A DNA stretch of 64,000 nt from an uncultured Bacteroidota bacterium (lineage in GTDB: Bacteria; Bacteroidota; Bacteroidia; Chitinophagales; Saprospiraceae): assembly GCA_902609095.1 (NCBI GenBank), contig CACLQQ010000001.1:1-64000 (forward strand), in the 5' to 3' direction. The notes under the pieces are model-generated. The model was not told the DNA's origin, did no database searches, and saw only the letters and a list, made by a program, of their open reading frames with translations. Positions within the stretch are counted from its first letter, which is position 1, and each line of letters starts with the position of its first letter. Both the position numbers and the translations under genes were made by a program. This document shows positions 1-64,000 of this stretch, one piece after another.

Positions 1-310
1 TATGACCTCGGCTGACTTCTCCCAACAGGTATAAAGCACCTCTGAGAGATCTCCCACAGTAAGACAATTAGCTCTCAAAGAATATCTGCCAGATCTACTA
101 CTTCGGCGCTTTCTTGGGACGCCGCAATGATATGCTTACTCATCCAGCCTCTTAGCCTCTTATCTGTTTCCTCTACGTCAGAATCCTCTTTGTAGTCCTC
201 CTTACTTCAGATCAAGATTCACATCTCTCACACCCTTGGGGCTTATTAGTACTCCTTAGCATCACCTAAGCGTAAAGGGGACTCCCACCCCATTAGCTAA
301 TACATCACTC
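1..310 (-). mobile_element. probable 5' part of a group II intron (partial, runs off left edge)
   Basis: Minus-strand text '...gggtgggagtcccctttacgcttaggtgatgctaaggagtactaataagccccaagggtgtgagagatgtgaa...' and '...tgggagaagtcagccgaggtcata' resembles group II intron domain I and the leader preceding ltrA-type RT ORFs; no long ORF. Recognition from memory only; boundary approximate. Confidence 0.45.
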
Positions 311-389
311 CTGTAAGTAATGTCTATCACTACACTACTATAGCTATATTAATATAGCGTTTGCCATTCGTGGCACACACAATCCGTAA

Positions 390-437
390 AACGTCAATAT
401 TCCGCATTCGCTCCATACTGCGTTTGCGAGTGACGTT
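390..437. repeat. attC-like imperfect palindrome (AACGTCA ... TGACGTT, inner CGCA...TGCG)
   Basis: Perfect 7-bp inverted arms at 390-396 and 431-437 with inner inverted CGCA/TGCG; just upstream of the lipoprotein ORF. Confidence 0.4.
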
Positions 438-458
438 ACCCACAACAATCAGCATCAA

Positions 459-1247
459 ATGAGATTTGCTATTCTATTTTCAATTTTTCTTATTGTTGGT
501 TGTCAGAATCAAAATAAGCCAACTAAAAATCAATCAACCAGTAACACTGCTATTGGTGATTCAATAAGAACTGAGGAAGCTCTACCAATTAAAATTGATA
601 CACCTGTTGCAACCCAGAAAGAAGATGTAATTCCTTCGAACGACCTATTATACGAACATCCCAATTATGATATTTGGAACACTTTGGCATATACCCCTGA
701 TGGTGAAGTTGCTCAAGAAGCACTTGATTTTCGAGATAGTGTGAAAGACATTGGATTTACAGTTTCTGCAACCGAAGGATTAATTTTTTTATATAAAGAT
801 CCAGAGTTTCTAACTCTATTTTCACCCTTTTTGAGTGAACGACTGAACTCATTTTTAGTCGAGTACAAAAAGGACATCATATTTCCCTTTACTCAGGACA
901 ACTCGATCATTGTTTCAACCGACGAACATATCAGACGTATGATGTTTTGGGAAGATTTTTCAAAGAGTCACCCTGATTTCGAACTTCCTGAATATGCTAA
1001 CAACGAATTTCGGTTCCTCCTTTTCAAATTTATCCTTGGAACTGGAAATTCTGCTATTCATGATTGGGGCGATATTCCGAAAATTAGATCTGAAGTAATC
1101 GAATCTTATAATAGGGTTATTTCCGACTATCCTAACGCAATTTCTGCGAAGTACTTGAACTTCCTCGAAGAGCAGAACTTCACTTGGAACCGTATTCCTT
1201 TTAACGAGTATGGACGGGGGAAATTCCCTGATATGTATGGGAACTGA
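459..1247 (+). CDS. hypothetical lipoprotein
   Basis: 262 aa ORF with signal peptide and lipobox-like LIVGC at N-terminus. Confidence 0.7.
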   Translation: MRFAILFSIFLIVGCQNQNKPTKNQSTSNTAIGDSIRTEEALPIKIDTPVATQKEDVIPSNDLLYEHPNYDIWNTLAYTPDGEVAQEALDFRDSVKDIGFTVSATEGLIFLYKDPEFLTLFSPFLSERLNSFLVEYKKDIIFPFTQDNSIIVSTDEHIRRMMFWEDFSKSHPDFELPEYANNEFRFLLFKFILGTGNSAIHDWGDIPKIRSEVIESYNRVISDYPNAISAKYLNFLEEQNFTWNRIPFNEYGRGKFPDMYGN

Positions 1248-1661
1248 TACTGATTAAGTGGGTAACAAGAGATATGGCCAGTGGCCAACTGAGCTATCTG
1301 ATACTGTTTTTGTAAATGCCCGTTCCACTACCCATTCTGCTAACGTTTGAGCTTTTAACTACTTTTTTCTTTTCTGGACTTTAGACTTTGAGAACGCAGT
1401 GCATTGTGGGTACTGTTGCGGAGGTTGGGCAGTTTCACTACATTATAGATGTTTAAAAGGGATACGGCCACCCACCATATCTGAACGTTCACATAGCATA
1501 TTCGGATCACATACGGGCGAAAAGGTGTGGATTTAGCGCAAGAAATTCAAACAAAAACGCAGAGCCTTTCGCGATGTTAACGGAAAAACGGTTAACTTCT
1601 ACTACCCCTTACCATAATGTAGGTGACCACTCCTCGCTCCGAAAACGACTGATTAAACACA

Positions 1662-2834
1662 TTGGACGAATTAGTTTACTTCGATTACAATCAAAAGAGT
1701 CCTGTTTTACTGATCTTCTTTTTCAATGCTATCCTCGGTTCATATTTACTCGTAAAATCTGGAATTTCTGAAAACAAAAAAGATAGTAGATGGTTAGCCC
1801 TATTTGTCTTTCGGGAGGATTATATATCTGCGCATTCATGTTGGCTTATGCCAACTGGTATGCACAGGATGGCTACAGAGAATTACTATACTTCATTCGC
1901 TTCCAACAGTTGTTCCTCATTGGACTTGTCTTTTATATATGTTAAGACCTTGCTCAATCACAATTTAAAGCTAGACCTCAATCATTTGATTCATTTCTTA
2001 CCCGCTGGATTATATTTGGTCTACAGCTTGATTGTCTTCGTTAGTGATGTATTTATTTTCGAGGAGTTCTATGTCTATACTGATGGTAGAGATAAGGACT
2101 TAGCTTTCTGGTATCAGTTAACAGGTCTATGTTCGATGCTATTTTATACTATTAAGCTTCAGTCATTATCAGAGATACCGTACTCTATTAATTCATGAAG
2201 TTAGTTTCGCTGATCAAATTTCATTTAGATGGATAATGCCCTTTATTATCGCTTTTAGCATTGTTCTAATATCGAGGGTACTATTTTTATTCTGAATCCC
2301 GAGTGGGAATCTTTTGGTCGTAAATATTGATACTATCTGTGCTTTTCAATATTGTGGCTATAAATAGCTATTGAAGGATATGCAAAAACACTCAAAAGCT
2401 CCTATACCCTAAATGCCGATCTATTGACGGAGCTCGATTCTGATCAAAATCAGATCGTTGATCCAATAGCCGATTTGGCAGAAGTCAAAACTCTAAAAGA
2501 ATGGATAGTTAAAATCAATAATCTCTTTGATATCGAAGAGGTCTGCAAGAATTCCAATATCACCGTCACAGATTTAGCCAAAATATTACAAACCAATTGC
2601 AATATGGTTTCTAAGGTTATCAATCAAGAGTTCAAAATGAACTTTAATGATCTGGTGAATCAGAAATGTGCCGAAGCAATTATAGAGCAATTGCACCAAG
2701 GCGCACATTCCTGTAACACTTTGCTTGGTATTTCTTTGGACTGTGGATTTAATTCCAAGACCACTTTTAACAGGGCCTTCAAAAAATATACTAATACTAC
2801 TCCTAAACGATACAGTGCAATAAATCAGCTATGA
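1662..2834 (+). pseudogene. AraC-family transcriptional regulator with N-terminal membrane segment, decayed
   Basis: C-terminal fragment 'ISLDCGFNSKTTFNRAFKKYTNTTPKRYS' is an AraC HTH; N-terminal hydrophobic fragment 1662..2198; stops and frame changes between. Confidence 0.65.
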
Positions 2835-2899
2835 TAAAAAGGATTCAAATAGTCATTTGAACCGAATAGTTGCAACAGTTGATTTAGGTTGCACTCAAA

Positions 2900-4528
2900 A
2901 TGTATATTATGAATATTTATAAACTTTTTGTAACACTTCTAACGCTGTTATCTGTTAAGCTCTGTGCACAATCAGTAGCAGTCATCGATAGCGCATCAAT
3001 AAGTAAAGTACTAGATCAATATACGGATGATGATTCCCCCAGGAATGGCAGTTGTAATAATAAAAGATGGGCGCAATATTTAGATTACGCGAATTTAGAA
3101 CATTGGGCTAAAATAAATCAAAATACTCGTTTCAAAATTGCCTCCAATGCTAAACAGTTTACCGCACTATGTATTTTACAACTCGCTGAAACCAATCAAC
3201 TCGAGTTGGACGATAACATCAATATCTACCTACCTGAGATACATCAACACATCTCACACCCCATAACAATATCAAATCTGCTGAATCATACCAGCGGTAT
3301 CAGGGACTATTGCGAGCTCTTAGCTCTATAAGGTGAGTCCTGGTGGAAACAATTCATAGACAATGGTGATATCATGGAGTTATTAGAGGCACAAGAAAAC
3401 TTGAACTTCATTCCTGGAACAGAGTATCAATACAGTAACTCTAACTATATCCTGCTTGCTGAAATCGTCAAGAAAATAACAGGTATGAAGTTTAGCACAT
3501 ATACAAGGGAGTTATTCGAAAGTTTAAACATGAAACAGACCAGTTTCCTGACGCATTATGGTGCTATCATCCCAAATAGAGCCAGACCCTATGGCAATTG
3601 GAATGGCTGGATCGAAGAACCTACAATTACAGATGTTCATGGAGATGGCGCACTATTCACCACCTTACAAGATTAAATGAAGTGGGAACAAATCATTCAA
3701 CTCAATAATGATGAGTATCTATCACCAGAACTGGTAACTATCAGCCAAACACCTATAGAAGAATCTTCAATAGGTCATTACGGTGATGGGTTGATGTTTG
3801 ATCATATAGAGGACTTATACTATCAATGTCAAGACGGGGCTACAGCAGCATATAGTTCAACCTTCTTGCGATTTCCTTAAGAAAATTATCGTTAGTCGTA
3901 ATGTCTAATAATAGAAATAGTCCCGCTAACTATATTGCTTTGCAGATAGCTATTATGATTTTGGATATTGACTTAAATAATAAGAAATATTATAGTGAAC
4001 CAGACAGTGTAGAGTTGCTAAATGATTATCAAATGTAACAGGTAATTACCTAAGCCATGATGGCAGCCTTATCACTATTATAGAAAAAGAAGGTTCTTTA
4101 TACAGAGAAATTTATCAAAGAGATCTTATTAGGCTCATTCCTGAACGAGGAGGACTGTTTGAATACGAAACAATCAAAAATCTGAAGATGAACTTTGCCA
4201 ACATTGGTAAACCAAAACAGAAATTCATACTCTACCTCTCCTCTCAAGAACCCAGTAATTACTACAAGTATTCTGATCTCAATCTGGATGATTTAGACAA
4301 AACTGAGTTGAATGGACGCTACCATAATACTGAAACTGATAGAGAAATACTCGTCGATTATGTAAATGGCACAAACTATACAATTACCAAAAATGGTCGA
4401 GCACGACAGGCCTAATTAGTAATGGAAGACTACTTACGTATGATGAGTTCATATGAAAAAACAATCAAGTTACAGGAATCAAAGTAAATAATGAGAGAAT
4501 AACGAATGTCATCTATAATAAAACATAA
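2900..4528 (+). pseudogene. serine hydrolase / beta-lactamase family (PF00144-like), decayed
   Basis: Fragments 2900..3331, 3374..3676, 3677..3880 lie in the same frame separated by stop codons; motifs 'FKIASNAKQFTA' (S-x-x-K region), 'YQYSNSNY', 'SNLLNHTSGI'. C-terminal fragment 4188..4415 is in another frame. Confidence 0.8.
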
Positions 4529-5037
4529 TCACACTAAACAATGGTGCTACATCATATTTCTAAAAAGTTTGCTCAAATTAATGGAAAAATAGGGATCTCT
4601 TTAAATGTTTTAATTAATGTCGTACTGAATGTTAAGCTAAAAAATAGTTATTATGTTAATCCGTTAACAATTTTAATTAGATCATTATCCATATAGATAC
4701 CAGTAACCAAATACTTCGACAAGAAGCGATACAAAGTATTTTAATTCATTCACACTGAGGTGTCCTATGGCCCTATACAGATTGTAATAGAAACTGTATG
4801 AGTAACTAAAAGAATAATCAAAATTTAATTATTTGATTCTCAATCAACTACATTAATATTCAATATTATGCTAATGAGTCTTCGAGTATACTACTATCTC
4901 CATTATACTATCAATTGAGACAAATTTTGAAATACTGCCACTCAATAATTACTATTTCAGTTTTGACTTCTTAGTTTCGAACTAACACGCTAAATAAATA
5001 CTGATAATTCTTAATACTTAGCCCAAAGAAATAGCAA

Positions 5038-5472
5038 ATGCAAAACTATGAAATCAGAAAATTAGAGGAATATGATCAAGATTACATCGGTATAAGAGAA
5101 TTAATATCCATAGATACTAATCATAAAGGTTCTCTAACACGACTCTCTGTAAATCAAAATATAAATTTGATTCTAATGGTTAGCTTCAAAAATAGGTAAC
5201 GCCCCTCGAGCCAATCATTATCATAAGATAAAAGATGAGTATTTTTTTTAATTGAAGGTGCTGTCTATGGTTATTTCAAGAATGATGACCTAAAGGATGA
5301 CATTATACGAATCAGAAAAGAGAAAAATACAATGGTACATATTAAGCCTGGATGTGTTCATGCTTTTGAAGCAATCGAAAATGGTTATGCTATCGAATTC
5401 ACCTCTAATACTGCTGAGGAAATAGCTAATGACACCTTTGACGAACATTTAATAGATCAGTATAAGTCTTAA
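5038..5472 (+). pseudogene. cupin/epimerase-like protein, one frame with three internal stops
   Basis: Continuous frame from atg 5038 to taa 5470; C-terminal '...IEGAVYGYFKNDDLKDDIIRIRKEKNTMVHIKPGCVHAFEAIENGYAIEFTSN' is cupin-like; internal taa/taa/tga around 5197-5238. Confidence 0.4.
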
Positions 5473-5697
5473 TATCTAGCAAATACTGTTATCTCTCTTG
5501 ATGAATCATTGGGATATGAACCTTAAATGTTCACTAAAAGCTATAAGGCCGACCCTTTGATTCTATTTCCAATCAACGAGAACTAAGGACATAATCCATG
5601 TGAAACAAGATACCTACACCTCATAGTGAATTAAAACGAGCTATGAGTCAATAACTAACTACTCACCACCAACGATCAACTAACTAATTACTAACTC

Positions 5698-6366
5698 CTA
5701 CCCTTCTTCCTCTCCATTTTTAAGGCGGACGATGCTCAGTCCATTTTTACCTTGGAGGCCATATTCGGCTAACTCACTGCATCGATGGATGACTCTGATG
5801 TGCTTACTGTCTTGAGTAGGAATCGCATTGAGTGATTCTGGAGACATCTGCATCCCTTCAACTAAGATATGTGGATCATCCACTGTAATTACTGAGTGAT
5901 GACCGCCTCTGCCAACGAGAATCTTACCGTTAACCACTCGAACTTGATAAAAGATTTTATCCAGTATCTCAAAAATACTGGTATAACTGCTATAGAGGTT
6001 TTGATCTCGAGTTTCTTTGATAGTAGAATCATAGCCTAAGGCCTCGAACTCTTTTAGATTGATAGGATCGTCTACTTTTTTGAAGACAAAATCCATTCTC
6101 CTTTTTCCCGTATACTCTTGAATTACATAGTCATAGTCAGGATGAAATATAGTTACAAGCTTAGTTCCTCGATCTAATTTCAACTTATACTTGCCTTTTT
6201 TATTAGAGATCGCCTTAACCCACTTCATATCAACGTAGATATGAGCACTGGAAATAGGGTTCTGTTGAGCATCCATGACCGTACCGCTCACCTTGATTTT
6301 ACTCTGAGCTGATATAGATAAGGATGTAACGATGAAAAAATGTGAAAGGAGTATCCTGAAATTCAT
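5698..6366 (-). CDS. CarboxypepD_reg-like / TonB-plug-like domain protein
   Basis: Signal peptide then 'KVSGTVMDAQQNPISSAHIYVD' and plug-like tail '...SKHIRVIHRCSELAEYGLQGKNGLSIVRLK'. Confidence 0.65.
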   Translation of the reverse strand: MNFRILLSHFFIVTSLSISAQSKIKVSGTVMDAQQNPISSAHIYVDMKWVKAISNKKGKYKLKLDRGTKLVTIFHPDYDYVIQEYTGKRRMDFVFKKVDDPINLKEFEALGYDSTIKETRDQNLYSSYTSIFEILDKIFYQVRVVNGKILVGRGGHHSVITVDDPHILVEGMQMSPESLNAIPTQDSKHIRVIHRCSELAEYGLQGKNGLSIVRLKNGEEEG

Positions 6367-6638
6367 ACTTTATTGAATAGATATGGTTGAAATACTTTGA
6401 TCACAACATTAGTTAGGATCGTATTACAGATTTATCAAAATAGTCAATTGACTCGGATGAAGGCATCCTCTCACCTATTTTTACTAAATCAATAACTATG
6501 GGTCTAACGATCTACCTGCTTCGACAGTAGTTTCGCTCGGCAGCTTACGAAGCAATAATTGTTGATAAATCACAAGATATGTGTTCTATGTGCATTGATG
6601 TTGCTATAATAGCATGATCACTATTGGGAATCTATCAT

Positions 6639-7559
6639 ATGAAAAAATACACCTTTACTCTCATTATTTTTTTGGCAGCGACATCTGCATTAATTTTTCC
6701 GGAGTTTTATACTACGATAGGCTCATTTGAACTTAAGAGACTGATTGTACCTATCCTAATGGTAATCATGTTTGGCATGGGGACAAGCATGGCGTTACAA
6801 GATTTTTACAATGTGCTAAAAATACCCAAAGGGGTTATCGTGGGCTTGCTATGTCAGTTCACGATTATGCCAATAGTGGGATTCTCATTAGCGGCAATCT
6901 CTGGATTGGGGCCTGAGATCGTAGCAGGAATCATACTGGTAGGGTGTTCCCCCAGTGGATTAGCCTCTAATGTCATGTCCTATATAGCCAAGGCGAATCT
7001 GGCACTATCACTAACCTTAACCATGTTGGCAACAGTGATTGCCCCTGTGATGACACCGCTCCTCATGAAAACCTTAGCGAATCAATATGTTCCGATAGAT
7101 TTCATGAGCATGTTTTGGAGTATCGTAAAGATCGTCATCATACCAGTAATGCTGGGAGTGATCGTTAACAGAACCTTAGAAAATCAAAAAGAACTACTGG
7201 ACAAATACATGCCATTGCTATCGATGGCAGGTATAGCCTTAGTGATCACAATTATAACCGCAGCTGGTCGAGATTCTCTATTACATATAGGACTTAAGTT
7301 GATCGCTATCGTTGTCCTACACAATACGATCGGTTACTTCTTCGGCTATTGGATCGGTAAGGCAGCAGGTTTAGACCTACAGTCTCGGCGTACTATAGGA
7401 TTAGAGGTTGGTATGCAAAATTCAGGTCTGGCCTCTGGTATTGCCATGGAGATGAATCGTATTGCTACCATGGGTCTGGCGCCAGCGGTATTTGGCCCAT
7501 TCATGAATATAACAGGTTCCTCTTTAGCCAGTTATTGGTCAGGGGACTCAGAAGAGTAA
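6639..7559 (+). CDS. bile acid:sodium symporter (BASS) family transporter
   Basis: Multi-TM ORF with 'MFGMGTSMALQDF', 'GCSPSGLASNVMSYIAKANLALS', 'GLEVGMQNSGLASGIA'. Confidence 0.85.
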   Translation: MKKYTFTLIIFLAATSALIFPEFYTTIGSFELKRLIVPILMVIMFGMGTSMALQDFYNVLKIPKGVIVGLLCQFTIMPIVGFSLAAISGLGPEIVAGIILVGCSPSGLASNVMSYIAKANLALSLTLTMLATVIAPVMTPLLMKTLANQYVPIDFMSMFWSIVKIVIIPVMLGVIVNRTLENQKELLDKYMPLLSMAGIALVITIITAAGRDSLLHIGLKLIAIVVLHNTIGYFFGYWIGKAAGLDLQSRRTIGLEVGMQNSGLASGIAMEMNRIATMGLAPAVFGPFMNITGSSLASYWSGDSEE

Positions 7560-7625
7560 GGGTTAATTGAGTATGGAAAATGATCAAGTGATAATTCAGA
7601 ATGGACAATTGATAATTCACAGTAC

Positions 7626-8291
7626 CTACTTATACTTCTTAATAACGGCTAATACGGTTTGAACATTTTCAGTAAGCTGCTCGAATTTTCGGCCCGATAC
7701 AATATCCTTAGTAAAAAGCTTTGATCCCATGCCTACACATGTAGCTCCTGCCTCAAACCATCCTTTTAAATTTTCTTCATCCATGCTCACTCCTCCTGTT
7801 GGCATAATACTGGTCCATGGTTGAGGCGCCTTAATCGCCTTAATCATTCCAGGTCCATAGATTCCTCCTGGAAATATTTTAACTACTTCGCAGCCTAACT
7901 CCTCAGCTTTGGCTATCTCTGTTATTGATCCACACCCTGGAGACCAAAGCACCTTCCTTCTGTTACAAACGATTGCTACATCCTCCCTGAATAATGGCGT
8001 CACAATAAAGTTTGCTCCCAGAGACATGTAGATACTTGCAGAAGCCGCATCTGTAATAGAACCTACACCCAAGATCATCTCAGGAAGTTCTGCATTGCAA
8101 TAGAGACTCAGATCCCTAAATACTTCATTCGCAAAATCGCCTCGATTCGTAAATTCTAATAGTCGTGCACCTCCATCATAACATGCCTTCACTAATTGCT
8201 TAGAAAGCTCCACATCACTATCATAGAATAAGGGAACCAAGCCTGTTGATTCCATTGTCTGTGCTACTTGTATTCTTGTAAATCTGGCCAT
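7626..8291 (-). CDS. eda: 2-dehydro-3-deoxyphosphogluconate (KDPG/KHG) aldolase; probable start at M of MARFTRIQ
   Basis: 'LLEFTNRGDFANEVF', 'GVGSITDAASASIYMSLGANFIVTPLF', 'VVKIFPGG', 'MPTGGVSMDEENLKGWFEAGATCVGMGS'. Confidence 0.88.
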   Translation of the reverse strand: MARFTRIQVAQTMESTGLVPLFYDSDVELSKQLVKACYDGGARLLEFTNRGDFANEVFRDLSLYCNAELPEMILGVGSITDAASASIYMSLGANFIVTPLFREDVAIVCNRRKVLWSPGCGSITEIAKAEELGCEVVKIFPGGIYGPGMIKAIKAPQPWTSIMPTGGVSMDEENLKGWFEAGATCVGMGSKLFTKDIVSGRKFEQLTENVQTVLAVIKKYK

Positions 8292-8699
8292 AATTAAATT
8301 GACAATTAATATTTCATAATGGATAATTGCTTTTGAGAAATGGTAACATCTACTACTTTTTAGTGACTTAACTATTGAAATAAATTTTTTTAATACTTCT
8401 TCATCATCGGTGATATGAGACTCATAATCGTTAATTTCGATATAATCGGTGTCAGACAGAAGATTTATCCAATAAATAGATTCATTTATCTCCTTTAAGC
8501 CTATTGACATTTTATTGATGAATTCCACTTTACTCTAAGCATGTTCAACTTCTCTTACCATTGACCCAGAGGCTTTACCACTCTATAATAATTGTTTAAA
8601 CAAGACATTTTCATTCCTCTTTTTCTTAAGTCTCTGGCAAAGTCGAACTATTCTGATCGAAAACTGATATGATTTATCTTTAACGACATTCTTTTTCAT
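8292..8699 (-). pseudogene. four-helix-bundle protein (23S rRNA IVS/S23 family, TIGR02436-like), in-frame stops, read through into eda
   Basis: Minus-strand frame from ATG at 8699: 'MKKNVVKDKSYQFSIRIVRLCQRLKKKRNENVLFKQLL*SGKASGSMVREVEHA*SKVEFINKMSIGLKEINESIYWINLLSDTDYI...' matches the family pattern; two TAG stops. Confidence 0.75.
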
Positions 8700-8700
8700 C

Positions 8701-8742
8701 AATTCTCAATTCTCAATTCTCAATTCTCAATTCTCAATTCTC
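8701..8742. repeat. heptanucleotide tandem repeat (AATTCTC)x6
   Basis: Six perfect head-to-tail copies directly visible. Confidence 0.97.
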
Positions 8743-8750
8743 AATTAAAG

Positions 8751-9803
8751 TTACCTCGCAACTCTACCTGAAGCGTCTCCGGACATCAACTTCTCTACCT
8801 CCTCCTTAGTAGATAAGTTGACATCGCCAAATATGGTATGCTTGAGACATGAGGCTGCAACAGCAAAATTTAAAGCTGCTTGATCATCATCTGGGTAGTT
8901 CATCAAGCCATAGATAAGACCTCCCATGAAACTATCTCCTCCTCCTACTCTATCGATAATATGAGTAATTTGATATGTTGGTGCTTCATAAAATTGTTTA
9001 CCATCCCATAGTACTCCAGACCATGTGTTATGTGATGCGCTTATACTCCCTCGTAATGTTGTAATCGCTTTTTTACATCTTGGGAACATTTCCATGAGCT
9101 GCTGCAATACTGATAAGTATGCCTTCCCCTCAATATGATCACCACTGGTTACGTCCACGCCGTCTGGATGGAAACCAAAATGCTTTTCTGCATCGTCCTC
9201 GTTACCCAAGATAATATCACAACCGGCAACCAAATCTGGCATTACCGCACCAGGCTCTTTGCCATATTTCCAAAGCTTCATTCTGTAGTTCAAATCTGTT
9301 GATACTGTAACCCCCCCTTTATTCGCCATTTGAATGGCTTCTAAGCACGCATCTGCGGCACCTTGTGAGATTGCCGGAGTAATACCTGTCCAATGAAACC
9401 AGCCGGCATCCTTAAATACTTCTGCCCAATCAATCATACCAGCTTCTATTGTGGACATAGCAGAATGGGCTCTGTCGTATACAACTTTAGAGCCTCTGCT
9501 TACAGCTCCTATCTCAAGGAAGTATATCCCTAAGCGCTCGCCACCTCTGACAATATGTTGAGTGCCGACATTCCTTTTACGCATTTCCATTAATGCACAC
9601 TCGCCAATATCATTGTCAGGTAGTCGAGTAACGAAATCTACAGGTATACCATAATTAGCCAACGATACAGCTACATTACTCTCGCCACCGCCATACACTA
9701 CATCAAAAGATGATGCCTGTGAGAAACGCCTCCATTCTGGTGGCGTTAACCTTAACATGATCTCTCCAAATGTTACAACCTTTTTCATATGACTTAATTT
9801 CAT
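8751..9803 (-). CDS. kdgK: 2-keto-3-deoxygluconate kinase, PfkB family
   Basis: 'VVTFGEIMLRLTPP', 'YGGGESNVAVSLANYG', 'DRVGGGDSFMGGLIYG' PfkB signatures; adjacent to eda. Confidence 0.87.
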   Translation of the reverse strand: MKLSHMKKVVTFGEIMLRLTPPEWRRFSQASSFDVVYGGGESNVAVSLANYGIPVDFVTRLPDNDIGECALMEMRKRNVGTQHIVRGGERLGIYFLEIGAVSRGSKVVYDRAHSAMSTIEAGMIDWAEVFKDAGWFHWTGITPAISQGAADACLEAIQMANKGGVTVSTDLNYRMKLWKYGKEPGAVMPDLVAGCDIILGNEDDAEKHFGFHPDGVDVTSGDHIEGKAYLSVLQQLMEMFPRCKKAITTLRGSISASHNTWSGVLWDGKQFYEAPTYQITHIIDRVGGGDSFMGGLIYGLMNYPDDDQAALNFAVAASCLKHTIFGDVNLSTKEEVEKLMSGDASGRVAR

Positions 9804-10023
9804 TTTAATGCAATTGGGGAAAAATCCAAGAGCTATTCCAATATATCATTATCTATGGTGAATTGACAATTATGGAATCAATGCCAATCTGCAGAAAAAA
9901 ACTTTGAATACACCAAGCTAAATAGATTCATAAACCCTTATTGGTTTCAGAGTCCAAACACTTACATTGTAGCGAGAAATTTTGCTCCAGTTACCCAACA
10001 GAAAAAATTAGGTCAAATAGAAT

Positions 10024-11652
10024 ATGCACGACATCACTGCCAACAAATACGAAGACAACATGAAAATGATGGTGTCTCGTATGAAAAGAAGATTAGAAAT
10101 AGTTCACTTAGGAGGTGGCAAGAAAAAGATAGAAAAGCATGAAAATAAAGGCAAGTTAACTGCAAGAGAGCGGATTAGTCATCTTATAGATACCGATTCT
10201 TATTTTACAGAGATCGGAGCCTTTGCCGGATATGAGATGTATGAAGAGCACGGTGGTTGTCCGTCAGGCGGTGTGGTCACCGGACTCGGTTATATCTCGG
10301 GTCGATTGTGCATGATTGTGGCTAATGACGCTACAGTGAAAGCAGGAGCATGGTTCCCTATTACAGGAAAAAAGAATCTCAGAGCTCAGGAGATCGCTAT
10401 GGAGAACAGACTACCTATCATTTATCTGGTAGACAGTGCAGGTGTCTATTTACCTATGCAAGCTGAAATTTTTCCTGACAAGGAGCATTTCGGAAGAATA
10501 TTCAGAAATAATGCTCAGATGTCTGCTATGGGTATTCCTCAAATTGCAGCGGTAATGGGTAGTTGTGTTGCAGGAGGTGCCTACCTTCCTATCATGTCAG
10601 ATGAATCTCTTATTGTAGAAGGTACAGGTTCTATATTTTTAGCAGGACCATACTTGGTTCGAGCCGCAATTGGTGAATCAGTTGATAAGGAAACCTTAGG
10701 AGGAGCTCAAACTCATACTGAGATTTCAGGTGTAATAGATTACAAAATGCCTGATGATGAAAGTTGCCTGAACAAAATCAAGGAACTGGTCAGCCATTTT
10801 GGGCCTACCCAAGTCGATCAATTTGATAGAACTGAGTCCATACTCCCTAAGGTAGAACTCTCTGAAATCTATCAGAAATTACCTGATGATAGAGCTAAAC
10901 CCTACAAGGCTCGGGATGTTATTAAGTGCATGGTAGATGATTCGAAGTTTACCGAGTACAAATCCAATTATGGTAAAACTATAATCTGTGCTTATGCCCG
11001 GATAGATGGATGGTCTATAGGCATCGTGGCTAACAATAGAGAAGTAACTAAGAATGCCAAAGGCGAAATGCAGTTCGGGGGGGTTATCTACTCAGACTCT
11101 GCAGATAAGGCAGCAAGATTTATCATGAACTGTAATCAAAAGAAAATTCCTCTCGTCTTCTTGCATGATGTAAGTGGATTCATGGTAGGAACTCGATCTG
11201 AACACGGGGGCATCATAAAGGATGGAGCTAAAATGGTGAGCGCCGTATCAAACAGCACAGTACCTAAGTTCAGTGTAATCATCGGTAATTCTTATGGCGC
11301 AGGTAATTATGCTATGTGTGGTAAAGCTTATGATCCTAGACTCATTGTGGCTTGGCCTACCGCTAAAATATCAGTAATGGGTGGAGAACAAGCTGCTAAA
11401 GTATTAATGCAAATACAGGTCTCCTCTCTCAAATCGCAAGGCAGGGAACCTAATGCTGAAGAGCAAAAAAAGATATTAGAAAAAATATCTGCTCAATATG
11501 ATAAACAAACATCAGCCTATTATGCTGCTGCAAGGCTATGGATAGATGCGATCATAGATCCAGTGGAGACCAGAACTATCATTTCTACGGGAATAGAAGC
11601 TGCAAGTTATGCGCCAGTAGCTAAATTTAATGTTGGTATAATTCAGACTTAA
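10024..11652 (+). CDS. acyl-CoA carboxylase carboxyltransferase subunit (MCC-beta-like)
   Basis: 'KGKLTARERISHLIDTDSYFTEIGAF', 'DSAGVYLPMQAEIFPD', 'GNSYGAGNYAMCGKAYDPRLIVAWPTAKISVMGGEQAAKVL'. Confidence 0.9.
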   Translation: MHDITANKYEDNMKMMVSRMKRRLEIVHLGGGKKKIEKHENKGKLTARERISHLIDTDSYFTEIGAFAGYEMYEEHGGCPSGGVVTGLGYISGRLCMIVANDATVKAGAWFPITGKKNLRAQEIAMENRLPIIYLVDSAGVYLPMQAEIFPDKEHFGRIFRNNAQMSAMGIPQIAAVMGSCVAGGAYLPIMSDESLIVEGTGSIFLAGPYLVRAAIGESVDKETLGGAQTHTEISGVIDYKMPDDESCLNKIKELVSHFGPTQVDQFDRTESILPKVELSEIYQKLPDDRAKPYKARDVIKCMVDDSKFTEYKSNYGKTIICAYARIDGWSIGIVANNREVTKNAKGEMQFGGVIYSDSADKAARFIMNCNQKKIPLVFLHDVSGFMVGTRSEHGGIIKDGAKMVSAVSNSTVPKFSVIIGNSYGAGNYAMCGKAYDPRLIVAWPTAKISVMGGEQAAKVLMQIQVSSLKSQGREPNAEEQKKILEKISAQYDKQTSAYYAAARLWIDAIIDPVETRTIISTGIEAASYAPVAKFNVGIIQT

Positions 11653-11661
11653 TCTTGAACT

Positions 11662-12489
11662 ATGAAAAGGAGAACCGGAGAAAACTATCTTATAACAGAA
11701 CAGGAAAGTCAGCAATTTGCTGATCAAGGATATTTAGTATTACCTGATGTACTTACTGAGGAAGAATGCAGTTCCCTCGATCCTTGGTTTGATCATTTCA
11801 TCAGTGGTGCAGAATCTCAGATTATGAAAAAAGATTTCTGTGATATGTCACAACCCTACGGTACTCCAATAGAAGAGTTTCAGTTAGTCAATGCTATTAA
11901 CCCCAGCCTATATAAACCTGATCTCAACAATAATATATTCCATAGAGCCTCCCAGTCTATTGCCAAACAACTTTATACTCCAAGAACTCCAGAAATTGAC
12001 TATGAACAATTTTTAGCTAAAAAGCCCACCAAAGAGAAAGCTGAATTCGCCATGCATCAAGACTTAGGATATTGGCCAATAACGAAAAATACATGGACAG
12101 CAACATTTTCATTAGCATTGACTGATTCTGATATTATCAATGGTTGTCTCTACGTAATCCCAGGAAGCAATAAAGAAAATGAGCTAAGAAAACATGTTCC
12201 AGCTTCTTATGATTCGAATCAAGCCGGTAGTAGAGATGATTCGCACACTCTTGTTATAGAAGCTCTCCCAACAGATAATATTATTCATCTCCCTGTAAAA
12301 AGAGGAAGTGTTACCATTCACGACGGAAGAATTGTTCATGGCTCAGGTGGAAACAACTCTGATATATGGCGTAAAACATATGTGGTAGCCTATCGAGATC
12401 CAAATACCATTGAATATGAAAGATCCATTGGATTTACTCATTCTCACAATGATACATTAGAGTGGAAAAATGTCTTAAACAAGCACTAA
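11662..12489 (+). CDS. phytanoyl-CoA dioxygenase (PhyH) family protein
   Basis: 'FADQGYLVLPDVLTEEEC', 'MHQDLGYWP', 'GCLYVIPGSNK', 'VHGSGGNNSDIWRKTYVVAYRDP'. Confidence 0.82.
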   Translation: MKRRTGENYLITEQESQQFADQGYLVLPDVLTEEECSSLDPWFDHFISGAESQIMKKDFCDMSQPYGTPIEEFQLVNAINPSLYKPDLNNNIFHRASQSIAKQLYTPRTPEIDYEQFLAKKPTKEKAEFAMHQDLGYWPITKNTWTATFSLALTDSDIINGCLYVIPGSNKENELRKHVPASYDSNQAGSRDDSHTLVIEALPTDNIIHLPVKRGSVTIHDGRIVHGSGGNNSDIWRKTYVVAYRDPNTIEYERSIGFTHSHNDTLEWKNVLNKH

Positions 12490-12971
12490 ACCCTTAAATA
12501 TTGTAATGACTGTAAAGTTATGGTCACAATGTCAATATTTCCATAAATGGGGATACAGGACCTATTAGCTATTTTAATTTCACCTCACCGGACTAAGATA
12601 AAATATCCAATTGAAGACTTTTTAGATTACCATAAGTAATCAAATTAAGGCAGCCTTTAAATACCTTATTAGCTACTTCTTTAGTAAAGTAGCCAAGTGG
12701 TCTGTAATAGATGTGTCACTTTCAGAATTATTTGTCTTTAGTTTTTCAGAATTAAATGTCCTTTTTTGGGCTTAAGAAGTGTTAGGTAAAGAACAGGCAA
12801 TCACTGAAGAGAAGTGGCAGTTCAGGATAATACCATAAATGCCTATAAAAGTATCTGCTAAAGCATCTGGGCCATTGTAACAGATAATATTTATCAATAA
12901 GCCGATACATTAATACACATATATTTATTTAATATGCGTACCTCACTCTTTAGCAACTCAGAAGAGTTTAC

Positions 12972-14540
12972 ATGCGATTTCTATTAGTCCTATCCCTACT
13001 CAAAATTCTGTTCACTGATCTGAATGGGCAATTTACAATAACCATTAGGGAAATATGTGAAGAGACAAACTGTACCGATGGGAAAGACAATGATGGTGAT
13101 AGTTTTATTGACTGCAATGACCTTGATTGTTATCAATCTCTTTTCAATAATCTTAAAAGCAATAATAAGAGCTTTGATGACAAGTGTACGCCCCTCAGTC
13201 CTGATGCCATAAATCTAATCATCACCAACCCTGATTTTATTGAACTGAACGATCTTCATGGCAAAGATGAGTTAGAAGATTATAACTTAGTATTTTATGC
13301 CAACCAAGCATATAATGCTGCTTAAGCTTCAGACTCTAAGATAGAAATGTCTCAAGCAGCAATAACAAGGGGAAAAATATATAAGAAGCTTTACAATTCT
13401 GATAAATCATTAGAATCGTTTAAAGAAGCAAGACAAATTGCTTCCTTATTAGAAACAAACAAAGAATTTCCTGAATCTTACGAAGGTTTGGCTCAAACCT
13501 ATGCACAAAAAGGTAATTACAAAATGGCCTACGAATTCCAACTCAAGAATAATGAAGTAAAAGAAGCCATTAGAACATCACAAAATGATGAGATGATCAA
13601 TAACCTCAGGTTTCAGTTAGACCTTGAACAAAAGGAAAAAGAAATCGAGATTCTCAATCGTGATAACGCCTTACAGGAAGCTGAGATATCAAGGGTGGGC
13701 GTCGTATAAAATTCCTTTTGGCCCTTGGAGCACTCATGCTGATCATCATAGGTGTTGTAACTTATCTCTATAGGTTCTCTTAGAAGACTAACAAGTTATT
13801 GGCTTAAGAACGAAATCGATTCGAAACAATGCTTTTGAACATTCTTCCAAAAAATATTGCTGACGAGCTGCAAAAAAAAAAATATGTAAAGGCCAAAAAA
13901 TTTGATCAGACTACAGTACTGTTTACTAATTTTTTAAAGGATTTACAGCATACAGTGAGAGAATATCTCCAGCGGATTTGGTCAAGAGTATAGACTTCTA
14001 CTTCAGCAAGTTTGATGAAATTATAGGTAGATACAATCTTGAAAAAATAAAAACTATAGGAGATGCATACGTGTGCGCTGGAGGCCTATCAAAAAAAAAA
14101 TAGCACAAACGCCAAAGATGCTGTCTTGGCGGCACTAGAAATCCTATCTTTTACTAAAGGAGTAGAGAAAAATCGACCTGATTGAATCTTGCCTCTTAAG
14201 ATGTGAATAGGAATTAATACGGGCAGTACTGTGGCAGGTATAGTGGGGACCAATAAATTTCAATATGACATCTGGGGTAGTACTTTCAATATTGCTTCTC
14301 GAATGGTCTGCCCAAGAGACTGGTAAAATTAATATATCAGACCGTACCTATAACTTGGTAAAGGACGATATCGAATGCACCTATAAAGGAGAAATCGAAG
14401 TTAAAAATGGTCTTAAATTAAAAACGTATTAGGTGAACAATGAATAACACATAGACTAAATCAATAATTTAGATTTCACTGAAGGTGAAATTCTTAATGA
14501 GGAATTGCCATATTTACCTTCATTTATTAGTCGTCAATAA
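12972..14540 (+). pseudogene. TPR-containing class III adenylate/guanylate cyclase, multiple stops/frameshifts
   Basis: Fragments 'ILPKNIADELQ', 'LVKSIDFYFSKFDEIIGRYNLEKIKTIGDAYVCAGGL', '[31 protein letters not shown]' are cyclase catalytic motifs; N-terminal 'CTDGKDNDGDSFIDCNDLDC' and TPR-like part. Confidence 0.8.
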
Positions 14541-14547
14541 ATAGAAA

Positions 14548-15552
14548 TTGGAATATCCTAAGCAAGTCACTATAGGTGACATTACAGTACGAGATGGTTT
14601 TCAGCATGAAGAAAAATTCATACCTACCGATGCAAAAGTATGGCTCGCTGAAGAACTTATACTCTGTGGTTTCAAAAATATAGAGATCACTAACCTTGGC
14701 AATCCTCGAGGCATGCCACAATTCAAAGATGCCGATGAGGTCTTGAAACGTATAAGAATGAGTAAAAAGGTTGGACACTTACTTGATAATGTATGTATCA
14801 CTGCAGTTACTATCAGAGAACGATCCATAGAACGGGCCATTATAGCACGAGAAGAAGGCTATGGACCAGACCGAATTCTAGTAATGGTTTCAACCAGTGA
14901 AGCACATCATGTGAAGAACTCAGGATTAAGTCTTAAAGACTACTGGGCCATGTGTGAGAAGTACATCCCAAAAGCTCATGATGCCGGAATCAAAGTGAAC
15001 GGAACGGTTAGCACCATTTGGGGATGTCCTATAGCCGGTCCAACTGAGATGTCCAAAGCCATAGAATTCACCCAACGTTGGTTTGATATAGGTGCTTATG
15101 ACGTAGAGCATGCCGACCATGATGGATCTGCCTCACCAGATAGAGTATACCGATATTTTTCTATGTTGATGGATAAGATACCTCATCCAGAAAAGCATAT
15201 CGTCCATATGCACACTACGAGGGGCTGGGGATTAGCGAATATCTTGGCTGCACTACAAGCTGGAATGACAACATATGAATCTACTATTGGAGGAATCGGT
15301 GGTCAGCCTGCTAACTTTATAGATGGCGTTCCAGTAGCTGGTACAGGATCATATTATTACAAAGACCCAAACATCGTCGGTTTAGTATCTACAGAAGATA
15401 TGATCGTCATGATGGATGAGATGGGTATCGAAACAAATATTGACATTGATAGACTCTTAGAGGTCGGCAAAATGGTGGAACGAATTGTAGGCCGTCCATT
15501 AAGATCTGAATCAATCAAAACCGGACGAATACCCAAAGAACTGAAAGATTAA
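14548..15552 (+). CDS. hydroxymethylglutaryl-CoA lyase family (TTG start as predicted)
   Basis: 'VTIGDITVRDGFQHEEKFIPTDAKVWLAEELILCGFKNIEI', 'HMHTTRGWGLANILAALQAGMTTYESTIGGIGG'. Confidence 0.85.
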   Translation: MEYPKQVTIGDITVRDGFQHEEKFIPTDAKVWLAEELILCGFKNIEITNLGNPRGMPQFKDADEVLKRIRMSKKVGHLLDNVCITAVTIRERSIERAIIAREEGYGPDRILVMVSTSEAHHVKNSGLSLKDYWAMCEKYIPKAHDAGIKVNGTVSTIWGCPIAGPTEMSKAIEFTQRWFDIGAYDVEHADHDGSASPDRVYRYFSMLMDKIPHPEKHIVHMHTTRGWGLANILAALQAGMTTYESTIGGIGGQPANFIDGVPVAGTGSYYYKDPNIVGLVSTEDMIVMMDEMGIETNIDIDRLLEVGKMVERIVGRPLRSESIKTGRIPKELKD

Positions 15553-15555
15553 ATC

Positions 15556-16479
15556 ATGAGTCTGATTAGAGCAATAATATTTCTCTCGTTAATATCTCTA
15601 TCAGAAATATTATTGGCTCAAGTTAATTTGATTGTATTAGGTACCGTTCAAGATGCTGGATCACCACAGATAGGTTGCCAAAAGAAGTGCTGCAAACACC
15701 TTTGGAAAAATCCAGATCCTACAAGGAAAGTATCCTGCTTAGGTATAATCGATCAGAATGTAGAGAAATCCATTTTACTTGATGCCACACCAAACATCAA
15801 AAGCCAAATCGACTTACTACAAAAATCTGGAGATCTTCAATCCATTCTTCCTGATGTTATACTGTTAACTCATGCACATATAGGCCACTATAGTGGCTTA
15901 ATTTACCTTGGTAAGGAAGCAATTAATGCTCAGGGGGTATCTGTTGCAACAATGCCTAGGATGATGGAATTCCTCAGCTCTAACGGCCCATGGGATCAAC
16001 TCATTGAAACTAACAATATTCAAGTATATGGGATTCAGAGTGATAGCTCCTACTACCTCTCGCCAAATCTCAAGTTTGTACCACTCCAAGTGCCTCATAG
16101 AGACGAATATTCTGAAACAGTAGGTTACAGAATTATAGGCCCAACTAAAAGTGTACTTTTCATTCCCGATATCGATAAATGGTACTTATGGAAGAGGAAT
16201 ATAAAAGAAGAAATAAAAAAGGTGGATTACGCTTTTCTGGATGCCACATTCTACGATGGTGAAGAATTAGGAGGGAGAGATATGTCAACTATACCTCATC
16301 CTACTGTCGAGGAAAGCATGACACTATTTGATTCACTCTCAGGTAAAGAAAGAGCTAAAGTGTACTTCATACATTTGAATCATACCAATCCACTATTGAA
16401 TCCATCGAGCAAACAGTATCAATATGTAATATCCAAAGGATATCACATTGCTCAATATGGTCAAAAATTCGATCTTTAG
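15556..16479 (+). CDS. MBL-fold metallohydrolase, PqqB-like, secreted
   Basis: 'LGTVQDAGSPQIGCQKKCC', 'LLTHAHIGHYSGL', 'VPHRDEYSETVGYRI'; signal peptide. Confidence 0.8.
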   Translation: MSLIRAIIFLSLISLSEILLAQVNLIVLGTVQDAGSPQIGCQKKCCKHLWKNPDPTRKVSCLGIIDQNVEKSILLDATPNIKSQIDLLQKSGDLQSILPDVILLTHAHIGHYSGLIYLGKEAINAQGVSVATMPRMMEFLSSNGPWDQLIETNNIQVYGIQSDSSYYLSPNLKFVPLQVPHRDEYSETVGYRIIGPTKSVLFIPDIDKWYLWKRNIKEEIKKVDYAFLDATFYDGEELGGRDMSTIPHPTVEESMTLFDSLSGKERAKVYFIHLNHTNPLLNPSSKQYQYVISKGYHIAQYGQKFDL

Positions 16480-16521
16480 CTCATAATTCTATTGTAGCTT
16501 AGCATGATAAGCTAGCGTTAT

Positions 16522-18945
16522 ATGTACAACTACTACTGTTTAATTATTGCTATATTCGGCTTGCTGAGCCCGATACTGTTGTCAGGACAATTCAATGCTG
16601 GAGCGGCCAAAGCAGTCATCACCCCTCAGGATACCGCATATATCGCTGGACACAGTCACAATAGAATATTCAGTGGAGTTAATGATGACATCTATGTCAA
16701 AGCTGGTGTTGTATCGAATGGTAAGGAACAAGTTACCTTCTTAACCTTTGACTGTATAGGTCTGCTATACCCTCAATTAGAGGAAATAAGAATGGGAGTA
16801 AAGAAGCACGCTCCTAATTACCCTGTACATCAGATTGTGATGAGCTCCACTCATACACACTCAGGTCCAGATGTGGTAGGCCTCTGGGGAGCGAATACTC
16901 TCAGTTCTGGTGTCGATCCAACATATATGAAGTTCCTGATAGAACAATCAATAGAAGTAATCCTCCAGGCTTCTGATAACATGATGCCAGTGACTGCTCA
17001 ATATATTCAAACCATACATGGAGATGATTGGGTTTATAACATTAGTGAAGCTAATGAATTAGATCGATCATTGACTGCTCTTCAATTTATCTCGAAGCAA
17101 GGAGAATCAGTCCTTAGCCTCACAAACTTCGCTTGTCATCCAACTTTCCTAGATGCAATAAATGATCAAGTCAGCTCGGACTATGTCGGCGGTTATTACG
17201 CTCATTTAGATGAACAAATTGGAGGAATAAACCTCTTCTTACAAGGAGCTATTGGAGGTTGGGTACAGCCAGAGTATGAGCCAAAGACAGCAGATCAAGC
17301 TTTCTTTAGAGGCAAAGAGCTTGCTGAAAAAATTATTGATGAATTTGAAAGTCCTGTGCCACTAACTCAGGCGGACATATCCTTTCGATCCAAAAAAGTC
17401 AATCTTCCTGTTGATAATCCTAACTTTCAAATTCTATCCCAACTGAATGTAATTAATCGGACGTTTACTGATTCTGTAGAAACTGAAATTGCAGTATTCT
17501 CACTTGGCGAAGCTAGTTTTGCTACTCATCCGGGAGAGACTACACCATCCATGAGCTGGGCTACTAAAAATATGATTAATAATTCCGGCCCTAAATTCAT
17601 TATGGGTTTAGGCATGGATGCCTTAGGTTATATACTGAAACCATCATTCTTCGATACGACGATTAACATACCTCATAGCGAGTACTTATGCAGTGTCAGC
17701 TTAGGAGTTCAAACCCAAGAAGTGATCTTATCTCACCTACAGGAATTAATCGAGCCCACTATTTCAGATAGCATGGGTTTAGAAAAAGAGTTAGAATGGA
17801 TAATCCAAGAAGCCATAGATTCGATGGCCTTCCCTGGATGTCAAATCGCCGTAGCCCACAAGGGAAAACTAATTATAAATGAATCGTACGGCTATCATAC
17901 TTATGACAAGACAACCCCCGTCGAGAGTCATCATATCTATGATGTAGCATCATTGACAAAAGTTTCAACAGGACTGCCTATATTAATGAATTTGGTCAGT
18001 AATGGATTGATCGACCTCGATGCTCCTCTTTCTCAATATCTGCCAGACCTAAACAAATCAAATAAGGCGTTCTTGACCCAACGAAACATCTTAGCTCATA
18101 AAGCTCGATTAGAGCCGTACCTCGTATTCTGGCAGAAAGCACAACGTAAAAACGGCAAATTCAAAGCACGCACGTTCAAAGAGCATCAAAATAAACGATT
18201 CCCAGTAGAGGTTGCTGATGGTGTCTATATGCATCGTAGAATGCATAATAAAATGCGCAAAGAGATTAAAAAAAGCCCTCTACGAGAAAAGGAAGAGTAT
18301 CGATATTCTGGTCTATATTTTTTGATGCTACCACAATTAATTGAGAATCTCACGAATAGCAATTTTTTAGAATTGCTGTATAATGAAGTTTATCAACCTC
18401 TAGGTTTAAAACGAACGTTATATCACCCTCTAAATCATGTTGACAAGCCTGAAATAATCCCAACCGAATATGATAGTGTATTCAGAAAACAGTTAGTTCA
18501 TGGCTATGTACATGATGAAGCTGCCGCTATGCTAGGCACCTCTTGCAATGCTGGATTATTCTCTAATGCAGAGGATCTATGTAAACTATTTCAGTTGTAC
18601 AACAACAACGGAGCCTACGATGGGATTCAATTAATTGATTCCAATACCGTCGAAGCTTTCACGGCTTATCAATTTGAAGAAGAGGGCAACAGGAGAGGTT
18701 TGGGCTTTGACAAACCGATGTTAGAGTACGATGAGCAATTATCCTATGTTGCAAAATCTGCCAGTCGATCTAGTTTTGGGCATAGTGGATTTACAGGTAC
18801 TATGGCTTGGGCAGATCCAGAGAACGAACTAATTTTCATTTTCTTAAGTAATCGGGTCTACCCCACTCGATTACAAAGAAATATCTATAATATGAATGTA
18901 AGACCCAGGTTGCATCAAGCCATCTATGATCATATAATTAATTAA
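16522..18945 (+). CDS. neutral ceramidase-like N-terminal domain fused to beta-lactamase/serine hydrolase domain
   Basis: N-term 'FNAGAAKAVITPQ', 'SSTHTHSGPDVVG'; C-term 'HHIYDVASLTKVSTGLPILM' (S-x-x-K), 'MLGTSCNAGLFSNAEDLCKLFQLY', 'FGHSGFTGT'. Confidence 0.85.
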   Translation: MYNYYCLIIAIFGLLSPILLSGQFNAGAAKAVITPQDTAYIAGHSHNRIFSGVNDDIYVKAGVVSNGKEQVTFLTFDCIGLLYPQLEEIRMGVKKHAPNYPVHQIVMSSTHTHSGPDVVGLWGANTLSSGVDPTYMKFLIEQSIEVILQASDNMMPVTAQYIQTIHGDDWVYNISEANELDRSLTALQFISKQGESVLSLTNFACHPTFLDAINDQVSSDYVGGYYAHLDEQIGGINLFLQGAIGGWVQPEYEPKTADQAFFRGKELAEKIIDEFESPVPLTQADISFRSKKVNLPVDNPNFQILSQLNVINRTFTDSVETEIAVFSLGEASFATHPGETTPSMSWATKNMINNSGPKFIMGLGMDALGYILKPSFFDTTINIPHSEYLCSVSLGVQTQEVILSHLQELIEPTISDSMGLEKELEWIIQEAIDSMAFPGCQIAVAHKGKLIINESYGYHTYDKTTPVESHHIYDVASLTKVSTGLPILMNLVSNGLIDLDAPLSQYLPDLNKSNKAFLTQRNILAHKARLEPYLVFWQKAQRKNGKFKARTFKEHQNKRFPVEVADGVYMHRRMHNKMRKEIKKSPLREKEEYRYSGLYFLMLPQLIENLTNSNFLELLYNEVYQPLGLKRTLYHPLNHVDKPEIIPTEYDSVFRKQLVHGYVHDEAAAMLGTSCNAGLFSNAEDLCKLFQLYNNNGAYDGIQLIDSNTVEAFTAYQFEEEGNRRGLGFDKPMLEYDEQLSYVAKSASRSSFGHSGFTGTMAWADPENELIFIFLSNRVYPTRLQRNIYNMNVRPRLHQAIYDHIIN

Positions 18946-18970
18946 TATTGAAAGAATAGAAGGCATCTAT

Positions 18971-19396
18971 ATGATAGAAGGATTAAGTAAATTCTTATTA
19001 GGAGGGTTGGCAAGTATCCTTTTTATACTCTATGTAAGAAATATCCGCAAGAATGTGAAAACAGAGTTTCTTGATTATGCCATTGGCCTAATCATAGCAG
19101 CACTGATCTATGTCGGATTTGAGATATGGCATATGGAATATAGTTGCTTATCATTGGAGGTCGGAGGGGTCGTAATTTATGGGTTCTTGGCTTACTTAGG
19201 CTTAAGATACTCGATTGGGTTCTTGGCTTTTGGTTGGGCTTCTCATATATTTTGGGATATTATGATCCATATGAATAATACGACCCAATTCGTACAAGAT
19301 TGGTATCCTCCAGCATACCTGATTCTTGATTTAGTGCTCGCTCGTTATATCATCTATCGACTGATAAATAATACTAAGGTAATAGAGAAAACTTAA
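18971..19396 (+). CDS. small integral membrane protein (DUF6010-like)
   Basis: 141 aa, several hydrophobic segments, 'ASHIFWDIMIHMNNTTQFVQDWYPPAYLILDLVLA'. Confidence 0.55.
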   Translation: MIEGLSKFLLGGLASILFILYVRNIRKNVKTEFLDYAIGLIIAALIYVGFEIWHMEYSCLSLEVGGVVIYGFLAYLGLRYSIGFLAFGWASHIFWDIMIHMNNTTQFVQDWYPPAYLILDLVLARYIIYRLINNTKVIEKT

Positions 19397-20295
19397 ATAT
19401 CTACACTTCTATAAGCTGCTATAACTTTCCTTTCTCCTTCAACACCTTCTTGGCTATTGCCATGTTCCATGCCCAAAATTCCTGTGAACCCTTTCTCATG
19501 GATATGCTTAAAGACATTTTTATAGTTTATTTCACCACTTGTTGGTTCCTTGCGACCGGGATTATCTCCAATTTGAAAATAAGCTATTTCCTCCCAGGCC
19601 AAGTCAATGTTAGGTATAATATTCCCTTCATGAATTTGTTGGTGGTATATATCAAACAAGATCTTACATGAAGGACTATTCACTGCTTTACAAATCTGGT
19701 AAGCTTGGGGAATTTTAGTTAAGAACAAACCTGGGTGATCTCTGAAATTTAGTGGCTCAAGGACCACCGTTAAATCATGTGGCTCCAGTATATCTGCAGC
19801 TCTTTTTAATGTCTCTATGACATGAGCGGTTTGATAGCCAATATCCTGTCTCAAATCCAAATGTCCTGGCACCACAGTCATCCACTTTGCATTAACTCTT
19901 TTAGCAACCTCAACCGAGTTCCGTATATAGTCTAAAAACTCCTCACGTTTAGACTTATTGCCACTGGCTAAGCTAGGTTCCTTCCAATAAATTTTATGGG
20001 CTACGAATACACCCATTTCTATATTTCGAGCTTGCATGACCTGGGCCATAGCTTCTTGCTGGGCAACAGAACGATTAGGCATTCCATTATCTTCAAAAGC
20101 ACTGAACCCTTGATCCGCCATAAACTTTAACTGCTCAACAGGGTCTTCACCGGCTAAATGCTTGAACATTCCTATATGCGGAGCAAATTTCAAATTAAAG
20201 GCCTTCTCTTGAAAATTTAAGTCTTGATCCGAGTACTTGATAAATGGAATAGCTAAAATGGCTGCTGATAGCTTATTAAAATTGCGACGGTTCAT
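19393..20295 (-). CDS. TIM-barrel hydroxypyruvate isomerase / sugar phosphate isomerase-epimerase family
   Basis: N-terminal RR-like signal 'MNRRNFNKLSAA'; 'VVLEPLNFRDHPGLFLTKIPQAYQICKAVNSPSCKILFDIYHQQIHEG', 'FQIGDNPGRKEPTSGEINYKNVF'. Confidence 0.82.
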   Translation of the reverse strand: MNRRNFNKLSAAILAIPFIKYSDQDLNFQEKAFNLKFAPHIGMFKHLAGEDPVEQLKFMADQGFSAFEDNGMPNRSVAQQEAMAQVMQARNIEMGVFVAHKIYWKEPSLASGNKSKREEFLDYIRNSVEVAKRVNAKWMTVVPGHLDLRQDIGYQTAHVIETLKRAADILEPHDLTVVLEPLNFRDHPGLFLTKIPQAYQICKAVNSPSCKILFDIYHQQIHEGNIIPNIDLAWEEIAYFQIGDNPGRKEPTSGEINYKNVFKHIHEKGFTGILGMEHGNSQEGVEGERKVIAAYRSVDI

Positions 20296-20361
20296 AGCGA
20301 TGTTTATTCGTTCACACCTAAGCTATAAAAAATGTGGGATTGAATCTTCAGAATTTAGACA

Positions 20362-21387
20362 TTATCTCTTTGTGGCTCCTATTCCGGCAGCTTCAGGAAC
20401 AATCAAAGTACCATTATTTAGAGAGGCTCCTATAGCTGGATCATTATTAATAAGCATATTACCATCAATATCGGCCCAATCCACTAAGTGTGCTATTTGA
20501 GCTGCTGCTGATATGCCGATTGAGCTTTCGGTCATACAACCAAGCATAATTTGAAGATTATGGTCCAGAGCTTTAGCAATCATTTTAAGTGCTTCATTGA
20601 GCCCTGTGCACTTCATCATCTTGATATTAATGGCATCATAGCAATCTATAAGATCATCTATATCAGATAGTCTTTGGCAATCTTCATCGGCCACAATCGG
20701 TATCTCAATTGACTCAGTTAATGCCTTGACCATGTCATATGCTCTAATCTTAAACGGTTGCTCTATCAACTCAACTCCCAATGCTTGTAGGGCCTGACAT
20801 ATTTTGATGGCATCAGTCAGACTGTTCCAGCCTTGGTTGGCATCTATCCAAATCCGTTGCTCAGAATGATCTCGGATCTGCCTAATGATGTCGATATCCG
20901 ACAAGCCAATACCCAACTTGATCTTCAATATAGGATACTCATGATATTCTTCTACCTCTCTGAGCATGCGATCCATGTCACCCAGGCTAATTGTTATTGA
21001 AGACTCAACTCTAGTAGGCTCGTTTAATCCTAAAAAATCCCTAACACTTTGATTTTGTTGCTTTGCTTTGAGGTCATGCAAGGCGATGTCTAATGCAGCT
21101 TTTGAGGCAGTATATCCGATAGCAATACTATCGAGATAAACCATGGCTTCATCAATAGAAGGATATGACAATAGTTGGGCAGCATCAACTTGAGATAAGA
21201 ACCAAATCATATCAGACTGTGTCTCCTCATAATATGGTGGCATGGAAGCTTCACCCAGTCCAATGAGTTCATCAGAAAGTAATTCTACCAGCACTATATC
21301 AGTATGGGATCTCTGTCCATGTGCTGTTCCGAAAGGCTCATCTGTTGTTAATGAATATGGCTCAAACCTCAATTCACTGCGACTCAT
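20362..21387 (-). CDS. dipeptide (L-Ala-D/L-Glu) epimerase, enolase superfamily
   Basis: 'ILKIKLGIG', 'IWIDANQGW', 'ELIEQPF', 'PIVADEDCQ', 'INIKMMKCTGLNEALKM', 'GCMTESSIGISAAA'. Confidence 0.87.
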   Translation of the reverse strand: MSRSELRFEPYSLTTDEPFGTAHGQRSHTDIVLVELLSDELIGLGEASMPPYYEETQSDMIWFLSQVDAAQLLSYPSIDEAMVYLDSIAIGYTASKAALDIALHDLKAKQQNQSVRDFLGLNEPTRVESSITISLGDMDRMLREVEEYHEYPILKIKLGIGLSDIDIIRQIRDHSEQRIWIDANQGWNSLTDAIKICQALQALGVELIEQPFKIRAYDMVKALTESIEIPIVADEDCQRLSDIDDLIDCYDAINIKMMKCTGLNEALKMIAKALDHNLQIMLGCMTESSIGISAAAQIAHLVDWADIDGNMLINNDPAIGASLNNGTLIVPEAAGIGATKR

Positions 21388-21430
21388 ATGTTGAAATTAC
21401 TGAATTAAGTATAAAAGCAATCCAACCATC

Positions 21431-21901
21431 ATGGATTATGCTGGTTATACCTCCATGAATATTAGACTTACAACTGCGGTTGATGGATATTATCTCGATG
21501 TAATGGAACAATTTGATCGAGATCTCTTTGAAGCACTCAAGCCAACTGTGGGAATGAAGGTTAGAGAGTTTACGGGATCTAAACAAGGGGATAAAGTCAT
21601 ATTAGACCTTACAATTCCCACTAAGTCTACCTGGCAATCGGATATAGTTGAACACGGTAAAGATGGAAAGCGAGCTTGGTTCGTAGATATTGGAAACATA
21701 CTACCTTGGCCCTTGAAATCTTGGCGACATGAGCATATCATAAAGTATATCGATAAGGAAAATTGCTTGATTATAGATGATATGACCTACGAGTGTTCTA
21801 ATTCCTTTTTAACCACTTTCATTAGGCCATTTCTTTTTGGAGCTTTTTATACGCGTAAACGAATATATAAGCAGTATTTTTCTAAAAATAAAGGCAGTTA
21901 G
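21431..21901 (+). CDS. SRPBCC-like protein
   Basis: ~150 aa ORF; 'VEHGKDGKRAWFVDIGNILPWPLKSWRHEHII' ligand-binding-like; start uncertain (MNIRLTT alternative). Confidence 0.5.
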   Translation: MDYAGYTSMNIRLTTAVDGYYLDVMEQFDRDLFEALKPTVGMKVREFTGSKQGDKVILDLTIPTKSTWQSDIVEHGKDGKRAWFVDIGNILPWPLKSWRHEHIIKYIDKENCLIIDDMTYECSNSFLTTFIRPFLFGAFYTRKRIYKQYFSKNKGS

Positions 21902-21904
21902 CAA

Positions 21905-23131
21905 ATGCGAACAACGATAAGTATAGTTGGTGGAGGTATCAGTGGAATTATAGCAGCAATTGAGCTTGAAAAAGCGGGTTTTGCTCCATCCATCTACGAA
22001 GCCAATGATTCATTGGGAGGCAGAGTCCGATCTGAAATCATCGATGGCTATGCCTATGATCATGGATTCCAAGTCTTGCTTACGGCATATCCAGAGGCTC
22101 AGAGATATCTCAATTATGATCAGTTGGATTTACAATATTTTTTATCTGGGTCCAGAGTTAGTTACGGAGACAAGACGGTAAGAATTGGTGATCCCTTGAG
22201 TTCTTCTACATTTTGGTTAGATGCATTAGACCCAACCTTGTCAATGTTAACTGACAAAATAAAAACCCTCCGATTATCCCTTAAGCTGAAGAAAAAGGAA
22301 TTATTAAAAATTTTTGATGAACCCGAAGTCAGTACATATACTTATCTCCGTAAACAGGGATTTTCTGAGCGAGTAATTGAACGATTTTACAAGCCATTTT
22401 TTGGAGGAATTTTTTTAGATCCAGAACTTATGACATCATCCAGATTATTCGAATATTTATTCAAAATGTTTGGCAAAGGATACAGCGTGATCCCAAAAGG
22501 TGGGATGCAAAAAATCACTGATCAGTTAGTAGGCAAGTTGAGTAAGACACAGATTCATCTAAGTTCAAGAGTATCTCAAGTGGAGTCTCAAAAGATAAAA
22601 TTACAAGATGGTTCAGAAACCAAATGTGATCATATAATTATAGCCACAGATGCATCGAAGATCTTAAATACGGTGAATCCAACTAAGTGGAAGAAGTCGA
22701 TAAATTTTTATTTCGAGCTCGACAATGCAGACTACCGCGAGAAAATAATAACGCTATCCGCTCAACCTGATAGATATGTCAACAATTACTACTACCCTAC
22801 CAACCTAATGTCTCACCCACATGGTAAAACCATACTATCAGCTACAGTTATCGACGATAGAGGAAAGAATGAGGAAGAACTAGTAGATATAGTTAAAAAC
22901 GAACTTAAAGCGATGGGAGTGAAAGGTACACTTAGGTTAGTCACCACCTATGACATTCCGTATTCACTCCCAGACATAGAGCATGTTTCACATACGCTCA
23001 CTCCAGAAAAAATTGAGCTTATGTCAGGAGTATATACTTGTGGAGATCACTTACTCATGGGTAGTTTAAATGCAGCGATGTACTCTGGCAGGTATGTTGC
23101 TGAGTTCATAATCAATCATAGAAATAATTAG
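21905..23131 (+). CDS. FAD-dependent amine oxidase / phytoene desaturase-like oxidoreductase
   Basis: 'ISIVGGGISGIIAAIELEKAGFAPSIYEANDSLGGRVRSE' dinucleotide-binding motif; C-term 'YTCGDHLLMGSLNAAMYSGRYVAE'. Confidence 0.85.
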   Translation: MRTTISIVGGGISGIIAAIELEKAGFAPSIYEANDSLGGRVRSEIIDGYAYDHGFQVLLTAYPEAQRYLNYDQLDLQYFLSGSRVSYGDKTVRIGDPLSSSTFWLDALDPTLSMLTDKIKTLRLSLKLKKKELLKIFDEPEVSTYTYLRKQGFSERVIERFYKPFFGGIFLDPELMTSSRLFEYLFKMFGKGYSVIPKGGMQKITDQLVGKLSKTQIHLSSRVSQVESQKIKLQDGSETKCDHIIIATDASKILNTVNPTKWKKSINFYFELDNADYREKIITLSAQPDRYVNNYYYPTNLMSHPHGKTILSATVIDDRGKNEEELVDIVKNELKAMGVKGTLRLVTTYDIPYSLPDIEHVSHTLTPEKIELMSGVYTCGDHLLMGSLNAAMYSGRYVAEFIINHRNN

Positions 23132-23134
23132 AAA

Positions 23135-23419
23135 ATGGCTTATTATAATTTAGTCTATCATCTCGCACCAGATTATCTTATAAGGAGAAAGCCTATAAGA
23201 GCACAACACTTTGACCACCTCAAACCATATTTTGATCGAGGAGAGTTGATTATGGGCGGTGCTCATGAGGATATTGACAAAGGGGCAATAATCATTTTCA
23301 AAGTTGATGATGAACAAGCCATTAAGGAGTTTGTCGATCATGATCCGTATGTCTTAGAAGGTGTAGTCACAAGTTATGAGATTCACAAGTGGAATGTGGC
23401 TATTGGAAATGTGAAATAG
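23135..23419 (+). CDS. YciI-like protein
   Basis: 'RAQHFDHLKPYFDRGELIMGGAHED...FKVDDEQAIKEFVDHDPYVLEGVVTSYEIHKWNV'. Confidence 0.8.
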   Translation: MAYYNLVYHLAPDYLIRRKPIRAQHFDHLKPYFDRGELIMGGAHEDIDKGAIIIFKVDDEQAIKEFVDHDPYVLEGVVTSYEIHKWNVAIGNVK

Positions 23420-23420
23420 G

Positions 23421-24134
23421 TTAAAAACTATAATACCAATTAAAGGCTAAGTAGTAGCTCTGCTCTAAAGTAGCATTGAAGAGTCCACCAACTCTATAGT
23501 CCAAGCCTAACTCAATTTTGCTGTGATCTGATAAAACATAACCTAACGTAGGCAATAGCCTAAACTCTCCTTCATAATCATCCGATCTGAATATATTTAA
23601 CCATTCGGAAGAAAGTTTTAAGTAGGTTTCTCCACTATCCAATACATCACCATTGAGAGCTTTGGATATGCTTGCTCTATATCTCATCCTATAAGTTTCA
23701 GAGGTTCCTGAAAATGTTTGGTCTAAAACAAAACGATGGGATAGTTTCAGCTTCGTCAAGGAATTAAAAATAAATTGCTGAGTAATCCGGTGTTGCCAAT
23801 CACCATTGTGGAATCTAAATAATAAGCCTAATCCAATTCTATTTTTAAGTCCTACATTCCTAACAAAGGTCGCCCCATAATCCATTAATTCATGATCATA
23901 AGAATTGTTAGTTGATCCGTCTGAAAAACCTTGTTTATAAGAATCTCTACGTTCTATTTTGAAATTCAAATTATAGTCTTCACTAAGCTTTGTACTTAGA
24001 TTAATCTTTGGTAATAAACCAATCTCATAAGAATCTTGGCTTTGAAGTAACACAGGCATTCCCAATGCACAGAATACCAATATGATAGTATATTTAGAAT
24101 TCGAGATAATCATTATTTCTAAAAATGACCTCAT
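23421..24134 (-). CDS. DUF2490 domain outer-membrane-like protein
   Basis: Signal peptide; aromatic C-terminal beta-barrel pattern '...YYLAFNWYYSF'. Confidence 0.65.
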   Translation of the reverse strand: MRSFLEIMIISNSKYTIILVFCALGMPVLLQSQDSYEIGLLPKINLSTKLSEDYNLNFKIERRDSYKQGFSDGSTNNSYDHELMDYGATFVRNVGLKNRIGLGLLFRFHNGDWQHRITQQFIFNSLTKLKLSHRFVLDQTFSGTSETYRMRYRASISKALNGDVLDSGETYLKLSSEWLNIFRSDDYEGEFRLLPTLGYVLSDHSKIELGLDYRVGGLFNATLEQSYYLAFNWYYSF

Positions 24135-24669
24135 CTATATGCTCGATAAAGCCTTCTGAGGTAAAAAGAACTTCATACAATTTCATTCGCTTATTCTTTT
24201 TTCCCTTAATCTCAGTTTCATATCGAACGGTATATGAGCTATGTTCATCAGTAGTGCCCAAAAAAGTTTCAAATGAATTGATATTACCTGAATACTGCTT
24301 TTGAACTCGAAGGATACTCGACTTCGCAAACTCTCCTTTAAGATTCTCTTTCATCTTTAGGATAACCCTTTCTGCTAAATTATTCAGAGGGATTTCAACT
24401 TCTATATCTTGGAGATATCCCAGAGTATCGAACTCTACACTGTACTGATGAGCCTTGTAAGAAAACTTGGCTTCAACAGAATTTCCTTTAAGATTTTCTT
24501 CGTAGAACCAATTGATCTTAGAGTCCAGTTCTACGGACTCGATAAAGTCTAATGCACGATTTGGAACTTCACTCCTATATACATCAGACTCCTTTTCATA
24601 CTTCTTTTGACCCATAGTCATCCCATAAACACCAAAGCAAATAATGAATACTAAGAAATACCTAAGCAT
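24094..24669 (-). CDS. hypothetical secreted protein overlapping the DUF2490 gene
   Basis: 191 aa ORF with signal peptide; 41 bp overlap with next gene suggests translational coupling. Confidence 0.6.
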   Translation of the reverse strand: MLRYFLVFIICFGVYGMTMGQKKYEKESDVYRSEVPNRALDFIESVELDSKINWFYEENLKGNSVEAKFSYKAHQYSVEFDTLGYLQDIEVEIPLNNLAERVILKMKENLKGEFAKSSILRVQKQYSGNINSFETFLGTTDEHSSYTVRYETEIKGKKNKRMKLYEVLFTSEGFIEHIDEVIFRNNDYLEF

Positions 24670-24730
24670 ACTGTACGACTTATAGATTAAGACTCATATC
24701 CATTCAACAAGTTTTCTGGCCTATAAAGTT

Positions 24731-26635
24731 CTACCAAATCGTATGATGTTCAGGACCATCAGGATCATCAACTCGCTTATATGTATGTGCTCCAAAGTAA
24801 TCTCGCTGGGCTTGAATCATATTGGCGCTACTCTGGGCTTGTGTATAAGTATTGAGATAATCGCTCGCCGCAGATAGACATGGTATCGAACAGTAAGACT
24901 GATGTCCTAAAGCTACAATATTGGCCAATGCTGATCTATTTGCCTTAACTGCACGAATCATATCAGAGTGCTGTAGAATCCTCTGTGTATCAGATAATAC
25001 TGAGATTAACGTCTTCATGAGTTTAGAGCGAATAATACACCCATTAGTCCAAATACGAGCAATTTCAGAAAAATTCAATTTCCAGTCATAAGACTCGGAA
25101 GCTGCATCAATTAAATGTAAACCTTGGTGATGGTTTGCTATTCTGGCTGCCCTATAAGCTCCTTCTAACTGCTCTATATCAATAGCACCACTCTTAACTG
25201 CTCCGCCGTACAGTTGAGATGAAGCCGTACGCTCTGACTTATGTGCAGATGTATACCTGGCGAATAATGCTGCTGTTATCAGAGTGATAGGCACTCCTAA
25301 TTCAGCAGCGGCAATTGTTGTCCAGCTTCCTGTTCCTTTATTACCAGCCTTATCCAATATCATATCAAAGATATATTGATCTCCTTCTTTTTTACGAAGT
25401 ATGTCCCGACTGATTTCAAGCAAGTAACTACCTAAGTCTTTCAGACACCATGAATCAAACAGGTCCGCAATCTTTTCATGATTCATACCCCCAACAAATC
25501 TCAACAAGCTGTAACACTCTGCTATCAATTGCATCTCAGCATATTCGATACCATTGTGAACCATTTTAACAAAATGTCCAGCACCGCCCTCCCCAACATG
25601 AGCACAACATCCAACTCCATTATCATCTCTTGCGGCAATTGCCTCTAAGAAAGGAGCAACAGTTTGATAGGCCTGCTGTGACCCACCAGGCATGATAGAA
25701 GGTCCCTTCAGAGCTCCCTCCTCGCCTCCCGAGACTCCAGTTCCGATGAAATCGATGCTATGTTCTTCCAGATATTTAGCCCTAAGATCAGTTTCTTTAT
25801 AGTGACTGTTTCCCCCATCTATGATCACATCTCCTTTATCTAATAGAGGTATTAACAGGTCGATTACCATATCCACTGGCTTACCCGCATTAACCATTAA
25901 CATAACAGTTCGAGGCTGAGCAATAGACTTTACGAATTGCTGTAGATCATCAAATCCCTGAGCATCCGATAGTTCTTCGTGCTCACTTATGAAGTTTAAT
26001 GCTACATCTACTTCTTTGACATCGATATGTCGATTATATAGGGATAGCCTAAAACCATTATTAGCTAAGTTCCTACTTAAGCTTTTACCCATTACTCCTA
26101 ATCCAATAAGTCCAAATTCTGATGACATGTGATTTAATTGACTTAATATTTCTTGTAATATAATTTCCGGCGGATTCTTAATATCCACATGAATGGCTCC
26201 TCTGGGATACTCCCATGTATCTAATTGAGATTGTAAGAGCTCAGGTGGCATGAAGTGGTTCTCACGAGCCTGTATACGTCGTAAGAATAATTCAAAGCTA
26301 CCCTCTAAACTGACACAAATCATAACTGTGATCTGCTCCGATAATACTTGACGGTATGATCTTTTTAGCGCTGAACATGCTACGACACAACCTTGTTTTT
26401 CTTGCTCTAATCGACAATGCTCATTAATCGCTCTTAACCAAGGTAATCTGTCCAAATCATTTAGGGCTTCTCCAGCAGACATCTTATCGATATTGGCTTG
26501 TGGGTGAAAATCATCCCCATCAAAAAATGGGATGGACAGTTCATCAGATAATAGCTTGCTAATCGTGGATTTACCACAACCAGATACACCCATGACTATG
26601 ATGATTTTTTTCACAAATGACGACATTGACAACAA
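24731..26635 (-). CDS. bifunctional gluconokinase / 6-phosphogluconate dehydrogenase fusion
   Basis: N-term 'IIIVMGVSGCGKSTISKLLSDEL...FFDGDDFHPQANIDKMSAGEALNDLDRLPWL' (GntK); then 'EFGLIGLGVMGKSLSRNLANNGF...GTGVSGGEEGALKGPSIMPGG' (Gnd). Confidence 0.93.
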   Translation of the reverse strand: MLSMSSFVKKIIIVMGVSGCGKSTISKLLSDELSIPFFDGDDFHPQANIDKMSAGEALNDLDRLPWLRAINEHCRLEQEKQGCVVACSALKRSYRQVLSEQITVMICVSLEGSFELFLRRIQARENHFMPPELLQSQLDTWEYPRGAIHVDIKNPPEIILQEILSQLNHMSSEFGLIGLGVMGKSLSRNLANNGFRLSLYNRHIDVKEVDVALNFISEHEELSDAQGFDDLQQFVKSIAQPRTVMLMVNAGKPVDMVIDLLIPLLDKGDVIIDGGNSHYKETDLRAKYLEEHSIDFIGTGVSGGEEGALKGPSIMPGGSQQAYQTVAPFLEAIAARDDNGVGCCAHVGEGGAGHFVKMVHNGIEYAEMQLIAECYSLLRFVGGMNHEKIADLFDSWCLKDLGSYLLEISRDILRKKEGDQYIFDMILDKAGNKGTGSWTTIAAAELGVPITLITAALFARYTSAHKSERTASSQLYGGAVKSGAIDIEQLEGAYRAARIANHHQGLHLIDAASESYDWKLNFSEIARIWTNGCIIRSKLMKTLISVLSDTQRILQHSDMIRAVKANRSALANIVALGHQSYCSIPCLSAASDYLNTYTQAQSSANMIQAQRDYFGAHTYKRVDDPDGPEHHTIW

Positions 26636-26754
26636 ATAAAATTAACAGATCATTCTGTAAATCAAACTGATTATTATCTCAGCGGAACTATCTGACGTGT
26701 TTAAGAAGAAGAGACAACTGCTGGTACAAGATTCTAAATGAATACTTAGAGAAT

Positions 26755-26762
26755 TATCTTTG
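26755..26762 (+). promoter_or_regulatory. candidate Bacteroidota -7 box TATCTTTG upstream of gldA
   Basis: Exact TAnnTTTG match 85 bp upstream of the gldA ATG; no clear -33 box. Confidence 0.35.
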
Positions 26763-26847
26763 TAAAATTTTAACATTAATTTATTTCTCTAATTGCGGAA
26801 CACTTCTTTTACTTTGCATTTATTTTTTTAATATCAAGTCGTATTTT

Positions 26848-27765
26848 ATGAATATTGAAGTTAAAAATCTAGCAAAGACTTATGGCCCACAAAAAGCCGT
26901 AGATGATATCAGCTTCTCTGTAAAAACGGGAGAGATTTTGGGTTTCTTAGGCCCCAATGGTGCTGGCAAAACCACCACCATGAAGATTATCACTAACTTT
27001 ATTGATAAGGACAACGGTGACGTCCAGATTCAGGGAGATAGTGTTTCCACTGGCAATTTCAAAAAGAATATTGGATATCTTCCAGAGCATAACCCATTAT
27101 ATGAAGATATGCCAGTTATGGATTATCTCCAGTACTGTGCTGAACTACAGGGAGTAGCTAAGTCTAAAGTTGATCAGCGCATCAGAGAAATGATCAAATT
27201 ATGTGGTCTCAATGCCGAAAAGCACAAAAAGATAGGTGAGCTCTCTAAAGGATACCGTCAAAGAGTTGGCTTGGCTCAGGCCATGATTCATGATCCAGAG
27301 ATTTTGATATTAGATGAACCTACAACTGGACTCGACCCTAATCAAATTGTTGAAATCAGAGAACTCATCAAAAGGATCGGTAGGTCCAAAACCGTGATCT
27401 TAAGTACACATATTCTTCCCGAAGTAGAAGCGACCTGTGATAGAATTCTAATCATAAATAAAGGTAAGATCGTGGCAGATGGCACAGCAGATACTCTGCG
27501 AAAACAAGCGAGCAGCAATGTCATCACCAGACTACAGATTTCAGGAGCAGCGCTTAACGATATAAGAAATAAGCTGGGACTAATACCTGGTGTCAAAAGT
27601 GCTCAGATTATGGACCTTGATAGTAATAGAATAGAGATTGAATCAGATCACAATATCGCGGAAGTCATTTTTAGGACGATCGTAAAAAGCAATTGGGTAA
27701 TTACTGAGATGATACCTGTCGAGACAAAGCTTGAAGATATTTTTAGAGACTTAACCCTTAATTAA
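26848..27765 (+). CDS. gldA: gliding motility ABC transporter ATP-binding protein
   Basis: 'LGFLGPNGAGKTTTMKIITNFI', 'LSKGYRQRVGLAQAMIHDPEILILDEPTTGLDPNQI'; followed by gldF/gldG. Confidence 0.9.
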   Translation: MNIEVKNLAKTYGPQKAVDDISFSVKTGEILGFLGPNGAGKTTTMKIITNFIDKDNGDVQIQGDSVSTGNFKKNIGYLPEHNPLYEDMPVMDYLQYCAELQGVAKSKVDQRIREMIKLCGLNAEKHKKIGELSKGYRQRVGLAQAMIHDPEILILDEPTTGLDPNQIVEIRELIKRIGRSKTVILSTHILPEVEATCDRILIINKGKIVADGTADTLRKQASSNVITRLQISGAALNDIRNKLGLIPGVKSAQIMDLDSNRIEIESDHNIAEVIFRTIVKSNWVITEMIPVETKLEDIFRDLTLN

Positions 27766-27771
27766 TCAATC

Positions 27772-28491
27772 ATGAATCAGAGTTGGACCATAGCAAAGAA
27801 AGAGCTTCGCTCATACTTTGACTCATTAGTAGCATATTTACTAATCATTATTTTCTTAGCTTTTACAGGCTTCTTCACATGGATAAGTGGTAATGGAGAT
27901 ATTTTCTTTAGAAAACAAGCCGACTTAAATGTTTTCTTCCAGACTGCCATGTGGACCTTATTCTTCTTCATCCCTGCTATAACTATGAAGATGATTGCAG
28001 AGGAGAAGAAATCAGGAACAATAGAACTTCTGTTAACTAAAAATATAAATACCCTAAACCTGATTATAGGTAAGTTTCTTGCGGCATTTTTATTAGTCTG
28101 CATCGCCTTAGGTTTTACTGTTGTATACTATATAACCGTTAGTCGATTAGGTAATTTTGACCATGGAGCTACTTTATGTGGATACCTAGGACTCTTGCTC
28201 ATGAGTGCAGCTTTTATCGGGATTGGTTTGTTCGCCAGCTCACTAACTAACAATCAGATTGTAGCATTTCTGGTCGCCTTAATAATAGGTGTTATCTTCA
28301 TGTTTGTTTTTGACATATTAGCAGGTGTGCAAGGTGGATGGCTGGGAGAATTGTTTTATACTCTTAGCATCAACGAACACTTCAGTTCTATATCACGAGG
28401 TGTGATAGACACTAAAGACATTATCTATTTCTGTTCACTCACATTCTTAGGCATTACCTTGTCTGAGTATATGATATCTAAAAGAGGTTAA
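27772..28491 (+). CDS. gldF: gliding motility ABC-2 permease
   Basis: 'KKELRSYFDSLVAYLLIIIFLAFTGFFTW', 'EEKKSGTIELLLT' typical of GldF. Confidence 0.88.
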   Translation: MNQSWTIAKKELRSYFDSLVAYLLIIIFLAFTGFFTWISGNGDIFFRKQADLNVFFQTAMWTLFFFIPAITMKMIAEEKKSGTIELLLTKNINTLNLIIGKFLAAFLLVCIALGFTVVYYITVSRLGNFDHGATLCGYLGLLLMSAAFIGIGLFASSLTNNQIVAFLVALIIGVIFMFVFDILAGVQGGWLGELFYTLSINEHFSSISRGVIDTKDIIYFCSLTFLGITLSEYMISKRG

Positions 28492-28493
28492 TA

Positions 28494-29987
28494 ATGAAGA
28501 GTATAACGAGAATATTACTGATTGCTGGAATTCTATTATTCCTGAATCTTTTATCAAGAGAATTCTTCTTTAGAATCGACGCTACTAAGGATAAGCAATA
28601 CACCCTTAGCAATGCGACTAAGAACATTTTAAAAAATCTCGAAGAACCCATATCCATAACGGCATACTTTACCGAGGATCTTCCAGCTCAGTATGCTAAA
28701 AACTATACAGATCTAAGAGACTTACTCATAGAATACAATACCCGATCAAAGGGCATGGTGGACTATGAATTCTTAGATCCCAATAGCGACCCTGAGTTAG
28801 AGCAAGAGGCTGCTCAAAATGGAATCTCTCCATTGCTGATCAACGTCCGAGAAAAAGATGAAGTAGCTCAAAAGAAGGCTTTTATGGGAGCCATCGTTAG
28901 TTCTGGTGAGCAAACTGATGTAATCAATTACTTTCCTCCTGGTGGTGCTGTAGAATATCAACTCACTACAGCAATGAAAAAAGTAGTTGCCATCGAAAAA
29001 CCAACTGCAGCTATAGCTCAAGGATATGGCTGTTCGCCCTACCAAAACTTGCAGGACCTCACTCGCTCACTCGGCATACTGTATAACGTGACACCTGTGA
29101 ATCTGAATCCTGATGAGATTATCAATCCCACTATTCAGTGTGTCATCATCATAAATCCTACAGATACGATTCCGAGCGAGGTATTCAGTCGACTGGATGA
29201 ATATATGAGTACAGGGGGCAACGTAGCAGTAGCTTACAATAATGTTACTGGAGACTTCCAATCTATGCAAGGTAGTGAAGTTCATACAGGCATATCACCA
29301 TGGTTGGAAAGTAAAGGTCTAACTGTAAATAAGGACTTTGTAATTGATGCCAGTGCTGCAAGCGTAACAGTGCAACAACGACAGGGATTTTTTACCGTGA
29401 ACTCACAGGTAGAATTTCCTTACTTCCCCATGGTTAAAAACTTTGGTGACCACCCTATCACTAAGGGTATAGAGCAAGTAGCTTTTCAGATGGCCAGTTC
29501 GATGAGTTTCAATAATGATGGCAACTATGACTTCACTCCGATTGTTTCGACATCGAATAAGTCAGGAGTTCGACCTGCACCGATATTCTTTAATATAGAG
29601 CAGCAATGGCGCCAGACAGATTTCTCTAATGGCAGTCAAACCATCGGAGGTATACTTACTGATCTCAACAATGATATCGCAGGTAAAACGGTAGTATTCT
29701 CAGATGCGGACTTTATATTAGGAGCACAGTCAAGAGGCCAAACTCCTGACAATATCAGTCTATTTTCTAATGCAGTAGACTTCTTATCGGATGATACTGG
29801 TCTGATTGACATAAGAACTAAAGGGGTTGCCTCCAGACCTATCAAAGAGATGGAGGAGTCTGAAATCACAACTATTAAATGGCTTAACTTTTTACTTCCC
29901 ATCTTACTTGTTATCATAGTTGGAATCATCCGATATCAGCGCAACCAAAGACAACGCCTGAAGAGAATGGCACAAAACTTTAGTTAA
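28494..29987 (+). CDS. gldG: gliding motility-associated ABC transporter substrate-binding protein
   Basis: 'REFFFRIDATKDKQYTLSNATKNILKNLEEPISITAYFTEDLPAQY' and C-terminal TM with RYQRN tail. Confidence 0.88.
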   Translation: MKSITRILLIAGILLFLNLLSREFFFRIDATKDKQYTLSNATKNILKNLEEPISITAYFTEDLPAQYAKNYTDLRDLLIEYNTRSKGMVDYEFLDPNSDPELEQEAAQNGISPLLINVREKDEVAQKKAFMGAIVSSGEQTDVINYFPPGGAVEYQLTTAMKKVVAIEKPTAAIAQGYGCSPYQNLQDLTRSLGILYNVTPVNLNPDEIINPTIQCVIIINPTDTIPSEVFSRLDEYMSTGGNVAVAYNNVTGDFQSMQGSEVHTGISPWLESKGLTVNKDFVIDASAASVTVQQRQGFFTVNSQVEFPYFPMVKNFGDHPITKGIEQVAFQMASSMSFNNDGNYDFTPIVSTSNKSGVRPAPIFFNIEQQWRQTDFSNGSQTIGGILTDLNNDIAGKTVVFSDADFILGAQSRGQTPDNISLFSNAVDFLSDDTGLIDIRTKGVASRPIKEMEESEITTIKWLNFLLPILLVIIVGIIRYQRNQRQRLKRMAQNFS

Positions 29988-30004
29988 TCGATAATTAGCA
30001 TGAC

Positions 30005-30916
30005 ATGAGCAATAAAGTATTAGCAATCATATTTGGATTATTAGTTGTCGCATTCCTTTTGTCTAAGATGCTTGGAGGAAATAAAAGTCGCAGCTTTGAC
30101 CCACAGATTTTACAAATCAATAGTGAGGATATCACAGAACTGATTATTACGGCGCCAGGAGCAGACCCAACTACAGTTTTGAAAGAACAAGGTCAATGGA
30201 TGGTAAGCAATGGTACCAACTCATATAAGGCCAACGAAGCGGTAGTAAGTTCAATGATCCGAGCAATGAGCTCTATAGAAGCAGATAAAATAATCAGCAG
30301 ATCGCCAGAAAACGGCGTAAAATATGGTACCGACGAGGACTCTGGCACCAAAATAACTGCCAAGTCAGATGCTAAGACTTTAGCTGAAATAATAGTTGGT
30401 CGATTTAGCTTCAATCAACAAAATCGACAACCAATATCATTTGTGCGTATGAGCAATGAGGATAAAACATATTTAATAGGATCATTCATAGCCTCGTCAC
30501 TCAAAAAAGACTTTAACGGGTTACGAGATAAGTCTCTTTTATCTTTAACTCCATCAGAAATTAACTCCATCCAGTATAAGTCAGATTCTCAAGTATTATC
30601 CCTGGATTTAGGTATGGATAATAAATGGATCACGAGGAATGAATCTATTGTCGATAGCGCTGCTGTTTCCCAATTTCTAAATACCCTTAGTAATAAAAGT
30701 GGTGTAAAGTTTAATGATGTAAATATTTCTTCAGGCTCAGGTGAATCGATAACTTTCAGTAGTCAAGAATCATCCATCCAAGTATTTGCGATAATGACTG
30801 GTGAGGAAAAATATTTGATATACTCGGATCAGTATCCTGATAATATTTTTGAAAGTACAGAAAGTGGCATCTATCAACAGATATTTAGGAGATTCAAAGA
30901 CTTAGCAAATCTATAA
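30005..30916 (+). CDS. DUF4340 domain protein
   Basis: N-terminal TM; 'LKEQGQWMVSNGTNSYKANEAVVSSMI'; directly downstream of gldG. Confidence 0.7.
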   Translation: MSNKVLAIIFGLLVVAFLLSKMLGGNKSRSFDPQILQINSEDITELIITAPGADPTTVLKEQGQWMVSNGTNSYKANEAVVSSMIRAMSSIEADKIISRSPENGVKYGTDEDSGTKITAKSDAKTLAEIIVGRFSFNQQNRQPISFVRMSNEDKTYLIGSFIASSLKKDFNGLRDKSLLSLTPSEINSIQYKSDSQVLSLDLGMDNKWITRNESIVDSAAVSQFLNTLSNKSGVKFNDVNISSGSGESITFSSQESSIQVFAIMTGEEKYLIYSDQYPDNIFESTESGIYQQIFRRFKDLANL

Positions 30917-31259
30917 TAAGATCAAACATCTATTTTATGGGAAGTCTTTAAAAAACGATGCCAACGAAGTGACATTTTTCTGTAATTCGAAGAGCAGAAA
31001 ACTATAAATCGTATACAGCAACCTTATTATTATCCTACAATGGACATAACTCAATAATGAGATAATTATCACCTAATATATACCTTCTCGACATGAGGAA
31101 CGCTGACTGATTATATTTCTTTAGCACGCCTAATAAAAATAAAGACGAAACTTATTAAATCAACCGAATTTATATCCTTTAAATTTAATACAGTGGGTGA
31201 CTTCTCGATGAAATACTTTACTTAAACTAAGCTAATCAAATCACTAAATAATTAATCAC

Positions 31260-33373
31260 TTGAGACCTCTCTACCTAACACTCCTATTCCTAAGTTTTGC
31301 CTATGTACTAAACTCACAGCTCACGCCAGCGGTAATTGACAGTTTAAAGCTGCGACTCCAGAATACTCAAGACATTATTGAAAAGGTCGATATAATGAAT
31401 GATGTAAGCATTCGATATTACAGGGTTTCTGTCGACAGAGAACGTGGTATGCATACAAAGCCTTGGCTTTATCTCGAGAAATTAAATATTTGAAAGGCGA
31501 AGCAGACTCTCAAAAATATGGGAATGTTACAAAGGACATCAGAAGCGCTTATAGATTCTATACTGACTTACTAACACGCCTCTTTAGTTTTAGCAGAAAG
31601 GTATGATTTGAAGGATTTGAAAATTGCCTTATACAATAACTTAGGCAGAGCATTTGGTGAATACTCACAATACAAAAAAGCGCTGAGCCACTTACTAAAA
31701 TGTCTAGAATTAGAACAAGAATATTCACAGGCATCTTGGAAGCGCGCATTAATTTTAGCTAACGTCAGAGCACTTTATTATCAACTTAAAGATTATCGAA
31801 AGGCCTCTGAATACCTTGATAAATCTTATGATGTGGCAGAATCTCTAGGTAACTATCATATAAATATGGTGCACATATATGATAGAGCATTAACACAATA
31901 TAGATTAGGGAATTTAGCAAATGCTCAAAACTTAATATTAGAAATCCTCGACGCTTTAAAGAAAGAAAGTACTATGAAAGCCTGTATCAATCGATACTAG
32001 CACTTATGGAGATCAGAATAGAATAGAACCAACTACGAAGTGCAGTAAAATTAGCACACACAATGATGAAAGAATTAGAGATTCATCATCTACCATTATA
32101 TGATTGTATACTTCACAATCGAATAGCAGAAATAAAAATTGTTCTTAACAAGGGAGCAGAAGCTCTAACTTATAGCTTAAAGTCATTAAGTTGTGGTAAA
32201 GTAACTTTTAGTAACATAATAAAAACAGATGCTCTAAAACGACTTGATCAGGCCTACAAATTAGTAGGAAATCAGCCTATGATGGATAGTACTCATGATG
32301 AGTATGTACGTGCTACGGACCTCGAAATTGAACGACAGAAAAACATGGTAATCAGTGAAGAGGAGTTCAAATTTGAAAAACAATTAAAACAACAATAAAT
32401 TCTATTGTTACAAGAAAAACAACGAATTTCTGACCACTTGCTAAATATTTTCGTCGTCGGAATTATTGGTCTACTATTATTAAGTGCTACAGCGATATAC
32501 TCATATATCAAAAGAAATAAGATTGCTAATGATCTTTCGGAAAAAAGTAAGGCTTTAACAAAGGCAGAATATATTTTAGAAGAGAAAAATAAGATGTTAG
32601 AGAAGTATATAAAATCCAACATAAAACTATCACAGTTTGCTCATATCGCTTCTCATGATCTGAAATCTCCATTAAGGACGGTAAGGAGTTTTATTGGTTC
32701 GGCTAAGAATAGTGCTAAAGATCGATTAACTGACAGTGAGAAAGAATACATGACAATGTCACTCGATGCAACCAAGGACATGTTTAATTTGGTAGAAGAT
32801 TTGTTATCATTCTCTAAAGTAAATGACCTTGAGTTATAAATTGGAATAAGTTGATATGAATTCACTCTTCAATGAAGAAGCGCTTACCCATCTCAGCTAT
32901 TCCATTAATGAAAACAATGCGAAAATTGAAATTTGCTCCGATAATGAGATAATTTCGAGAAACAAAACAAAACTAAGACAGGTTATTGAAAATCTTCTAT
33001 CTAACACTTTAAAATTTGTTCCAGAAGGAGTGGCTCCACATATAAAGCTGATCTGTTCGACGAGAGAAAACGATTTTTGTTTTCAAATAAGTGATAATGG
33101 ATAGATATAGATAAAAAATATGCCAATCAAGTATTCGAACTTTTTATACAACTCAATTCCAAAGGTGAATATTCAGGCACAGGTTTAGGTTTAGCACTTT
33201 GTAAAGAAATTGTTGAAAAACATCATGGTAACATCTGGATAGAATATGAAATTGGAGTGGGTACAGATATATTTTTCACCATCAAGAAAGGTTTGATAAA
33301 TAATAAAAGAATTGATACTGAATTTCAACCTCAACTCAGCTCTTTAGCCTTACAATGCACTATAAACGAATAA
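31260..33373 (+). pseudogene. TPR-histidine kinase, copy 1, decayed
   Basis: TPR-like fragments, 'FAHIASHDLKSPLRTVRSFIG' (H box), 'QVIENLLSNTLKF' (N box), 'GEYSGTGLGLALCKEIVEKHHGNIW' (G box); stops and an apparent 1-nt deletion at the DNG motif near 33101. Confidence 0.85.
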
Positions 33374-33497
33374 AATGAATGAATAATATAACAATAATCA
33401 CCTCTTAATAATAAGAGTATCTCTTTAGCTAGAAATTGGTTTCTTATCTTACCAGTCCCTATTGTAACCAACAGACATGACACGTTGATACCCTTCA

Positions 33498-35573
33498 TTG
33501 CTACTGATCTATGATGCTACACCTGGATTTAGTCAATCAGGTACTCTTGTAATTGACAGCCTTTGCTTGGCATTAGAACATGAACAAGATGAAATTATAA
33601 GAGTAGATCCCCTTAATGAGATTGCATTTAGATATTACAGAATCTCTTCTGATAAGCAGTTGGAATTCTCACATCGAGCTTATCGCCTGTCAAATGATTT
33701 GAACTAAGTCAAAGGACAAACCGTAGCACTAAAGAATATAGGAATAGGTCAACGTATTTCTGGTTCTCCCTTAGACTCTCTTTTACATTATTATAGAAGA
33801 TCATTAGATATAACAATAAAATATGAGTTCAAGCACCTCGAACTCGTCCCATACAATAATATCGGTAGAGCAAGCCTATGAAAGTTATGGACGATATAGA
33901 CAAGGAATAGATTATCTATTTAAAGGTCTTGAAGTCGATACAAAATACAAGGAGCCTTCATGGACAAAAGTTCTAATTCTGGGAAATATCGGTGCACTCT
34001 ACTCTAGTTTAAAGGATTACACCAAAGCTCTTCAGTTTTTAGAAGAGTCAGCGGAATTAGGAATCGAACTAAACAGTGAGCATATCAATCTCATACATAT
34101 AGATCACCTGGCACTTACAAAATATAAATTAGGACGAACTGAAGATGCAAAAGAGCTTGTTCAGAAATCCCTGAAGAAATTAATAAGGTCTAAAGATTAT
34201 GAAAATCTCTATCAGAGCTCTATAGCACTAATTGATATTCATCTTGGCGAGGGAGAAATAGATATTAGCTAATCCTTAGCTGTAGAAATGCTAAAAAGGC
34301 TAAATCAAAATAATTTGATAACCTACAGATATAAATTATTCGACCGACTAGCAAAAATCAAATTAGCTCAATCAAATGGCGAAGAAGCCGTTGCCTATGC
34401 CAAGCAGTATCTGGAATGTGCAGAAACTAATATGAGTAATATTTTCAAATCTGATACCTTAAATCAACTCTATCGAGCATATGAATTGACAGGTGATCAA
34501 ACTATGATAAATAGTATTTACAAAGAATATGTTAGTAATACTCAATCAGAATTTGATAATAGAATAGACATGTTAGTCGGAGAAGAAGAGCATAAATTTC
34601 AAAACCTCTTAAAACAGAAGGAAATTGACTTTCAAAGAGCTAAAGAAATGGAATCTCAAAGAAGACTAAAATTATCTGTGATTGGTATAATCAGTTTATT
34701 ATTATTTAGTACTACTACATATTTATTTATCAGAAGAAACAATATTGCCAAAAAACTGGCACCAAAGAATCAGGTTCTCACTGTGACGGAACAAATCTTA
34801 GCCGAGAAGAATCAAATATTAGAAAAGTATATCGAATCCAATATTTAATTAACAAAATTTGCACACATCGCCTCACATGATTGGAAATCCCCTCTAAGAA
34901 CCATAAGTAGCTTCATCGGATTAGTTAAAAATAGTGCCAAAGAAAAACTTGATGAACATGAAATCGAGTATATCGACATATCTTTAGACGCTGCCAAAGA
35001 TATGTTCAATTTGGTTAAAGACCTCTTTTCATATTCCAAGGTCAATGCATTGAATCTGTAGTTGGAAGAAGTTGACATGAAGGCATTACTACATGAGGCA
35101 TTGCACACTTAAACTATACTATTGGTGAAACTAATGCAGATATCAATATCTGCTCTGACGGTAAAGTCATAATTGGTGATAAATCAAAGCTCCGACAAGT
35201 CCTCAAAAACTTATTGTCAAATGCGCTTAAGTTCATATCACAAGGTGTTAGGCCGCAAATCAATCTAAGTTGCGAAAATCGAGAAAACGACCTCCTTTTC
35301 CAGATTAGCGACAATGGAATAGGAATAGATCAAAATTACCTTTCTCAGGTTTTTGAACCTTTCAAACAACTGAACTCCAAAGATGAATACTCTGGCACTG
35401 GATTAGGCTTAGCATTGTGTAAAGAGATAATCGAAAAACACAAAGGAAGTATTTGGATAGAATCCGAACTTGGTAAAGGAACAGATATCACTTTCATGAT
35501 AAGAAAAGAACTCGAACCATCAGATAAGAAGGAAAAGAAAATTCAAACGGAACTTATGGTCAGTTCAATCTAA
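33498..35573 (+). pseudogene. TPR-histidine kinase, copy 2, decayed (tandem paralogue)
   Basis: Same order of motifs: 'IESNI*LTKFAHIASHDWKSPLRT', 'LSNALKFISQG', 'DEYSGTGLGLALCKEIIEKHKGSIWIESELGKGT'; several stops/frame changes. Confidence 0.85.
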
Positions 35574-35581
35574 TATTCACT

Positions 35582-36131
35582 TTATAAAATAGTATCCAAA
35601 GCTTTGTTAAATTTATTGGGAGCTTCAGACGTCAACCAATGCCCACTTTCTTCTGTGATAAGACATTTATGCTCCTAAGCAAATCTCTCTGTATAACTAA
35701 ATTTCATAGGCATATATGGGTCCTTGCCTCCCCAAACTACAAGCACCTTCTTATCCTTCGCCAACTGAATATATCGATCTTCCCAATCTCTAAAAGCCTT
35801 AGGAGAGAATGCACGGTACATTCTCAATACAGTGCTCTTCATAATAGGATTAATTCGATCATATGTTTTATCCTTATGATCTCGATTCAGTAATCGCCCT
35901 CCCCCTTTTGATCTCCATATTGTAAATCTACTCTGTCATTAATAGATTAGAAAGTTCTCCTAAAAGTGGTGTCCTCCATATCCCAGCCCAAAAGTGCCAA
36001 CTATAATCTGAAAAATACAAGGAGTTAGTCACACATATAGAACGAATAATTGAAGAATGCTCTATAGCCCAACTTAAACCAACTGAGCCGCCTAAATCAT
36101 GAGCCACTAAATGCGATGGTTCAATAGACAT
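35582..36131 (-). pseudogene. alpha/beta hydrolase (haloalkane dehalogenase-like), 5'-truncated and with a stop
   Basis: 'SHLVAHDLGGSVGLSWAIEHSSIIRSICVTNS' nucleophile-elbow region; downstream 'VVWGGKDPYMP' and 'ESGHWL' in decayed frame; N-terminal half absent. Confidence 0.7.
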
Positions 36132-36147
36132 TCAGCTTGTAATTGAT

Positions 36148-37604
36148 ATGATTGATATCAAAATCGAGTTGATAGAGAATCAAGTCATAATTGCCAATCT
36201 ACCAGAACGTATGGGCGTATTCGTGGTCTTTGATGATCCGAGAACAATTGGTTCTCCAAGTGATTCAACAGCCTTTTATGGAACACCTCAGCAACTGAGT
36301 AATATTGAAATCGATATCAACAATCCAAGTGAGTGTATTGATCCCACCGATGGAACGGTAATGATTGCGACATCAGAGCTCATCATAGGAAATTCCTATG
36401 AAGTGACACTACGAAATGAAGATTACGAGATGGTTTGGAGGACAGTCAACATCAATGAGGACAACCCATTTCTATTAGATACAGTACTCCCTGGAGAATA
36501 TGATATCTTTCAGATTAAGCCGACAACCGGTAACTGCAGCTTTGCTATGAGGGATACAAGTATAGATGTAGAGGACCCTGATCAGGTAATCCAATTAGAG
36601 GTGAGCAGCAACGGTCCAGTATGTAGAGGAACCCCACTGAGACTCTCAGGATTTGGCAACCACTCTAAAGAAATTGAATGGACAGGGCCTCTCGGCTATT
36701 GGTCTATAGAGAATACTTCTACAATCAGTAATCCGCAAGATGATCAGGCGGACAGCTATGTATTCACAGCATCCTATAAAGTCTGTGAAAAAACTGATTC
36801 TGCTAATGTATTCGTCGCTCCAGCTATTAATGGAGAATTCATTGGAAATGAAGTGTACTGTGCTATACTATAGATAACATCATGCTGGTCGCTACAGGTG
36901 AAGGAGAAAACCTAAATTTTAATTGGCTCAGCCCGATAGGCAATCGATATAATGATTCCATACTTACAATCCCTCAATGTATCACGGCACAGACAGGTGA
37001 TTTCAGGCTCATTATATACAATAATGTACGTTCCGATACCTTGTATAAAGAAGTTACGGTGAATTCATCTCCTTCCATCTTAATTGACCAAAGCATCATT
37101 ACAGATTATTTTGATCCACTAACACTACAACCAGAGATTACCAATGCTACTAACCCCATATATCAATAGACTTCGAGCTATGGTTTAAGTTGTGATGATT
37201 GTCTTAGCCCTGATGTAAACTTCGCTTTACAAAAAAGTTATCAACTCAATGTTAAAAATGAATTCAAGTGTCGAGATAGTGTACAGGTAGAATTAGGATT
37301 GATTAAGGAGGATCTCATATATATTCCTAATGCATTCTCTCCGAACGGAGACGGTATCAATGATCGATTTGAGTTAAGATCTGGCTGCGGTCTAGAACGA
37401 ATTAATAACATTAAGATGTCCGACCGCTGGGGTCCCATAGTCTATCAATCGGGTATTATTGACACCTTTTAATTCAATAGATTCTGGTACGGAACTGTCA
37501 GAAATGGTACTTATCAAGTTGGAATATATGGATACGCCTTAAAAATCTTCTTAGTAGATGGTTCTATTCAACAATTATATTGCAAAGTCAATTTAGTCAG
37601 ATAA
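36148..37604 (+). pseudogene. T9SS type-B (gliding-associated C-terminal domain) secreted protein, 5'-truncated, decayed
   Basis: 'YIPNAFSPNGDGINDRFELRSGC' and following domain to '...CKVNLVR*'; internal stops and frame change. Confidence 0.85.
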
Positions 37605-37674
37605 TGAATTACTTGCCGTCAGTTAAAGATGTATTACCTTAAATAAAATCGAGAAAGAACAGAAACTGATGTCT

Positions 37675-38642
37675 CTACTGAATCAATGTCTTGATTCTTG
37701 CCAAAGCAGTATCATATTCTCTGCTTAACTTAGCAACTAATTCTCCTGCTGATAGCACTTCGTCAATATTGCCAATGCCTTGTCCACAACCCCAAATATC
37801 TTTCCACGCTTTGACATCAGTATTACCACCTAAACCAAAATTCATTTTGCTTGGATCACTCTCAGGAAGATTATGTGGATCTAATCCAGCATTTTCTATT
37901 GACTTCTTGAGGTAGTTTCCATGAACCCCAGTAAATAGATTGGAGTAAATGATATCTTCTGCTTTTCCATCAACAATCCCTTGCTTATAGTCATCATTCG
38001 CTCTTGCTTCCTTTGTTGATATAAAGGCACTTCCTATCTACGCTAAGTCAGCTCCCGTGGTCTGAGCACCTAAAACGGCAGCACCTGAAACAATCGAACC
38101 AGATAAGGCAACTGGACCATCATACCATGCTCGTATCTCTTGCATAAGTGCAAATGGAGATATCGTACCTGAATGTCCACCAGCTCCAGCAGCTACAGGT
38201 ATTAACCCATCTGCTCCTTTCTCTATGCCCTTATGAGCAAAACGATCATTGATTACATCGTGCAAAACGATGCCACCCCATTAGTGGCAGCCTCATTAAT
38301 CTCTACTCTGGCACCAAGAGAGGTAATCATCAAAGGAACCTTCCATTTAGCACAGGTGATCATATCTTCCTCCAATCTATTGTTAGAGCGATTTACGATT
38401 TGATTTACCGCAAAGGGAGCAGCAGGCTGATTAGGGTTAGCCTTGTTGTGTGCTTCTAACTCCTCTGTGATTTGGTGTAACCACTCATCCAACTAAAATT
38501 GAGGCCTTGCATTAAGTGCCAGAAAACTCCCCACAATCCCAGCCTTAAACTGTACAATGACTAATTTGGGTTCAGAAATAATAAACAAAGGAGAACCTAT
38601 TACTGGAAGTCTTAAATTATCGAAAAGGGCTGGAAGTGCCAT
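37675..38642 (-). pseudogene. nitronate monooxygenase (2-nitropropane dioxygenase) family, decayed
   Basis: 'MALPALFDNLRLPVIGSPLFIIS', 'GADGLIPVAAGAGGHSG', 'GPVALSGSIVSGAAVLGAQTTGADLA*IGSAFISTKEA'; two in-frame TAG plus a frameshift near 38270. Confidence 0.85.
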
Positions 38643-38942
38643 TAGATCTTATATTTTTCATTAATTACTGACTTGGAGTAACAAAGGGCTATAAATTTTA
38701 GTAGTACTACAGACAGTTAATAATGAAAAAATAAATAGTGAATTTTGAAAGACATCTATTTTCAGAACTATTCCATCAATTGATTTTTGCATTTTTTAGT
38801 TAGAATGCCAATTGCATTAAATGTGTGTATTCCTTCACTCATATTATTAAAAAAAGGTCGGTTCATAATAAGATCTCAGAATATTAAATCGATTTGGTCT
38901 CTATACATGATTTCATTTCAAACTCTTTCACGTTATTCTCTA

Positions 38943-38963
38943 TATATTTGCAACATTGTTGCA
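38943..38963 (+). promoter_or_regulatory. -7 box TATATTTG (38943-38950) overlapping perfect 7-1-7 palindrome TGCAACA-T-TGTTGCA (38949-38963); candidate Fur-family (Zur) operator
   Basis: Palindrome directly visible; TAnnTTTG match; ends 20 nt before the ATG of the COG0523 gene (38984). Confidence 0.6.
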
Positions 38964-38983
38964 TTATTAAGTCTTTGTATGAT

Positions 38984-40207
38984 ATGAAAGTAAAAAATAA
39001 ACTTCCAGTAACTGTATTAAGTGGATTCCTTGGTGCTGGTAAAACGACCTTACTTAACCATGTTTTACATAACAAAGAAGGTCTCAAAGTAGCCGTCATT
39101 GTAAATGACATGAGTGAAGTAAACGTAGATGCTGAATTGGTTAAAAATGAAAACACGCTTTCTCGAACTGAGGAGAAATTAGTAGAGATGAGTAATGGAT
39201 GCATCTGTTGCACATTGAGAGAGGACCTAATGATCGAAGTAGAACGACTGGCTAAAGAAAATAGATTTGACTATCTCCTTATTGAAAGCACAGGTATCAG
39301 TGAGCCTGTGCCTGTCGCACAGACCTTCACATTTGTTGATGAGAATAATGGTATTGATCTATCCAGGTTTAGTTACGTGGATACGATGGTAACGGTTGTG
39401 GACGCCTTTAACTTTTTTGAAGACTTCGGCAGCCCAGAAACTCTCATGGACCGCAAACTCACAGATATTGATGGAGATAATCGAACGATAGTAGATTTAC
39501 TAACTGATCAAATCGAATTTGCCAATGTCATCTTATTGAACAAAACAGATTTAGTTTCAGAAAAACATCTCGGAATCTTAGAGGCTGGATTAAATAAACT
39601 CAATCCAGGGGCCAAAATCATTAAGTCAAGCTATAGTAGAGTTGATCCCAAAGAAATTATCAATACTGGATTATTCGACTTTGAAGAAGCTGAACAGAGT
39701 GCTGGCTGGATTGAAGAATTAAACAAAGCAGAGCATACTCCAGAAACAGAGGAATACGATATATCATCATTTGTATATAGGACTAAGACACCATTCAACC
39801 CTGAGCGTTTTTGGAATTATATTCAAACTAAGTTCCCTACCAATGTCATGCGAAGCAAGGGTTTATTTTGGCTGGCATCTCGCCCTGATCAAGCAATGAT
39901 ATGGGGTCAGGCTGGTAGCTCACTCAAAGCAGAAAGTGCAGGTGTCTGGTGGAGCGTTATGCCTTATAAAAAAAGAATGCAGTATCAATCCTATATCTAC
40001 AATAGACATATCATTGAAGAAGGTTGGGATGAAGACTTTGGAGATAGAAAGAACGAAATAGTTATTATTGGTCAGGACATGGATGAAAAAAAAATCAGAG
40101 CAGAATTCGATAATTGCTTAATGACGGAGAAAGAATTAGCTGATGGTAAATGGAAGGAAGGTTATGATGATGAATGGCCAGTAGAGAGAGCTTATGCTTT
40201 GAATTAA
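38984..40207 (+). CDS. COG0523/CobW-family GTP-binding metallochaperone
   Basis: '[20 protein letters not shown]' P-loop, '[12 protein letters not shown]' (GCxCC), '[11 protein letters not shown]', 'ILLNKTDLV'. M31 of the supplied ORF is the likely start. Confidence 0.92.
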
Positions 40208-40295
40208 AATTTTATGCACTCACCAATTCAAAAAAGATTTCATGAGTTGAGGTTGTAGCATCATTAGCTTACTATGAATATTTATCAAATTATAT

Positions 40296-40712
40296 ATGAC
40301 TACAATAGAGCTCGAAGAAATAACAGAACTCAGACCACAATTCGTAAAGAGAAATGGTATCCTGCCAGTTGCAGTACAAGAAAACTCTAATGGACAGATC
40401 CTCATACTTGCCTCAGTGAATGAAGAAGCCTTTAATAATACTATCAAACATAAAATTTGCACATTTTACAGTACATCCAGAAACAAGCTATGGATCAAAG
40501 GACAAACATAACGTAATTATCTACAGTTGGATGAGGTACTCATAGATTGTGATCAAGACGCTAAAGTGTATAAGGTTACCCTTAAAAAAGGAGGCGTATG
40601 TCACACCTTCAATCAATATGGAGACGACAGAAAAGCCTGTTTCTACCGTAACGTTGATTTGGACTCTAAAGCTTTGAATTTTTTAGAAAAAGAAACGGCA
40701 TACATTAAATAA
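40296..40712 (+). pseudogene. hisI: phosphoribosyl-AMP cyclohydrolase (HisI-like) with one in-frame TAA
   Basis: 'LRPQFVKRNGILPVAVQENSNGQILILASVNEEAF...FYSTSRNKLWIKGQT*RNYLQLDEVLIDCDQDAKVYKV...GGVCHTFNQYGDDRKACFYR'; both fragments in the same frame. Confidence 0.88.
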
Positions 40713-40776
40713 TCAAGAAAAGAAGGCTATCACCTTTACTGTAATTTATTAGGTCACCTCAGCAGATCATCACCAT

Positions 40777-42260
40777 GACATTACAAGTATATAATACACT
40801 CACCTCTCAGAAAGAAGAATTCAAATATCACTGACAACAGGGTAGGCATGTATGTCTGTGGACCTACCGTCTATGGCGAACCTCATTTAGGTCATGCTCG
40901 ATCAGCTATCACGTTTGATACCGTGTATCAATATCTCAGCTATTTGGGATATAAAGTGCGCTATGTCCGCAATATCACGGATGTAGGTCATCTCGAAGAT
41001 GAAGAAAACGGTACGGGAGAGGACAAAATATTAAAGAAAGCTCGGATCGAGCAACTCGAGTCAATGGAGGTTGCTCAGCATTATACTAATATATATCGCA
41101 GTGCTATGAGAGCATTGAATGTGAAGGAGCCATCAATTGAGCCTACAGCTTCTGGTCATATTCCTGAACAAATCGAGACTATTCAAAAGACTCTTACCAA
41201 TGGTTTAGCTTATGAAGCTAATGGATCAATTTATTTCGATGTCAAGACTTATGAAGAACGATTTGAATATGGCATCTTATCAAACAAAAAGTTAAATGAA
41301 CTACAAGCAGCAAGCCATGATAACTTGGAAGGATTAGAAGAAAAAAGATTCCATGCTGACTTTGCCTTACGGAAAAAGGCTCAACCAGAACATATCATGC
41401 AGTGGAATTAGCCATGGGGCAATGGATTCCCAGGTTGGCATATAGAATGTACTTCTATGAGTACAAAGGACCTCGGAATACCTTTTGACATCCATGGTGG
41501 CGGTATGGACTTAAAGTTTCCGCATCATGAATCCGAGATTTGTCAAAGTATGGCAGCGTATGGCCAAAAACCCATTAACTATTGGTTACATAATAATATG
41601 GTCACCCTAAATGGGCAAAAAATGTCAAAGTTTAAAGGTAATTTCATTACGCTGGAGGAAATGTTCACCGGCAATCATGAACTATTGATACAATCCTATT
41701 CGCCAATGGTGGTGCGGTTTTTCATCCTTCAAGCTCACTATGGAAGCACAATAGATTTCTCAAATGAAAGTCTTCTGGCCGCAGTGAGTGGACTAAAGAA
41801 ACTCGAAAATAGCTTTACAAAGCTTGACTCTATAATATCAGATCCTAATCAAGAGATCGACCAAGACCTCAACGAGGAAATGTCTGTTGCAATTGATAAA
41901 TGTCATGCTGCCATCAATGACGACTTTAATACTGCTAAGCTAATTGCTGCCATGTTTGAATTGAGCAAGATTATTAACAAGCTATCGGATGTTAGGACTA
42001 AGAGTATCATAAATCTTAAGACTCTTGAACGGCTCTCAAGTGACTACAAGACTTTCATGAGAGATATATTAGGATTGACAGATAATTCCGACACATCGGA
42101 CAAAGTATCTGATACAATGGAAATATTAATTGAGCTTAGGCGTCAAGCTAAAGTTGAGAAGAACTATACTTATTCAGACTTGATCAGAGATAAATTAGAA
42201 GAAATTGGCATTCAGCTATATGATGAAAAAGACGGTAGTATCGCTTATACTATTAAATAA
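40777..42260 (+). pseudogene. cysS: cysteinyl-tRNA synthetase with N-terminal frameshift and an in-frame TAG
   Basis: '[17 protein letters not shown]' then shifted frame '[27 protein letters not shown]'; '[24 protein letters not shown]'; '[18 protein letters not shown]'; 'KMSKFKGNF' (KMSKS-like). Confidence 0.9.
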
Positions 42261-42287
42261 GACAAAAGAGTAGAAGATATTAGAATC

Positions 42288-43316
42288 ATGAAAAAGAAAA
42301 CTACCATCCTCACAGGTTTTTTAGGAGCTGGCAAGACTACATTTCTCAATCATCTAATCACCAACAAAACTGATGTTAAGTATGCCATTATCGAAAATGA
42401 AATTAGAGAACAAAATATTGATAATGATTTAATTATCAGATCATCAGACGATATTGTAGAGCTCAAAAATGGATGCCTTTGTTGTTCGCTGAATGATAGC
42501 CTTTATGAAATATTGAGCGAATTGTATCATCGAAAAGATGACTTTGATGAATTGATAATTGAGGCAACCGGCATTACTGATCCTGCCAGTATTGCTGAAC
42601 ATTTTCTAATTCATCCTGATGTTAAAAAGACGTTTAAACTCGTTAATACTATATGCATCATAGATGCAGAAATTGTAGAAGATTGGCTCGACGAAACAGA
42701 AGAAGCACGAAAGCAAATCGCCTTTTCTGATGTGTTGCTGATTGGCAAAACTGACTTAGTATCCCCCTCATATGTGGATACACTGATAGCCATCTTAAAA
42801 GGTATCAATCCACTTGCTCAGATGTTTATTAAGTCAGATGAGGGAGAATACCCAAAGATTTTCCCTGCTTCTCAAAAGAGCTTATATCTTTCAAATAAAA
42901 CCGTTGAAAGTGAGCATCACCATCACGATGATTTATGTAATCACCATCATGATATTTGTGATCAAGATCACAAATATCATGGATATAAAACTCATAGTCA
43001 TACCGACATAGTAACTTGTTCATTTGTATACGATAAGACATTCGATATGCAAAAGCTCCATTATAGGTTGATGGTCTTACTCAATGTTCAATCAAAAGGA
43101 TTATATCGAATTAAAGATATCGTCTACACCGATAATCCTAATGAAAAATTAGTGGTCCAATCTGTGGGCAAAAGATTAAGCATCCAAGAGATACCAGGGA
43201 CGACAGAAGAATCTAAAACGTCTAAATTCGTTTTCATTGGAAGAAATCTAAAACCAGACGGATTTCTAATTTCATTAAAACAAAGTGTCAACACTGCCGT
43301 TACTGTAGAAATTTGA
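42288..43316 (+). CDS. COG0523-family GTPase with His-rich metal-binding insert
   Basis: '[17 protein letters not shown]', 'KNGCLCCSLND', 'IIEATGITDPA', 'HHHHDDLCNHHHDICDQDHKYHGYKTHSH'. Confidence 0.92.
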   Translation: MKKKTTILTGFLGAGKTTFLNHLITNKTDVKYAIIENEIREQNIDNDLIIRSSDDIVELKNGCLCCSLNDSLYEILSELYHRKDDFDELIIEATGITDPASIAEHFLIHPDVKKTFKLVNTICIIDAEIVEDWLDETEEARKQIAFSDVLLIGKTDLVSPSYVDTLIAILKGINPLAQMFIKSDEGEYPKIFPASQKSLYLSNKTVESEHHHHDDLCNHHHDICDQDHKYHGYKTHSHTDIVTCSFVYDKTFDMQKLHYRLMVLLNVQSKGLYRIKDIVYTDNPNEKLVVQSVGKRLSIQEIPGTTEESKTSKFVFIGRNLKPDGFLISLKQSVNTAVTVEI

Positions 43317-43575
43317 CTTGAGCTTGCGCAATTAAGGACCTTTTCTATTTGAAATCTTTAGACGAGTTAGTTGAACAATTTATATTGAATCTTTCAATCC
43401 AGATAAGTTTTTGTTCATTTTAGCTCCAGCTACTAATACAATGAGCCAGATAATAACTTGTTCTCTTTTCATGTGAGCGCAGCCAACCAATAAAGGTAAT
43501 AATTTACAGCTCTTAATGTTGTCAACAATAATATAGTTCGTAGCAATTCTGCGAATTATTTTTCTTGGATTTACA

Positions 43576-44117
43576 TTAGTATTTTGAAGTCACGATTTTA
43601 AGCCGCCAGGTGAGAGCTGGTTTGCAAGAGCGATATCGAGTCAAGAAGTTGAGGTGCTTGGAGTAGATGCTATATTGGAATTAATCGAGACGGCAAAGCG
43701 TCAAGGATCATCTAATTATCGAGTGCTAAGCTATAATCAGATAGCCACGGATATCTTTGATTAGTTCTATGATGTTGTTTTATGTAACTTCTCTTTATTG
43801 GTGATGAATCTGTTCGATGTTCGTTCCAACGACTACATCCATTAATCAATACCCATGGACATCTAATCATCCAGTCCTTACATTCCAGAGCATCCTATCT
43901 AAGACATGAGTCTATCGATGTTTGGTGAGCTGGATCATGGGATAGATTCAGTGAGTATTTTACCGACCCTGCATTATGGCATTTTAGGATATTGGAGGCT
44001 TGCCAAGACCTATACACCAACTGTGGATATAATATAGAGGATCGGGTAGAATCAGTCCATCCAGAATCGGAGGACCCCTTGTCTAATTTATTTGTAGCCC
44101 AACCCATTCCTCTTTAG
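43576..44117 (+). pseudogene. SAM-dependent methyltransferase, decayed
   Basis: 'SWFARAISSQEVEVLGVDAILELIETAKRQGSSNYRVLSYNQIATDIFD*FYDVVLCNFSLL' then degraded C-term '...DPLSNLFVAQPIPL*'. Confidence 0.6.
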
Positions 44118-44170
44118 AATTATTCTTTCTATCTATTAAACCTATTTATCCTATAACTCATTTTATTCAC

Positions 44171-44641
44171 GTGAGAATTAGAATCGTCAGTTTAATCTTA
44201 ACCATCATAAGCCTATTCAGTATGGCACAATCTAACAGTAGCTGTAACTCTGCCCCACCCAAACAGCTAGAAGAAACCACCGGTCATCTCAATGTATATG
44301 GTAAAGCACTCATACCCTGCTGCTATCAACCCATGACAGGATACTTCAGAGATGGATTCTGTCGTACGGATCAGCGAGACTATGGCGTGCATACAGTATG
44401 CGCCGTGATGACTCAGGACTTTCTCGAGTATTCTAAGTCCCGAGGCAATAACCTCACGGTGGCAACATCCTTTTTCCCCGGATTAAAAGACGGAGATAAG
44501 TGGTGCCTCTGTGTCTCTAAATGGAAAGAAGCTTATGACGCTGGTTATGCCCCCAACATCTATCTGGACGCCACTCATATTAAATCTCTTGATGTGGTGC
44601 CGCTTTCCATCTTGGAGAAGCATGCGATTGAGTCTAATTAG
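44171..44641 (+). CDS. secreted DUF2237-family protein
   Basis: Signal peptide then 'LNVYGKALIPCCYQPMTGYFRDGFCRTDQRDYGVHTVCAVMTQDFLEYSKSRGNNL...GLKDGDKWCLCVSKWKEAYDAG'. Confidence 0.8.
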   Translation: MRIRIVSLILTIISLFSMAQSNSSCNSAPPKQLEETTGHLNVYGKALIPCCYQPMTGYFRDGFCRTDQRDYGVHTVCAVMTQDFLEYSKSRGNNLTVATSFFPGLKDGDKWCLCVSKWKEAYDAGYAPNIYLDATHIKSLDVVPLSILEKHAIESN

Positions 44642-45084
44642 ATTGGAAGAGCTGTATTCCAGTTTTCTTCAGGTCATGTTCTAATTCCATTTGGATCTTA
44701 TTATATACATGGGAGTGAATCTTTCAAACTCTACATCAATATTTAACTAATCTGATTATTGGCAATGTTACCAGTAACATTTCTATTTTCTTCATGAGGA
44801 ATATTGTCACTTTTTTATCGAAAAAATGTAACCAAAAACATGGCGCTCTAAGGCCCTGCTAAAAGGCTGCTCCCACTACCCACTTAAGTACATCAGGCTA
44901 TCCCTCCAGCTTGTTTCCGTTGATTAAGATGTCATTTAGACATCTCTCTAAAAATTCAATCACACATCCACTTCAGTGCGTTAGGCTACCCCTCATTCGA
45001 TATCAACTTCTGTAACAATTATTCAATACTTTATTCGGACTTCATGCTTTATAGCTTATTAGGTTATTATCCAAACAATCAGAT

Positions 45085-45546
45085 TTAACTTATAGACTTT
45101 TCCAAGTCAATCGCCTTTCTCACACTTTTTTCATAGGTCAGTCCAATCGGCATCTGAGCGCCCATTTTGATTTTTCGCTTCTCTATGTATTCTATTTTAT
45201 CCAAAGCGACTATATAAGATTTATGAACACACAAGAATTGTTGGGCTGGCAGGCGATCTTCGAAGGACTTCAGCTTCTCCAAGGTTAGAATCTTTTGGTC
45301 GCGACAGACGATAAAACAGTAATCGCTCATACCTTCTAAATAGAGTATATCACTGATTGTAACCTTTAGGAAGAGATACTCTGACTTCACAAAGAGATAG
45401 TCTTTCTCTGTCACGAGATTCACTTAAGGTTCCTTATAGCTGCTGCGATATCGATCTACTGCATCCAGAAATAAAATAAAACTGGTGGGCTTGAATACGT
45501 AATCCAAAGCCTTCAATTCAAATCCTTCTACAGCATATCCCAGATT
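45085..45546 (-). pseudogene. LytTR response regulator, 5'-truncated, in-frame TAA
   Basis: Receiver tail 'GYAVEGFELKALDYVFKP...DAVDRYRSSYKEP*' then LytTR domain 'DYLFVKSEYLFLKVTISDILYLEGMSDYCFI...FLCVHKSYIVALDKIEYIE'. Confidence 0.75.
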
Positions 45547-46027
45547 GGACGGACATAAAACTAATGATGAATTCAAACTGGACATTCTATCTGACCAAAG
45601 GCAGGCCGAACTCAGTGAATTGTTAGATTATATCAAAAAATTCCAACCGACAAAAATTATGATTAAGTCTGGTTACAACACCGGTTATCTGATGAATCGA
45701 ATGAGGAGATCGAAGCGAGGTGAAGAAAAATTAGGTTGGCGAGAAGGTGATCAAATAGGAATTCACCCGATGGATGAATTACAACTAAATACAATCTATG
45801 CCATCTATGCTTCCTCAATAATGGGCAAAATGATCATTACAGAAACCATGCTTTATCTACAGAAGAGAATCGTCTCTATTCAATTTGAGACGGCTGCAAA
45901 TAGATACCAGACTCTACTCAAAGAAAAAAGTGATATAGAGTTAAGGGTACCATTGAAGCATATAGCTTCTTATTTAGGCATTACCCTTGAAACCTTAAGT
46001 CGGATTAGAGCTCAGAATTTGACATAG
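45545..46027 (+). pseudogene. apparent chimera: DUF5694-like N-terminal remnant joined to Crp/Fnr C-terminal HTH region
   Basis: N-part 'KLDILSDQRQAELSELLDYIKKFQPTKIMIKSGYNTGYLM...'; C-part 'YLQKRIVSIQFETAANRYQTLLKEKSDIELRVPLKHIASYLGITLETLSRIRAQ' is Crp-family; neither domain complete. Confidence 0.5.
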
Positions 46028-46066
46028 ATCAAATGTTTATGTTCTCTTCTGATCTACATTCCCGGC

Positions 46067-46567
46067 ATGAAGGGTTTACATCGCATAACAGGCATTCTAG
46101 TTTCAATATTTATCGTTGCACATTTGGGTAATCATTTAATGGCGATATATGAAATTGAAACTCATATCAAGATAATGAAATCTTTTAGGGCTATATATCG
46201 AAACCCATTTCTATAGCCAATCCTTATTATAGCTTTTGTCTTTCAGCTTATTTCTGGAGTTAGATTATTTTTCAGCTTATACAAGAGAGAGTTTAAGTCC
46301 CCTCAGTACAAGATTAAAATGTACTCCAGAATACTCTTGGCTCTGTTCATCATTAATTATATTGTAGCGACTATCGGACAACGATACTATTTTGAATTAG
46401 ATACGAATTTCTACTTTGCTGTACGAGTTGTTCTTCAGAATCCTTTGTACTACTTCTTTATTCCTTATTACTTCTTTGGCGTCATGTCATTTGGTATACA
46501 CCTTGCTGCAGTGCACCGAGATAAGGTATCGAATTACATAAGTCCAAATCAGGTAAGAATACATTAA
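46067..46567 (+). pseudogene. small membrane protein (cytochrome b-like fold?), single in-frame TAG
   Basis: 'MKGLHRITGILVSIFIVAHLGNHLMAIYEIETHIKIMKSFRAIYRNPFL*PILIIAFVFQLISGVRLFFSLYKRE'; same frame continues to 46567. Confidence 0.5.
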
Positions 46568-46958
46568 TACGGTATTATAAGAATACTCTTACTGATCAGT
46601 TAGTTGATACTATTACTCTTTACCGGTTCATTTTATGACATCAGGATTCCTAAGGTTTACAATATTTATTGATTTGAACCTCCATCCAGAAGGATGGTGA
46701 TATACTCAAGGCTATCCAGCTCTAAAAATTGACACTATGGTGATCAAGTTCCTACACATTGTCTTAGTTCAAAGGAGCTTAATCTTCACAAGGATCAAAT
46801 AGATCAATTTGAAGGTATCGAGCATAAAAGAGTTCTTTCGGAGTTTCATACTCAGGAGGGTCCGGTTATCGAGACTCATCTCTATGCGTTAAATAAAGAA
46901 AGGTGACAAAATTACTGATAGATACAATTAGAATAATATTTCTGACTACCCATTAAAA

Positions 46959-46986
46959 AAAGGCAGTCCACAAGTGGACTGCCTTT
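46959..46986 (-). terminator. Rho-independent terminator downstream of katG
   Basis: Perfect inverted repeat AAAGGCAGTCCAC-AA-GTGGACTGCCTTT; followed on the minus strand by a T-run; 27 nt after the katG stop. Confidence 0.9.
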
Positions 46987-47012
46987 GTATTGATTAGAAT
47001 TTGAGCTAAGTA

Positions 47013-49235
<2,223 letters not shown>

Positions 49236-49852
49236 TTAGTTTAAAGAACAAATTCAGAATACAAAGTTGACTAAATGAATTGATAATAAATACTTATTTA
49301 TTTTATCATTAAATAATATTTTCTTATCAATTAACCGTGAACAACAACATCTATTTTAATAATGATATATGGTATTTTTCTTTCATAAACATTAACAGAG
49401 CATAAATCACTCAACCAATTACTTGGCCACCTTTAGCTCTACTCTTACTCACTACTTTAATTACACTGAGCTGAAAGAAATCTAATAATCCCAAGTCAAC
49501 AATACGGCTCACCTCTATAGACACCGACAGCATACCTCAAGAGACTAACATCAAAGAAATAACTCAACATATTATCGAGAAAAACCATTTACAATTTGTT
49601 TGTTTCAACTTAGACTCAAGACCATCTATCAGAGTATGAATTAGGTAAACTAAAATGGAAAAGCAATCTACCTGAAGTACTTAAAACAAAAATAGACTCT
49701 GAAACTCAAGCATCTAAAAGAAGAGCATAGAAAAAGAGAGGCTTACCCAACGATTATCAACTACTGCGAAAAGATTTATAAGGAGAAATTAATTTATCTA
49801 ATATCGGTCACAAGAAATTCTTAACTTATAGAGATTAACCAAATAAAAAATT

Positions 49853-50989
49853 ATGAAAAAAATTATTACTCTGATTTTTTGTATGTATGTCATCAATTTA
49901 AACTCACAACAGTGGGTCGATGATTCATGTAACAAAAAAGCTTCAAAAATTGTAAATGAAGCTGTAGAACATTTAGCAAACCTAGAACCATTAATAGCTA
50001 TTGGTATCGCAAAAGCTGCTTTGATGATAGATGAAGATTGTGGGTGTGCAAATTTAGTTATAGCTGCAGCGGCGGCGGCTAATGGCTCAAGAAAAAGCAA
50101 ACTGGAAGCAATAGATGTTAGTTCTCTAAATTCTGAGGAAAAGGTATGGCACAAGCTGCTTACAGCTACTTTAACTGGAGACGGCGATACTTACAGGGCT
50201 ACATTAAAAAGCGGTCTTGAAGAAACACCAAATAGTCCACTTTTAAACTGGTTCAACTCAGGTGGAGATTATAACAATTACAAAAATTTCTCAACTGATT
50301 TCCCAGAACATGCATCAGCAGCTTACAACATGGTAGCGTATGGATATGCTAACGGTGAAATTGGTGGAAAAGTAGATTATGAAGCAGCTATGAAGGCATT
50401 AGATAAGTCAAGAAAACTACATGATGGCCCAAATGCATTAGATTCTAAAGCTGAAATTTATGCAATGTCGGGTGATTACTTAAAAGCTAAACAAAATCAG
50501 TTTGGAGCATACGATTACGCATGGTTTGCATCTCCTTACCAACCTAAATTAGTTACATATAACAGAAAAGTAAATAAAGAAGAAATAGTTAAAAACTTGA
50601 AGGAAGCACAAGCTTTTCTACAAAATGCTATTCTCGAACGTAACGAAGAAGAGTATGCAAAATATGTAACGGATGATATGCAACTTGTTGTAGGCGATTC
50701 AAATCTTCAAGGATTTTATGAATTTACTGATGAAAGCTTAAATAGACAAAATGATGTTAATTGGGATAATTTTGATTTAAGAGATATAGAAGTTGATTTC
50801 TCTCCTGATATGACTATGGCAATTCTAACATTTTACGCTGACGGATCTTATACTCAAGGTGATTCTGAAGATGTTATAGACTATAGTACTCGAGCATCGG
50901 CTGTATGGATTGCAACTAATGATGGATGGAAAAGCGTTCATGCTAACTGGGCTCCTTTTGGAGGAGGTTCAGGCGTTCCAAAAAACTAA
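49853..50989 (+). CDS. secreted protein with repeat-like helical N-terminus and SnoaL/DUF4440-like C-terminus
   Basis: Signal peptide; C-term 'AILERNEEEYAKYVTDDMQLVVGDSNLQG...ASAVWIATNDGWKSVHANWAPFGGG'. Confidence 0.6.
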   Translation: MKKIITLIFCMYVINLNSQQWVDDSCNKKASKIVNEAVEHLANLEPLIAIGIAKAALMIDEDCGCANLVIAAAAAANGSRKSKLEAIDVSSLNSEEKVWHKLLTATLTGDGDTYRATLKSGLEETPNSPLLNWFNSGGDYNNYKNFSTDFPEHASAAYNMVAYGYANGEIGGKVDYEAAMKALDKSRKLHDGPNALDSKAEIYAMSGDYLKAKQNQFGAYDYAWFASPYQPKLVTYNRKVNKEEIVKNLKEAQAFLQNAILERNEEEYAKYVTDDMQLVVGDSNLQGFYEFTDESLNRQNDVNWDNFDLRDIEVDFSPDMTMAILTFYADGSYTQGDSEDVIDYSTRASAVWIATNDGWKSVHANWAPFGGGSGVPKN

Positions 50990-51011
50990 ACTTACATATC
51001 ATTATAATATA

Positions 51012-51038
51012 AAAACCCAAGTTAAAAGCTTGGGTTTT
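51012..51038 (+). terminator. Rho-independent terminator
   Basis: AAAACCCAAG-ttaaaag-CTTGGGTTTT hairpin just after the 50989 stop. Confidence 0.75.
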
Positions 51039-51044
51039 GTATTT

Positions 51045-51850
51045 AGAATTTAGTCTCCCAACTCTTAAAAAATCTACTTTAAATGTGCTCAGCAAATCAT
51101 CTGGATTTGGTAAGCCGTCCCAAATTTCAATTACTTCTGCATCAAAAATTATATGCAGGGGTCTTTTAAAAAATTCTTTCCCATCCAAATGCCAAACTAG
51201 TTCATCTGGCGTCCATAGTAGTACATAAACAAGAAAATCCTCATGAAAATCATACTCAACTTCAAGACGTGTGTCGGTTTTCTAATTTGTATTTTCTTTT
51301 ATTAACTAAGGATTCAACATACGCAGTTTGATATCGATGTACTGCTGCATAATAAGCTCTTTGATTTTCTTTCTTATTTGCTTTACCAAAGACTTCAAAA
51401 ATATCAATCTACTCTGAGTACTCACCTTCTCTATATTTAACCGATTCCTCTAATGGATCATATAACCAAGACGCATTACATACAAATGCTTTCATTGATT
51501 TAGCTCTAGCTTCGTAGTAGCCATAATAACTTCTTTCCTTGCTTTTTATTATTGCTGTACTAAACTTGTCATATCCTCTTGCTTTTTCTTCTATGCTCAC
51601 TTTTTTGGGGTCTAAATTTTTTTGCAGATAATCTTAAGAATCCTCGTTTAACTTTAACATTTTATCTTCAAAATGTGGTGGTTTTCGTTTATGCCAAGCA
51701 GTGTTAAAATCCCACCATTTTTTTTCATCTAATTTTGATTTATCAAACTCATCGCTAAATGATTTATTTAAAATCCAAACTCCCTTCAATGAATTAAAAG
51801 GCTGAATGTTATATAGAGAAAAAAGAACCAAAAAAAAATAAAAACTATTT
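51045..51850 (-). pseudogene. GH16-like glycoside hydrolase, decayed
   Basis: 'FSDEFDKSKLDEKKWWDFNTAWHKRKPPHF', 'TAIIKSKERSYYGYYEARAKSMKAFVCNASWLYDP', 'YSE*IDIFEVFGK', 'YVLLWTPDELVWHLDGKEFFKRPLHIIFDAEVIEIWDGLPNPDDL'; several stops and a frame change. Confidence 0.75.
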
Positions 51851-52093
51851 TTTTCATTTATTTAAAAAGTAAACAGCACATATATATTATATCATGCCAT
51901 TAATTAAGACTATATGAAATATATCAGTGGAGGTGATATCACTACATTTAACTTTACCTTTGATCATAGTTTTACTCCATATTCTTCTGCTCCCTGTTTT
52001 GATTGATTCAGGAGAGATGCGCTCTACAATTTACTCTTCTAACAACTCTCAGCGTAACATAAATTGAACTAAGCTATGTGGCAAGAGCTTACT

Positions 52094-52822
52094 TTACCAT
52101 AAGGTTCTTCTCAATTTCAAACCTGATGGCATATAATGTTTACCTCGCTCAAAGGCTCTCCACACATCTCCAGCTACTTCCTCTTTGGTAGTAGCCACTA
52201 ATCCCTCAAATGTTTTCACCTTATTCATATTAGCAACTTTTTTAAAAGGCGTATTGCTGATAACCGAAGGGCATATTGTGATTATTCTAACAGCGGAGTC
52301 AAGAGCTTTCAACTCTTCATGAAGACTGAGGAGGCTATAATGCTTGACAAAAGCCTTAGTAGCAGCATAAGTAGCCATTTTCGGAACTGGTTGAAATGAA
52401 GTATTGGAGCTGATATTTATAATTGTTCCCGCACCTCTTTTCATCATATCATCCATGAACAAGCGAGTAAGTGTATATAGGTTCAGAACATTCAACTGAA
52501 TCATCTGACGCTCTCTATCAATGGGGATATCCCCAGCATATCCATAGGTGGCAAATCCTGTATTATTAATCAACACATCAACTTCACGTTCATTCTTACA
52601 TGTCCAGTCATATAAAGTTTGTGAGGAGTCCAATGGGGACAAATCAATGACTATTGTATCGAAGTTGATCTGCAGAAACTCCACCAAAAAGTTTTCTTTA
52701 GACGCTGCGAGCTCATCGGCATAAAGTGAAGCCCATAGGATCTCATAACCATGCTGTGCAAAGCGCTTAGATATTTCGTAACCTATACCACTGGAACCAC
52801 CAGTTATTAGAACTGTCTTCAT
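52094..52822 (-). CDS. short-chain dehydrogenase/reductase
   Basis: 'VLITGGSSGIGYEISKRFAQHG', 'NISSNTSFQPVPKMATYAATKAFV' (S..YxxxK). Confidence 0.85.
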   Translation of the reverse strand: MKTVLITGGSSGIGYEISKRFAQHGYEILWASLYADELAASKENFLVEFLQINFDTIVIDLSPLDSSQTLYDWTCKNEREVDVLINNTGFATYGYAGDIPIDRERQMIQLNVLNLYTLTRLFMDDMMKRGAGTIINISSNTSFQPVPKMATYAATKAFVKHYSLLSLHEELKALDSAVRIITICPSVISNTPFKKVANMNKVKTFEGLVATTKEEVAGDVWRAFERGKHYMPSGLKLRRTLW

Positions 52823-52855
52823 TACTAATGATTGTTGATGAAATTTCACTACATC

Positions 52856-53602
52856 CTAACTATAGAATAGAAGTCGTATCGCTACAAACATAATGACAAG
52901 GGCAGTAATTCGTCGGACGACCAAAGGATTCAGCTTTCTAATAGTCAATCTAATTCCAATCTGACCTCCAACAAAAACGGCAACAAGCAGAATAATCAAA
53001 CGAATAGAGTCAACCGACCAACCATGAGTATACATCTGACCGGTCAATCCAGATATAGAATTGACTAAAATGAACAGCGCAGTAGTAGCGGCAATCGTCT
53101 TCGCCCGCCCCCACTTAGAAATATATAAGATTGGGGATAAGAAAATACCACCTCCTATACCAACCAAACCAGATAAAAAGCCAATACCGCCACCTATCAA
53201 TCCATTGCTATATTTCGACAGTTTTTTAATTGAAGTTTCTGCCGAATCTGTCGTGATCAATAACATAATTAAACTTGCGATTAATAAGGTAACTCCCAAT
53301 ATATCAAAATATAAAACTTGAGATATCCTTAAGGTCCCTCCTAAATACGATAGTGGCAAACTCAATGAGACGAGCGGTATAATGCGCTTAGAAGAGAGAA
53401 GTCCCTCTTTCCAAGTCAAATAAATACTTCCTGTGACTACAGTGATGTTACATAATAAGGCCAAGATCCGAATCTCCTGGAATGGCAAACCACTAATCGC
53501 TAATAAGGCTAAGTAACTCGATCCTCCTCCGAATCCTGCCGCAGAATAAATGACGGCTATCCCAAAAAAGTAAATGGCCAATTGCCATAATTCTATTTCC
53601 AT
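52856..53602 (-). CDS. TauE/SafE sulfite exporter-family membrane protein
   Basis: 'AAGFGGGSSYLALLAISGLPFQEIR', 'GFLSGLVGIGGGIFLSPILYISKWGRAKTIAATTALFILVNSISGLTGQ'. Confidence 0.88.
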   Translation of the reverse strand: MEIELWQLAIYFFGIAVIYSAAGFGGGSSYLALLAISGLPFQEIRILALLCNITVVTGSIYLTWKEGLLSSKRIIPLVSLSLPLSYLGGTLRISQVLYFDILGVTLLIASLIMLLITTDSAETSIKKLSKYSNGLIGGGIGFLSGLVGIGGGIFLSPILYISKWGRAKTIAATTALFILVNSISGLTGQMYTHGWSVDSIRLIILLVAVFVGGQIGIRLTIRKLNPLVVRRITALVIMFVAIRLLFYS

Positions 53603-53646
53603 CAGAATAAAACTAAGAGAAATCGTATTGACTCATAATATTACCA

Positions 53647-54129
53647 CTATGATTTAAGTGACTTTTTAGCCGCACAGATTGCCATTCCAACCAATAATAT
53701 AGCTGCCAATGCAGCAGTATAAAATGAGAAGTAACACAGAACATTCATAAATCCATCATGAGGTGCAAGACCTCTATTACTGATAAATGGTGCTGTTTTA
53801 TAGCCAATCAGATTGCCGTATAACATAGTCAGAATACATCGGTAAAAAATGGTTTCAAATTTCATTCTCATGAGTAGGTACGAACTCACGCTCACTATGG
53901 CCATAGTGAAAATACCGTTCATTATGGGACCAATATGGGCATTCCTCCAAAGCTCCTTAGTCATCGGCAATGACAGATCTATGGGAGGAATCGGCCAAAG
54001 CTCCAAAGAACCAGCCAATACCATAACCCATCCCAAACCACCGATAAGGCCTATACCAACACAAATAAAACTGTGAAGTACAATTTTGTGCTTGTGATTC
54101 TTAGTGAGTCGAGCTTCTTGTTCAGTCAT
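53647..54129 (-). CDS. four-TM membrane protein resembling styrene-oxide isomerase (StyC)-like proteins
   Basis: 'WRNAHIGPIMNGIFTMA' and 'FISNRGLAPHDGFMN' in a 160 aa multi-TM protein; similarity judged from memory. Confidence 0.45.
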   Translation of the reverse strand: MTEQEARLTKNHKHKIVLHSFICVGIGLIGGLGWVMVLAGSLELWPIPPIDLSLPMTKELWRNAHIGPIMNGIFTMAIVSVSSYLLMRMKFETIFYRCILTMLYGNLIGYKTAPFISNRGLAPHDGFMNVLCYFSFYTAALAAILLVGMAICAAKKSLKS

Positions 54130-54195
54130 ATCGTTGGCTTATAAAGTTTTAACAGTGTTTGTTGCAGTCTATGATCTGAATCCATACAATAACAC

Positions 54196-57100
54196 CTAAC
54201 AGACAGGCACAAAGATGAGAGTAACTAAGGTGCCAAATAGTAGATCAAACATAATTGCCGCAGCCAATGGCTCCCACATGATTCCTCCTTCAATGTAAAG
54301 TGGTATCATACTAAGCACTGTGGTGAAAGTAGTCAACATGTTCGGTCTAATACGCTGCAGACAAGCCTCCCTAATAACATCGATGAGGGCTAGTCCGTTA
54401 TCAGACTCTACCTTAATCTTATTGATCAGAACGATCGCATTATTAATGATGATACCTGCAAGTGAAATTATCCCAAGAAACGCAAAGAACCAGAAATAGG
54501 ACTGCAAGATGAGCAATCCAAAAATGACCCCTAAAATACCCAAAGGAATGGTCATCAGAACCATGAAAGTCTTACGAAAAGAATTAAACTGAATAATTAG
54601 CAGCATGATTATAATGAAGAAAGAAAATGGGAGCCATTCTGCTACAGGACCCATTGATTCGGCAGAGTTCTTGGCATCCCCACCTAATTCATATCGATAA
54701 ACATTGGGCCAAACTTCTTTCATCTGTTGATCCAACCATGGTGTAACCTCTGCTATAATAGCACAAGCGTTACCGTCTTCACTGAGCTGAGAAGATACAT
54801 TTACATTGCGTCGTAGATCCTTGCTGATAACATTAGCGAACTGCCAATCAACCTCGATATCTGACACTTGTGATAAAGGAATATTATGGCCAGTTTGCTG
54901 TAAATAGATATTGATACTCTCGAGCTTTTCTACCGTGACCCTATAATGGTTAAAGTCTCTCATGATAATACTAATATTATCCTTACCCTCTCTTTACTTA
55001 CCCACATCAAATCCAGTCAGTGCTGTCCTAATCGAGACAGCAATGTCTTGGTTAGATAGACCTACATTTTGAGTTTTAAAGGGGGTTTATAACTATGACT
55101 ATTTTTTTGTCTTTGGGCCCCAATCATCTTTGACATTCTTAGAGCCAAGCTGAGCCTTGAGTTTCATTCTCACAGACTCTACTATAGTGGAGAGTTGGTC
55201 GGCGTTCTTTCCTGATATCATTATCTCAATCGGTGTTCCCTCACCAACTGCACCCAATCTCTTGACCTTCACATCTGCTGTTGGGAAAGTTGCAAAAGCG
55301 AAACTGTCCAGTTTAGCTATTACATAACCGTTGTCATCTCCATAAGATGTATTCACGAGCATGTGAGCATAGTTTGCATTGGCTTCATCAGGATTATATC
55401 TTAAATCATAGGATTCAGGCCCCTTACCGATAAATGCGAACCAATCTATAACTCCCCGAGCTCTGGTATCACTCAATTGGTGATTTTCTTCCATGAAAAC
55501 CTCAGTCCTTTCAACCACCTCGGAGATGGTTTCTGATCTACTCCCCTAAGGAAGTTTGATGTCGGCAGTAATCAAGTTTCGCTCAGAGTCTGGAAAAAAC
55601 AGGAATGGGATCTTTCCAAACAAAATAAGTGAACCAAGAAAGACACCCATGACCGCAACTATAGAAATCACTTTAAAATCTAATGCTACATTGATCAATT
55701 TATTGTAATAGACCTTAAGTGACTCTATTACTCCATCAACAAGACTCTTACTATTATCATTTGGAGATAAAGCCTTTAGAAAATAATAGCTGAGCATGGT
55801 AATCATTGTCATAGATAAAAACCAAGAACTAACCAATTCTATGGTAATCACTACGAATAAAGGACCTACAATATCACCCATAGTCCCTTCAGCCAAGTAG
55901 AAAGACATAAAGACTACAGAGGTAGTCAAAGTTGAGATTAAAAGAGGAACAATCAATTCATCACAGGCCTCCTTGATAGCATTCCATTTATCAGCTCCAT
56001 TCTCGAGTTTAACCAAAACGGTCTCTGCTACCACTACCCCATTATCAACCATCAAGCCCAGCGCCATAATCAGTGCAGCTAATGAAACTTGATTAATACC
56101 TTGATCAAAGAACCCCATAAATAAAACGGTGGCTAAAATCACCCTGGGAACTAAGGAGGCAATGATAAATCCAGTCCTAAAGCCTAAGAAAATAAGCATA
56201 ACCACCAAAACCAAAAGAACTTTCTGAATAAGATTACATACAAAATTTCCTGCCTTCGAATCAATATAATAGTCTAATAATGATAGTTGTCTTAACTCAA
56301 GTCCAGCTGGTAGAGATTGGTTAAACTCAAGTAACATATCATCGATCTGTTTGCCTAACTGGACCACGTTAGCTCCATCCTTCAGAGCGATTGATAAGGC
56401 TAAGGCTCTCTTCCCATCAACTTTTATGATTTGGGTTGCAGGGTCACTATATCCTCTATGGATACTAGCAATATCCTGTAGATACAAAGACTGGCCATTT
56501 ACATTACGAATGATTGTATTCTTGATATCATTGACATTGTCAAAATTTCCTGTTGGCTCAATGATAATGCGCTCACCACCAATGTTCAATTACCCTCCAG
56601 AGTATAATATGTTAGTTCCGGCCAGAATAGAATGGATCTGAGAAGCGGTTATCTCAAGACTCGCCATCTTAGCATTATCGAATTCAAAGAATATTTGTCC
56701 TATCTGATCACCTCCAATCTCAACCTTGGAAGCTTCCTCTAAAGCAATAATCTAATCCCTTATCTCATCGGCAACTTTTTTAAGCTCAGCATACTGAAAC
56801 TCCAAATCTCCACGGTCATCATTATCTGAGATCAGACCTAACATGATACCATAAATGACACCAACGTCATCGTCCTTAAGGTTATAGTCCACTCCATCAG
56901 GAAACTCGATAGTATTAAGCTTCCTCCTTATCCTATCCCAGATTGCCTGTAATTCGGAAGCGGCTACTTCATTTTTTAAACTTATAGTCGCAACTGATAA
57001 GCCTGATCTGGATTGAGTAGTGATTTCTTAGAGTTCGGGTATTTCTTGAATTTTTTCTTCTACTTTTCGACTGACTAAATTCTCGAAACGCTCTGGACTT

Positions 57101-57261
57101 GCACCAGATAATTTGGATACTACAGAGTCTACTCTTTCTGTATATGGAGGCATACTATTCTGTGGCAAACTGAAATATGTCGTTAACCCTAATGCTGCAA
57201 AAAGAACGAATATAGATATAGCTATTCGGCTTCTTTTGATAGTAAATTCAGTAAGATTCAT
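54196..57261 (-). pseudogene. RND efflux transporter, single frame with at least six in-frame stops
   Basis: Fragments starting at 57261, 56589, 55518 and 54963 share one reading frame and tile an AcrB-type protein ('MNLTEFTIKRSRIAISIFVLFAALGLTTYFSLPQ', 'ALIMALGLMVDNGVVVAETV', 'FAFLGIISLAGIIINNAIVLINKI'). Confidence 0.9.
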
Positions 57262-57438
57262 ATGTTACTACTTTTCGTTCTATAACATTACAGACATACC
57301 ATCCTGGAGTACATTCAAGCCTGCACTTGCCACAAGCTCTCCTTCCTTAACTCCTTCCAACACCTCAAAACCATAATCATTTAATAACCCCAAACTGATA
57401 GGCCTTTTATTTCAAACATAACTGTCATTCTCTTTGTT

Positions 57439-58439
57439 TCACACCTGTCCATAGATCCATTGTCCATCTTTACCAACTGCACTGGGTGGTCCTATTTTAG
57501 CTTTTTCACTGTGTCGTTTATCATCATACTGAAATGTAGCTGTAGCAGGCATCCCTGGACGAATTCGTTCATCATCATCTGTCAATCTAATAGTTACAGG
57601 ATATGTACTTACAGCGGAGCTGTAATCAATCTCATGAACTCTGCCATGAAGAATCGCTCCAGCTAATGAGTTAAAGACAACCGTTACTTCCTGATTGTAC
57701 TGGATCGAAGCAATCGCCCCTTCTGGCACACCTGCCTCTATGTCTGGATTGACAATAGAGTTAATCTCTATAATCTGACTTCCCTGATTTACAACTTCAT
57801 TTGGCTCTACATTAATGGCGGTTATCACCCCATTAAATGGAGCAGTCATCTCAATATAGGCGACTTGATTTGATGCGTTTGGTGATTGTTTTCAGAAGAC
57901 TCACTTGAGGCCTTAGCCGCTTCTATTTGACTAAGCGATGCTTTATAACTCTCATCTCCACTGAGATATGCAGATTTAGCTTGTTCGAAATCACTTAAAG
58001 AAATACTATTAGTCTCATATAATTTTTCATATCGTTGATAATTGGACTCTGCGTTTATCAGATTTGCTTTTGCACTCTCCAGTTGGGCTCGAGCATTCTC
58101 AATTTGAGCGTTGGAACTATGGATACTGGCTAATGACAAGTCGTAATTCACTTGATAGTCAGTATCATCCAGCTTAGCCAGCACGTGATCTCTCCTTACT
58201 AAATCACCAACTTTTACATAGATATTGTCGAAAATCCCACTCACTTTGAAGCTTAGGTGGGCCATACGCTGTGCCTTGGCAAGACCAGTATAGCTGTGCT
58301 CTCCAATAATATTGGTACTTCCCACAGTTACATACTTAACTGGACGAAGTACCTGTGTGGCTTCTTGTTCTTCTCCTCTACCCCCACATGCACAGCACAA
58401 TAAAAGCTCGAAAGGAAACACTCGCATTAATTTATTCAT
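57439..58439 (-). pseudogene. HlyD/MFP efflux adaptor, frameshifted
   Basis: 'HLSFKVSGIFDNIYVKVGDLVRRDHVLAKLDDTDYQ' continues after a frameshift near 57850-57880 as 'NQVAYIEMTAPFNGVITAINVEPNEVVNQG'. Confidence 0.88.
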
Positions 58440-60810
58440 TCTTCTTTATTTCGGTGATGAAATCAAAATAGTCGATGATAAACTGCTGTCTTTCTTCCTC
58501 ATCAGTCAGCAGATAAATATTATTGGTCAATTTTTCAATGGTTAAGGCATCTATGATGAATTGATATCTCGAGGAAACCTCACCAAATTGAGCGGATAAT
58601 GCATTATTCTGTGCATCCAACAGTGTTACAATATTACTCACCCCTTCCTTATATAGATCTTGAACAATCTTCAGATATTGATTACTCGAAGTTTCGGCTT
58701 GTTGACTGAATTTAATCTCATTAAATGAGTTAGCTAAGTTCTCTAAGGATATTCTGATATTAAAAGCAAAGGTTAATTCTAAATCTGATTTGCTCAACTG
58801 TAATTGATCAATAAGAATCTCATCCTTCTGAATTTTCTTATTTCTTAATTGACCTTGAAATATAGGAAGCGATGCATTGAGAGCTATATTCCATGTAAGA
58901 ATTAAGGGATCTACTCCAAACTCGCCCAATTGATCATCTGAAATTCTCGTACCATATCTACCAAATACCTTGTCCAAATTGCCCTTTTATACCAGCTGTG
59001 GTTGATAGAGACTGCGTTTATGTGAGAGAGGTGAGCGTTTTTGAGCCTCAATAACATAACCAAGTTATTTTAGCTCTGGTGCTCTTTCATAAGTCCTATG
59101 AATTAAAAAATTGGCAAACTCTAAGAAATCATAGTGATTGGTAATGCCACCTCGAAGCTTATTTTGTGATAGAAACAAAATATCATTAAAGTCCTCGATA
59201 TCCTATAGAATTAGATGACGATCGAGAGAAATATTTAGTAAGGTATTAAAAGATATCATCCCCTGTTCTAATACCGTAGCTGCATCATCCAAAGAGATTT
59301 TATTGAGTGCTAACTGAGACTCAAATCCATAGACATCCGCCAAGCTAACAGTTCCTATGTTTGCTTTGGTTTTGACAATGTTCAAATTCTTCGAGGTAGT
59401 TTGAACATTATTATTTTGAATATTGAGATTCGCGTGAGTCTGCAGTAATCTTAGGTAAGCCGTACAAACATCCAACACTAAATCCAATTGGAGGGATAAT
59501 AACCCTTGTTTTTCAGATTCCAATAGCATCTTTTGAATCGATACGTTCGCATTAGCAGGTTCCGAGTAGAGCACTTGATTCACTTGGAAATTCCCACTCC
59601 ATTCTGTCTGTGGTGTAAGCTGATTGGCCGCAGCCAATAACTGTGCGGACCTACTGTCTAAATTCAATACACTTGAACTGAGTTCACCGTTGGGTCTAAG
59701 GTTTGATTGTGCTATCCTTATTTCCGTATTCTGAATCTCTCCGTTCTTCTTTTCTGTCAGGTAATTCAAGTTGTTTTCAAGTGCATGGGCAACTGCTGAT
59801 TCAATCGTATAATGCACATTTCTTTTTGGGATGATAGCAATCATACTTGCCTTACTTAATACCCCGAAAGAAGGATAAATATCAATCTGCTCCATAGTTG
59901 CAGCGTTAATCACAAAGTCCTCTTTAAGACCACTGATCTGTACTGGAAAGTCTTTTGGGTTTTGACCTTCCAAAATCTTCATCACATTCAGCGCAATCCT
60001 TCGGGCGTATACGCTGATATACTCTGAGGGTGAAATAGATACTAATACGCCTTTCTCGACATCAGTTCGACCAATTAGACTCAACGAGAGAAGTCCCAAT
60101 TCATTGATCAAACTAATTAATAAGTCATTATATGACTCATTAGCATATAGATTCGGAAGAAAGTAAATCGTATCGACATCATAATCTAACTACTCTACGT
60201 CATACGCTGGACCGGATGAAATAGACACAAATTGTGTATTAAAATCTATAGAACAAGATGCAATTAATGGTTCTATCCTTGATTTGAGCAACGGATCAGC
60301 AAATACACCCAACTTCTTGAACGGGATAAATCACCTGAAAAACCTCTAAGTCTCGTTCTACATTTAACGGACTCACTACGTAATTGTAGTTATTTATACC
60401 TGTTGTAGTCCTCTCCGATCGTTCCAAAGATATTCCTGCTAAGGAAGGAACAGGGTTATCATCCATCTGTGATAAGACATCCGAGGCTCCAAAACCTAAA
60501 GTTATAATGACCTCAGAACCGTCAATCATCGCATTACTAAAAATCGTGCTAAGCTCGCCGTCTTGCTCGTTAGAACTCTATAGTTAATGACATACTGATT
60601 CTCGAGTAAGGCATTGATCTCGCTCTGGATCAATTGTAAAAATAAAGAAGTCTCTCTATCTACATAATGTACTATTGTGATATCCGCTTGTTTATCCTGC
60701 CCTGACATTCCAACTGCTAAGCAGAACAGACTAATAAAGACAAGAATCATCTTGATACTAACATTATTGGGTATTAACAGCGTCACTCTTTGGAGTATAG
60801 GACTATACAA
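58432..60810 (-). pseudogene. ABC_sub_bind (PF04392-like) domain fused to TolC-like outer membrane channel, decayed
   Basis: N-part 'ITIVHYVDRETSLFLQLIQSEINALLENQYVINYRVL', 'GRTDVEKGVLVSISPSEYISVYARRIALNVMKILEGQNPKDFPV'; then TolC part 'ESAVAHALENNLNYLTEKKNGEIQNTEIRIAQSNLRPNGELSSS...'; several stops/frame changes. Confidence 0.75.
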
Positions 60811-60933
60811 TAGCTGCCAAGATAGACATAATCCATTATGCTGTTATAATTATGATCTTGCTAATGTGCGAGGTGATCATTCTAAACCTGTGGAATAAAT
60901 AAAACGCTCCAATCTCTCTGCATCTCATATCAA

Positions 60934-62610
60934 TTAGTCAGCAAACAATGGCGGCCTCATTTCATCATATTCAGTTATTGATTGATAAGCATGCGCAAAT
61001 GATAGAATTGGAGCTTCTTGATAAAGGTTTCCGATAAAAGTGATACTCGTAGGATATCCATCCTTATCCAATCCTGTAGGAACTGTGACTACAGGGTGTC
61101 CTGTCAAATTAGTGATTAGAAGCTGACGACCACCAAAAGTCGGCGCAATAATCACATCATAATCTTGAAATAAATCATTTACTTCATTGATGAGTAACCT
61201 ACGAAATCTATTTGCTTGAAGGTATTCTACCGCTGGAATAAACCTGGATTGTCTTAGGGAGTTTGCTCGAGAACGCTTTGATTGCTGCACCATCTTATTA
61301 ACCTCTCCTGACCTGACTATATCATCGAACATAGCACCAGCTTCCGCACGGAGTATGATATCAAAAGCAGCAAAAGGATATTGCTGTGGCAATGATATAG
61401 GAGTAGGAACGATACCCATAGAATCCAACAGCAGCATAACTCTATCAAGATTCTCCTTAGCATCACTGGTATCAGATTCAATCAGATCTTGGAGACAGGC
61501 AACCTTTAATGTTGAAATATCAGTGTCTGAGCGATAGTCAAACCCTACTTGTTGGGTAGTTACATCAAGTGAGTCCTTGCCTCTGATAACTTCGAATACA
61601 ATGCTACAGTCCTCTGCAGATCGGCACATTGGGCCAACTTTATCCATTGACCAAGACAAGCTCATAACTCCATTTCTACTGACTCGACCATATGTGGGCC
61701 TTAGCCCTGTAATCCCGTTCCTATTACTAGGTGAAGTAATAGAGCCTAAAGTTTCGGTGCCTAAAGAAAAAGCCACTAAGCCTGCAGCTGTTGCCGATCC
61801 AGGACCAGCCGAAGATCCACTGGCTCCCTGTAGGGTATCCCAAGGATTCTTAGTTTTCCCGTCAAACCAAACATCCCCTCTGGCCAAAGCTCCGGTCGTT
61901 AACTTAGCTACCAGAACCGCGCCTGCATCATTCAATTTTTTGATGACTGTAGCAGTATAGTTTAGGTTTTGGTCTTTATATGGCATGGCACCCCAGGTCG
62001 TTTTATAGCCTTCTACTGCCATAAGATCCTTAGTTCCATATGGTATCCCTTGTAATAATCCTCTATCAATACCTTGCCAAAACTCTTCATCGGCTTTTGC
62101 GGCTTGCACCAAGGCCAATTCTTCTGTAATAGTAATGGCGCATTCCAGTACGGGATTATATTCTTTTAATCGTTGCAGATAAATGCTTGTCAATTCCAAA
62201 GAGCTTAGTTGATCTGATCTAAGTAAATAGGCGAGCTGTGGTATCGTACAATATGCTAATGCTGCATTACTCTGAGGCCTGGTGAATTCTGTCAGATCAG
62301 ATACACTAAACAAGTTATTAATCTGTGGCAACTCAAAACCATCAGGATGATGATCAAAAACAAGAGCTGGCAATGTTTCAAACGGAAGATAATAGGATCT
62401 AAGTGAATCATATCCACTTAGATTTCGATCCAAATAGCTCCGCATCGTATCTATATATTCACTCTTGAAATCCAAGTCTATAAGGGCCTGAGCATGCTCA
62501 ACTTCTCTTTGACTGATTTCATCGTCAGCATTAGAGGAACAAGAAAAGACACCTAAAGAGATCAGACTTATTAAGACAATTATAAAATCACCTAACTTCT
62601 GATTTATCAT
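60934..62610 (-). CDS. secreted amidase (amidase signature family)
   Basis: 'GIPYGTKDLMAVEGYKTTWGAMPYKDQ', 'GASGSSAGPGSATAAGLVAFSLGTETLGSITSPSNRNGITGLRPTYGRVSRNGVMSL'. Confidence 0.92.
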   Translation of the reverse strand: MINQKLGDFIIVLISLISLGVFSCSSNADDEISQREVEHAQALIDLDFKSEYIDTMRSYLDRNLSGYDSLRSYYLPFETLPALVFDHHPDGFELPQINNLFSVSDLTEFTRPQSNAALAYCTIPQLAYLLRSDQLSSLELTSIYLQRLKEYNPVLECAITITEELALVQAAKADEEFWQGIDRGLLQGIPYGTKDLMAVEGYKTTWGAMPYKDQNLNYTATVIKKLNDAGAVLVAKLTTGALARGDVWFDGKTKNPWDTLQGASGSSAGPGSATAAGLVAFSLGTETLGSITSPSNRNGITGLRPTYGRVSRNGVMSLSWSMDKVGPMCRSAEDCSIVFEVIRGKDSLDVTTQQVGFDYRSDTDISTLKVACLQDLIESDTSDAKENLDRVMLLLDSMGIVPTPISLPQQYPFAAFDIILRAEAGAMFDDIVRSGEVNKMVQQSKRSRANSLRQSRFIPAVEYLQANRFRRLLINEVNDLFQDYDVIIAPTFGGRQLLITNLTGHPVVTVPTGLDKDGYPTSITFIGNLYQEAPILSFAHAYQSITEYDEMRPPLFAD

Positions 62611-63992
62611 GGTCTTAGACTATCCATTGGCCGATCTATTAATATCTGGACTCCCATTGACTTACCCATTTTATTAATTTCCTTTAAACTCTTCATAAAT
62701 AATTGATCTAAGTCATTGAGTTCTTTAGTTAGCTCTGCACCAACGGCCTCCTTCACATCCATGGCTTGATCTGTAGGTGGATAATCTCCTCTCTGCTGAT
62801 CAGCCATAAGGAAAGCCAGTCTATTATTAATCCTTATTCCATAGTTTAGCGGATCTTGACGACTCTGATTTTTAGTCATATGGATGTTATTCTCAATTAC
62901 ACCCATCTTTTCGTCGAGCTTATTAGCTAACATCAGTAAATCATCATACTGCTCCTTGTCATCATACTTACGCTTAAAATAATTTATATCCTCTCGGATG
63001 CTTCTGATATCTATGATCGCTTGATGTGACTCACTGACCAAATCTCTGACCTCTAATAAGAAATCTCGCTGCTTCACATACTCTTCATCAGTTGTTTTCA
63101 TCCTTGGATCCTTATCAATATCAAACTCTACTTGAGATTCTTTATCTTCAATCTTAAGTGTAGCGATATATTGACCTGGTATGGCCTTAGGTCCTCGATT
63201 TGGTGATGAGTATAGAATCATTCCATCAAATTCTTTAAACCCATCATACCTCATATCCCAAACAAATCGATTTTCCTCTTCCTTGACGTTAAGGCGGTGC
63301 TTTTTCCCCTTGGCATCTGTGCTAAAACATCTGATTAACTCCCCAGCCATATCAGTTATTTCTAAGGAAACCGTCTTCTCAGGCTCATAATCTTTTATGA
63401 AAAAATTAAATAATACGCCATTAGGATGATTCTCTCCGACGAGACGAGTATTGGATCGACCCCAGCCTCCACTTTGTGCCATTCGATAGGCAGGCTTAGG
63501 TTTATATAGATGATGACTTTTAGCTACAATCTCATCACTGATCTGCCTTAGAGGACCCAAGTCGTCTATCATCCAAAAGCTGCGACCATGTGTTGCGGCA
63601 ATAAGGCTCTCTCCCTTGATATGTACATCTCTGATTGAAACGATCGGTAAGTTAAGCTGGAAGGATTTCCAAGACTTGCCATCATCAAAAGATACATACA
63701 TACCCCACTCAGTACCTGCATATAGGAGTCCAGGTCTTACAGGATCAACCCTTACAGATCGAGTGTAATGGTTGGGGGCTATTCCATTAACAATCTTTGT
63801 CCAGGTCTTACCATAGTCTTTCGTCTTATAAATATATGGTGCATAATCCCCAAACTTATAATGAGTGGCTGCCAGATAAGCTCCACCTTTGACATGAGGA
63901 TTGATATCTATGCAATTCATCATATTCAGCTTAGGAGATCCTGGGGGCGTTACCTCATCCCAAGTCTTACCATTATCTCGACTTACATGCAC
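62607..63992 (-). CDS. VPS10/sortilin-like beta-propeller protein, partial (runs off right edge)
   Basis: 'HVSRDNGKTWDEVTPPG', 'YIYKTKDYGKTWTKIVNGI', 'GMYVSFDDGKSWKSFQLNLPIVSIRDVHIKGESLIAATHGRSFWMIDDLGPLRQI'. Confidence 0.88.
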   Translation of the reverse strand: MHVSRDNGKTWDEVTPPGSPKLNMMNCIDINPHVKGGAYLAATHYKFGDYAPYIYKTKDYGKTWTKIVNGIAPNHYTRSVRVDPVRPGLLYAGTEWGMYVSFDDGKSWKSFQLNLPIVSIRDVHIKGESLIAATHGRSFWMIDDLGPLRQISDEIVAKSHHLYKPKPAYRMAQSGGWGRSNTRLVGENHPNGVLFNFFIKDYEPEKTVSLEITDMAGELIRCFSTDAKGKKHRLNVKEEENRFVWDMRYDGFKEFDGMILYSSPNRGPKAIPGQYIATLKIEDKESQVEFDIDKDPRMKTTDEEYVKQRDFLLEVRDLVSESHQAIIDIRSIREDINYFKRKYDDKEQYDDLLMLANKLDEKMGVIENNIHMTKNQSRQDPLNYGIRINNRLAFLMADQQRGDYPPTDQAMDVKEAVGAELTKELNDLDQLFMKSLKEINKMGKSMGVQILIDRPMDSLRP

Positions 63993-64000
63993 TAATCCAT

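Follow-up and report, generated by a model that had tools for sequence, protein, structure and literature searches.

Background

The described systems closest to the one analysed here are the Zur box of Desulfovibrio, the COG0523 gene clusters of proteobacteria, and the Zur protein of E. coli. In two Desulfovibrio species the predicted Zur box is ATGCAACNNNGTTGCAT (Rodionov et al. 2004, PMC545781) and precedes znuABC-zur, whereas the box examined here, which belongs to another phylum, precedes COG0523, DUF1826, MerC-like, TonB receptor and lipoprotein genes and is partly fused to a -7 promoter element. The two boxes have in common the core TGCAAC-N3-GTTGCA and a location upstream of zinc genes together with the gene of a Fur-family regulator. 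Haas et al. (2009) described clusters, predicted to be Zur-regulated, in which COG0523 genes stand with DUF1826 and with paralogues of HisI and CysRS (PMC2770081), and the same gene content is found here, although their clusters are from beta- and gamma-proteobacteria and differ from ours in operator and regulator clade. E. coli Zur (structure 4mtd) resembles the regulator proposed below in its structural Cys4 site, in three regulatory ligands and in having a palindromic operator, while the two proteins are 27% identical, the operator sequences differ, and the comparison of the TxYR helix region gives DR[VI]TLYRTL instead of KPPTVYRAL.

The COG0523 survey (PMC2770081) does not name Bacteroidetes, nor does a Zur review searched for that term (PMC6103462), and the literature searches, which did not extend to RegPrecise or most subscription journals, returned no published Zur box for Bacteroidota; zinc regulation in Bacteroidota appears to be little described. 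Judged from sequence comparison, the present locus is very probably the same kind of system as the known Zur boxes, in a Bacteroidota host for which the literature searched gave no earlier box.

Results and Discussion

The palindrome and the predicted window operon

The window, that is, the whole stretch of 64,000 nucleotides that was analysed, was taken from an assembly of 2.76 Mb in 144 contigs, which is 58.7% complete. The features around the palindrome are as follows:

38943..38950, + strand: -7 promoter element TATATTTG (TAnnTTTG), matching the consensus and fused to the operator
38949..38963, no strand: predicted Zur operator TGCAACATTGTTGCA (TGCAACA-T-TGTTGCA; core TGCAAC-N3-GTTGCA), from sequence and comparative counts
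38984..40207, + strand: COG0523 GTPase, putative zinc metallochaperone, 407 aa, cobW and CobW_C
40296..40712, + strand: hisI-like (phosphoribosyl-AMP cyclohydrolase), in-frame TAA at 40509-40511
40775..42260, + strand: cysS-like (cysteinyl-tRNA synthetase paralogue), frameshift near the start and in-frame TAG at 41409-41411
42288..43316, + strand: second COG0523 GTPase, 342 aa, with a His-rich stretch

The initial annotation had described a 7-1-7 palindrome that overlaps a -7 box and ends 20 nt before the ATG, and all of this can be read directly in the sequence: the last two bases (TG) of TATATTTG are also the first bases of the palindrome, and the start codon of the 407-aa COG0523 protein, an in-frame ATG at 38984, follows the palindrome after another 20 nt. 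The exact TGCAACANTGTTGCA is present as a single copy both in the window and in the whole assembly. Palindromicity by itself was rejected as evidence, because a first-order Markov model predicts 5.2 +/- 2.1 perfect 7-1-7 palindromes for the window, and the 7 that it contains are at the level of chance. What exceeds chance here is the sequence together with its placement, not the bare palindrome.

The four downstream genes would form one transcript. Elsewhere, the order DUF1826-hisI-COG0523-cysS is found at locus L238 and parts of it at L204, L242 and L244, and the window operon is therefore regarded as a recurrent cassette. A second cysS is found in the genome as a 506-aa open frame on contig C16. 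In the present assembly stops and a frameshift break hisI and cysS (40296-42260), and at 54196-60111 of the window the genes of an RND pump, of its adaptor and of a TolC-like protein are each split as well. Such breaks may reflect either true gene decay or errors of sequence or assembly.

Recurrence of the motif in Saprospiraceae and in the own genome

Random occurrence of the motif, which would have spoken against its being an operator, was not what the counts gave. The exact 15-mer was found at 118 sites in 63 of 150 Saprospiraceae genomes in comparison to a single site for the reversed control, which is also a palindrome. All 80 distinct exact sites that were read, nearly all of them from these 150 genomes and a few from the wider order, were intergenic. 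When the neighbouring genes were grouped, with names assigned by eye from the sequences and the own-genome members scanned with Pfam, the largest groups were lipoproteins of the EE..HQFFF type (21), MerC-like proteins (16), TonB receptors (13) and His-rich lipoproteins (7), followed by DUF1826 (5), COG0523 (5 site-gene pairs from 4 genomes) and others. The motif thus recurs before genes of zinc-uptake and zinc-sparing type in the same genome as well as in related ones.

With at most one mismatch, TGCAACNNNGTTGCA matched six sites in the own genome, five of which lie just upstream of genes. One of the five is that of the window operon, and the remaining four are:

C27: upstream of a DUF1826 gene
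C126: upstream of a MerC-family gene, followed by a COG0523 gene
C12: upstream of a truncated MerC-like gene, followed by an ABC ATPase
C56 (one mismatch): upstream of a Fur-family (zur) gene, followed by a TonB receptor

The Pfam scan of these neighbours confirmed DUF1826, MerC, FUR, cobW and TonB plug domains. The sixth match (C80:1636, one mismatch) lies inside a SusC-like coding sequence; it is probably due to chance and was set aside. Two weaker matches, at C56:4188 and 4216, stand as a pair in front of the gene of an EE..HQFFF lipoprotein, whose family is the most frequent neighbour among relatives. Weak matches alone mean little, since at two mismatches the own genome yields 62 matches and the control already 30. 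None of the near-matches in the own genome is fused to a -7 box.

Footprinting across Bacteroidota

Conservation upstream of orthologues was assessed at 55 loci that encode a relative of the COG0523 protein, fetched from named genomes of Winogradskyella, Allomuricauda, Aquimarina, Tenacibaculum, Lewinella, Hymenobacter and other genera, of which 53 were scored. TGCAACNNNGTTGCA with at most two mismatches occurred within 300 nt upstream in 28 of the 53 loci, 18 times exactly, in comparison to 1 of 53 for the reversed pattern and none for coding sequence, so that the conservation on which the annotation depended was borne out. At some of the remaining loci the site is located farther up, before DUF1826 or hisI of the same apparent operon. 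The two same-genus genomes (G001 and G002) have no orthologue of the COG0523 gene and thus offered no same-genus footprint.

The footprints also refined the motif. Position 7 of the 28 orthologue sites was T in 18, A in 6, C in 2 and G in 2, and since it is not conserved, the core is TGCAAC-N3-GTTGCA in a 6-3-6 arrangement with A/T flanks; the dyad of the annotated 7-1-7 geometry was confirmed, while its seventh position proved over-specified. At three loci both arms carried matched changes (CGCAAC...GTTGCG), as expected for dimer binding. Strict TGCAACANTGTTGCA was rejected as a phylum-wide box for being too strict, with matches in 12 of 297 phylum genomes. Relaxed TGCAACNNNGTTGCA matched 68 of 294 phylum genomes in comparison to about 25 with the reversed control, for which genomes were counted by eye. 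The phylum-wide breadth rests mainly on the footprinting, because the exact 15-mer is rare and the relaxed control is high. Outside the phylum, TGCAATCCTGTTGCA was noticed on a Variovorax contig (L271:3475-3489), starting 33 nt upstream of a 52%-identical COG0523 relative, which may represent transfer of gene and operator or chance.

Promoter geometry

The register between operator and promoter was scored on 78 non-redundant oriented sites. In 21 of the 78, TAnnTTTG started exactly 6 nt ahead of the palindrome, where composition predicts 1.3 such cases (Poisson P 2e-18). In 20 it began 21-26 nt downstream of the first base of the palindrome, and in 18 this distance was 32-33 nt, with other offsets nearly empty. 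The window site belongs to the fused class; the overlap emphasised in the initial annotation is accordingly real and recurrent, while being one of three preferred placements and not the sole layout. The 32-33 class includes several sites with an additional, degenerate copy that is fused to the -7 box, and tandem exact sites are spaced 37-39 bp.

In Flavobacterium psychrophilum the -7 box lies at -12 to -5 (PMC9723704), which places the predicted transcription start of the window operon at about 38955 and the operator over approximately -6 to +9. As for the primary sigma-factor promoter of Bacteroidota, the TAnnTTTG -7 box is present as TATATTTG in a recurrent register, and no TTTG near -33 was found 15-25 nt upstream of it, the best match being TTTC at 23 nt. 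This poor -33 does not exclude a promoter, because the -33 motif was likewise not identified in Flavobacterium johnsoniae data (PMC7366714). The palindrome is a dyad-symmetric site of Fur-family length inside a promoter.

The candidate Zur-like regulator

The regulatory zinc ligands of E. coli Zur are H77, C88, H96 and E111. The candidate regulator in the own genome is:

C56:1358-1774: Zur-like Fur-family protein, 139 aa, PF01475, with a motif near-match upstream of its own gene

Its best match among solved structures was E. coli Zur 4mtd (E 1.5e-6). Across E. coli Zur and 12 family members, seven zinc-ligand positions do not vary, namely the Cys4 structural site C99, C102, C133 and C136, and the conserved regulatory positions H67, C81 and H96; the counterpart of E111 is uncertain, with Cys107 nearby. 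A Zur homologue was found in 62 of the 63 motif-bearing Saprospiraceae genomes versus 50 of the 87 motif-less ones (Fisher P 6e-10, in a test that ignores phylogeny), and the motif is thus present in genomes that encode Zur. For the 50 genomes with a homologue and without an exact site, the 15-mer is probably too strict. Zur-like genes were also found beside the site, in the order site-zur-COG0523 at L243 and divergently at L249, L261 and L201. The Zur-like proteins at these four loci have just 26-28% identity to the C56 protein, and this low identity suggests a second Zur clade which uses the same box. Together with L267, whose Zur-like gene likewise adjoins the box and a COG0523 gene, the range is 26-30%.

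Proposed regulation and alternative explanations

Taken together, the comparisons make it highly probable that the palindrome serves as a Zur operator and is joined to the -7 box of a zinc-starvation operon, COG0523-hisI-cysS-COG0523. The earlier assignment to Zur is supported by the co-occurrence of the Zur-type protein and by the zinc-type downstream genes; we infer the binding of Zur, its dependence on zinc and the direction of regulation. With ample zinc, the metal-loaded dimer of Zur, in all likelihood the 139-aa Fur-family protein (C56:1358-1774), would occupy approximately -6 to +9 and block RNA polymerase. When zinc is scarce, Zur would leave and the GTPase metallochaperones and spare zinc enzymes would be made.

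The genome has three Fur-family matches (C56:1358-1774, C15:7943-8296 and C2:10136-10297) and Fur-family operators have a common dyad geometry, so that a Fur- or PerR-like paralogue, encoded at C15 or C2, might bind the site in response to iron or peroxide rather than zinc. We regard this as unlikely, because the site precedes genes of zinc-starvation type, the presence of the motif goes along with that of the C56 protein, a near-match stands upstream of the C56 gene, and Zur-like genes adjoin the site in several genomes. That last linkage also argues against an unrelated metal-responsive repressor that acts as a dimer, such as an ArsR- or MerR-type protein, which the MerC-like proteins among the commonest neighbours might bring to mind; since no such repressor stood beside the sites that were read, and the box predicted for Desulfovibrio Zur has this core too (PMC545781), such a binder seems very improbable. 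Least credible of all is a chance palindrome, or a hairpin in the transcript in place of a protein site. The chance-level frequency of 7-1-7 palindromes in the window (7 vs 5.2) is what such a reading has in its favour, and it is contradicted by the 118 exact sites against 1 control, by conservation before orthologues and by the fixed -7 register. In addition, the RNA would carry one arm only, because the predicted transcript starts inside the palindrome.

Implications of the proposed Zur box and its neighbours

For the Zur operator favoured here, a wider role is rather more probable than its opposite: in much of Bacteroidota one box, TGCAAC-N3-GTTGCA, common to two Zur clades and Desulfovibrio, may be built into a fixed-register composite, TAnnTTTGCAAC-N3-GTTGCA, frequently accompanied by a second operator 37-39 bp upstream, and may control zinc-uptake genes that are for the most part uncharacterised (MerC-like proteins, EE..HQFFF lipoproteins, His-rich lipoproteins and TonB receptors). 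Such a searchable box would define zinc regulons throughout a large phylum and would point to uncharacterised zinc-import proteins, and the fused -7 box and operator would constitute a simple repression geometry that can be tested.

Among the neighbours of the box, lipoproteins with an acidic N-terminus and an E..EHQFFF motif were observed at L031, L035, L044, L140, L158, L209:4260-5200 and others, and the lipoprotein and the TonB receptor, whose gene comes after that of the lipoprotein at several loci, are a candidate zinc-uptake pair. MerC-like small membrane proteins are often located 3' of the box (L034, L135, L148, L152, L157 and others, and C126 and C12 in the own genome). A LolD-type ABC ATPase is the next gene after the MerC-like one in two cases (C12 and L034), and the two proteins are a candidate zinc-transport module. 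Finally, genes resembling folE (GTP cyclohydrolase-like), identified by eye only, are located near the box in two genomes (L040:1501 and L166:2501), which recalls the Zur-controlled FolE2 that exists in other systems.
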